Positions 1 to 42,296 of a DNA stretch of 42,296 bases are shown here, in pieces. Source of the DNA: Terriglobia bacterium (GTDB taxonomy: Bacteria > Acidobacteriota > UBA6911). Position numbers and translations under genes: made by a program. Each line of letters starts with the position of its first letter. Position 1 is the first letter of the stretch. The stretch covers positions 1-42,296 of the forward strand of contig JAIQGI010000062.1 in the NCBI GenBank assembly GCA_020072565.1, in the 5' to 3' direction. Below the pieces are notes generated by a model that did not search any database, was not told the origin of the DNA, and saw only the letters and a program-made list of their open reading frames with translations.

Positions 1-2
1 AC

Positions 3-41
3 GACCAGGGATTCAAGATCACCGCACCGACCAAGCCTTGA
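3..41 (+). CDS. possible 3' end of a gene entering from the left edge
   Basis: One frame stays open from the window edge to a TGA at 39-41 and reads DQGFKITAPTKP. Only 12 residues are visible, so no function can be given. It could equally be non-coding sequence; the only support is that a gene end fits well just before the hairpin array that follows. Confidence 0.25.
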   Translation, partial: DQGFKITAPTKP

Positions 42-68
42 GCCGGCTGTGAGCCGGGGATTCCTCGG

Positions 69-128
69 GCGGCTTCAGCCGCAACCTCGACTTTCAGTCG
101 AAAAGGAACCTACCGGCTTCAGCCGGTA
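69..128. repeat. array of three small hairpins upstream of cstA
   Basis: Three perfect inverted repeats lie within 60 bases. They are GCGGCT-TC-AGCCGC (69-82), CGACT-TTC-AGTCG (88-100) and TACCGGCT-TC-AGCCGGTA (111-128). The shared TTCAGYC core suggests a dispersed intergenic repeat unit rather than a plain terminator, since no T-run follows. It lies between the putative upstream gene end and the cstA ribosome binding site, so it could also shape the cstA leader. Confidence 0.6.
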
Positions 129-170
129 GTGGTTTAGCAAACCCATAAGGAGGGGAACAGGGGAATCGAT

Positions 171-2255
171 ATGAACGTTGCAGGCAAGGGAAGTTGGCGA
201 CGGCTGTCGGGCGGTGCTCTCTGGCTCATCATCAGTATTGCGGGCGCGGGATCACTGGGCGCCATTGCGCTCTACCGGCAGGAACCCATAAACGCGATGT
301 GGCTGATCGTTGCTTCCGTGTGCGTCTATCTGATCGGTTATCGTTTTTACAGCCGCTTTATTGCCCTCAAGGTGATGGAATTGGATGACCGGCGGGCCAC
401 ACCGGCGGAGCGGCTCGATGACGGCCGCGACTTCGTCCCCACCAACAAATGGGTGCTGTTGGGCCACCACTTCGCCGCCATTGCCGGGCCCGGGCCCCTC
501 GTCGGACCCACGCTTGCGGCACAGCTCGGCTACCTGCCGGGCACTCTCTGGATCGTGATTGGCGCGGTTCTGGGGGGCTGTGTCCAGGACTTCGTGATTC
601 TTTTTGCCTCGATGCGGCGCAACGGCAAGTCGCTGGGCCAGATCGCCAAGGAAGAGGTGGGACCGCTGTCCGGTTTCACCGCTCTTTTTGCCATCATTTC
701 CATCTTGACCATTCTTCTGGCGGTCATTGCCCTGGTCGTGACCAACGCTCTGAAATCCAGCCCGTGGGGCACGTTCACCCTGGCAATGACGATTCCGATT
801 GCAATGCTGATGGGGATCTATATGCGCTTCCTGCGCCCGGGGAAGGTCCTGGAAACTTCCCTGCTGGGTTTTGTGCTGGTCATGTCGGCCGTCGTGGGCG
901 GCCAATATGTCGCACACGTTCCGGCACTGGCGTCGCTGTTTACATTCGACGCACGCCATCTGGCGCTGCTCATCATCGCGTACGGATTTGCCGCCTCCGT
1001 CCTGCCTGTCTGGCTGCTCCTGGCGCCGCGCGACTACCTCAGCACCTTCGTCAAACTGGGCACCATTTTTCTCCTGGCGCTGGGCATCCTGTGGGTGCGG
1101 CCCACCTTGCAGATGCCCGCGCTGACACGGTTCATTGACGGGACCGGCCCGGTCTTCGCCGGAAAAATCTTCCCCTTTGCCTTCATTACAATTGCCTGCG
1201 GCGCGGTGTCGGGCTTCCACTCGCTGATCTCATCGGGGACCACACCCAAGCTCATCACCAAGGAAAGCCAGGCGCGCCTGATCGGTTACGGCTCGATGGC
1301 GATGGAATCCTTCGTCGCGATCATGGCCATGATAGCCGCCTGCGTCCTCCAGCCCGGAGTCTACTTTGCCATCAACAGCCCGGCGGGCATCGTGGGAGCC
1401 AATCCCGCAGCGGCAACGGCCACTATTTCCTCCTGGGGCTATCCTGTCAGCGCTCCGCAAATGGCGGAGATCGCGGGCATGGTGGGAGAAGGCAGCCTGT
1501 TCGCACGCACCGGCGGAGCACCGTCGCTGGCGGTAGGCATCGCACACATCTTCTCCGGAACCCTGGGCGGGAAGGCGCTGATGGCCATCTGGTATCACTT
1601 CGCAATCATGTTCGAGGCGCTCTTCATACTCACGGTCCTTGACGCCGGCAGCCGCGTCGGCAGGTTCCTGCTTCAGGACCTCCTCGGGCATTTTTGGCGG
1701 CCGCTTGGACGGACGAGCTGGTATCCGAGCGTCTTTTTGTCGAGCGGGCTGATCGTCGGCGCGTGGGGCTATTTTCTGTATCAGGGCGTGACCGATCCGC
1801 TGGGCGGGATCAACAGCTTGTGGCCGCTTTTCGGCATCGCCAACCAGTTGCTGGCCGTCGTGGCGCTCAGCGTGGGCACGACGATCCTCATCAAGATGAA
1901 CAAAGCGCGTTTTGCCTGGGTGACGCTGATTCCCATGGTCTGGCTGGTGCTCGCCACGCAGACGGCGGGCTATCAGAAGATGTTTTATCCCGATCCACGG
2001 GTCGGCTTTCTGGCCGAAGCGGAACGCCTGAGCGGCCTGCTCGCCGGCGGCATGATCCCTGCCGCCCAGGTTGCCTCCACCGAACGGCTGATCTTCAACA
2101 ACCGGCTCGATGCGGCGGTTACTGCGTTGTTTGCGCTGCTGGTGCTGGTCATCGTGCTGGATTCTGCCCGTGAATGGCTGGCGATTCTGGGGCGGCGCAA
2201 AGTCCCCGTGCTGCGCGAGTCGGAGTATGTGGCGTCGGTTCTGGTGGGGGAATGA
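171..2255 (+). CDS. cstA: CstA-family carbon starvation protein (peptide/pyruvate transporter)
   Basis: This 694-residue polytopic inner-membrane protein belongs to the CstA family, whose studied members take up peptides or pyruvate under carbon limitation. The family signature [16 protein letters not shown] is visible at about residues 99-114. Hydrophobic segments run the whole length, and the total length is normal for the family. The start is supported by AGGAGGGGAA about 15 bases upstream. The stop codon overlaps the ATG of the next gene (ATGA), the usual cstA-ybdD arrangement, so the two are probably translationally coupled. The many secreted peptidases nearby fit a peptide-using lifestyle, but substrate choice (peptide or pyruvate) cannot be read from sequence. 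Confidence 0.95.
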
Positions 2256-2434
2256 AGATGAGATTTCTGCACGCCGTCTGGAAGATACTGGCCGAACTTA
2301 CCGGTGAAGCGGACTACCCACGGTATTGCGCGCACCTGCGCGCGCGCCACCCCGGGCAGAGGGTGCCCTCGAAGCGCGAGTTCTTCCTGATGCGTCTGGA
2401 GGAAAAATACACCCGCCCCACCCGCTGCTGCTGA
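2252..2434 (+). CDS. YbdD/YjiX family small protein (DUF466)
   Basis: This is a 60-residue soluble protein whose ATG overlaps the cstA stop by four bases. The pattern [20 protein letters not shown] followed by a PSKREFF-type helix matches the YbdD/YjiX family. Genes of this family sit directly behind cstA or btsT, and their products are thought to be needed for or to assist transport by those proteins. Length is normal. The C-terminal Cys-Cys pair is not something I know as a family hallmark. The annotation rests on both motif and position. Confidence 0.9.
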
Positions 2435-2467
2435 GAAAACTCGGTGACATGCCTGTCGCCGGATTTT

Positions 2468-3418
2468 CTAGCGACTGAGATTGAATTCGACCTGGAGGAC
2501 GTCCTGGAAGGACTCGGTCATGTACTTCTTCAGCTTGGCGACCAGCTTTTTTTCCGCCACTCGCACCGCCTCGCGTGAGATGCCGTAACGGTCCGCAATC
2601 TGCTGCAGCGTCTCGGGCTCTTCCGCAATGAGGCGCCGCTTCAAGATCAGCCGTTCCCGTTCGCTAAGAGTCTCCTCGAACTCCGCAAATTTGCTCTGCA
2701 GCATCTCGCGAAACTCTCCCTGCGCGATCTTGTCATCGACGCTCTCCTCCATGGCGCGGAGGCTGTCGATGTAGCGCAGATTGTTGCCCTCCCCACCGAT
2801 GGGAGCGTCCAGCGACACCTCAGGGCCTGACATGCCTTGTTCGACATCGAGGATTTCGGATTCCTCCACGCCCAGATTCTGAGCCAGGAGTTTGGTTGTA
2901 GGGGTGATTCCCCTGGCTTCCAGTTCGCGCTTCTCGCGGTTGAGGTTCATGAGGATTCTGCGCCGCTCGTTGGTCGTCCCGATCTTGACGAGCCTCGTAT
3001 TGTCGAGAAGGAACTTGATGATATAAGCCTTGATCCACCAGGCGGCGTAGGTCGGCAGGCGCGTGCCGCGAAAGGGATCGTAACGTTTCAAGGCTTGCAG
3101 CAGGCCGATGTTTCCTTCCTGGATGAGATCCAGGAGATTCCGGTAGACCTTTTTATAGATCATGGCGATCTTCACGACGAGTTTCAGGTTCGACGTGATC
3201 AGGCGATAGGCGGCCTGGTGGTCTCCGGTCTTGTGATAGAGCACGGCCAGTTCATGCTCCTCCTCGCGGCTCAAGGGGCTGAACTTGCCGATTTCGTAGA
3301 GATAGCGTTTGAGCGGATCGTAGGGGGCCAGCTTGTTGGCATCTGCCTCGGGGCCCTCGACTTTGAGCTCCAGCAATCCCTTGATCTCTCTCGTCGGCTC
3401 CTCGTCGGTCTCGTCCAC
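2468..3418 (-). CDS. RNA polymerase sigma factor, RpoH/sigma-32-like
   Basis: This sigma-70 family protein of about 316 residues has region 2 and region 4 and no large non-conserved insert, fitting the heat-shock (sigma-32) group. Region 2 includes NLKLVVKIA, LLDLIQEGNIGLLQALKRYD and TYAAWWIKAYI. Region 4 has LSERERLILKRRL followed by a helix-turn-helix at about QIADRYGISREAVRVAEKKL. I chose the GTG at 3416-3418, which has AGAGAAGAG just upstream; a TTG at 3437-3439 would add seven residues but lacks a ribosome binding site. It lies 120 bases downstream of a DnaJ-domain gene on the same strand, hinting at chaperone-linked control. Whether it is truly the heat-shock factor is inference. Confidence 0.9.
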   Translation of the reverse strand: MDETDEEPTREIKGLLELKVEGPEADANKLAPYDPLKRYLYEIGKFSPLSREEEHELAVLYHKTGDHQAAYRLITSNLKLVVKIAMIYKKVYRNLLDLIQEGNIGLLQALKRYDPFRGTRLPTYAAWWIKAYIIKFLLDNTRLVKIGTTNERRRILMNLNREKRELEARGITPTTKLLAQNLGVEESEILDVEQGMSGPEVSLDAPIGGEGNNLRYIDSLRAMEESVDDKIAQGEFREMLQSKFAEFEETLSERERLILKRRLIAEEPETLQQIADRYGISREAVRVAEKKLVAKLKKYMTESFQDVLQVEFNLSR

Positions 3419-3451
3419 TGACTCTTCTCTCGCTCTCAAAGATGAATTTTC

Positions 3452-3457
3452 ATTATA
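3452..3457 (-). promoter_or_regulatory. possible -10 box for the sigma factor gene
   Basis: The minus strand reads TATAAT here, 33 bases before the GTG chosen as the sigma-factor start. This would give a short leader holding the AGAGAAGAG ribosome binding site. No convincing -35 box is present, so this is a weak call. It would allow the sigma gene to be expressed apart from the upstream DnaJ-domain gene. Confidence 0.3.
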
Positions 3458-3538
3458 CGGGATGAAGCAGAAACTACGAAACGCCCGGAACCCACGCTTG
3501 CCCTTCCGTTGTTTTGTGTGTCTTGAGGTTCCCGTTGG

Positions 3539-3967
3539 TTACCAGTCGAAGTCGTCGAAGCGCCTGAAAACGCGGAGAATCTCCTCCCAATCGGCCCACG
3601 GATTGAACTGCTGAGTCGGTGCGCGGCGTGGGCCGGCTGATCCGGGCCCCGAGCGGGAGAAAATGTCGCTCAGATCGAGATGCGAAGGGTCCATGCCTCG
3701 CGCGCGTTGCTGCCGGCCCGTGTACCATATGCGCTCGGCCGGTGCCGGCACGGGTGTTTGCCGGCTGCGTTCGGAGTCGTAAGCAGCGCGCCTGGCCGGA
3801 TCGCTCAGGATCTCGTACGCAATCTGAATTTCGCGGAATTTCTCCTCCGAGGAGCCCGCGCCGGTATCAGGGTGATACTTTTTTGCCAGAGTCCGATAGG
3901 CGGCGCGAATTTCCTTTTCTTCCGCTTTCCGGGGTATACCGAGGATCTTATAGAGATCTTTGCTCAT
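3539..3967 (-). CDS. small DnaJ (J-domain) protein
   Basis: This 142-residue protein has an N-terminal J-domain at about residues 3-65, including the HPD tripeptide in AKKYHPDTG that stimulates the ATPase of DnaK-type chaperones. It lacks the Gly/Phe-rich and zinc-finger regions of full DnaJ. The rest is a short Pro/Arg-rich tail without known domain. The ATG at 3965-3967 places the J-domain at the N-terminus; an upstream in-frame start (to 4003) would add 12 residues with no clear support. It is followed by the sigma-32-like gene on the same strand and divergent from the enoyl-CoA hydratase gene, with 77 bases between the two starts. Confidence 0.9.
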
Positions 3968-4044
3968 ATCTCGACTAATATATTTTACCAGATTGCCGGT
4001 CATTTGTTGCCGGCTGGTCGGTTCATACCTAGCAAGGAGGCTTT

Positions 4045-4824
4045 ATGAGTTACGAAAACCTCATCGTCGAGAAGCGAGGCCCGGTGGCCTTGGTTACGGT
4101 GAACAGGCCGGACAAGTTGAATGCCCTCAATGTCCGGACGCGTGAGGAGATCCTGGCGGCTTTCCGGGAACTTGCCGAGGATCGGGGCATAAGAGTCGTA
4201 GTCATAACCGGAGCCGGAGAGAAGGCCTTTATCGCGGGGGCCGATATCAGCGAGTTTACCGGCAAGACCCCCCTTGAGGAGAGGGAGATCATGCAGAAGA
4301 GCAGGGCATTCGATGCGATGGAGGACTTTCCGAAGCCGGTCATCGCGATGATCAACGGCTATGCCCTGGGCGGAGGATGTGAGCTTGCCATGGCCTGCGA
4401 CATCCGCATAGCATCGGCCAAGGCAAAGCTCGGGCAACCCGAGATCAAGCTCGGCATTATGCCCGGCGGTGGCGGCACGCAACGCCTGCCTCGTCTCATC
4501 GGGGAAGGGAAGGCGCTGGAGCTCATCCTCACCGGCGACATGATTGACGCGGAAGAGGCACTGCGCCTCGGACTGATCAATCATGTGGTCGCGCCCGAGC
4601 AACTCGAAGCTAAGACCATGGAGCTGGCAAACAAGATTGCGGAAATGAGCCCTGTCGCACTGCAGATGGCCAAAAAGTCGGTCAAGAATGCGGCCCGGCT
4701 GGGTCTCGTCGCCGGGCTGGAAGCGGAAACCGATCTCTTCACCCTTTGCTTCACCAGCGAGGATAAGGAAGAAGGCGTGCGCGCGTTCCTCGAAAAGCGC
4801 AAGCCGGCGTTTAAAGGGCGGTAA
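4045..4824 (+). CDS. enoyl-CoA hydratase/isomerase family protein
   Basis: This 259-residue crotonase-fold enzyme would hydrate trans-2-enoyl-CoA (crotonyl-CoA-like) intermediates in fatty-acid or butyrate-type metabolism. Oxyanion-hole segments AFIAGADISEF (about 61-71) and YALGGGCELAMACDIRIAS (about 106-124) are present. Both catalytic glutamates are in place, E113 in GGCELA and E133 in GQPEIKLGIMPGGGGTQRL. This is the pattern of true hydratases, as opposed to isomerase-only members. An AAGGAGG box lies eight bases before the ATG. It has no obvious operon partners. Substrate chain length is not deducible. Confidence 0.95.
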   Translation: MSYENLIVEKRGPVALVTVNRPDKLNALNVRTREEILAAFRELAEDRGIRVVVITGAGEKAFIAGADISEFTGKTPLEEREIMQKSRAFDAMEDFPKPVIAMINGYALGGGCELAMACDIRIASAKAKLGQPEIKLGIMPGGGGTQRLPRLIGEGKALELILTGDMIDAEEALRLGLINHVVAPEQLEAKTMELANKIAEMSPVALQMAKKSVKNAARLGLVAGLEAETDLFTLCFTSEDKEEGVRAFLEKRKPAFKGR

Positions 4825-4840
4825 GCGCGAAAGGCTTAAG

Positions 4841-4900
4841 CTCAACGCAGAGGCCGCCGGGAAGGACCGGTTCCCCTCTATTTGCGTCCTCTGCGTTGAG
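4841..4900. terminator. hyphenated inverted repeat between convergent genes
   Basis: CTCAACGCAGAGG (4841-4853) pairs perfectly with CCTCTGCGTTGAG (4888-4900) around a 34-base loop. It sits between the convergent ends of the enoyl-CoA hydratase and the S9 peptidase genes, where it could act as a two-way terminator. The arms are built of GCAGAGG-like words, similar in style to inverted repeats in several other gaps of this window. Confidence 0.55.
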
Positions 4901-4915
4901 TGACTGCTTTGCGTG

Positions 4916-7201
4916 TTAGTTGTTGTCCTTTTTCTTCAGGTCGCCTTTCAGGTGCGAGTCGTACCAGTCCAGGATGCGTTTGTGGTAATCCTTCACTTCG
5001 TCGACAGTTACGGTCGGCATGCCGTGGCCGCCGTCCATATATTGTACCCACTCCACGTCCTTGCCGAGGCGCCGCAGAGCGTAATACATCTCCATGGCCT
5101 GCCGCGCCGGGACATTGGTGTCCAGCTCGCCGGACATGAGCAGGAGCGGCGTTTTGATGCGGTCGGCAAACATGATCGCGGAGTGCTGGATGTACTTCTG
5201 CGGCTGCTGCCATAGAGTGGCTCCGATGCGATCCTGACTCTTTTCCGGCGCATGAATATTGCGCACGCCCAGGCGCGGGCTGTCCGTGTAGAAACTGACC
5301 ATGTTGACCTTGCCGGAAATGTTGATGGCAGCCTTGAATCGATTGGTCTGCGTGATCAGCAGATTTGTGGCATAACCTCCGTAGCTGGTTCCCTGGACCC
5401 CGAGGCGATCCGGGTCGGCGATTCCCGACTCGATCAGCTTGTTTGCCGCGCTGGTAACGCCCTTGGCCCATGCCTCACCGGGAAAGCCGATCTCCAGGTT
5501 CACGGAAGGCTGCATCACGGCATATCCGTTGGAGTTCAGGATGCTGATGGTGCCGTTGAAGGTGTCGTCGAAAAACTGCTCGTAAATGAGAAAGACGACC
5601 GGGTATTTCTGACCTGCAACAGAATCCACCGGATAATAAAGCACTCCGTATAGCTTCTTCCCGTCGGCATCCATATAGGAGATGAGCTCGGTCTTGCCGA
5701 GACGTTTCGCCTTCAACTGGGGGTTGCCGTCGGTGAGCCTGCGGACATTCTTGAAGCCGGCGTCGGCCGCATAGAGATCCGCGGGGCGGTTGCCTTCGGC
5801 GCCGGCGAAAACGAAAGTGCCGCCGCCTTCTGAAAGCCGGAAATCGGAGTAGAGCCGCCCGTCCTTGATCAGATCCTCTAGTTTCTTTGCCTTCAGGTCG
5901 TAGCGGACCAGGCCACGCTCCCATTTCGTCCGCGAAGCGTAGGAGAGATACACACTTTCGCCCGCCGGATCCCAATCGATTACCTGGTAGCGCGGGGATA
6001 GAGGGTCCTCCGCATCCATGGTCAAGAACATCTCCTTCGAGCCCGTTGCGGTATCAAGCATCCAGAGCCCCTTCTTCCCCGAGATGACGAGGTGTTCCCC
6101 CTTCGGGCTCAACTGGACTGCGCTGAACGACTCCTTCTCTTTAGCCTTGTCGACGTCCGTGACCGGCGGCTCAGCAGGCGGCTGCTCTTTCTCCGGCTTT
6201 TCCTCCTTGCCCGTCAGCTGGCGGGGCTCCTTGTCGTCGATCGAGGCGAAGAAGATGTCGCCCTTCTTCGCATAGGCGTAATGGCGGCGCGCGCGCGACC
6301 ACACGATTCTGAGGTCCTTGGTCGACTTGATGATCGTGCGCGCCGGCCCTGCCCCCAGCGGCAAAAGCTGGACCTGGCTCTCGTTCCCGTTGATGACGTC
6401 GTAATCGGTCTTCTTCGTGATGTCCTCGAGATAGGTGAGAAATGTTCCGTCCTGTGCCAGATCGGTTGAGTTCACTCTTTTTTCCGGCATGATCTCGCGA
6501 GTCTGGCCGGCGGCAATGTCATAGGCGGCGATCGAGCGGAGTTGGGTCATGCGGCGCAAATCATCCCATGCGAGAAACGGTTCCTTGCTGGAATGAACGA
6601 CGACAGGCCCTCTGGTTTCATACCGAAAACGCTCGGCCGCCTGCTTGCGCCATTCCTCGCTGCGAAGAGAATAAATGAGCTGATCTCCCGCGGGAGTCCA
6701 GTTCCATTCGGAGTTATCCGCGAGTATCTTCCCGCCCGGCACGGGAACCGCAATGAGCTTGCCGGTGGCTCTCTCCCAGATCACCGGCTGGTAGCGGTCG
6801 CCCTTGAGGACGGCCAGCACCAGCCTGCTGCCATCCGGAGACCATTTCAAGCCGCGGATCTGCCTTTTTTCCGGGAACAGCTTCTGACTCTTGCCGGTCT
6901 GGATGTCGATGATCAGGACATCGGCAAGAGAGGGCGCGACATAGGTGGGATCGCCAAAACGCGAATTGTCAATGCCGATGCGGTCCCTGGACGTCGATGC
7001 GGTCGCAGCAAGCCAGCGGCCATCCTCACTCAGGTCGGCCGCGCGCAGGGTCACCACATCGAGCATGTCATCAACGGTAAAGAGCGATGTTGCAGGCGCC
7101 TGATCCTCAGCAGGTGAGATGCGCGCGGGAGCAGCGGACCACACAGGGAGCATGAGCAGAAACAAGACGGCGGCACAGCGCTTGGTGCGTGATCGAGCCA
7201 T
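4916..7201 (-). CDS. secreted S9 family prolyl oligopeptidase-like peptidase
   Basis: This 761-residue protein has an N-terminal signal peptide (a hydrophobic run after MARSRTKRC), then WD/beta-propeller-like repeats over about residues 40-510, then a C-terminal alpha/beta-hydrolase peptidase domain. The catalytic triad is visible: S606 in VQGTSYGGYATN, D694 in SGELDTNVPARQ and H726 in DGGHGMP. It would cleave short peptides outside the cytoplasm, probably after proline or like dipeptidyl/acylaminoacyl peptidases. AAGGAGT lies before the ATG. It starts only four bases after the stop of the upstream methyltransferase, so the two are likely cotranscribed, though a shared role is not evident. 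Confidence 0.93.
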   Translation of the reverse strand: MARSRTKRCAAVLFLLMLPVWSAAPARISPAEDQAPATSLFTVDDMLDVVTLRAADLSEDGRWLAATASTSRDRIGIDNSRFGDPTYVAPSLADVLIIDIQTGKSQKLFPEKRQIRGLKWSPDGSRLVLAVLKGDRYQPVIWERATGKLIAVPVPGGKILADNSEWNWTPAGDQLIYSLRSEEWRKQAAERFRYETRGPVVVHSSKEPFLAWDDLRRMTQLRSIAAYDIAAGQTREIMPEKRVNSTDLAQDGTFLTYLEDITKKTDYDVINGNESQVQLLPLGAGPARTIIKSTKDLRIVWSRARRHYAYAKKGDIFFASIDDKEPRQLTGKEEKPEKEQPPAEPPVTDVDKAKEKESFSAVQLSPKGEHLVISGKKGLWMLDTATGSKEMFLTMDAEDPLSPRYQVIDWDPAGESVYLSYASRTKWERGLVRYDLKAKKLEDLIKDGRLYSDFRLSEGGGTFVFAGAEGNRPADLYAADAGFKNVRRLTDGNPQLKAKRLGKTELISYMDADGKKLYGVLYYPVDSVAGQKYPVVFLIYEQFFDDTFNGTISILNSNGYAVMQPSVNLEIGFPGEAWAKGVTSAANKLIESGIADPDRLGVQGTSYGGYATNLLITQTNRFKAAINISGKVNMVSFYTDSPRLGVRNIHAPEKSQDRIGATLWQQPQKYIQHSAIMFADRIKTPLLLMSGELDTNVPARQAMEMYYALRRLGKDVEWVQYMDGGHGMPTVTVDEVKDYHKRILDWYDSHLKGDLKKKDNN

Positions 7202-7205
7202 AGTC

Positions 7206-8024
7206 TTACTCCTTTATTTCAGAAGCTTGAATCGTGGGGATTGCGTGACGGGTCTTCTTGCGGGCGACGACAATCAGGGTGCGGCCGAGCAAGAGTTTGC
7301 GGGAGGCGAGCGTGCGGCGGATCTCGCGGTTCGCGGCGCGCTGCTGCAGGTCCTTCTCCTTGCGCATGGTGCGGATGCTGTAAAGCTGAATCAGCGGCCT
7401 GAGCCAGTAGAGTGCCGCTGCGCCACGCCGGAAAAGATCGGTGGCGACCTCGATGATGTCGAAACCGCGCGTGTGCAGCATGTACCTCAGCTGGTAGTAG
7501 GTGACGGGATTGATGTGATCGAAGACAGGCACCTGGCTGAACTCATTGATCGGCCGCGGCACCAGGGAGTAGAAGCCCGAGAACAGAAACTTCAATCTCG
7601 AAGCAAGATTCAGGACGTTGGGCGTCGACAGAACCAGACAGCCGTTCGGCCGGAGCACGCGATGGCACTCCCGCACGAACTGAAACTGGTCCTCCAGATG
7701 CTCGATCCCTTCGATGCAGCTGATGAAATCGAAACGCTCGGCCGCGACGGGAAACGGCCGGTTCATGTCGAGATGGATGCACGGGATCGATGCAACTTTG
7801 AAGAAGCCCGGATCGATATCGCCGCCTGTGACGTCATATCCCATCTTGTGCAGTTGCCATGCCAGGGCTCCTTCGCCCGCAGGAATCTCCAATAGCGGCC
7901 CGCGGGAAGGGAAGCGGGAAAAAATCTCCAACACCTTCCGGTGCGTCTTTTCGTGCGCAATTATCTGGAGATGCTCGTAGCCGGCCGCTTCCTCGGCATC
8001 GGCCCGCTCCGTGGTGCTATGCAT
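7206..8024 (-). CDS. class I SAM-dependent methyltransferase
   Basis: This 272-residue protein has a Rossmann-type methyltransferase core. Motif I is LLEIPAGEGALAW (E46 to G52), followed by an acidic motif at GGDIDPGF (D69), FDFISCIEGIEHLED and the VLRPNGCLVLSTPN strand typical of Methyltransf_11/23 proteins. A C-terminal region of about 90 residues has hydrophobic patches (LKFLFSGFYSLVPRP) that could bind membrane. I chose the ATG at 8022-8024 because GGAG precedes it; the longer open frame to 8177 adds non-conserved sequence. The substrate is unknown, but relatives often act on lipids, quinones or sugars. Confidence 0.88.
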   Translation of the reverse strand: MHSTTERADAEEAAGYEHLQIIAHEKTHRKVLEIFSRFPSRGPLLEIPAGEGALAWQLHKMGYDVTGGDIDPGFFKVASIPCIHLDMNRPFPVAAERFDFISCIEGIEHLEDQFQFVRECHRVLRPNGCLVLSTPNVLNLASRLKFLFSGFYSLVPRPINEFSQVPVFDHINPVTYYQLRYMLHTRGFDIIEVATDLFRRGAAALYWLRPLIQLYSIRTMRKEKDLQQRAANREIRRTLASRKLLLGRTLIVVARKKTRHAIPTIQASEIKE

Positions 8025-8212
8025 ACGTGCTCCGGCGATGGCGCATTGATACCAGAGCACCGCGGCAGAGTCAATCGAATGGGAATTGATCCGTCTTGGA
8101 TATTGGATTTGGGATTTTGGAGGGGCGATTGCGAGGTGCCATACTCCAGGCTCGAGAATCCCAGATCCGCAAGCCAAGACCCCAATATGGCAGCCTGTAG
8201 TGTTTCAGCTCG

Positions 8213-9064
8213 TCACTTGGCCAGGCCGTAGTTTTGTTTGAGCTCTTCCATCCATACTGCCGTCTCGGCGCAGACCCGATCGCAGCCGTCGGCTGTCAGT
8301 CCAACCCGGTCGATTAATCCGGCGGTATCGGCGAGGTGATTCATACCGGCAGTGCCCGAGCCACCCGCGACGATCTTGGCGGTCAGGTTTGCCAGCACCA
8401 CCACATCGAGCATCAGGTTCGGTTCCGCCGGCAGTGTCTCGTGATGGTGTTCGATCGCCTGGGTGATTGGTTCCGGGAATGACCACTTGCGGGCCACGGC
8501 GCCTCCAACCTCGGCATGATTGCAGCCGAAAAGCTCGGTTTCCGCCTCCACGCTGGTAAGATCTCTCTTTTCGTGTTGTTTGCCCAGTACAGATGGCTCG
8601 GTGTTGAGATAGCGCACCATGATCAGCTTGCCGATGTCGTGGATCAGCGCTGCGATCGTCGCCGCTTCGGGGATCTTGCGGTTGCGTGTCTCTTTCGCGA
8701 TCGCCTTGACGGCGAGCGAAGCCGTGGCGCCGTGAAGCCAGAGGTCATCCTCTGACAGATTGTAGAGAGGAGAGGCGACCTTCAGGGTCCTGAGATGTCC
8801 GAGCAGCATGATGTCGAGCAGGGTGATGGTTCCCAGGCGCACCACCGCATCCCGGGTATTCTCAATCCGAACGCGGCCGCCGAAGGCAGCGGAATTTGCG
8901 GTTCGCAGAATGTTGGCGGTGATGGCGCCGTCAAATTCGATGGTCTGTGCAATCTCGTTGAAGTCCGCGCTCTGGTCTTGCAGCGCCACCAACAGCTTCT
9001 GGACGGTGATCGGCAAGGGTTCGAGCCGGTCGATCCCATCAAGTACCTTCTCCGGAATGCTCAT
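8213..9064 (-). CDS. HDOD domain protein
   Basis: This 283-residue protein is made almost entirely of an HDOD domain, a relative of the HD phosphohydrolase fold found in bacterial signalling proteins. Landmarks are LPITVQKLL (about 17-25), ITANILRTANSAAFGG (about 48-63), VRLGTITLLDIMLLG and a retained HDIGK motif (142-146). No receiver, GGDEF or EAL domain is attached. The ATG at 9062-9064 has a GGGGGGA box before it; an upstream frame to 9163 lacks support. HDOD proteins usually act as output or scaffolding modules, and enzymatic activity is not established for most. It appears to be transcribed alone. Confidence 0.9.
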   Translation of the reverse strand: MSIPEKVLDGIDRLEPLPITVQKLLVALQDQSADFNEIAQTIEFDGAITANILRTANSAAFGGRVRIENTRDAVVRLGTITLLDIMLLGHLRTLKVASPLYNLSEDDLWLHGATASLAVKAIAKETRNRKIPEAATIAALIHDIGKLIMVRYLNTEPSVLGKQHEKRDLTSVEAETELFGCNHAEVGGAVARKWSFPEPITQAIEHHHETLPAEPNLMLDVVVLANLTAKIVAGGSGTAGMNHLADTAGLIDRVGLTADGCDRVCAETAVWMEELKQNYGLAK

Positions 9065-9371
9065 GTAGTCGTCCCCCCAGAGAAATCCCTTTCCAGCCGC
9101 TCTATCGGCCGTCTCCGCCTGTCTATTAAGTAAAAGAAGAGGCAGATCCCGAAGAAAAAACACCTGAAACCGCGAAACAAACGAAACACACCGGAAGGCC
9201 CATTTTCGTGCGTTTCACCTGCCGGCCCGCATGCAGCGCCACGTCCCGGCAAGCTGGCTCAAGCTCATGCGGTGATGCTTCGTGCTACCTTCTCGAATCC
9301 CTCTGATCTCAGCAGGCAGTCGGCAGCGGTCACATTCCTCTGTCTGCTGCCGGCCGTCCCCTATCGACTGC
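9065..9371. other. intergenic stretch between HDOD and M28 genes
   Basis: About 300 bases lie between the HDOD start and the M28 peptidase stop. It must hold the HDOD promoter, but I cannot pick out clear boxes. A degenerate inverted repeat made of ACGAAA-type words lies at about 9166-9213 (CGAAACAAACGAAAC against TTTTCGTGCGTTTCAC). I see no open frame worth calling. Confidence 0.4.
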
Positions 9372-11042
9372 CTATCGGATGCTTTCGACCGAAGTGTTGT
9401 GCTGTCCGCGTGTGGTTACTTCGGGATTGGCGTCGAGTTTAAGCAGTGCGGGCTTATTGCCGATGTCGTACGCGACCAGATACGCGAGTCGCGTCACTTT
9501 CTCCATCTTCCTGAAGTCAAGGCGCGCGATCGTGTCGTTCGGCGTATGGTAATCCGGTGTGGTTCCGCAGAACAGCCACACCCCGGGAATGCCGACCCGG
9601 ATAAAGGGGTATTGGTCGCTGCGATAGTAGAAACGATCGCGATGAGTGCGGTCATTGTACACGTAATCGAACTTCAGCCTGGAGTACTTGTCGTTCATGC
9701 TGAGGATCGATGCATCCAGCTCCTTGCTCAGATTGTTCGACGCGATCAGGAAAAGGCTGTCCGGATCGTTGCGGCTGATCATGTCGAGGTTGAGATCGGC
9801 GCTGATCTTCTCGAGCGGGACGGGGCAGTTGTTCACGAAGTAGTGAGAACCCCAGAGGCCCTTCTCCTCGCCCGTGAACCAGGCAAGAATGACCGAACGC
9901 TTCGGCCGCTCCAACGCCAGAGCCTTGGCGATCTCGAGCATGGCGACCGTGCCGGAGCCATTGTCGTCCGCCCCATCCATAGGCCGCCCATTGCGCATGC
10001 CGAGGTGGTCATGGTGGGCGCTGATGACGACATACTCGCTCTTCAGATTCGGATCCGAGCCCTCCAGAACCGCGAGCACGTTGGGTGAGCGGTCGGCGTG
10101 TTTCTCGGTGACGACCGACAGCTCGATCCTTTTGTTCAACACTCTCTGCGGAACCTGCTGCCCGCGAGCGATCGAGGCGAACATTCCTTCCAGCTCGCTC
10201 CGGCTGATTCCCAGAATGCTCGCCGCCACTTCATGCCGGATATCGGCCAGTCCGGGCGGGGGTGCCGGCCGGGCTGCCGCCTGCTGCGGGTTCGGCGCCG
10301 GCTGCGGTGGAATACGCGGCTGGGCCGGACTGGCACTTATGCGGGCCTGGTTCTGGGTTGCGTAGGTGCTGAGCATGGCCGGGCGCGGCGTGAGTTGAAA
10401 TCCGGCACCACGGGCCAGCATATCCTTTTCGCGCTCCGGGCTGATCACGGTAAGGACCAGGGAAGCGCCTTTTGCGCGCGGCACGGCGGATCTCGAGTTC
10501 AATGTTTGACTGTCTGCGCGCAGCGCATGACCTTCCGGCAGCTGGCCTTCCAGCATGATGATTACTTTGCCCGACAGGTCTACACTGCCGTAGTCGTCCC
10601 AGCCTTTTTCGGGCGCGCTCAGGCCGTAGCCGACAAAAACGACTTCGCCGCCCCAGGCTCCTGAACTTCGTAAGGCTCCGCCGAAGCTCTGCGGGCAGTA
10701 ATAAATCTCCTCCCCCGTGGCCGATATCACGCGCAGCCGCGACTTGGACTCGGATACGGCAGTGACCTCGAGCGGGATATTCTGAAAGAACGAGCCGTCA
10801 GGCATGAGGGGCTTGAACCCATAGTGTTCGGCCGTCGTGGCGAGGTAGCGTGATACGATGTTCACAGCCGTGGACGGCGCATCCCGCCCTTCGGTTTCGT
10901 CGCCGGCAATCAAGCTCAGATGAACGCGCAGTCCATCCACAGTGATTGAGTTCATTCCCTTCTGCTGCGCCTGCGCGCCGAGTGCGGTGCACAGCAACAG
11001 GCCCGCCGGCAGAAGTAGGAAGTTGGATCTCCTGGCTGCCAT
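9372..11042 (-). CDS. secreted M28 family zinc aminopeptidase
   Basis: This 556-residue protein has an N-terminal signal peptide (LLLLPAGLLLCTALGAQAQ) and a C-terminal M28 peptidase domain. Metal-site motifs are VISAHHDHLG, DGADDNGSGTVAMLE, WFTGEEKGLWGSHYF, LNLDMISRND and a late His in TPDYHTPNDT. A region at about residues 90-190 resembles a protease-associated insert. A Pro/Ala/Gln-rich low-complexity linker lies at about 240-275. M28 enzymes release N-terminal amino acids from peptides. An AAGGAGAG box precedes the ATG. It has no close operon partner. Confidence 0.92.
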   Translation of the reverse strand: MAARRSNFLLLPAGLLLCTALGAQAQQKGMNSITVDGLRVHLSLIAGDETEGRDAPSTAVNIVSRYLATTAEHYGFKPLMPDGSFFQNIPLEVTAVSESKSRLRVISATGEEIYYCPQSFGGALRSSGAWGGEVVFVGYGLSAPEKGWDDYGSVDLSGKVIIMLEGQLPEGHALRADSQTLNSRSAVPRAKGASLVLTVISPEREKDMLARGAGFQLTPRPAMLSTYATQNQARISASPAQPRIPPQPAPNPQQAAARPAPPPGLADIRHEVAASILGISRSELEGMFASIARGQQVPQRVLNKRIELSVVTEKHADRSPNVLAVLEGSDPNLKSEYVVISAHHDHLGMRNGRPMDGADDNGSGTVAMLEIAKALALERPKRSVILAWFTGEEKGLWGSHYFVNNCPVPLEKISADLNLDMISRNDPDSLFLIASNNLSKELDASILSMNDKYSRLKFDYVYNDRTHRDRFYYRSDQYPFIRVGIPGVWLFCGTTPDYHTPNDTIARLDFRKMEKVTRLAYLVAYDIGNKPALLKLDANPEVTTRGQHNTSVESIR

Positions 11043-11580
11043 ACTGCTCTCCTTTCATCTCAGGTTCGGTTCCGGGCATGGTACAGTGGACAGGCAAGAT
11101 CAGGGGTTGCATCGGGCTCACCCGCCCGGGCCATGGCGCCAACTATAATCCGAAGCATACCGGCAATACATCGAATTTATTGATATGGTGCGCCATGGGT
11201 GATACGCGGTGTGGCCTGCCGGTTCTGTTTCAAAGCCGTGTCATGCCTCCGCATGTCAAAGCGGCCGGGATTCGGGCAACGCCTGCCCATTGAATCTCGA
11301 ATAAAATAGTGACTGCATACCATGGAAGGAGTGCCGCCCTTTCAGGGCTCATTTTTCTCCTGCTCTCAATCCCGGGCTCACGCCCGGGGCTACTCTCTGG
11401 CGCCCCTTTGGGGCTTGGATTTTCCATTGTTGTCACTATCTCTCATGATCATCCACAGGGACAGTTGCGTGCGAACCAATGCTGGAAATCTGATTCCGGT
11501 AGCCGGGCTCCATGAATCAGGTTATCATGACAACTTCGTGCCTTCATATCAGAGAGGAACTCCGTCAGAAGGGAGTGATC
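11043..11580. other. long intergenic gap between M28 and PH-domain genes
   Basis: This 540-base gap between divergent genes should carry both promoters. Its right half holds a three-hairpin array (annotated separately). Short open frames crossing it have no ribosome binding site and their translations look like repeat sequence, so I do not call a gene. Confidence 0.5.
11336..11414. repeat. second array of three hairpins
   Basis: Three perfect inverted repeats occur in a row: GCCCT-TTC-AGGGC (11336-11348), CCCGGGC-TCAC-GCCCGGG (11371-11388) and GCCCC-TTT-GGGGC (11402-11414). The layout of three short GC hairpins separated by 13-23 bases parallels the array at 69-128 but with different stem sequences. 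From memory, such arrays recur in intergenic DNA of Acidobacteriota and other phyla, and they behave like dispersed repeats. Confidence 0.6.
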
Positions 11581-12045
11581 ATGGGTTACGTAGACAAGCA
11601 TCTGCTCGAAGGCGAACGCGTGGTCTACCGTGCCAGGCTGCACCGAATTATCTTCGTGCCTCCCATCGTTCTTGCGGTGCTCGGCCTCGTTGTGGCTGTT
11701 TTTGCCGACAGCTATTTCAAGAGCCGGGAAGCAGCTGGAATCGCAGGCGGGGCGTTGCTCATCGTCGCGATCCTGGTAGCTTTTCCCCGCTACATCCGGT
11801 ATGCCACGTCGGAGTTTGCCGTGACCAACAAGCGCGTGATCGTCAAGGTCGGACTGATCTATCGGAAGACGCTCGAACTCGTGCTTGCCAAGGTCGAGAC
11901 CATCGGCGTCGAACAAACCATCATGGGCCGGATCTTTAACTACGGCACGATTGTCGTCACAGGTACGGGTGGTACGAAGGAGCCGTTCAAAGACATCGCG
12001 CGTCCCCTCGACTTTCGCGAGCAGGTGCAATCCCAGCTCTCCTGA
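11581..12045 (+). CDS. bacterial PH-domain (YdbT/DUF304-like) membrane protein
   Basis: This 154-residue protein has a short soluble N-terminus (GYVDKHLLEGERVVYRARLH), two closely spaced membrane segments (about 22-43 and 50-65) and a C-terminal bPH2 domain. The family pattern is YATSEFAVTNKRVIVKVG, then LELVLAKVETIGVEQTIMGR and YGTIVVTGTGG. The ATG at 11581 follows AGAAGGGAG; an upstream in-frame ATG at 11512 would add 23 unconserved residues. The function of these proteins is not established. Relatives are membrane-anchored and sometimes stress linked. Only 15 bases separate it from the next gene, so they likely form an operon. Confidence 0.88.
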   Translation: MGYVDKHLLEGERVVYRARLHRIIFVPPIVLAVLGLVVAVFADSYFKSREAAGIAGGALLIVAILVAFPRYIRYATSEFAVTNKRVIVKVGLIYRKTLELVLAKVETIGVEQTIMGRIFNYGTIVVTGTGGTKEPFKDIARPLDFREQVQSQLS

Positions 12046-12060
12046 TGCGGGAGGTGAATT

Positions 12061-13422
12061 ATGATCGTCGCCAATCGGAGGTCCCTGGCAGCCTTTGCCC
12101 TGGTGCTGTTCATGTTGGCGGCACTGGCGGCGGCACAATCGCCCGAGGAATATCAGAAGCGGCGACAGGCGGTCCGATCCAGGATGGAGCCTAACAGCGT
12201 TCTGATCCTGAGGGGTAGTGAAAGAACGGGAGAGGGTCCGTTTCGACAGGAAAGCAACCTCTTTTATTTGACCGGCACCAAAGAACCGGGCACATCTCTG
12301 ATCCTGTATGCGGAAGCGTCCGCGAATGAACAGCAACGGGCTCCGGGAGCGTCGGCGCGACCAAAGGAAATCCTATTCTGGACTCCGCCCGGCGTCGGCG
12401 CGGCAGAGACGCAGAAGCCTCCGGACAAGCCGGGCTTTGAAACGGTGCGCCGATCAGCTGAGTTCCAGGTATATCTCGACCGCGTCCTTCTCGGCAATGC
12501 GCCGGTCGTATATCTGGATTATCAGCGGTCGCGGAACCTCAGCGGGATGCTGACCGCCGACGAGGAGTTGCTCAAGCGGGCGCGCGATCGCGGTGCCTCT
12601 TTCGCAGTCAGGCCGACCGGCATGCTTATCAATCCCCTGCGGAGCATCAAGTCTCCGGCGGAGATCGAGATTCTCAAGACCGCCGCCGCGATTACCGCTG
12701 AAGCGCTTAAAGAAGCAATGCGCTCCGCCGGCCCGGGCCTCTACGAATACCAACTCCAGTCGATCATCGAGTATGTCTTTTCGTTCAACGGAGCCCCCCG
12801 TCCGGGCTTTTCCACCATTGTCGGCTCCGGTCCCAACTCGTGCATCCTTCACTGGAGTGAAAACACACGCCAGACAATGGCCGGAGATGTCGCAGTGCTT
12901 GATGTCGGGGCTGAGTACTGGATGTACACCGCCGACATCACCAGGACAATTCCGATCAGCGGCACCTTCACGAAGCGCCAGCGTGATATTTACGATATCG
13001 TTCTGCAAGCCAACCAGGCCGCCATCGAGATGGTGGCGCCCGGTGCGGACATGCGCGACATCAATAACCGCGTGAACACCATCATGTCGGATGGGCTGAT
13101 CAAGCTTGGGCTGATCAAGGATCAGCGCGGCCTGCCGAAATACTATCCCCACGGTCTCAGCCACCCCATCGGTTTGCAGGTGCATGACGTGGGCGGACTC
13201 GGGAAGCTCGCGACGGGGATGGTCATCACCATCGAGCCCGGTCTCTACTTGCCTGAGGAGGACTTCGGCATCCGGATCGAGGACGACGTCGTCGTGACCG
13301 AAAACGGGCACGACGTAATCACGAGCGGGGTTCCCAAGGGTGCACAGGAGGTCGAGGCCCTGATGAAACAAGGCAGCAGCCTCAATTTCCAGCGGTACCT
13401 GATCAAAGGAACAGGGAAATAG
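12061..13422 (+). CDS. secreted aminopeptidase P (M24 family, Xaa-Pro)
   Basis: This 453-residue protein has a signal peptide (about 1-26, ending LAAAQS), an N-terminal aminopeptidase-P domain (about 28-190) and a C-terminal pita-bread M24 domain. All five metal ligands are in place: D281 and D292 (VLDVGAEYWMYTADITR), H368 (HGLSHPIGLQVHD), E392 (TIEPGLYLPE) and E407 (GIRIEDDVVV). It should remove N-terminal residues that precede proline, using two Mn or Zn ions, outside the cytoplasm. GGGAGGTG precedes the ATG. It complements the S9 peptidase in breaking down proline-containing peptides. Confidence 0.95.
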   Translation: MIVANRRSLAAFALVLFMLAALAAAQSPEEYQKRRQAVRSRMEPNSVLILRGSERTGEGPFRQESNLFYLTGTKEPGTSLILYAEASANEQQRAPGASARPKEILFWTPPGVGAAETQKPPDKPGFETVRRSAEFQVYLDRVLLGNAPVVYLDYQRSRNLSGMLTADEELLKRARDRGASFAVRPTGMLINPLRSIKSPAEIEILKTAAAITAEALKEAMRSAGPGLYEYQLQSIIEYVFSFNGAPRPGFSTIVGSGPNSCILHWSENTRQTMAGDVAVLDVGAEYWMYTADITRTIPISGTFTKRQRDIYDIVLQANQAAIEMVAPGADMRDINNRVNTIMSDGLIKLGLIKDQRGLPKYYPHGLSHPIGLQVHDVGGLGKLATGMVITIEPGLYLPEEDFGIRIEDDVVVTENGHDVITSGVPKGAQEVEALMKQGSSLNFQRYLIKGTGK

Positions 13423-13575
13423 GAAATGGTATTCAGCTCTCATCACAGAGCGCCGGGAAAAGCAAAGTCAACCAAAGAGACTCCGGGATTCAGCGGACAT
13501 CGATGATCATTGCTGATGAGTATGTTTGAGTCTTCGAATCTCCGCGGTGCATAAACAAGAACTCAAGGGGGTTTC

Positions 13576-15390
13576 ATGGTACGGATACGACAAACCTTTA
13601 TACGCCTCGTCATGGCTTCAGCGCTGCTGGCGCTTTGCTGCGTCCAGGCAGCGCCGCAGATTGCAGGCAAGGCTGCTGCGCCGGCGGGATCGGCGTCATT
13701 GCGCGCTCTCAAGACGCGGCCCGAACGAACCAACTACGCCGAAACCAGCCGCTACCAGGACGTGATGGACTTTATGGATGCGGTCGCCGCCGCGTCGCCC
13801 CAGATTCACATCATTACGTTCGGCTATTCGTTTGAGGGCCGCGCCCTGCCGCTGGCGGTGATCGGCGCCAAGGATGCCAGCCCGGAGGCTGTCAAGGCGA
13901 CCGGCAAGACCAGGATATACGTGGAAGGGAACATCCATGCCGGCGAAGTCGAAGGCAAGGAGGCATGTCTCGAGATCCTGAGGGCGATCGCCCAGGGACA
14001 GCATGCCGCCTGGTTCGATTCGGTGGTGCTGCTTATCTGTCCCATCTTCAATCCCGACGGCAACGAAAAAATCAATCTGACCAACCGCGGTAGACAGAAC
14101 GGTCCGATCGGCGGCATGGGGCAGCGGGCCAATGGGCAGAACTATGACCTCAACCGGGACTTTATGAAACTCGACGCACCGGAAACGCGCTCGTTTGAGC
14201 TGATGATGTCGCGTTATGACCCGCATATCATGGTAGATCTGCATACCACGGACGGTCTTGCACATGCCTACCAAATAACCTATGCGCCGCCTTTGCATCC
14301 TGCGACGCCTGCCGGCGTGGTCGATGTGCTGCGCAACGGGTTGCTCCCGGCAGTGACCAGGGTGATCAAGGCCAAGGACGACATGGACTTCTACTACTAC
14401 ATTAACGGCATCCGGAACGTCCCTGGGATGTCAAGCGGGCGTGGTATGCCGGGAGGACCGGGCGCGGCGGGCGGCCAGGGTGCCGCCGGAGGCCGCGCCA
14501 ATGCGGCCGGCGGGCAAGGCGCCGCTGCGGGTGGCAGAGCTGGTGCCGCGGGCGGCGGCAGGGGAGAAATGCCGGGAGGGCGGGGCGGGCCCGTCTCTAC
14601 GGAACCTTTGTTCACCACTACGGATTGCACGGCACGTTACGGCGTAAACATGGTCGGCCTGCGCAACCGCCTCGGCATTTTGAGTGAAACCTACAGCTAC
14701 CTGCCGTTCCAGGATCGCATCAAGGCGGCGCGCCGGTTTGTCGAGGAGATCATAAATTACACGCAACAGCACGGCTTGGAAATCCGCAAGGCAACTGCCG
14801 ATGCCGATAAACAGTCCATTGTCGGCCAGGAGATCGCATTGCGGGGCACACTCGCGAAAGCTCCCGAAAAATTCGACCTCCTTCTGTCCGAGCTCACCAT
14901 CGAGAAGAATCCGTACAGCGGCCAGGACATGCGGCGCAGCACCGGCGTGCGCAATCCGGCGAAGGTGGACCAGTACATCTCCTTTGTGGCGAGTGAGACC
15001 ACGGTCGCGCCGCGCGCTTACCTGGTGCCGGCGACGCGCTCTGCCCAGGATCGCCTGGAAGCCCATGGGATAACTTTTTCAACGCTTGAGCAGCCGATCA
15101 CCATCAGGGGAGAGCAGTTCCGCCTTGAGTCCTCGACCCTGGATTCCGGTGCTTATGAAGGACACACAAGGCGCACGATCACAGGGAAGTGGGAGCCGGC
15201 GGATCTCAACGTGCCGGCCGGGACGCTTGTAGTTCCCGTCGACCAGCCGCTGGGACGCCTCGCTTTGATGCTGCTGGAGCCCCGCTCCGAAGACAGCCTG
15301 GCGTATTGGGGCCTGATGGAGGATCTGCTCAGACAGAATCCGCAGGTGTACCCGGTACTGCGAACTTCGGAGGCCATCAGCGGAAAATAA
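13576..15390 (+). CDS. secreted M14 family zinc carboxypeptidase with Gly/Ala-rich insert
   Basis: This 604-residue protein has a signal peptide (about 1-26), then an M14 domain. Zinc ligands are H121 and E124 (GNIHAGEVEGKE) and H223 (MVDLHTTDG); the catalytic Glu is E371 in SETYSYLPF. NYDLNRDFMKLD supplies the substrate-binding Asn-Arg pair. Residues about 287-338 are a low-complexity Gly/Ala/Arg run inserted before the catalytic Glu, which is unusual inside a peptidase core and probably loops out. The last 200 residues are an added domain common in this M14 subgroup. It sits about 150 bases after the aminopeptidase gene and may share its operon. Confidence 0.92.
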   Translation: MVRIRQTFIRLVMASALLALCCVQAAPQIAGKAAAPAGSASLRALKTRPERTNYAETSRYQDVMDFMDAVAAASPQIHIITFGYSFEGRALPLAVIGAKDASPEAVKATGKTRIYVEGNIHAGEVEGKEACLEILRAIAQGQHAAWFDSVVLLICPIFNPDGNEKINLTNRGRQNGPIGGMGQRANGQNYDLNRDFMKLDAPETRSFELMMSRYDPHIMVDLHTTDGLAHAYQITYAPPLHPATPAGVVDVLRNGLLPAVTRVIKAKDDMDFYYYINGIRNVPGMSSGRGMPGGPGAAGGQGAAGGRANAAGGQGAAAGGRAGAAGGGRGEMPGGRGGPVSTEPLFTTTDCTARYGVNMVGLRNRLGILSETYSYLPFQDRIKAARRFVEEIINYTQQHGLEIRKATADADKQSIVGQEIALRGTLAKAPEKFDLLLSELTIEKNPYSGQDMRRSTGVRNPAKVDQYISFVASETTVAPRAYLVPATRSAQDRLEAHGITFSTLEQPITIRGEQFRLESSTLDSGAYEGHTRRTITGKWEPADLNVPAGTLVVPVDQPLGRLALMLLEPRSEDSLAYWGLMEDLLRQNPQVYPVLRTSEAISGK

Positions 15391-15407
15391 ATAACCGGAC
15401 AGAAAAG

Positions 15408-15458
15408 CGCCAAGCCGCCGGAAAAGCCTGGTCATTCTGGCGTCTTGGGGCCTTGGCG
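15408..15458. terminator. inverted repeat between convergent M14 and SafE genes
   Basis: CGCCAAG (15408-15414) can pair with CTTGGCG (15452-15458), with further partial matches (CCGCC, GGCGTCTTGG) inside. The location between two convergent stops suggests a two-way terminator, but the stem is only seven perfect bases, so the call is tentative. The CGCCAAG/CTTGGCG words match the style of other gap repeats here. Confidence 0.4.
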
Positions 15459-15484
15459 GTCATATCACGCCGGTCAGCTCTGGA

Positions 15485-16114
15485 TTATGGCCGGTTTGTA
15501 CCGAGACTCATGAGGATGCCTTCCAGAACCAGCCAGATGCCGGCCAGGAAAAGACAGATGCGCGCGATCTGGCGGAAGGCCTCCATCCTGGTAAGCGGGC
15601 TGATAAGCGCAAGAGGGGCAAAATAAACCGCCGTGCCTGCGAAGAACGCCCAGAAGTAAAAGAGGGCGCTCGGTATGGATGGGCTTGTGGCCGCCCCGGC
15701 AATCGCAGCGCCAAAGGGAGGGCACAGATTCAGCCCGGTAAGCAATCCCAGCGTCAGGGAAAAAAGACGCGAGTTGCTGATTCTTCCCTGCACCGGGCAC
15801 CACTTCAGGCCGGCGGCATCCGTCATGAATCCGAAAAGGATCAGCACCACACCCATGAAAATCCGTATGGCGCCATAAATCGTGGCGCTGATGCTGTGAA
15901 GCAGCAAGGTTCCCAGGATTCCGACGGCAATACCGATGAGGCTGTACCCCGCAAGCCGGCCCAGCAAAAACAATCCCACGGTCCGAGCACTACCACGCCA
16001 GCCGGAGTGTTTTTCAGAGGCGACCAACGGAAGAAAAACCGGTGAGCAGTATCCCAGGCAAGCCGGCCCCATGGATAATCCCAAGAGAAACGCTTCGGAG
16101 AGTCGGGCCAGCAT
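15485..16114 (-). CDS. SafE/TauE- or DsbD-like six-helix membrane protein
   Basis: This 209-residue protein has about six membrane helices. Conserved Cys-Pro features are GPACLGYCSPVFLPL near the first helix and TGLNLCPPFGAA near the fourth, as in the 'cytochrome c biogenesis transmembrane region/urease accessory UreH-like' group. Such proteins move reducing equivalents, sulfur compounds or metals across the membrane. The twin Cys pair (ACLGYC and NLC) resembles the redox pair of CcdA/DsbD. It is the last gene of a tight leftward operon, 10 bases after the DOMON-like gene, so a role in maturing or reducing the operon's other products is plausible but unproven. Confidence 0.82.
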   Translation of the reverse strand: MLARLSEAFLLGLSMGPACLGYCSPVFLPLVASEKHSGWRGSARTVGLFLLGRLAGYSLIGIAVGILGTLLLHSISATIYGAIRIFMGVVLILFGFMTDAAGLKWCPVQGRISNSRLFSLTLGLLTGLNLCPPFGAAIAGAATSPSIPSALFYFWAFFAGTAVYFAPLALISPLTRMEAFRQIARICLFLAGIWLVLEGILMSLGTNRP

Positions 16115-16124
16115 TTGCGGAGCT

Positions 16125-17003
16125 TCAGTTAGGGTTTGACACGAGCAGGGGCATCAGGAACGGCCTCCCGCCTGGCGCAGGTTGCTCTCTCTGATCCTCG
16201 GGCACGGCACGGCTGTAGAGGGTCAAACCGCCGTCTGGGCCAGAATGCAGCATCATGGAAGGGTGGCGCGAATCGGCCAGTCCGGCCAGAACATAATATT
16301 GCCAGTCGCCCTTTGCCGGATCCCCGAGCTGCTCCATGGGCAGGGCGGCGGTGAGGCTGGTTTCGCTGGCGCGGCGTTTCGTGCCTCCGCTTTTTCCGCT
16401 CTCCGGCGCATAAGAGTAGTCAACATAGAGACCCAATCCCCGCGCGACCAGATTCCCGTCGACGTCGAAGATGCGAGCTTGATCGTGGAAGCCGTCGATG
16501 ATCACCTGGTAGTCCCATCCATGACCCCCGAAATCGACCTGCGCAACTTTATCCGAGGCAATCGGACCCGATGTCTTGCCCGGCACCTTGATGTAGACGT
16601 GGATGGCCGTCAGGCTGAACTTCCAGGCCGAATTCTGCGGATCGGGCAATTGCCCCTCAAAATCAAAGCTGAGGTTCAAGCGGGGCTCGATTCCCATCCC
16701 GGACAACGGACGGAAGGCCACTTTCTTCACGCTGAATCTATGGATCGCCAGCGCTCTTTGGAGGATACCGACATCCACCTGGGGCAGCGGCTCGATAACC
16801 TGGCTCGAGAAGGCGTCGAACTCTGCAATCGCATAGCCGCCGGCGAGATTGGGAGTCGGATGTACCCCTGCGGATCGCAGCCACGTTGAAAATGATCCGC
16901 TGAAGACAAAGGCCATGGGAACCCCGATGCAAACCACGAGAATGGATAGGATCATCATCAGGTTGCCAGGCCACGATTTGCGAGGCGCAGATCCTTGTTT
17001 CAT
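16125..17003 (-). CDS. exported beta-rich protein, possibly glucodextranase C-terminal/DOMON-like
   Basis: This 292-residue protein has one N-terminal membrane anchor or signal (MMILSILVVCIGVPMAFVF, about 16-34), and the rest is predicted outside. The pattern SLTAIHVYIKVPGK, then VDFGGHGWDYQVIIDGF, recalls the C-terminal binding module of glucodextranase, a DOMON-type beta sandwich. I judge this by eye only and the family is uncertain. It has no cysteines in the mature part apart from the anchor. It lies between the polyferredoxin (3-base gap) and the SafE-like gene (10-base gap), which points to a membrane redox or respiratory role rather than starch breakdown. Confidence 0.6.
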   Translation of the reverse strand: MKQGSAPRKSWPGNLMMILSILVVCIGVPMAFVFSGSFSTWLRSAGVHPTPNLAGGYAIAEFDAFSSQVIEPLPQVDVGILQRALAIHRFSVKKVAFRPLSGMGIEPRLNLSFDFEGQLPDPQNSAWKFSLTAIHVYIKVPGKTSGPIASDKVAQVDFGGHGWDYQVIIDGFHDQARIFDVDGNLVARGLGLYVDYSYAPESGKSGGTKRRASETSLTAALPMEQLGDPAKGDWQYYVLAGLADSRHPSMMLHSGPDGGLTLYSRAVPEDQREQPAPGGRPFLMPLLVSNPN

Positions 17004-17006
17004 GCC

Positions 17007-18221
17007 TCAGATCCCCAGGGAAAACTTAAGCAACCGCGACACGGAATCGACAAAGTAATTGGATGCCATGACCGTCCCCACTGCGAAGATCCCGAAAATG
17101 AATACAATGTCTGGATCCCATAACTCTCTCCCCAGTCTCCTCCAGAAGCCCGGCCGGGCAGCCGATTGCGCCGCTAACTGCCCCTTAGAGACAAAAGGAA
17201 CGCCGCGCGTGCTGTAACCGATCGCGCCCTCTGGACAACTCTCGATGCAGGCGCCGCATTTGCTGCAGCCGATTGAGGGCTCTCCCTTGGTGAGCGAATC
17301 TCTCGTCAGCGAGAACGTGGGACACGCCTCGATGCAACGATTGCACTCCTTGCAGATGCCGGTATCGATCTTGAGCGCGAAGAGATTGATCTTGCTGGTG
17401 CAGCTCAGGAAGGCGCCCATCGGACAGAACAGGCCGCATTGAATTCTCTTTTTGGAGATCAGGGGCAGAAACACGGCTAGCAGAACCCACAGGCTCACGA
17501 ACATGAAAGTCTGAATCACCCGGATAAAAGAATTCACTTCGATGAACTCGCTGCTGGTTTTGAAGGGGCAAAGCCAGAAGCAGTAGGTCGGGCTCATGGT
17601 CGCGAAGGAGTGCAATATGATGAAGGCCAGCAGGCCGAAGGAGAAGTATCGCACCGTCGGTTTGAGCGCCCTGATCTTCCACCTTCTCGTGCGCGCCAGC
17701 CAGGCAAACAGCTCATCCTGCCCTCCGAAAAAGCAGCCCCAGGAGCAGAAAGCGCGGCCGAAAACGAGGCCGATGGCGGCGACCAGCAGTATCATGGTCC
17801 CTGCGCCCGCAAAGGAGGTCGGAAAGATGATTTCCTTCTTGAACAGGAGAGGAAGGATGAGCATGGGAACCACAATGTGGCACATGGGGGCCTGCGAATA
17901 GAGGGCCTCGCGATCGAGCAGCCACATGTGCCCGCGGTCGCCGGCAGTCATCCACACGAATGAAATGGCGAAGGCAACGGCGTAGGCGGCGAAAAATATG
18001 CGGCGCCAGCGATGGATATGTCCCGTGTAAAGGATCAGGAACAGGATGACACAGAAGAAGGCCAGCGTGCCGCCGTTGAGAATCGAGCTCCTGAGATCCG
18101 TGAAGCTGCCTCGTGCAAAAGCGAAAAAGGAAGCGAACAGGAGGAACAGCAAAGTGACTACCGATGCGGCCGGGAGGCCCTTGCGATAATACAGGTCCAT
18201 CGGGGTGCCGGACGAAGCCAT
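17007..18221 (-). CDS. membrane polyferredoxin (NapH/YccM/NosR-like 4Fe-4S protein)
   Basis: This 404-residue protein has several membrane helices and an iron-sulfur domain. Three membrane-side Cys motifs (AFCSWGCFF, TYCFWLCPFK, CGLFCPMGAF) match the NapH/NosR/YccM group. They precede two classical 4Fe-4S motifs, CKECNRCIEACP and CSKCGACIESCP. One more helix lies near the C-terminus. Such proteins pass electrons between quinols or ferredoxin and periplasmic partners. I chose the ATG at 18219-18221, with GAAGGG upstream; the longer frame to 18326 reads through repeat-like DNA. It is the first gene of a three-gene operon; no nap or nos genes are in view, so its partner reaction is unknown. Confidence 0.88.
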   Translation of the reverse strand: MASSGTPMDLYYRKGLPAASVVTLLFLLFASFFAFARGSFTDLRSSILNGGTLAFFCVILFLILYTGHIHRWRRIFFAAYAVAFAISFVWMTAGDRGHMWLLDREALYSQAPMCHIVVPMLILPLLFKKEIIFPTSFAGAGTMILLVAAIGLVFGRAFCSWGCFFGGQDELFAWLARTRRWKIRALKPTVRYFSFGLLAFIILHSFATMSPTYCFWLCPFKTSSEFIEVNSFIRVIQTFMFVSLWVLLAVFLPLISKKRIQCGLFCPMGAFLSCTSKINLFALKIDTGICKECNRCIEACPTFSLTRDSLTKGEPSIGCSKCGACIESCPEGAIGYSTRGVPFVSKGQLAAQSAARPGFWRRLGRELWDPDIVFIFGIFAVGTVMASNYFVDSVSRLLKFSLGI

Positions 18222-18362
18222 GCTGAAATGCCCTTCAATGCGGAGGGGATTATAGCCTATTGCGGTGACTAAACCTGCAACAATGTTCGGCGCGCTATGG
18301 AGCACGGCGGCCTGCCGCCGCTCCATGGAGCCAAAGCACCGGGCGCTTCAGGAGTGCGGCGA

Positions 18363-18605
18363 TCAGCCGACTGCAGGAAGCTGCCTCGTAGTGAGCACAT
18401 CCAACGGTGTCAGACGCCGGATCTGGTCGGGCGCGAGTGTGACTTGTGCGCGCGGCGATCCGTCCGCGGTGACGAACTCGACCTCGTAAGCCAGAGAGAG
18501 CTGCGTGTACACGTCAACAACCGTGCCCACGTCGCCGGCGCGAATTCCATCCTCGGGGATGTCCACCGTGGCCACTACCGTTTCGAGTAACTGAAGTTCT
18601 TCCAC
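18363..18605 (-). CDS. DUF4926 family small protein
   Basis: This 80-residue soluble protein has the DUF4926 pattern: LLETVVATVDIPEDGIRAGD, then VGTVVDVY, then YEVEFVTADG and a closing QIRRL. Members are small SH3-like beta proteins, often encoded beside toxin-like or immunity genes, with no proven function. Here no toxin partner is visible on either side. It lies between the VIT/VWA gene upstream and the polyferredoxin operon downstream on the same strand, separated by about 210 and 140 bases, so it is probably its own transcription unit. Confidence 0.75.
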   Translation of the reverse strand: MEELQLLETVVATVDIPEDGIRAGDVGTVVDVYTQLSLAYEVEFVTADGSPRAQVTLAPDQIRRLTPLDVLTTRQLPAVG

Positions 18606-18816
18606 CTGTGTCCTCCATGTTCGAGGGTGCAGGCAGGATCATTACCAGCTCAACTTCTATGCTGTTTATGCCTCCAGCTTACATCGAAGAGCCCGGAATA
18701 GGAAAGGAATATCCTGCGCTCCCCGGCCGCGATCCGGAGGGCAGGGGCACGAGACCCCTTGGTGATGCCGGCGGCGCGCTCACGCAACCTCCATTTTCGA
18801 AACAGTATCTGTAATC

Positions 18817-21555
18817 TTAGAGTCCCGGCGTCTTTGCGTCCCGGCGGTAATGAGGCGCAATGAAAAGGACAGATTCAATATTCGCCAGCGATTCCAGCCT
18901 TTCGACGGCAATCCGTCCGGTGACGAGGTTGCCTGCCTCCGGCCAGGAGATCACCTCGAAGCTGAGGGCGCGCAGCCGAGCCTTCAGCTGATCGGACCCG
19001 GCAGCGACGGTCAGATCGACTTCTGCCTTTCCGTCACGGACGAATTGTCTCTCCCCGGCTTCGGGAAGTCCTCCGGCCTTGAGGCGCGCGACCAGCATCG
19101 CGACCGGTGTATCCAGCTTTGACTTGTCTCCCAACTGGAATACCACCGTGGCAGTCGCGATAACCGGGACGGCTTGTCCGTTCAAGAGCGTGAGAGAATA
19201 CTTCCATTGCTTTACTGCCTGGATGGCTGCTTCGTTCAGAAGCGGGTGCCCCTGGATTACGCGTGCCTCGGAGACATTCCCTTGTTCATCCACTTTGGCC
19301 TCCAACACCACCATGCCGGACACGTGAGCCCTCTTGGCAGCCTCGGGGTAGACCGGTTCCACTCTGCGAATGACATTTGTTTCCTGGACATTTCCTCCGA
19401 CCCGCAGCGGCTGAACCTTGAGCGGCTTTGGAAAGGTCGGAGGCGGGGCGGCCGCTGGCAGGATTCCTCCGGCAGCGCTGCCGGACACCCCACCCACTAT
19501 TCCTCCCACAACTCCACCTGCCACTCCACCTGCGATTCCCGAAACGCCGGCAACCGCCGGATATGCCCTGGGGCTGAAGCCACTCCCGGGAGTGTCGGTA
19601 CCGAATACTCCCTGGTAACTGACCCCTTCCGGCATCTCGACGGGCACCACGACTTTTTTCGTCTTGCCTCCTTCCGAGATGACACGGTCTTCGACCGCCA
19701 CGAATGAGGTGAACTGAGTCATCAGGTGGTGCTGCAATCCGAGTTCGATGATCGCCTCACGGACATCCGGGTGCGGGCTGCCACTCTGCATGCCGGCGAA
19801 ATCCTGCGCCAAGAGGGCATTGATGCGCCTGCGCGCCCACAACTTGGCCAGCACATCGTGCTGCGCCTCAATGTCCGGCAGCGGCACCCGGAGATCCCGG
19901 ATGACATCTCCGCTGCCGTCCTTGCCGCGCAGTCGCACGAAGACATTCCCGCCGTGCGCGTAACGTCCGCAAAGGACCACCGGCTCAGCACTGAAGAGGT
20001 CCGGAATCCGCTGCGGATAGACGTCCGTCACGGGCAGGCCGCTCCACGCGATCGTGATATCGGTCAGCAAAGGATTGCGGACGCGCTCATGAAAGCGCCG
20101 CGCGGCTGCCGTGGCATCGCCTGCCAGCGTGACGTACTCGACCGCGCCCCTGCCTTCCTCCGCCATCTTGTCGAGCAGGAACCGGTTCGGCGAGGTGCCG
20201 ATCCCGAAAGCAAATACGCGCGCATTCGGATGTTTCTGCACCTCCGAGATGATCTGCATGTCGTTGCCCACCAGCCCATCTGTCATGAAGCAAACGATGC
20301 GCACGTGGCCTTGCTCATCCGATGGCTCCAGCGCCGCATGGATGGCTCGCATCATCTCGGTGCCTCCGCTGCCGCTGCTCGAGTCCAGCAGCGCCCGGGC
20401 CCGGGCCAGGTTGGCCGGTGTCGCCGGTACGGGCTGGGGAAAGAGAATGCGCGTGTCACCCGAAAAAGTGATCAGGTTGAAGGTGTCCTGGGGATAGAGC
20501 CCATCCAGCGCCATCTTCATGGTCTCCTTCGCCTTCTCGATGGGGAAGCCCTGCATCGAGCCGGAGGTGTCGAGGACGAAGACCAGCTCTTTGGGCACGA
20601 CTTGTTCAGGGGCCACGCTCCGCGGAGGTTGCAGAATGAGCATGAAGTAGCCATCCGCGCCCGTCCTGTACGTCACCAGCCCGTCCTGCATCGACTGGCC
20701 CGCAACGTCATAGGAGAGGATGAAGTCTTTGTTCGGGATCACCGCCCGGTCGGCCAACTGCACCAGGGCGCTGTGACTGTCATGCCGGAGCACGGCAATC
20801 TCGTGTTGCGTTGAGCGCAAGTTGGTGAAGGGGACGCCCGACTCGATGCTGACCTCGATCGAGATGTCGTGGCCGGCGCGGATCCCCTTGGGCGCAACGG
20901 GCGGCGTGATGCGCGATGCGTCGCGAACCTTGTCGGTGTCCGCGGACCAGCCTCCGCCCTCCCTTCCTATCGGAATGCCGGGTATATAGCGAGGGCCCAC
21001 GACCATGGGAAAGACAAAACTGTAGCCGCCGTTCTCATACTTCAGCATCTCGACATAGCTGATGGTGACTTCGACATTTTGTCCCGGCAGGATGTTGGCC
21101 ACTTGCTGGTTGAAAATGTTCGGACGCTCCTGATCCAGCAGCGCCGCCAGTTTCCCTTGCGCGCGTGCCTGTTCATACACCGCCTTGGCTTCCTCCCTGC
21201 GCTTGATGATCCCTCGGATCGTCCGTGCGCCGACATGAATCACCATGTCATCGACGGCTGCCTCGTGGGGAAGGGGAAAAGTGTATATCGCTTCAATAGG
21301 ATCTTTGAATGAGTTCAGGAAACTCTGGCGGACGGTGACCCGTGACAGGATGCCGCTGATTTCTCCCTTGACATCGGTGTGAACGAGAGGGCACAGCCCC
21401 AGGAATTGACCTGTTGCCGCGCGCGCCTGCAGGCATCCCTGCGTGTCGGCGGTCCCGGCCGCCTGCAGCGGAGGCGCGCAGCTGAACACGATTCCAAAAA
21501 CTGAGGCGACGAGGCCGATCAAAGTCATCTGCGAGTAGACACACTTCCACTGCAT
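18817..21555 (-). CDS. VIT-VWA protein fused to a TonB C-terminal domain
   Basis: This 912-residue exported protein starts with a signal peptide. A VIT (inter-alpha-trypsin) domain follows at about 45-175. Next is a von Willebrand A domain starting near 322, with an intact metal site beginning at D329 (FVLDTSGSMQG) and TDGLVGND. Residues about 655-700 are a Gly/Val/Ala-rich linker. A TonB C-terminal domain (about 722-800; RRVEPVYPEAAKRAHVSGMV) and a last domain of about 110 residues resembling inhibitor/propeptide-like folds complete it. VIT-VWA proteins bind partners in a metal-dependent way at the cell surface; TonB domains contact outer-membrane receptors. GGGGAGGAGT precedes the ATG. The combined architecture is notable. 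Confidence 0.9.
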   Translation of the reverse strand: MQWKCVYSQMTLIGLVASVFGIVFSCAPPLQAAGTADTQGCLQARAATGQFLGLCPLVHTDVKGEISGILSRVTVRQSFLNSFKDPIEAIYTFPLPHEAAVDDMVIHVGARTIRGIIKRREEAKAVYEQARAQGKLAALLDQERPNIFNQQVANILPGQNVEVTISYVEMLKYENGGYSFVFPMVVGPRYIPGIPIGREGGGWSADTDKVRDASRITPPVAPKGIRAGHDISIEVSIESGVPFTNLRSTQHEIAVLRHDSHSALVQLADRAVIPNKDFILSYDVAGQSMQDGLVTYRTGADGYFMLILQPPRSVAPEQVVPKELVFVLDTSGSMQGFPIEKAKETMKMALDGLYPQDTFNLITFSGDTRILFPQPVPATPANLARARALLDSSSGSGGTEMMRAIHAALEPSDEQGHVRIVCFMTDGLVGNDMQIISEVQKHPNARVFAFGIGTSPNRFLLDKMAEEGRGAVEYVTLAGDATAAARRFHERVRNPLLTDITIAWSGLPVTDVYPQRIPDLFSAEPVVLCGRYAHGGNVFVRLRGKDGSGDVIRDLRVPLPDIEAQHDVLAKLWARRRINALLAQDFAGMQSGSPHPDVREAIIELGLQHHLMTQFTSFVAVEDRVISEGGKTKKVVVPVEMPEGVSYQGVFGTDTPGSGFSPRAYPAVAGVSGIAGGVAGGVVGGIVGGVSGSAAGGILPAAAPPPTFPKPLKVQPLRVGGNVQETNVIRRVEPVYPEAAKRAHVSGMVVLEAKVDEQGNVSEARVIQGHPLLNEAAIQAVKQWKYSLTLLNGQAVPVIATATVVFQLGDKSKLDTPVAMLVARLKAGGLPEAGERQFVRDGKAEVDLTVAAGSDQLKARLRALSFEVISWPEAGNLVTGRIAVERLESLANIESVLFIAPHYRRDAKTPGL

Positions 21556-21983
21556 ATACTCCTCCCCTCAGAGTTTGCGATTTGTCTGATGCAGGGCCGG
21601 CGCACCGTGTGCGCGGCAATTCAGCGCCGGCTGATTAGACTCCCTGCCTCAAAGGAAGTTCCTTGGAGACCACGGCCGCGTGATTTGCTTCGAACCGGGA
21701 CAAATCGGAATCGGGATCGCAATCGGAATCCTCAACCGGCAAAAGCCGATAGCGATCGCGATAGCGATTGCGATCCCGATTCTGATCACGAGCCACTTTG
21801 GAGGCCCGAGGTGTTTTTCATACGCAGGGGGGCCTCTCCGGTGCATAAGGGACTGTTCCCACAAGTGATGTAGTCGCGGCCCTTTATGGGATAAATGAAA
21901 CTTTGTTGCATCATTTATATCTAATCCAATAGCCTTCAAATCACGCACTGGCGCGCGAAGGCGAAGGATAAGGAGGAGATCAA
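21556..21983. other. divergent promoter region with repeats
   Basis: The 428 bases between the divergent VIT/VWA and BON genes must carry both promoters. They hold a 6-base-periodic GATCGC/GATAGC tract forming an 18-base inverted repeat (annotated separately). An AT-rich stretch at about 21890-21940 upstream of the BON gene is a reasonable promoter site, but no clear boxes are seen. No gene is called. Confidence 0.4.
21710..21784. repeat. hexamer-periodic tract with 18-bp inverted repeat
   Basis: GAATCGGGATCGCAATCG (21710-21727) is repeated exactly inverted at 21767-21784, 39 bases apart. The tract between and around is made of GATCGC, GATAGC and AATCGG hexamers, so on the minus strand one frame reads as alternating Ile-Ala. 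It could fold into a long hairpin. It is a simple-sequence expansion in non-coding DNA rather than a gene. Confidence 0.65.
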
Positions 21984-22571
21984 ATGCGAGTGCGAAAAAG
22001 TAACCTGGTGTCGGCGATTCCTGCCGCCGTGCTGGCAATGCTGGTGGTCATTGGACTCACTGTTGCTCTGCCGGCGCGCGGTTCCGACCGGAATCATCCG
22101 AAAGCGACGAGCGTTGGCTTGGAGCGGGAGGTGAGGCATCAACTGGTGATGCTCCCCTATTTCAGCGTATTCGATGATCTGGAGTTTGAAATCAGGGACG
22201 ACAATACGGTTGTTCTGTCCGGCGAGGTGACGCGTCCGACTTTGAGGAGCGACGCCGTAAACACTGTGCGCAAGCTGGCCGGTGTGGAAAGGGTCGTGGA
22301 CCACATCGAGGTTCTGCCTCCCTCCCCAATGGATGACAGGATCCGCGTTGCCTTGTATCGTGCCATTTTCTCCAACGATCAGCTGGATCGATACGCGCTT
22401 CGGGCGGTGCCGCCGATCCATATTATCGTGAAAAATGGCCGGGTCACTCTGGTCGGGATCGTGGCGACAGAGGCGGACAAGGATGTCGCCGGGATAATCG
22501 CCAATCGGATGCCCGGCATTTTCAGCGTCACCAACGATTTGACCGTTGAAAAGAGAGGAGGGACGTCGTAG
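21984..22571 (+). CDS. exported protein with two BON domains
   Basis: This 195-residue protein has a signal peptide or anchor (about 9-33, ending LPARGSD). Two BON modules follow. The first spans about 45-112 (VRHQLVMLPYFSVFDDLEF, VVLSGEVTRPTLRSDA, VERVVDHIEVLP). The second spans about 116-190 (IRVALYRAIFSND, PPIHIIVKNGRVTLVGIV, FSVTNDLTVEK). BON domains are phospholipid- or ligand-binding folds seen in OsmY and OMP-associated proteins that protect envelopes under osmotic stress. A strong AAGGAGGAG precedes the ATG. It is probably a single-gene unit ended by the inverted repeat at 22598-22649. Confidence 0.9.
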   Translation: MRVRKSNLVSAIPAAVLAMLVVIGLTVALPARGSDRNHPKATSVGLEREVRHQLVMLPYFSVFDDLEFEIRDDNTVVLSGEVTRPTLRSDAVNTVRKLAGVERVVDHIEVLPPSPMDDRIRVALYRAIFSNDQLDRYALRAVPPIHIIVKNGRVTLVGIVATEADKDVAGIIANRMPGIFSVTNDLTVEKRGGTS

Positions 22572-22597
22572 CCGCAGATTCGGGACCGAAACCTTAC

Positions 22598-22649
22598 AAC
22601 CACGAAATGCACGAGTCCCTGGAAAACTCTTTCCGTGTGTTTCGTGGTT
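22598..22649 (+). terminator. inverted repeat followed by T-run after BON gene
   Basis: AACCACGAAA (22598-22607) pairs with TTTCGTGGTT (22640-22649), extended by CACG/CGTG after a two-base mismatch, and TTTG follows. It lies 27 bases after the BON gene stop and before the nitroreductase gene, a fitting place for an intrinsic terminator. The loop is long (about 20 bases or more). Confidence 0.5.
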
Positions 22650-22757
22650 TTTGTTTACGTGCGATCGCATCATGCAAATCTTCTCCGGCCCGGTGTACAA
22701 TCTGTTCCCGCACTGTGCGGTCTTAGGGACGAAAACCATACAGCATGTGAGGACGTC

Positions 22758-23330
22758 ATGAATCCAGTGATAGAAGTCATCAAGAGCCGCAGGTCCATCA
22801 GATCGTACGAGACCAAAGCAATACCCAAGGATATTCTGGGCACAATCATCGACGCCGCCAACCGGGCACCTTCCGGGATGAACACTCAGCCGTGGCGCTT
22901 TGTGGTGGTGGAGGATCCGGGTTTCAAGAAGAAGCTGCTCGAGACTGCAATTCCCAATTCCAAGAAGTATCTCGAGGACAACGTCAAGCCGGTCAACCCC
23001 CAGCGTTATGAGCTGATCCTCAGACGATATGCCGAGCTGGCGGATCCCATCTATTACGGTGCTCCGGCGATGGTTTTTGTGATCGGCGCCGGTCCGAATG
23101 CCGCGGATGCATGCCCCATGGCCTGCCAGAACATGATGCTCGTGGCGAAGTCGCTGGGCCTCGGAAGTTGCTGGGTCAAGTTCGGTTCCCTGGTCACCGA
23201 CAATCCGGAGATCGTGAAGGGACTTGAACTCAAAGCAGACGAGAAGATCTACGGCCCCATCCTTCTCGGCTATGCCAAGGAATCGCCAAAATCTCCGGTG
23301 AAAAAGGATCCTGTGATCAAGTGGATCTAG
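22758..23330 (+). CDS. nitroreductase family protein
   Basis: This 190-residue flavin (FMN) oxidoreductase carries the family N-terminus VIEVIKSRRSIRSYETKAIP and the FMN contact segment ANRAPSGMNTQPWRFVVVED. It ends with a C-terminal ILLGYAKESP. Such enzymes reduce nitro compounds, quinones or other electron acceptors with NAD(P)H. A Cys-containing stretch (DACPMACQN) at about 115-123 is not part of the classic motif. I chose the ATG at 22758; the frame is open further upstream but that part has no family similarity. It seems to be transcribed alone. Natural substrate unknown. Confidence 0.92.
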   Translation: MNPVIEVIKSRRSIRSYETKAIPKDILGTIIDAANRAPSGMNTQPWRFVVVEDPGFKKKLLETAIPNSKKYLEDNVKPVNPQRYELILRRYAELADPIYYGAPAMVFVIGAGPNAADACPMACQNMMLVAKSLGLGSCWVKFGSLVTDNPEIVKGLELKADEKIYGPILLGYAKESPKSPVKKDPVIKWI

Positions 23331-23460
23331 AAGACCAGTGCGCCATTGAGTACTCCGGAGGCCTGGCCTCATCGCAAAAATCTCAGCGAAGAGCGCGTGG
23401 AAATCGCAGAGAGAGATTTAGCCCGGATTACTCATGAATGTGCGTCCAAAATGCGGTTGG

Positions 23461-23522
23461 GGACGCGGAAAAACGCCGACCGACGCCGACCGTCCGGTCT
23501 TGGTCGGTGTTTATCCGCGTCC
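23461..23522. terminator. 21-base imperfect inverted repeat
   Basis: Bases 23461-23481 (GGACGCGGAAAAACGCCGAC plus C) and 23502-23522 are complementary with only two mismatches around a 20-base loop. It sits between the nitroreductase stop and the acyl-CoA synthetase start, both on the plus strand, and may terminate the former. It also resembles the repeat-like inverted sequences in other gaps. Confidence 0.5.
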
Positions 23523-23584
23523 AATTTTGTTGCTTTTCACGGGTGCGCGCTTCTGCTTCATGAATAATTCAGCTTGGGGCTCTC

Positions 23585-25312
23585 ATGGATCTTTCCCATG
23601 CGATCTCCGCACCCTGCGTTGAGATTTTTGAGGTGCGATTGTGCTATTTTGCTGGCATGATTCCTGCCCATCGAGGTGTGCCGCAATGCACGCGGGAGAA
23701 TTTCGAGCGGGATTTTGCCGGGCGGCATCTCCTGCATCAGGTCATTGCATGGTGGGCCGGCCGCAAGCCACATGATCCGGCGATCATCAGCTATGATCGC
23801 GGGCAGGCCGTCGACTGGCTCACCCTGGATCGGGTTTCTACGGACCTCGCCCTCGCTCTGTTCCGGCTGGGCTTCCGCAAAGGCGATTTCCTTGCCGCAG
23901 CGCTGCCCATGTCGCTCGAGCACATTTTTCTCGAGTATGCCTGTTTCAAGACGGGCGTAATCCACGTTCCGCTGGATCTCCGCCTGCGCGCCCCGGAAGT
24001 GGTTCGATGCCTCGAAATGCTCAAGCCGAAGGGTTTTGCGTACCTCGTCCCCGACCTGGCATCAGCGGCAAAAGCCAACTGCCCGTGGATTGAGCATTGG
24101 TTTGCGCAAGCCGATCTGGCAGAGATGATCGCGAAAGGCCCGAGCCCGCCTTCTTCAAGTCTGCAGTCCGCATTTGCCGAGGCTATGGCTGCCGTGGGGG
24201 AGAATGACGGGGCTCAGGTCATTTTCACCACTGGATCCACCGGTTCGCCGAAGGCTGCTCTGCTTTCCCATCGGAATATCACCTGCCAGAACATGTGCCT
24301 GGGTTCCGGCTTCGGATTTGCGGAGGAACGCATACTTCTCAACCTGCCCCCCTCGCATGTCGGGGGACAGGCCGAAGTGCTCATGACTGCGCTGTACTGG
24401 GGCGGGACCGTGGTCACACTCCAGGCTTACGATCCCGCCAAATCGCTCGATGCCGTTCAAAAATACGGTGTGACGATGCTTGGGCAAGTCCCCTCCATGT
24501 TCCAGTTCGAATGGCGGCTTTCGGAATTCAGCGGGTATGATCTCTCGAGCCTGCGCAAAGTAGTATATGGAGGCCAGCAGGTATCGCGCCAGTTTCTCGA
24601 GCGCATGGCGCAAATGGCGCCCATGATGGCCACCGGACTCGGCTTGACGGAAACCGCAGGCTTTTGCACCTATACGCCTATGACCCCATCCGTCGATGAG
24701 GTCATGGCCGGACTTGGGCACGACATGCCCGTGTTTGCCATGTCCATCCGCCGGGAGATGAAGGAGGATGGAGCCGCCGGGGATCCGCTGCCCGAGGGCG
24801 AGGTCGGCAATATCTGCTTTTGCGGCCCTCAGACATTCCTAGGTTACGTGAACGATCCCGCATCCACTGCGAAAACGGTGTCCGCCGATGGCTATCTGTA
24901 CACCGGCGACCTGGGCTGGAAAGATGACGAAGGTCTTCATTTCTCCGGCCGCGCCAAGTGGGTGATCAAGCCGGCCGGCTATCAGGTCTTTCCGGGTGAC
25001 GTTGAGAGTCACTTCTGCGCCCTGCACGAAATGGTCGCGGCTTGCGGGGCCGTAGGAGCCGAACACCGGCTCCTGTCGGAGGCGATCGTAGTGTTCGTGG
25101 AGAAAAAGCCTGGGGCCGACCTCTCTGTCGGCACGCTCAAGCATCATGCCCGCACCCTGGCTTCCTACATGCGGCCGTTTCACTATGTGCTTCTCGAGCC
25201 CGGCCAGATGCCGCTCAATCGTGCCGCGAAGATCGACTACGTGCGCCTCAGCGAACTGGCCCGGCAGGAAGTCGACAGTCTGCGCAGCAAGGGCCGTTGG
25301 GACCGCGGGTAA
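23585..25312 (+). CDS. AMP-dependent acyl-CoA synthetase/ligase
   Basis: This ANL-superfamily enzyme of up to 575 residues activates a carboxylic acid as acyl-AMP, usually passing it to CoA. The P-loop-like A3 motif is IFTTGSTGSPKAALLSHRNI, and A5 is ATGLGLTETAGFC. A7/A8 is YTGDLGWKDDEGLHFSGRAK with IKPAGYQVFPGDVE, and the late lysine lies in LNRAAKIDYVRL. The start is uncertain: an ATG at 23657 (MIPAHRGV) would drop 24 poorly conserved residues and fits family alignments well; neither start has a strong ribosome binding site. It has no pathway neighbours, so the acid is unknown (fatty, aryl or other). Confidence 0.9.
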   Translation: MDLSHAISAPCVEIFEVRLCYFAGMIPAHRGVPQCTRENFERDFAGRHLLHQVIAWWAGRKPHDPAIISYDRGQAVDWLTLDRVSTDLALALFRLGFRKGDFLAAALPMSLEHIFLEYACFKTGVIHVPLDLRLRAPEVVRCLEMLKPKGFAYLVPDLASAAKANCPWIEHWFAQADLAEMIAKGPSPPSSSLQSAFAEAMAAVGENDGAQVIFTTGSTGSPKAALLSHRNITCQNMCLGSGFGFAEERILLNLPPSHVGGQAEVLMTALYWGGTVVTLQAYDPAKSLDAVQKYGVTMLGQVPSMFQFEWRLSEFSGYDLSSLRKVVYGGQQVSRQFLERMAQMAPMMATGLGLTETAGFCTYTPMTPSVDEVMAGLGHDMPVFAMSIRREMKEDGAAGDPLPEGEVGNICFCGPQTFLGYVNDPASTAKTVSADGYLYTGDLGWKDDEGLHFSGRAKWVIKPAGYQVFPGDVESHFCALHEMVAACGAVGAEHRLLSEAIVVFVEKKPGADLSVGTLKHHARTLASYMRPFHYVLLEPGQMPLNRAAKIDYVRLSELARQEVDSLRSKGRWDRG

Positions 25313-25435
25313 GAATCAGTTGCGGTCCCGGATTCCGCCTGCGAGAATTGCGTTACTCAGCAGGAACCGGGAAGGCTGCTGCGCCGCAAATGCGGCTCGG
25401 TCAGGAAAGCAACCTGATATTGAGGGGGAAAATCC

Positions 25436-26185
25436 ATGAAACAAAACGCGTTGTGTGCTGTTCTGGTGTTATATCTGACGGCTTTCTCAATCCCCGCTGC
25501 TGCCCAGGCACAAGCCCCGGCTGTGCCACCCAAGGTTTACACGGGATCCTTTGGAGCAGGCCTTGCGGTCACAGGCGGGAATACCGATACCGTAAATTTC
25601 AATCTCACTTTCGATTTGACGCGGGATCCCAAGACCAAAAACATCATCAAGGCTAACGCTGTTTACCTGAGGTCGAACGCAAACAGCGTGACCACAACAG
25701 ACCGCCTGTCGCTCGGATTCAGGGACGATTACAGCCTGTCCAGGAGGCTTTTTGTTTACGGTGCCTTGGCATATATGAGGGACCCTTTCAAGGACATCAG
25801 CTATCTCATCAATCCCCAGGGCGGCCTTGGCGCCAAGCTGTATGCAACGGACAGGAATACATTCACTGTGAGCGGCGGAGCCGGCGGCGTCTGGGAGAAA
25901 GACACGGGATTGGACGTCAAGGCCAGCGGCACTATTAATGCCGGACAATCCTATTCGTTCAAGTTGTCGGATACGACAACGATTACCCAGGTCCTCACGG
26001 GGCTTTGGAAAACAAGCGATTTCAGTGATGCGCTCTACCATGCCGGCATCGCTATGGCAACCTCCATCACCCGACGTGTGCAGGTGAAGGTCGAGTTTCT
26101 CGACGACTACAAGAACGTGACGCCTAATCCGACCATAAAGAAGAACGATACGGCGTTTATCACCAGCTTCCTTTTTAAGTTCTGA
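25436..26185 (+). CDS. DUF481 outer-membrane beta-barrel protein (YdiY-like)
   Basis: This 249-residue protein has a signal peptide (about 1-25, ending AAAQAQ), then alternating amphipathic strands across the entire mature part (GSFGAGLAVTGGNTDTVNFN, RLFVYGALAYMRD). The C-terminal AFITSFLFKF has the terminal aromatic residue of outer-membrane barrels. This fits DUF481/YdiY, a salt-induced outer-membrane protein family of unproven function. It implies a two-membrane cell. TTGAGGGGG precedes the ATG. It is convergent with msrA, with a 19-base gap between stops. Confidence 0.88.
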   Translation: MKQNALCAVLVLYLTAFSIPAAAQAQAPAVPPKVYTGSFGAGLAVTGGNTDTVNFNLTFDLTRDPKTKNIIKANAVYLRSNANSVTTTDRLSLGFRDDYSLSRRLFVYGALAYMRDPFKDISYLINPQGGLGAKLYATDRNTFTVSGGAGGVWEKDTGLDVKASGTINAGQSYSFKLSDTTTITQVLTGLWKTSDFSDALYHAGIAMATSITRRVQVKVEFLDDYKNVTPNPTIKKNDTAFITSFLFKF

Positions 26186-26204
26186 ATCGATTTCCTGGAC
26201 GGTG

Positions 26205-26765
26205 TTACTTCTGGATAAGTCTGTCCTTGAACACTTTTTTGAACTTCTCCACCTTGGGGGTGATGACCGTAGCGCAATAACTTCTGCGGGGATTGGTGCG
26301 GTAGTAGTTCTGGTGATAGTCTTCGGCAGGCCAGAACCTCTTGAGCGGGACGATTTCCGTCACGATGGGACGATTCCAGATGTGCTCACGATCCAGCTTC
26401 GCCTTGTAGCTCTCGGCCAGCCTCTTCTGCTCCTCATCGTGGTAGAGAACCATCGAGCGGTACTGCGTCCCGATGTCGTTCCCCTGGCGGTTCCAGGTGG
26501 TAGGATCGTGGGTCTTCCAGAAGACCTCCAGCAGCTCGTCGTAGGAGATCTTTTGCGGATCGTAAGTGATCTGGCATACCTCCGCGTGCCCGGTGGTTCC
26601 CGTACAAACCTGCTCGTACGTGGGCTGGTCGGCCTGCCCTCCGGCAAACCCGGAGATCACTTTTTTGACGCCACTCAGCCCCTGGAAAATTGCCTCCACA
26701 CACCAGAAGCATCCGGCGCCGAATGTGGCCAGTTTGAGTCCATCCTTTTCCCCGCCGTCGTCCAT
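26205..26765 (-). CDS. msrA: peptide methionine sulfoxide reductase MsrA
   Basis: This 186-residue enzyme reduces S-methionine sulfoxide in proteins. The signature GAGCFWCVEAIFQGLSGV holds the catalytic C19, and FAGGQADQPTYEQVCTGTTG, HAEVCQITYDP, WKTHDPTTWNRQGNDIGTQY and a C-terminal YCATVITPKVEKF match the family along its length. No MsrB domain is fused and none is seen nearby. It lacks a signal peptide, so it is probably cytoplasmic. AAGGAGG lies about 15 bases before the ATG. Confidence 0.96.
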   Translation of the reverse strand: MDDGGEKDGLKLATFGAGCFWCVEAIFQGLSGVKKVISGFAGGQADQPTYEQVCTGTTGHAEVCQITYDPQKISYDELLEVFWKTHDPTTWNRQGNDIGTQYRSMVLYHDEEQKRLAESYKAKLDREHIWNRPIVTEIVPLKRFWPAEDYHQNYYRTNPRRSYCATVITPKVEKFKKVFKDRLIQK

Positions 26766-27032
26766 AGCTTATTTTACAGCCTCCTTACTTCCTTCCTGCG
26801 AATTGACACGCTGATCACCCCCGGTCCCCCTGTCGCCTGCACGTAACGAACCAGGGGGTGACAGCGTCACCAGAACAGAGCCCCGAAAGTGAAGCGGCGT
26901 TTTATTCTCAACGTGAGCCACTCCGAGCGCAGTAAGATTTTAGCAAAGTGCTGAATGCTCTTCCAGTTATGCGGTTTGAACCAATTTCTCATCGTATGCG
27001 TATTAATGGAATGAAATTCGGGAGGTGATGAC

Positions 27033-27320
27033 ATGCTCGCGCTTGGAGGATTATTTCTGGTTCTGCTTGTGGTCGGGATCGCGGTGCTCGCGATCAAAGC
27101 CCTGATCGCCCTGATCTTTCTTCCGATCAAGATCGGATTTGGAATCCTCAAGGTTTTGCTGGCGCTGTTGATCGGCATACCCATACTGATCATTGGGATT
27201 ACGTTCGCAGCGGCCGCAATTCCGCTGGTTCTGGTGGGACTCCCCGTCCTGTTGTTGGTCTTGCTTGTTTTCAGCCTGATAGCCGCCCCATTTGTCATTG
27301 TTTTCAAAACCCTGTTTTGA
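27033..27320 (+). CDS. small hydrophobic membrane protein, unknown
   Basis: This 95-residue protein is almost wholly hydrophobic, with about three membrane segments (3-30, 32-52, 58-92). They are built of Leu, Ile, Val and Ala, and separated by short Lys/Gly turns (IKIGFGILK). A clear GGGAGGTGATGAC ribosome binding site precedes the ATG, which makes the gene credible. I do not recognise the family. No partner gene is linked, and no function can be proposed. Confidence 0.7.
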   Translation: MLALGGLFLVLLVVGIAVLAIKALIALIFLPIKIGFGILKVLLALLIGIPILIIGITFAAAAIPLVLVGLPVLLLVLLVFSLIAAPFVIVFKTLF

Positions 27321-27600
27321 GCGATGACGAAGCGGGCGGGTGAGTGCAACCGCTACACGATTATCTGCCAGAACAACCTGCTCATGCCGGTCTTTACGGC
27401 GAGCGAGCGCTCAACCTCGATTTTAGCGACTGGAAAGGCGCGAACAGGAATCCGGACAGAATCCGCAACAAGTTTTTTGACTGACTTTCGATCGCCGCAG
27501 CGTCTTTTGTGCTAGATTGGCTCTCCAGACAACAGGCGAATCTTATAATTATGCGTTTTATGTGAGGACAGGTTTTTCGTCCGAGCTGAGGAGGCTTGGT

Positions 27601-28026
27601 ATGGGAAAGATCAACATGGGACGCGTTATTCTCGGCGGTCTGGTTGCAGGGTTGATCATCAACATCGGCGAGTTTGTGCTCAACATGCCGATTCTCGGGA
27701 ACCTCTGGACGGAGGCAATGCAGGCTCTCAACCGTCCACCCCTGACCGATCAGCCCCCGACGTTCTTCGTTATCCTTTGCTTTATACTCGGTATTCTCGC
27801 GGTGTATGTGTATGCGGCCATCCGTCCCAGGTTCGGGGCGGGCCCCCTGACTGCGATCAGCGCGGGCTTGATCGTTTGGGTGCTGGCCGTTCTGTATCCG
27901 ACGGCGTCAGCGCTTCCGATGCATCTCTTCCCGCGCCGTTTGCTTCTCTACGCTGTCGTTTGGGAATTCTTCGAACTCCCGATTGCAGCCATCGTGGGAG
28001 CCTGGCTTTACAGAGAAAAATCCTGA
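27601..28026 (+). CDS. four-helix membrane protein, unknown
   Basis: This 141-residue protein has four likely membrane helices, at about 8-28 (VILGGLVAGLIINIGEFVLN), 54-74, 80-100 and 112-135. GAGGAGG seven bases before the ATG at 27601 fixes the start. The first helix with Gly-Gly and an internal Asn-Ile-Gly-Glu recalls small DUF-type proteins of unknown role found in Acidobacteriota and Planctomycetes. It is followed 10 bases later by a receiver-domain gene, so the two are probably cotranscribed. Confidence 0.75.
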   Translation: MGKINMGRVILGGLVAGLIINIGEFVLNMPILGNLWTEAMQALNRPPLTDQPPTFFVILCFILGILAVYVYAAIRPRFGAGPLTAISAGLIVWVLAVLYPTASALPMHLFPRRLLLYAVVWEFFELPIAAIVGAWLYREKS

Positions 28027-28036
28027 GTGGGGTGGC

Positions 28037-28405
28037 ATGGCACGCATTCTGGTCATAGACGATGATGAGGGAATCACTGAAATGTTGCGCATGGTTCTGG
28101 AGCGCAACGGCTATGAAGTGATCACGGCCGCCAACGGAAGGGCCGGGGTGAGGCTCTACTGCAATGCGCCGGCCGACTTGGTCATCAGCGATATTCTGAT
28201 GCCGGAGATGGACGGGCTCGAGGCTCTCAAGGAGCTGCGCCAGCGGTTTCCGGACCTTAAGCTCATCGCCGTTTCAGGCGGCGGAGCTCGTCTGAAGATG
28301 GACGTGCTTAAAGTCGCCAAACTCCTCGGAGCAGCCGCGACGTTTGAAAAGCCTTACAATATGGAAGACTTTCTGGGTACGATCCGGCAGTTGCTGGCCG
28401 GATAG
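28037..28405 (+). CDS. single-domain response regulator (CheY-like receiver)
   Basis: This 122-residue protein is only a receiver domain. The acidic pocket is VIDDDEG (D8, D9), the phosphorylated residue is D52 in LVISDILMPEMDG, the switch Ser lies in IAVSGGG, and the conserved Lys is K105 in FEKPYNMEDF. With no output domain it must act through protein contacts or as a phosphorelay step. No histidine kinase is beside it; a kinase relic lies about 6 kb away but is on another strand and decayed. The ATG at 28037 starts the domain exactly. Confidence 0.93.
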   Translation: MARILVIDDDEGITEMLRMVLERNGYEVITAANGRAGVRLYCNAPADLVISDILMPEMDGLEALKELRQRFPDLKLIAVSGGGARLKMDVLKVAKLLGAAATFEKPYNMEDFLGTIRQLLAG

Positions 28406-28479
28406 CATCGAGGCGGGGCAGTCTTGCGGACGCATATCCCGGGCTGCTGAGCATCCGAAATTGCGGTCGGGAGGCAGGA

Positions 28480-28989
28480 ATGGTTGATGTGGGGCGGATG
28501 TCCCGCGAGGATCTGGTCCGGCTGCTGGATGTCTTTGCCAAGAACTGGCTGGCACACGACGGCTCCTGGTTTCTGGCGGCGGAGGAAAAGCTCGGCTTGG
28601 ATGCTGCCATCGATCTCGACCGGGAATCCTGGCGGCGCTTTGCGGTTGCCGAGGCCCGTCGCATCATGGAGGCATTTGCCATTCCAGCGGGTGGCGGCCT
28701 GCAAGCGCTCGAGAAAGCGCTGAACTACCGTCTCTATGCCATGATCAACAAGCAGGCATCGACCTGGACCGAGGACGGCGTGCTGGAATTCCGCATGGTG
28801 GAGTGCCGGGTGCAGTCGACTCGCCGCCGCAAAGGGCTGCCTGACTTCCCGTGCAAGTCTGTGGGTATCGTCGAGTTTACGGAGTTTGCCAGGGCCGTCG
28901 ATCCGCGCATCCAGACGGAATGCCTGGCCTGTCCACCGGACCCGACCGGCGACACTTACTGTCGCTGGCGTTTTACCCTGAAAGAATGA
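28480..28989 (+). CDS. DUF6125 family protein with conserved cysteines
   Basis: This 169-residue soluble protein matches, from memory, the DUF6125 family: FAKNWLAHDGSWFLAAEEKL near the start, then ALEKALNYRLYAMINKQ. MVECRVQSTRRRKGLPDFPC and CLACPPDPTGDTYCRW follow. The five Cys residues in the C-terminal half (ECR, FPC, ECLAC, YC) could bind a metal or iron-sulfur cluster, which would link it to cytosolic proteins of the same kind in anaerobes. Function unknown. It follows the receiver gene on the same strand at 74 bases. Confidence 0.75.
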   Translation: MVDVGRMSREDLVRLLDVFAKNWLAHDGSWFLAAEEKLGLDAAIDLDRESWRRFAVAEARRIMEAFAIPAGGGLQALEKALNYRLYAMINKQASTWTEDGVLEFRMVECRVQSTRRRKGLPDFPCKSVGIVEFTEFARAVDPRIQTECLACPPDPTGDTYCRWRFTLKE

Positions 28990-29078
28990 GTCCGAGCCGC
29001 CTGTCGCGGGCCCTGACTTTCTCATGACTGCACGGGCCGGAGCCCGTACCCGCCGAGCTTCCTGCGCAAGCGGTATCG

Positions 29079-29898
29079 TTACCGGGCGACGATCTCGTCG
29101 ACGAAGACCCAGGAGGCGCCGCCGGCGGAAGGATGCCAGTCCGGCAACTGCTTTGTCCCCTCGGCAATGGGCAGGCTGCGATTGAGCTCGATCGTGCAGA
29201 GCATGATCTGGACGTTGGCTGCCGGCCTGGTGATCCGCGGGGCCTGGCGCGAGTACTGATAGGCCGGCGTCGAGATGATCTTGTCCGGAAACCGCGCCGC
29301 CACGGCGTTGACGAACCGGATGATCGGCCCGGCAGCCGAGCCTTCCTCCGCGATGATCTTCCTGCAGTCGTCGCACTGGCAGTAGGAAAAATTGTCATTC
29401 TGGCTCACGGACCAGATTTTCTTGTCCGGTTGAGCCGCCATTTCCGCCTTGAGCCGCGCGATCGCGATTTCCAGGACCTCGAGGCGGCTCAGGCAGAGCT
29501 GGTCCTTGATCCGCTTGCCGTTCATCCACGCGAAGTACTCGGGATGTTCCCCAAAATAAGTCTCCCAGGGGAGGAGCCGGTTGAAAGTGTGGACATAGTA
29601 GCCTCGGGCGAAAACGTCGTCGGTGAGGTCCAGCCGCTGCCAATCCCGATAGTCGGGGTCGCGGGCGAATTCGCCGTGGACGACGCGGAATTCGTTGGCC
29701 GGGTTTTCGCTATCGAGCAGTGAACCAAGAGTCAGCGTGTCCCGTAACAACTTGTCGGGGCGCTTCGCGCGGCACGGCAAAAGCGGCCGCCACGATCGAC
29801 AAAAGCCCCGAAAGAAGAATCATGGGCCTGGCGGCTCTGCCTGACCGGAGATCTCTTGAACTCGCTTTACGGGCGACACGGTCGTACTCACCTTTCAT
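29079..29898 (-). pseudogene. decayed DUF4838 (glycoside-hydrolase-like) gene
   Basis: At 29898 an ATG preceded by GGAG opens a frame with a signal peptide (ILLSGLLSIVAAAFA), which stops at 29710. In another frame, 29780-29079 encodes typical DUF4838 sequence: VHTFNRLLPWETYFGEHPEY, SVSQNDNFSYCQCDDCRKI and TPAYQYSRQAP. Intact DUF4838 proteins are several hundred residues longer. Here the region between signal and core is mostly missing and the frame is shifted, and the C-terminal part is lost after the NVQIMLCTIELNRS segment. I read this as a gene remnant. A short expressed core protein of 233 residues is possible but unlikely. Confidence 0.75.
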
Positions 29899-30211
29899 AT
29901 GCGCGCTCCAACGCCATTTTTTTCGATGCGCTTATGTTACTTCCAGCTCACGATGGATAGCAAGCCGAGAGCGGATGCCGCCGATATAGGAAATTAGCAT
30001 TTGACTCACGGCATTTTCCGTCACACAAGCCAGCATCATGCCCGCTTTTCCCCCGGCGTACCGGCGTCTCGGCGTTTGCGTCAGACTTTCGCAACCTGCC
30101 CCCACGACGCCGGGAATCACAAGCCTGTCCGCCCCTCGGCTTTCTCTTTAAAACGTCGTATCTGCTTGAATACGCAATGATTAAGGCCATCGAAAAAAAC
30201 AGAAAAAGATG
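29899..30211. other. non-coding gap left of the first direct repeat
   Basis: About 310 bases separate the DUF4838 remnant from the repeat. The sequence becomes AT-richer toward 30170-30210 (AAAAAAACAGAAAAAG). Short open frames on the minus strand have no ribosome binding site or recognisable motifs. I see no gene or clear signal. Confidence 0.4.
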
Positions 30212-30528
30212 GGTTTCCACTATTGGAAACTATGGAAAAAAATTTCAGAACCGTATCTCTTATCCCTCGGCACAGATATCTTGTGGAAAACTTTTCATGG
30301 AAAAATACTGTTGACGGCCTGTGCGCATTCTGTCAAATTACACATCGGTCGCTGCAATTAGCGTGACCTTGAACACCGGCAGACGAGTAACGGACGGGCT
30401 TAACAGGTTTGTTCGTTGCACTAGGAGGCTGGAGCCAACCGGAAGAAACCAATCGCCGGCTGGCGTTGCTGGAAGAAAGATCCGGCAACTGGTCGCACCT
30501 TCTGGCTGATACTCAATCCCGGGCAACG
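30212..30528 (+). repeat. 317-bp direct repeat, copy 1
   Basis: This block recurs at 35080-35396 with the same length and no gaps. By my hand count the first about 187 bases differ at about 27 places, while the last about 130 bases are identical. It opens with a small hairpin (GTTTCCA-CTAT-TGGAAAC, 30213-30230) and contains TTGACGGCC-type promoter-like sequence near 30311. Neither strand has a convincing protein. After the repeat the sequence diverges at once, leading into the permease gene 180 bases later. Confidence 0.85.
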
Positions 30529-30707
30529 AGCGCCGGATCCCGCCGGGTTGTGAAATTACAGATTCCCTCCGAAAATACGCCAGGCGCCTTCGAGTCTCAG
30601 TGATCGTGATCAAGAGCTATGGGATGGCATTTAAAAGGACGTGCCCTTTTATTAAATTAATGTCCTGTTACGCAATTTCGTGAACATGAACTGAGCGGCG
30701 AGATCCA

Positions 30708-33110
30708 GTGTACGGTTTCTGGCAAGACCTACGTCACGCATTCCGAATGCTTGCCAAGAGTCCGGGTTTCACTGCCGTCGTCCTAGTGACTCTTGCGCTG
30801 GGCATCGGCGCCAACACCTGCATTTTCAGCGTCCTCAATGCGGTTGCCTGGCGAAATTGGCCCGGTGTCAGCGATCCGCAGCACCTGGTGTGGCTGCGCA
30901 CCCACCGACTGTTTGGTTCTGTTTCCTATCCGGATTACCTCGATTATCAACAGGAGAACACCGTCTTTTCGGGCCTGGTGATCTCCAGGAGCGCGTCGCT
31001 CAACTGGCGGGGCGTCGACGGCGCCGAACGGCTCACAGGGGCAATCGTTTCGGAAAACTTCTTCTCCATTCTGGGCGTGAAGCCTGTTTTGGGCCGCACT
31101 TTCTTACCTGGCGAGAAGACACCTGTGGCTGTCGTGAGCTACAGCTTCTGGAGGCGGCGTTTCGGAAGTAATCCTGAACTCCTGGGAAGACCGCTGCTGC
31201 TGAACGGGCAAGCGTACTCGGTGGTGGGCGTCACGCCGAAGGACTTCAATCTCACGGACTGGGCGGTGCCGATCGATGTCTGGGTTCCTATCCCGATGCA
31301 GCCGCTGGTGATGCCGGACCGCCCGAAACTGCTCGACGAACGCGGGTCGGACTGGTTCGCTGTCATCGGCCGGCTCAAATCCGGCCGCACGCTTGAGCAG
31401 GCGCAGGCAGAGATCAGAACCATTTCGGTCCACCTTGATCAGGCTTATCACAACGACCAGAACTGGCGTGTCGACGTTAAGCCGGCCACGGGCCTGGCCA
31501 CACTGGACCGGAACGACATGAGTTTTTTTGGATTGCTGTTTGTCGTTGCGGGTCTGGTTTTGCTGATTGCCTGCGCGAACGTGGCCAACCTGCTGCTGGC
31601 ACGCGCCTCGGCGCGGCGTGGGGAAATCGCCGTGCGCCTCGCGGTGGGCGCGGATCGGAGCCGGCTCATCCGCCAGCTTCTGACCGAAAGCGTGCTTCTC
31701 TCGCTGCTGGGCGCCGTGGTCGGACTGCTGCTGGCTTTCTGGTCGAGCAGGCTCGTACTCCTGCTCCTACCGACTGGCTGGACCCTTGACGTGGCTCCGG
31801 ATTCCCGCGTGCTCCTGTTCACGCTCATCCTCTCGATCCTGACGGCCGTGATTTTCGGGCTGGCGCCGGCCTTGCAGGCATCGCGGCTCGACTTGCTCCC
31901 CATTCTGAAAGGTGAGGCCTCGACGGCTCCGCGTCGCCATGGTTCCGCATCCCGGTCTCTGGTCATTTTTCAGGTGGCGCTTTCTATGGTGCTCCTGGTG
32001 GGCTCGGGGCTGTTTCTAAAGACCCTGCGCAATTACCAGGGAACCGAACTTGGATTTCAGAGTGATCGCCTGCTCCTGTTGTCGGTAGATCTCGGTACTC
32101 GAGGCTATTCGCCGGACCAAGGCCGGTTGTTCTACCACCAGCTGCTCGACCGGGCAGCGTCGGTTCCCGGCGTCGAGTCCGCGAGCGTGGCGCAAACGAT
32201 CCCCATCGGGGCACACAACTCGACACGTATCCAGCGCGAGGGCCACGAATCGCATTCTGATAAGTTTCCGCTTGAGGTGGATTCAAACATCGTCGGCCCG
32301 AGCTATTTCGCAACGATGCAAATTCCTTTTCTTCAGGGTCGCGAGTTTACCTCCCTGGATGGCGTGGGCGCTCCGGGTGTGGCCATCATCAACGAGACCA
32401 TGGCACGCAGCTTCTGGCCGGGGGAAATCGCATTGGGCAGAAGGCTGCGCCTTGCCGGCATGGGCATCGGGCCCTGGCTTCAGATCATCGGCGTGGCCGG
32501 GGACAGCAAGTTCCGCGGCCTCGACCAAAAGCCGCTTCCCTTGCTGTACCTGCCGATCGGCCAGCACTATCGGCCGGAGATGGTGCTGCACGTCCGCGCT
32601 TCACAGCCCAAGAGCCTTATTGGGACACTGCGGCGCGAAGTGAACGCGCTTGACGCAAACCTGCCAGTTTACGCCGCCGGCACTTTCGCCGAACATCTGG
32701 ACGCCGAACTCCTTGACCAGCGCATCATAGCCACGCTGGTTAGCGTCTTTGCGGCGGCCGCAATGTTCCTGGCGTCCATCGGGCTTTACGGTGTCATTTC
32801 CCAAGCGGTCGGTCAGCGCACGCGTGAAATCGGCGTCCGAATGGCCTTGGGAGCGGAATCGCGCGACATCCTGAAGCTGGTTCTGGGAATGGGTCTGACC
32901 TTGACGTTTGCCGGGATTGGCATTGGTGCCGCAGCGGCCCTGGCGCTTGCGCGCCTGACCGCCAGCCGGCTCTATGGAGTGAGCACCACGGATCCGGCAT
33001 CCATCCTGACGGCCGCAATGCTGCTGGCCGTTGTGGCGAGTGGAGCCAGTTATATACCGGCTCGGCGGGTGGCGAGTAGCGATCCCGTGGCGGCATTGCG
33101 CCGCGAGTGA
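30708..33110 (+). CDS. orphan MacB/FtsX-type permease (acidobacterial ADOP family)
   Basis: This 800-residue permease has the ADOP layout. The N-terminal DLRHAFRMLAKSPGFTAV leads into a first membrane helix with LGIGANTCIFSVLNAV. A MacB-like periplasmic domain (about 50-260) follows, then an FtsX domain with LLIACANVANLLLARASAR. A second periplasmic domain (about 440-640) and a final FtsX domain end in ARRVASSDPVAALRRE. The duplicated arrangement is the hallmark of the 'acidobacterial duplicated orphan permease' family, which lacks a linked ATPase; none is seen here either. The start is a GTG at 30708 with a weak GAG site. Role is unknown, perhaps export or envelope signalling. Confidence 0.93.
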   Translation: MYGFWQDLRHAFRMLAKSPGFTAVVLVTLALGIGANTCIFSVLNAVAWRNWPGVSDPQHLVWLRTHRLFGSVSYPDYLDYQQENTVFSGLVISRSASLNWRGVDGAERLTGAIVSENFFSILGVKPVLGRTFLPGEKTPVAVVSYSFWRRRFGSNPELLGRPLLLNGQAYSVVGVTPKDFNLTDWAVPIDVWVPIPMQPLVMPDRPKLLDERGSDWFAVIGRLKSGRTLEQAQAEIRTISVHLDQAYHNDQNWRVDVKPATGLATLDRNDMSFFGLLFVVAGLVLLIACANVANLLLARASARRGEIAVRLAVGADRSRLIRQLLTESVLLSLLGAVVGLLLAFWSSRLVLLLLPTGWTLDVAPDSRVLLFTLILSILTAVIFGLAPALQASRLDLLPILKGEASTAPRRHGSASRSLVIFQVALSMVLLVGSGLFLKTLRNYQGTELGFQSDRLLLLSVDLGTRGYSPDQGRLFYHQLLDRAASVPGVESASVAQTIPIGAHNSTRIQREGHESHSDKFPLEVDSNIVGPSYFATMQIPFLQGREFTSLDGVGAPGVAIINETMARSFWPGEIALGRRLRLAGMGIGPWLQIIGVAGDSKFRGLDQKPLPLLYLPIGQHYRPEMVLHVRASQPKSLIGTLRREVNALDANLPVYAAGTFAEHLDAELLDQRIIATLVSVFAAAAMFLASIGLYGVISQAVGQRTREIGVRMALGAESRDILKLVLGMGLTLTFAGIGIGAAAALALARLTASRLYGVSTTDPASILTAAMLLAVVASGASYIPARRVASSDPVAALRRE

Positions 33111-33548
33111 TCGAAGTGTCCAGAATTGCGACTTCCTATCGGAAGCAGTTATGTGGATTGCGGGCAGTTGCAGGCTGCCCCGTTGTCCCGACGGGCTTGT
33201 GGAAATTTGGATTGGGATAACCAGCCACCGGCCCGAAATACGCGCTACTCGTAGAACTGGCGGAGCATCCCAGGGGATCCGGCCGCTTGCGTTCACTTCT
33301 CCGGTATCGCGACAATACGTGCAGGTGACCGAAGGAACAGACAGCACAACCACCTCGAGAGGAAACGGGAATGCGGGGACTCAGCATCCGGCTTGTCCTC
33401 ATTGTCAGCGCAATATTGCGCAGTCATTGGTGCTGGTCGCCGTCGCGTTACTGTATCAGATCTTGTCCAACCTACCCGTGTGCGGTAAAACAAATTAGGA
33501 GCAGTTCCGCATTTCGGCCCGCTTTTCGCGTACACAGGAGGTTTCCAC
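33111..33548. other. gap between permease and hemerythrin genes
   Basis: This stretch of 438 bases has open frames on both strands, but none has a convincing protein. One short start, GAGAGGAAACGGGA followed by ATG at 33371, reads MRGLSIRLVLIVSAIL, like the first membrane helix of a sensor protein, then loses the hydrophobic frame; a shifted frame continues SLVLVAVALLYQIL. This may be a membrane-gene remnant, but the evidence is thin. Confidence 0.35.
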
Positions 33549-34220
33549 ATGACCGGACAATCAAAACCAAATGTGGTTGCGAGTCTCCTCTGCATTCATG
33601 CGGCAGTGACTCGCGGCCTGGAAGTGGCACTCACCAGCGTAAAGCCGCTCTGCGAGGCTTCATCAGACGCTTCGACACGGGAAGGCTTCCTGAATTATGT
33701 TCGAGCGCTTTCCTCGATCATCCACGGCCACCATCTCACGGAAGACGAGCTTGCATTCCCATGTTTTCGAAACAAGCTGCGGGAGGCGCCTTTTGATCTG
33801 TTGATGATGCAGCACCAGCAGATCGTTCCTGTTCTCAAGGAGATCGATGCGGCAGTGGCCATGTGCGATGAAGGGAGCATGTCGGAGGGATTCCGGCGAC
33901 TGGACCGGGCGCTGGAGAGAATGATTGCCCTGTGGCGCCCGCACGTTCAAATCGAGGAGGAGCACTTCACGTTTGCGTGGCTCGAAAGCCTCCGGATACC
34001 GGACGAGGAACACGCGAGATTGATGAATCAGATAGTGGAGCATAGCCAAAAACATACCGGACCGCCGTATCTTGTGCTTCCTTTCATGCTTTACAACTTG
34101 CAGCCGGACAAGAGAGCGCTGATGGCAGCCGATTTTCCACCTGAGGTATCCCAGCATCTTATCCCGGTTGCCTGGAAGGATCAGTGGGCAACCATGAAGC
34201 CATTCCTGCTTGAGCCATGA
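33549..34220 (+). CDS. hemerythrin-domain protein
   Basis: This 223-residue soluble protein has a hemerythrin HHE cation-binding domain over about 12-150. Iron ligands appear as LLCIHAAVTR, IHGHHLTEDELAFP, MMQHQQIVPVL and RPHVQIEEEHFTF, the His/His-x-x-x-Glu pattern of the four-helix di-iron site. A C-terminal extension of about 60 residues (FPPEVSQHLIPVAWKDQW) is seen in related bacterial proteins. Such proteins bind oxygen, nitric oxide or iron. ACAGGAGG precedes the ATG. It sits alone in the block between the two direct repeats. Confidence 0.9.
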   Translation: MTGQSKPNVVASLLCIHAAVTRGLEVALTSVKPLCEASSDASTREGFLNYVRALSSIIHGHHLTEDELAFPCFRNKLREAPFDLLMMQHQQIVPVLKEIDAAVAMCDEGSMSEGFRRLDRALERMIALWRPHVQIEEEHFTFAWLESLRIPDEEHARLMNQIVEHSQKHTGPPYLVLPFMLYNLQPDKRALMAADFPPEVSQHLIPVAWKDQWATMKPFLLEP

Positions 34221-34304
34221 CTTGATCGAGGGCGTCATGTGCGCGCCGCGCAGAGCAGGGATCTGTCGGCGTATTCGGCAAGCGAAACCTCGTTCAGGTT
34301 GCGA

Positions 34305-34613
34305 TCATGCCAGGGAATCGCCAAACGGTGTGCGCATATTAGCTCCAGCCTCGGCGGCCACTTCGTTAAAGCGGATCGTGAATCGAGTGGGATCGCCGGG
34401 GCGACTCTCGAGCGAAAACTCGAAACCATACCGATTCAGGATTTCTTTTACCATAGTGAGCCCGATTTCCCGGCCATTGGCCTTCGTGCTCAAGAGCGGG
34501 ACGGATAGATTCGATTGGGCCTCCGGCGTGATTCCGATGACCGAGTCCTGAACATGAACACCTGCAGAGATTGCTAGTAGTGTGTCCAGATCCTCGATCC
34601 TGTAGCATGGTTT
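34305..34613 (-). pseudogene. relic of a histidine kinase ATPase tail
   Basis: The minus frame from 34613 to the stop at 34305 reads the C-terminal half of a HATPase_c domain: HVQDSVIGITPEAQ (degraded G1 box; DxGxG has become DSVIG), SVPLLSTKANGREIGLTMVK (F and G2 boxes) and EFSLESRPGDPTRFTIRF. There is no ATG at the domain start, no sensor or His-box part, and a stop lies directly upstream. It is thus a truncated, probably dead fragment of a sensor kinase, with the rest lost. It lies within the block flanked by direct repeats. Confidence 0.65.
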
Positions 34614-35079
34614 TCAAGTCTGATTGCATTCATAGGCTGGAGCGACGGTGCAAGTCGACAGAATGCGCATTTTAAGATTCTGGAGGTAGCGACCCCAAAC
34701 CCGAATCTGGTAGGAAGGGCCGCGGTGGTGTGTCAGAATCAGAACTGGTCCCAAAATATTCCGCTGAAAATGGCTCCCTTTAAAAAGCCTGCTAACATGC
34801 GTCCCGGCGCATGAACAACTGCTCCGAAAATAGCCGTGGCGCTTGGGGATTCTTCGAGTACTTTGAGCCTTCGAGGTGGGCTCACCTCCAAGGCTCAAAG
34901 ATCTCAAAGGAGCTCTAAAAATCATGTGCAAGTTTTCATGCGCTTGGGTGCGCGCCCCGCGCATGAGGGACTGCTTCGAAAATGCAAAGGCCGCCATGGA
35001 GAACACGCATGCTGTTGTAAGGATGCATCTGCTGTAATCTGAATAGCTTACAGTCCATGATGTCATGCGGAAAAATTAA
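34614..35079. other. non-coding stretch right of the kinase relic
   Basis: About 465 bases without a convincing gene. It contains a strong hairpin (34861-34900). It also holds two related motifs about 150 bases apart around it: GCATGAACAACTGCTCCGAAAA (about 34809-34830) and GCATGAGGGACTGCTTCGAAAA (about 34961-34982). These look like degenerate direct repeats flanking the hairpin. Confidence 0.45.
34861..34900. terminator. strong 17-bp hairpin
   Basis: CTTTGAGCCTT (34861-34871) pairs with AAGGCTCAAAG (34890-34900), and inside it GAGGTG (34873-34878) pairs with CACCTC (34883-34888) around a GGCT loop, with one C-C mismatch. No gene ends close by and no T-run follows, so it may be part of a repeat element rather than a terminator of a present gene. 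Confidence 0.6.
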
Positions 35080-35396
35080 GGTTTCCAATAGCGGAAACTA
35101 TTGTAAAAAAATGCAAAACCGTATCTCTCATGTGTCGGGACAGATATCTTGTGGAAAACTTTCTTTGAAAAAATATTGTTGACGGCTTGCGGGCATTCTG
35201 TCAAATTGCATATCGGTCGCTGTAGTTAGCGTGACCTTGAACATCGGCAGACGAGTGACGGACGGGCTTAACAGGTTTGTTCGTTGCACTAGGAGGCTGG
35301 AGCCAACCGGAAGAAACCAATCGCCGGCTGGCGTTGCTGGAAGAAAGATCCGGCAACTGGTCGCACCTTCTGGCTGATACTCAATCCCGGGCAACG
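35080..35396 (+). repeat. 317-bp direct repeat, copy 2
   Basis: This is the second copy of the block at 30212-30528, in the same orientation and without gaps. The opening hairpin keeps its stem (GTTTCC/GGAAAC, 35081-35098) although loop bases differ, which hints that the structure matters. The right boundary (GGGCAACG) abuts the interior of a TlpA-like thioredoxin gene, which has lost its 5' part. Confidence 0.85.
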
Positions 35397-35730
35397 CCTG
35401 CAGCATCTCTATCAGGGTTTTGCCATGGTTTCCATCAACGTCACTCCGGGCCAGAACGGGGAAATACCCGCGTGGCGTGCCAAGGGCAAGTACACTTTTC
35501 CGGTGCTAGTGGTAGATGCCTCTGATTATGCCCGCGTCAACTACAGCGTCTCGGGCACGCCGACCAACCTGCTGCTGAATGCCGACGGCAAGATGGTTTT
35601 TCGCCACATCGGCTATGGGCCCGGAGCCGAAAGGACGATGGAAGCCGAGATCAGGGAACTCCTGGGATTGGATCCGTTCGAAGGCCTCGAAGCCACCAAG
35701 CGGGCGGAGGAAACCAAGAAAGACTCGTGA
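35397..35730 (+). pseudogene. 5'-truncated TlpA/ResA-like thioredoxin gene
   Basis: From the repeat boundary the frame reads RLQHLYQ-GFAMVSINVTPG, then a typical thioredoxin-fold C-terminal half: GKYTFPVLVVD, VSGTPTNLLLNADGKMVF and RTMEAEIRELLGL. The cis-proline (GTPTN) is kept, but the signal sequence and the CxxC active site that should lie before LQHLYQ are missing, and a few residues are lost between LYQ and GF. The first ATG is at 35425, giving 101 residues. Without CxxC it cannot work as a thiol oxidoreductase. The repeat insertion or recombination most likely removed the front. Confidence 0.75.
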
Positions 35731-35936
35731 TTGCCATTGCAGGTTCAGGGCTTCCGAACGCAGCCTTCTGGGATCTCCGGGTTCACCCGCGCGACAACAT
35801 GCCGGGGATCGCGACCGACGGCCGTGGCTTGGGAGTCATCGACAACGTGTCGGCGATCCAGAACCCCGAGTAAAGACGGCCGGCAGCAGTCGCATTTCGA
35901 AAAGGCCCCCGGTTTCCTTCTTGCGTCGCGGGTTGC

Positions 35937-37841
35937 TTACTGGCGCCAGGCGAACTCGCCCGAGTCCACGTTCCAGTCGGCTCCGAAGAAGCCTGCCGCT
36001 CTGATGCCGGCGCTGCCCCGGGTCAGGATATCCGGTCCGAGAATAATCCAGTCAGGGTAGGAGACGCCGGAGCTGAAGTAGGTCAGTCGATCGGTGAGCC
36101 TCATCCCAGCGATGCCCGATCCTGTTACTACGGCGACGGACGCGCGATTGCTTCCCGGCCTCGGACGCAGAAACAGGCACGCCAGATCTTCCCCTTTCTC
36201 CTCGCGCCGGCCGATGCGGATGGATCCTCCTCCCGCCTGTACCGGGCTGTCGGCCAGCAACTGGCTCCAGGCAGAGTTGGTCTGGGCGTTGCCGTACAGG
36301 ATCACGTCGCGGTCAGGCTCTGCCGCCGCCTGGAACCGGACATCAGGGATCACATCCGGCGAACCGTTCCCACGGTACCAGAATTGTTCCGCGTCGTAGC
36401 GTGCCTTGGCGAACGCCCAGGCGTTCTCCTCCGGCGACCCGTGAGTGCCGTAAACCATGATGATCCGATTGCGAAAGGCTTCCTTAAAAGGGCCGTAGCG
36501 CTGCGGTCCTTTCAACGCCATGGATGGCTGAGTTATCGGAGCCCACTTATCGCTTTCCCGCTTCAACCAGATCTGCGGCGCGCCAGTGGGCCAGGCGATG
36601 CCGTCGATCTTCTGGCCGTCCAGTTCGACCAGAATCGGTTTCCCTGGCGGAACATGGTCGAGGCGGAAGGACAATCGGGCGACGTTTTCGGTGGTACCGG
36701 CAAAACGCCGATGCCCCGGATCATATTGAATGCTGACCGAGCTGGGCTTGAGCGGGTGGATTTGGGCCTCGATGCCCACCCAATGGGACCACGCAGATAC
36801 GCCCGGATTTGCAGTGACGAACTCCACTTTGCGGATGCTCGAATTGCCGGGAAGCGTGTGCCGGGCGAAGAAGTCGAACATCGGCGGCCAATCGACACAG
36901 GCAGCTCCCGGCTCGTCGGAGACATTCCACCAGTGGCCGGCTCCCGGTTGCTCGTGGAAAACGAAATCCCGGTGGAAACTGCTCAGGTTCTGGTTCATGG
37001 TCCTGGCTTGCGCCACGGGGACGTTGTCGTCGGCGGCGCCGTGCAGAATATACACGCCCAGCTGGGCGTAGTTGCGCATGAGAGATGTTGTGTCACTGGG
37101 CGCCGAGGCTCGCTGCAGCATCTCCTGGACCGCACCCGTCTGGGCATCACGTGTTGCCCTGCCATAAGTCGCCCAGCTGATCCATCCGGCGCTGGGGCCG
37201 ATGGCGGCGAAACGATCGGGGAACGTTGCTCCAAGGATCCAGACCCCGTGCCCGCCCATGGAGTGACCTGTCAGGTAGGTCCGCTGAGGGTCGGTTTGCA
37301 ACCGTTTGCGAGCGAGGTCGAGCACCTCGAGGGCGTCCAGCCTCCCCCAATCTTCCCAGTCGAATCCGTAGGGTCTGCGATTGGTAGGCGCAACAATGTA
37401 GCCCCAGGATTTGCCGTTGTAGGCACCAGCCTGGCCGATGGCTTCAACACCGGCCCCATGCAGGGTGAGAAAGAGCGCCGGTGTGCCATCCGCCTTGGCC
37501 CTCGCGCCGGATGCCGTTGAGGAGGGCACCGCCGGCTGTGCCGGGTTCACGGCGTAATACTGCACGCTGCCGTCGATGCCGCTGATGAATGTCTGCTTGT
37601 AGGTCTGAGAGGGTTGACGCACACGGAGGTTGAGCCCGGCCGTATCCATCGTCCGCGTCCGGCCTGCCTCCGTCACCATCAGTCTGAGTTCGACCGGGAG
37701 TTTGTCGACGGCCGCGACGGCAGGCCCCCTCAATTGGAATCCGATTTTTCGCTCGCTGAAAGGCGGGATTCTGGGCAAGGGGGTCTGCGTTGGCGGGGCC
37801 TGAGCATAAGAAGCGGTGATTGTCAATTGTTCCATCGGCTG
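35937..37841 (-). pseudogene. 3' part of a secreted alpha/beta-hydrolase gene split by a transposon
   Basis: This frame encodes 632 residues from a chance internal Met (37835) to the stop. It contains an esterase/peptidase-like alpha/beta hydrolase: FLTLHGAGVEAIG, the nucleophile elbow TGHSMGGHGVW (Ser 192 here, 420 in the intact protein), LHGAADDNVPVAQ (Asp) and QPGAGHWWNVSD (His). A long C-terminal part of beta-rich sequence follows. The N-terminal 228 residues, including the signal peptide, lie at 41982-41305 beyond the inserted element. Joining the two restores ...NATSQP-MEQLTI... in frame. In its present state it has no ribosome binding site or signal peptide and is probably silent. Confidence 0.88.
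37834..37841. repeat. 8-bp target-site duplication, left copy
   Basis: ATCGGCTG here is repeated at 41297-41304, directly outside the terminal inverted repeats. Flanking G/C bases make longer readings possible (10 or 12 bases), but eight fits IS1-family practice and GG-starting ends. Confidence 0.85.
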
Positions 37842-37859
37842 GGTAGTGGGTCATTTTGA
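37842..37859 (+). repeat. left terminal inverted repeat of the transposon
   Basis: GGTAGTGGGTCATTTTGA is the 18-base left end. Beyond it the two ends keep partial similarity (ATTTTGGG against AAATGGG). Confidence 0.88.
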
Positions 37860-37921
37860 GATTTTGGGGTTTGGGAGTAATATCGTGGGCCGCACCTCAA
37901 TGACAAGCGATGGAGCGAATC

Positions 37922-38233
37922 ATGCCCACAAACCAAGAACTGATCGCCAAAGCAATAAAAGAGCGACTGCAAATAAAGGCGGTCTATGAAAATTACCCGA
38001 GAGAGATGTGTCCTCACATCCTCGGATGGAAAAACGGGGTCATGCGCGTTCTTTCTTTTCAATTCGGCGGTAGCACTTCAAAAGGTCTTCCTCCGGGTGG
38101 AGATTGGAAATGTATGGAGGTAGGCAAACTCATGCATATTTCCCTGCAGGCGGGAACATGGCATGCTGGTAGCACTGGCGGTTGGCATCGCAAACCACAA
38201 ACCTGTATCGATCAAATCATAATACAGGTGTAG
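37922..38233 (+). CDS. transposon passenger: small WYL-like protein
   Basis: This 103-residue protein reads LIAKAIKERLQIKAVYENYP, then REMCPHILGWKNGVMRVLSF. This resembles the first strands of WYL domains (ligand-sensing beta barrels) where a query 'I..A...R..I.i.Y....R...PH.lG' is typical. It then diverges, with KGLPPGGDWKCMEVGKL matching a WYL-like continuation. There is no HTH region, so it is not a full regulator. GGAG precedes the ATG at 37922; an ATG at 37910 would add four residues without a site. It is the leftmost gene of the element, near the left inverted repeat. Role unknown. Confidence 0.6.
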   Translation: MPTNQELIAKAIKERLQIKAVYENYPREMCPHILGWKNGVMRVLSFQFGGSTSKGLPPGGDWKCMEVGKLMHISLQAGTWHAGSTGGWHRKPQTCIDQIIIQV

Positions 38234-38234
38234 G

Positions 38235-38435
38235 TTAGTCGATGGAGCGGTTTTTGAAGTCTGCGTATTCCAGTGCCCTTTCCTTGGCGATTGGACCGCA
38301 AAATAATGCTACGTAAACATCTCCGGTTGATAAATCCAAACATTCAACCCTCCATTGATGAGGGTCGATCCTATCTTCAATGGCTTCGTGTTTTAACGAG
38401 GGAACATCGGAGGTAACAGAGTGGACGGTTGACAT
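38235..38435 (-). CDS. transposon passenger: 66-residue protein, unknown
   Basis: This small protein reads WRVECLDLSTGDVYVALFCGP, then KERALEYADFKNRSI. An AAAGGAGA box lies 10 bases before the ATG at 38435, better spaced than the GTG at 38441. I do not recognise the family; its content looks like a short alpha/beta fold. It converges on the WYL-like gene with one base between stops and lies downstream of the transposase on the same strand, beyond a hairpin. Confidence 0.55.
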   Translation of the reverse strand: MSTVHSVTSDVPSLKHEAIEDRIDPHQWRVECLDLSTGDVYVALFCGPIAKERALEYADFKNRSID

Positions 38436-38478
38436 AGACACAAATCTCCTTTATCGTAGATTTGCGTCCACGTTTTTG

Positions 38479-38500
38479 AAACCCGATGCCCGTCGGGTTT
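38479..38500 (-). terminator. hairpin after the transposase gene
   Basis: AAACCCGA-TGCCCG-TCGGGTTT (38479-38500) forms a perfect 8-bp stem 19 bases after the transposase stop. A full T-run is lacking on the minus strand. It would separate transposase transcription from the 66-residue gene. Confidence 0.55.
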
Positions 38501-38518
38501 TACAGTTTCTCCGCGATT

Positions 38519-39346
38519 CTAATACTTCTCCGTCAAAAGCGCAATCTCTCGGATCTCCATCGGACTTTCCATCAATCTCGCTTCCATCGCAGGAGTCACG
38601 CGCAGAGTTTGGTGAATCCGCACGAAGTTGTAATACATGTAATGCAGCGAAATAGCCGCCACGTGGTTTTCAAGCTTTTTGGAGAACGCATTTGTGAGCC
38701 GCGTAAACCGGCGCATGTTCATCCTCATGGTTAGGTTCTGCCGTTCCACAAAGCTCGTGGAAATGTGCTTCCGATCAGGATCTCCCATGATCCGCTCGGT
38801 TTTGCATCCGATGCATTCTGCCGGACTGTAGCGCGTTTCTTCCTGAACTGCCCCGTAGATCTTCACCAGCATGGCATAATCGATCTGAGAACCAAAGGCA
38901 CCCTCTACGGCATCCAAATAGACCCTGTGACCGTCCGTAGTGAGTTGCACTCGGTTTGCCAAACGGTCGGCCAGATCCCTCATGAACTCATAAGCGGTAT
39001 CGCCGTCACGGGGACCAATAGCCCAACTGATCATAAGTTTCGAATCGGCATCCAAGGCAGTCCAGGTCCAAACATCACCAATTCCAAAATGACCTTTGAG
39101 AGGAAGGGGAACGTTCTTTTGCTTCGCATAAACGAAACTCCAGATCTCATCGCATTGAACGCGCCTGGAGCGGATATTCCGAAGCTTTTCATCCTGAAAC
39201 TTCAAGCAGGCCTTTCCAACTTCAACCAAGAGCTTTAGGACTGCGCCCTTGCTGTGTCCGGTCATGCGGCAAGTGGCGCGGATGGAATTGCCTTCTACCA
39301 GAGCCCCGATGATCCTTGTTTTCTCGTCTATGCTTAGTTTATTCAT
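38519..39346 (-). CDS. IS1-family DDE transposase
   Basis: This 275-residue transposase has an N-terminal zinc/HTH-like part (MNKLSIDEKTRIIGALVEG, then SIRATCRMTGHSKGAVLKLL) and a catalytic core. The core carries D66 (VQCDEIWSFVYAKQKN), D138 (TTDGHRVYLD) and E201 (TSFVERQNLTMRMNMRRF), and ends with a conserved tail LHYMYYNFVRIHQTLRVTPA. It is a single frame and needs no frameshift, unlike classical InsAB of E. coli IS1. I chose the ATG at 39346; upstream TTG or ATG starts up to 39397 add non-conserved residues. It appears intact, so the element may still move. Confidence 0.9.
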   Translation of the reverse strand: MNKLSIDEKTRIIGALVEGNSIRATCRMTGHSKGAVLKLLVEVGKACLKFQDEKLRNIRSRRVQCDEIWSFVYAKQKNVPLPLKGHFGIGDVWTWTALDADSKLMISWAIGPRDGDTAYEFMRDLADRLANRVQLTTDGHRVYLDAVEGAFGSQIDYAMLVKIYGAVQEETRYSPAECIGCKTERIMGDPDRKHISTSFVERQNLTMRMNMRRFTRLTNAFSKKLENHVAAISLHYMYYNFVRIHQTLRVTPAMEARLMESPMEIREIALLTEKY

Positions 39347-39433
39347 AATGCTATTATGCTTGAACGGCTCAAGCATTGTCAAGAAAAATCGACACAATGC
39401 GTGCCTTTTTTTCGCATCGGACGTATATTAATT

Positions 39434-39525
39434 GGCGGCGGGTGTCCGATTCGGACGGACGAACGGTGAAAGCCGTTGCCGGGGTTACGGCCCGGAGCTA
39501 TAGGCCACTCAGCCAACCCGCCGTT
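39434..39525 (+). ncRNA. possible structured RNA inside the transposon
   Basis: A GC-rich stretch amid AT-rich DNA can fold as a multibranch structure. A closing stem CGGCGGGT/ACCCGCCG (39436-39443 with 39516-39523, plus two G-U pairs outside) encloses three hairpins: GTCCG-ATT-CGGAC (39444-39456), AACGG-TGAAAG-CCGTT (39462-39477), and GCCG/CGGC (39478-39481 with 39488-39491) or an alternative GGCC pairing. No protein frame fits. It matches no RNA family I recognise. Direction and function are unknown. Confidence 0.4.
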
Positions 39526-39530
39526 CATTT

Positions 39531-39572
39531 AGGCCAGCAGTTCAGGTTTCAACGCCTTTGGATTGCTGGCCT
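39531..39572 (+). terminator. 9-bp hairpin followed by T-rich sequence
   Basis: AGGCCAGCA (39531-39539) pairs with TGCTGGCCT (39564-39572), followed by TTTCC. It could end a plus-strand RNA made from 39434 onward, just before the toxin promoter. Confidence 0.5.
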
Positions 39573-39628
39573 TTTCCTTCAGAATGTATATAATAAATAA
39601 ATGATATGGAAATGTCAACAGAATCCTC

Positions 39629-39656
39629 TTGACATATAATAAAAAAATGATATGCT
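39629..39656 (+). promoter_or_regulatory. promoter-like boxes before the toxin gene
   Basis: TTGACA (39629-39634), a 16-base spacer and TATGCT (39651-39656) form a near-consensus sigma-70 promoter. An AT-rich direct repeat (TATAATAAATAAATGATATG at about 39588 and TATAATAAAAAAATGATATG at 39635) overlaps it and is a candidate operator for the antitoxin. If the transcript starts after 39660, the toxin start must lie further in than the ATG at 39647. Confidence 0.45.
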
Positions 39657-40072
39657 GTCCATCGGATCGTAATTGGACGTTTTGGGATTTTCAGTATGAG
39701 AATGGATCCAACCCGATCGATGACTGGTATCAGCAACTATCTGAAGACGCAACGTTTCAGCTTAATGCCTTGTTGAAGATGAACCAGAAAATCGAATTGC
39801 CAATGAATTGGCAAGGATCTAGGGGTTTTCTTTCTGGAAAGCCAAGAAAAGAAAGAATTTGGGAATTAGGATTTGTTGCCGACAGGAAACAATATCGCCT
39901 GATGGGAATCTTCGCCGAGTTGCGCAAACATGCGATTTTCTTAGTCGGATGTTATCATAAGGGCAGAGTTTATACGCCTCCAGATGCTACACAATTAGCT
40001 TATGAGAGGGCCAGATTAGTCAAGGAAAAGAGGGCTGGTTATCGTGAGCGAAAGATCGAAAATAATATCTAG
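39647..40072 (+). CDS. HigB/RelE-like toxin (phage Gp49-like family)
   Basis: This protein of about 141 residues fits the Gp49-like/HigB branch of RelE-type toxins. Key segments are WTFWDFQYENGSNPIDDWYQ (start of the fold), FLSGKPRKERIWELGFVADR, KQYRLMGIFAELRKHAIFLV and a GCYHKGRVYTPPDATQLAYE tail. Such toxins cut mRNA on the ribosome. The start is uncertain: the ATG at 39647 overlaps the promoter-like boxes, and no better ATG lies before the WTFWDF segment. Its last 29 bases overlap the next gene, the toxin-first order typical of HigBA pairs. Inferred to work as a toxin; activity not shown. Confidence 0.82.
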   Translation: MICCPSDRNWTFWDFQYENGSNPIDDWYQQLSEDATFQLNALLKMNQKIELPMNWQGSRGFLSGKPRKERIWELGFVADRKQYRLMGIFAELRKHAIFLVGCYHKGRVYTPPDATQLAYERARLVKEKRAGYRERKIENNI

Positions 40073-40676
40073 ACTTAGAGATAGCAAGGCATCTAGAGCC
40101 TCCTACATAAAAGCAAAACTAAGTACTCTAATTCCCGCACAAATCCGAGCTCTACGGCTTAAATCTGACATGCCACATCAGTCGGATCTCGCACAAGCGG
40201 CGGGAATGAAGCAATCCCGCATTTCAGTGATGGAAATGCCCGGAGCCGTTAATTTTAACTTGGAAACTCTTGTCCGGTTAGCATCTGTTTTAAGGGTCGG
40301 GTTGCTAGTTAAATTTGTTTCTTTCAGTGAGATGTTGAACTGGGAGAATGACTTTTCGCAAGATGATTTTGCGGTAACGAGACTAGATGATGATGCCGAC
40401 TTTTTGATTCCTCCAGTAAGCACTCACGCTTTAAATCAGACCGGAGGAAGGACCATACCCAACTGGGAAGCCTTTCCTCTTTCAAAATCACCGGGAGCGT
40501 TGCATAAAATTTGTATTGCTGTTGGCACTGCCCAATTTATAGAAGTTAACGTGGAATCTTGTGATCCGAAATTGCCACAGAGAACAAATGATGTGCATCA
40601 GCGAGTGGAATTAACAGGTCAAATACGCGAGGATCGCCAATGGAAATCAAACTGTCTTCCCCAGTCTCTCTTGTAA
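40044..40676 (+). CDS. XRE-type antitoxin, unusually long
   Basis: This 210-residue protein starts at a GTG inside the toxin gene. An XRE helix-turn-helix lies at about 30-90 (QIRALRLKSDMPHQSDLAQA, MKQSRISVME, LETLVRLASVLRVGLLVKFV). HigA-type antitoxins are usually about 100 residues; here about 110 more follow (VTRLDDDADFLIPPVSTHAL, then a Pro/Trp/Lys region) with no domain I recognise. It should bind the toxin and repress the operon, probably at the AT-rich repeat near 39588-39655. Its end overlaps the DUF3467-like gene by 37 bases, so all three are translationally linked. Confidence 0.8.
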   Translation: MSERSKIISRLRDSKASRASYIKAKLSTLIPAQIRALRLKSDMPHQSDLAQAAGMKQSRISVMEMPGAVNFNLETLVRLASVLRVGLLVKFVSFSEMLNWENDFSQDDFAVTRLDDDADFLIPPVSTHALNQTGGRTIPNWEAFPLSKSPGALHKICIAVGTAQFIEVNVESCDPKLPQRTNDVHQRVELTGQIREDRQWKSNCLPQSLL

Positions 40677-40981
40677 ACGTCGAACATGAACGCTCAGAAG
40701 ATTTTAAAGTTATTTATTCGAACGCTGCATTCATGGGTGCTAGTTTTTATGACGTTTCTATTACATTTGGCACGATCATGGGCGGGAGCCCAGAAGAAGC
40801 GCCAAAAATCAGGGATCACGTTACGATAATGATGTCATGGGAGCATTTGAAAGCACTCCACAGCGCAATCGGCAGCGTTATCGAAAACTTCGAAACAACA
40901 AATCAGGCAAAAATACGGCAACCCCCAGTGTCGGGTATGCAACTCTTAACTATTCCAGAACCATCTGTACCCAAAGAGTGA
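40640..40981 (+). CDS. DUF3467-like protein, third gene of the toxin cassette
   Basis: This 113-residue protein carries a DUF3467-like pattern: VIYSNAAFMGASFYDVSITF, FGTIMGG, then HVTIMMSWEHLKALHSAIGS and VIENFETTN. DUF3467 members are small proteins without known function. GAGG lies before the ATG, which itself lies within the antitoxin gene. Its place as the third overlapping gene suggests a job tied to the toxin-antitoxin pair, such as a chaperone, extra regulator or sensor. It converges on the KGG gene with five bases between. Confidence 0.7.
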   Translation: MEIKLSSPVSLVNVEHERSEDFKVIYSNAAFMGASFYDVSITFGTIMGGSPEEAPKIRDHVTIMMSWEHLKALHSAIGSVIENFETTNQAKIRQPPVSGMQLLTIPEPSVPKE

Positions 40982-40986
40982 AAATT

Positions 40987-41232
40987 CTAAGATTGCGTCT
41001 TCCATCGCGCGCTAGCTGCCTTCCTAGCGATCTCTTTCCTCTTCGCAGCCGACAGCTTCGCAGCCCTAGCCTTCCCGCCCTTTAATCCCCCTTTGCGTCC
41101 GATTTGCGAGAGATAGGCGGAGACGGGGTTCTGTTCAGATTTGCTTTCTGGTGCGGATTCTTCAGTGGAGAGCCGTACAATCTCAGCGGCTCTCTGGTTG
41201 GCGTCTTTAGGTAATTTGCTTGAGCGGATCAT
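40987..41232 (-). CDS. KGG-type basic small protein
   Basis: This 81-residue protein is Lys/Ala/Arg-rich. A C-terminal segment reads IGRKGGLKGGKARAAKLSAA, then KRKEIARKAASARW. The GGLKGGKARA/ARKAA.ARW pattern is common in short proteins of soil bacteria and in mobile elements. It is reminiscent of KGG-motif stress proteins and H1-like DNA binders, and binding of nucleic acid is plausible. GGGAGC precedes the ATG. It is the rightmost gene, next to the right inverted repeat, so it could influence element ends or copy behaviour; this is conjecture. Confidence 0.72.
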   Translation of the reverse strand: MIRSSKLPKDANQRAAEIVRLSTEESAPESKSEQNPVSAYLSQIGRKGGLKGGKARAAKLSAAKRKEIARKAASARWKTQS

Positions 41233-41278
41233 GCTCCCATTGTCGCAGATAGGAAGCGAAAGTCAAGAGCGCCCATTT

Positions 41279-41296
41279 TCAAAATGACCCACTACC
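41279..41296 (-). repeat. right terminal inverted repeat of the transposon
   Basis: TCAAAATGACCCACTACC is the exact inverse of the left end (37842-37859). It supplies codons for the last residues of the broken upstream half-gene product. Confidence 0.88.
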
Positions 41297-41304
41297 ATCG
41301 GCTG
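41297..41304. repeat. 8-bp target-site duplication, right copy
   Basis: ATCGGCTG, identical to 37834-37841, marks the other side of the insertion. Confidence 0.85.
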
Positions 41305-41982
41305 GGATGTGGCATTCAAGACCACGACTGCGGCCCAGGTCTGCACCTTCTCACCGGCGATCAAGTCCGGCAACGTGGCGTCGCCGGCATCGAGGGCGAC
41401 CACCGATTTCGGGGCCACCAATCTGGCTTTCATCTTTCCCCGGCCGTAGAGGAACAGGAAATCGTTGGGGCCCGGATGGAGCAAGACGGGAAGCCGCACG
41501 TATCCGGTTGAGTAAAGGTCTCCCATTCGAGGCTCCCCATTGACATAGACCATGCCATGCCCGGACGCTTCCAGGATCATCGCCCGCGCAGCCGGCACTT
41601 CCACTTGTGTGAAGGCATAGCCTCCGGTCCACGCTTGTGAATCAAGCGAGCCATCCTGGCCGGCAGCGGCTTTCTGCCAGGTCCGAGTGGTTCCGTCCGC
41701 CAATGTCACCGTGTCGCCGGCCTTGGGCGCGGACCAACGCCCGGAGACGATCTGAGCTTCGACGGCATCGACATGAACCGCTGAGCGGCCTTGAGAAGTA
41801 ATCCGCCCGATCAACAGAAAGTCGCGAAGCTCGATGACCTCCGGCTTGGATGTCGCTGTCTCTTGCGCCAGGCTCCAATAACTCGCCAAAAGGCCTGCGA
41901 CCGCGAGACCTGCGGTCACACACAAGGCAAACATGCGGCGGACAGTGCGAACAGAACGGATAAGGCGCTCGAAGCCGGTCAT

Positions 41983-42195
41983 GAGATCTCCTCTGATTCC
42001 TAAAATGAGGAAGTAACGGTATGCCTACTCTGGTTACTCTTCCGAAGGCCCGCATTCTATACCAAAAAACGCCACCGCTGCGTTGAATCCAGTTCAGGAC
42101 GGGATAAATCAAGTCCCCGCGAATACTGGCTCTCAGGAGGGCTTGGGTGCAGTGGGGCCTTAGGGCCCGCGCAAAAATAAGTTCACATTTTGGCT
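41983..42195. other. promoter region of the split hydrolase gene
   Basis: Upstream of the hydrolase ATG lies a ribosome binding site (AGGAG) and about 200 bases without clear promoter boxes. No gene is seen. Confidence 0.35.
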
Positions 42196-42296
42196 ATGAG
42201 TAGATTGCTGTTGCTCGGGGATTTGGCGCAATTGTGTAGTTCCATTTTGGCAGAGTATCGTGTGGATGCAGACGAAGTTGACGGCGCTCTTCGTCA
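42196..42296 (+). CDS. partial open frame running off the right edge
   Basis: An ATG at 42196 opens a frame to the window end: MSRLLLLGDLAQLCSSILAE, then YRVDADEVDGALR. The end of the visible part is loosely like the PqqD tail pattern (ilaeYdvdeeev), as found in short coenzyme-PQQ or peptide-modification chaperones, but a PqqD would have more sequence in front and a stop lies 15 codons or less upstream. There is no clear ribosome binding site. Treat as tentative. Confidence 0.25.
   Translation, partial: MSRLLLLGDLAQLCSSILAEYRVDADEVDGALR

Follow-up and report, generated by a model that had tools for sequence, protein, structure and literature searches.

What is the 317-nt sequence that occurs twice in a 42,296-nt stretch of DNA (the window) from an acidobacterial genome assigned to the Terriglobia? 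The preliminary description treated the two copies, referred to here as A and B, as the borders of a block of permease and hemerythrin genes. The coordinates, the equal length, the shared orientation and the 27 changes reported there were all reproduced; the copies lie 4868 nt apart, align without a single gap and match each other far above chance (E = 4e-127). From this offset it follows arithmetically that recombination between A and B would remove 4868 bp. The divergence of the two copies had been described as uneven, with no changes in about the last 130 bases. The right end is indeed free of mismatches, but the identical tail measures 139 nt because the last difference between A and B sits at 30389. 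Were the 27 changes randomly spread, a terminal identical run of this kind would be expected with P = 6.7e-8. The features of the locus are collected in Table 1.

Table 1. Coordinates of the repeat copies, of the predicted RNA genes and of associated features in the window
Feature	Position	Strand	Remarks
Repeat copy A	30212-30528	+	Contains the promoter region and the 5' and central portions of the RNA gene
Repeat copy B	35080-35396	+	Promoter region plus first ~185 nt of structured RNA
139-nt tract, copy A	30390-30528	+	Identical to 35258-35396; putative conversion or copying tract
139-nt tract, copy B	35258-35396	+	Identical to 30390-30528
RNA copy A, section with homology to full-length relatives	30344-30528	+	Model R3, 193.6 bits; match extended to 30576
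RNA copy B, section with homology to full-length relatives	35212-35396	+	Model R3, 177.9 bits
Sigma-70-like promoter, copy A	30311-30339	+	TTGACG (30311-30316), 17 nt, CAAATT (30334-30339)
Sigma-70-like promoter, copy B	35179-35207	+	TTGACG, 17 nt, CAAATT
Terminator-like hairpin and T-run, left end of copy A	30213-30230	-	Same at 35081-35098 in copy B
Helix P4, copy A	30387-30419	+	Near-invariant hairpin
Helix P4, copy B	35255-35287	+	Near-invariant hairpin
Possible decayed 3' end of copy A	30529-30576	+	AAATTACAG at 30552-30560; similarity P 0.07-0.5, not significant alone
Thioredoxin-like C-terminal remnant	35398-35730	+	Starts directly after copy B; no Pfam match

The search for additional copies that had been recommended was carried out over the whole genome (7.46 Mb in 135 contigs, the window being contig C62) and detected a single further relative, on contig C29 (70363-70549), and no others. 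This relative is 75–76 % identical to the repeat and corresponds to its right part only (~187 nt). Both the C29 copy and one from G001, a second member of the genus, can be aligned with the right 185 nt of the repeat, and an RNA was first suggested by conserved blocks and compensatory changes in aligned copies. We consider it highly probable that the repeat arose by duplication of a gene for a structured, stand-alone non-coding RNA whose family is absent from the libraries searched, and that A and B are 3'-truncated copies whose common tract stems from conversion or re-copying.

A covariance search with a first model (R1) retrieved a distant copy in genome G012 (E = 2.4e-12), and the adjacent prmA gene served as a guide in locating the copy of G010. 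Homologs with the full architecture in this first group thus comprise the C29 copy of the genome itself and those of three relatives within its family (G001, G010 and G012). Searching a sample of the phylum with the full-length model R2 identified G375 (E = 3e-37), followed by five more carriers in this second family, f85 (G404, G417, G429, G435 and G441). Throughout, there are one to three copies per genome, three each in G404 and G417. The distribution of the RNA is patchy and concerns some members of two acidobacterial families, since two samples of ~395 phylum genomes contained no other convincing carriers. In a FastTree phylogeny A and B form their own lineage, separate from the C29 copy.

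The full-length homologs measure 218–249 nt and are thus longer than the homologous part present in the repeat. They are closed by pairing between GGYCGCUGU at the 5' end and the 3' strand ACAGCGRCC, behind which a U-run follows. The structure comprises nine helices: P1 and P2, which pair the ends of the molecule, P3 enclosing P4, P5, P6, a short P7, and P8 enclosing P9. In R1, the first structure, the RNA was closed by AUCGGUC/GGCUGAU, an outer stem that was discarded in models R2 and R3 because the full-length homologs place the true closing partner further 3'. The preliminary description had also suggested looking for covariation, and compensatory changes were readily found. In a MAFFT-only alignment of four sequences (A7) 11 pairs are double-changed, a number reached in none of 500 shuffles, while sliding the partner by 1–3 columns leaves 0–5 such pairs. 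Among 16 sequences (alignment A9), 38 of the 66 pairs show compensatory double changes (0/500 shuffles match), with 122 double-changed cells as against 44 in shuffles and 9–16 pairs in the slid controls; these figures lean toward the structure, because A9 was aligned to a model that carries part of it and favours those pairs. The MAFFT-only alignments A1 and A7, which contain fewer sequences, agree with this result. P4 is near-invariant in sequence, two of its G-U wobble pairs being present in 16/16 sequences and a third in 15/16. Since the G-U pairs and the promoter both point to the + strand, the gene was assigned to it.

Every one of the 14 copies whose upstream sequence is legible has a TTGAC motif 32–34 nt ahead of the RNA start; for G012 the automated search gave a second TTGAC, at -13, and the motif at -32 was read directly from the upstream sequence. 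The -10 box, 17 nt after the -35 motif, is weak and reads CAAATT in A, B and G429. Both properties looked for in a stand-alone RNA, its own promoter at a fixed distance and compensatory changes, were therefore observed. Directly after P1 comes a U-rich tail, which is clean in G001, G010 and G012, interrupted by A residues in the second family and absent in A and B. In several full-length copies P1 and this tail together constitute a predicted terminator. The promoter regions of A and B also contain a TTGAC-N16-GTCAA palindrome (same coordinates as the promoters in Table 1), which could fire on the - strand as well, toward the hairpin and T-run at the left end of the repeat; such hairpin and T-run sites are no more frequent in the region than expected by chance.

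In the C29 locus, in G001 and in G012, the RNA gene lies between prmA and a YacP-like NYN gene, an M28 peptidase gene being inserted in this interval in C29. In G010 it occupies the same interval in the opposite orientation compared with G001 and G012 (locus L027, 2443-2597, - strand). The neighbours in the second family are unrelated and include GNAT, dioxygenase-like and aldolase-like genes and others, some of them named by eye. Because the adjoining genes differ so widely, the RNA is not the leader of one particular gene, nor is a protein partner encoded beside it. A strong, perfect-looking hairpin just past prmA in G012 (L034, 2371-2440) draws many chance matches to microRNA models.

These observations bear on other readings of the repeat. 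The copies could mark the two ends of an element, mobile or excisable, that includes the permease and hemerythrin genes, and their direct orientation, equal length and 4.9 kb spacing, as well as an IS1-like transposase gene 3 kb to the right of copy B (38519-39397, - strand), would fit such an origin. However, none of the ORFs examined inside the block was recognised as a recombinase gene, the same sequence occurs singly at C29 and in ten other genomes, and the patterns and searches used found no copy in phage, plasmid or viral contig collections. Many copies, terminal inverted repeats and target duplications, as expected of a mobile or MITE-like element, were sought and not found: there are only three copies in 7.46 Mb, and neither a 36-nt inverted repeat nor the hairpins are present at both ends of the block. 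We therefore regard a mobile block as highly improbable, and the proposal that the repeat marks the boundary of the permease-hemerythrin block had to be abandoned, as at other loci and in other genomes the RNA gene stands alone and brackets nothing. The 36-nt inverted repeat itself, imperfect and with a 4-nt loop, is located to the left of copy B (34843-34918).

The copies A, B, G001 and G012 each face a downstream gene (a permease gene for A, a thioredoxin-like one for B and YacP for the relatives), as would be expected of a cis-acting leader or riboswitch. Such a role is nevertheless very unlikely: the C29 copy faces a convergent peptidase gene, the G010 copy is inverted relative to prmA and YacP, the downstream genes have no common theme, and in full-length copies the U-tail right after P1 is predicted to end the transcript. 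Almost no credence can be given to a protein-coding gene on the - strand, even though the repeat overlaps in four copies (A, B, C29 and G001) with open frames of 91–139 aa. It was dismissed because non-synonymous changes outnumber synonymous ones between A and G001 (24 vs 15), the frame is interrupted in G010 and G375 and cannot be recognised in G012, and the compensatory changes and G-U pairs track an RNA of the + strand. An ORF on the + strand conserved across the copies was looked for and not found.

If the repeat is an RNA gene, in what state are the two window copies? Their sequences identify A and B as 3'-truncated paralogs that have kept the predicted promoter and the central helices and lost an intact 3' closing strand. 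Homology to the full-length relatives stops at the same base in both (...GGGCAACG). Within the homologous part, A and B are distinguished by four sites (30355, 30357, 30376 and 30389). The pairs are kept in P3 (4/4), P4 (14/14), P5 (7/8) and P6 (8/8), whereas P8 and P9 are broken in both copies; P1 has been lost in B and is uncertain in A. The R3 match of copy A runs past the end of the repeat (Table 1); comparison of its 3' flank with the RNA 3' end gave P = 0.07 with G001 and was not significant otherwise, and the longest run of simple complementarity that could form a terminal stem in A is 9 pairs, which is at chance level. For the thioredoxin-like remnant that follows B, the search for a full-length parent returned only distant homologs, the best being 47 % or 51 % identical. 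Further gene remnants around the repeats are a truncated DUF4838 protein (28973-29780, - strand) and a histidine-kinase-like C-terminus, called by eye (34305-34493, - strand).

The window copies may consequently be dead, since the P1 pairing is lost in B and doubtful in A. That the RNA family is real while A and B are both dead remnants, alike only through chance conversion, is a serious contender, which we rate somewhat below an even chance. It would account for the loss or decay of the 3' strands of P1, P8 and P9 in both copies, for the fusion of B to a gene remnant and for the presence of several such remnants in the area. It is less easily reconciled with promoter hexamers that are the same in A and B despite their differing surroundings, with the integrity of P3 to P6, and with the fact that two differences between A and B within helices (30376 and 30389) keep the pairs.

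Either gene conversion or uneven constraint had been put forward to explain the distribution of changes between A and B. Between C29 and G001, 32 of 130 sites differ (25 %) where A and B differ at 0 of 130, and 8 of 55 sites differ in the preceding part of the RNA. Constraint does not explain the tract, because it falls where orthologs vary most. Of the two proposals the comparison favours gene conversion, or else recent copying of the right part, as the better account; since the genome is a draft of 135 contigs, the identical tract could in principle have been affected by assembly. The window thus adds a case of truncated paralogous RNA genes that appear to share a recent conversion tract.

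Bacterial RNAs of more than 200 nt with comparable conserved structure are uncommon. Scanning A, B and the relatives against Rfam 15 (4227 families, with tmRNA, SRP RNA, RNase P, Acido-1 and riboswitches among them) using cmscan at gathering and lax thresholds gave chance-level matches only, and ARAGORN found no tmRNA. Because the RNA of the repeat recurs in two acidobacterial groups and is present in no RNA catalogue searched, we consider it a candidate new bacterial RNA. It resembles 6S RNA (RF00013), which acts by binding a protein, in that it would be free-standing, comparable in length and paired at its ends, with a promoter and terminator of its own, as read from sequence alone; however, 6S RNA is a single rod with a bubble whereas the candidate folds into a branched junction. 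An identity with 6S RNA was rejected, because the RF00013 model does not match the repeat or its relatives and the genome's proper 6S gene lies elsewhere (C2:210968-211152, 79.9 bits, the sole RF00013 match in the genome).

As to its origin, one truncated or decaying copy of the RNA gene was probably duplicated to give A and B, the right-hand 139 nt of which would later have been equalised by gene conversion or re-copying. The TTGAC-N17 promoter is predicted to drive a transcript of ~220–250 nt whose ends would pair with each other via P1/P2; the junction would carry the hairpins P3/P4, P5, P6 and P8/P9, and the U-rich tail after P1 would end the transcript. The RNA would act in trans and, to judge by its form, might bind a protein through P4 in the manner of 6S-type RNAs, A and B being shortened versions that may or may not be active. 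Our best guess is a trans-acting, protein-binding RNA that would be recognised via the near-invariant hairpin with its run of G-U wobbles. A more ambitious proposal would be a new class of large acidobacterial RNA in which P4, as a fixed recognition hairpin, contacts its own protein or machine in trans, 1–3 paralogs are kept alike by gene conversion, and 3'-truncated paralogs serve as functional short forms or decoys; in this full form it is tentative and rather unlikely. Several bacterial RNAs first known as orphan motifs later proved central. Here the strong covariation, the predicted promoter and the clear full-length members make the transcript, the partner and the role of the RNA amenable to testing.

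Dispersed paralogous sRNA genes of other bacteria are likewise present several times per genome, in similar form and at separate sites, but in the present case two adjacent copies are truncated at the 3' end and have a putative conversion tract in common. A survey covering 26 bacterial genomes makes no mention of Acidobacteria, and in the literature searched the only published acidobacterial RNA candidates are Acido-1 (RF01686) and Acido-Lenti-1 (RF01687), both included in Rfam; unpublished or uncurated descriptions of the present family may exist. Acido-1 and Acido-Lenti-1 are also stand-alone structured RNA candidates of Acidobacteria (PMC2864571), but neither model gives a match with the repeat or with its relatives. 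An Acido-Lenti-1 RNA is found separately in the window (11370-11415, + strand, 49.8 bits), and a weaker match to the same family adjoins prmA in locus L027 (1372-1419).
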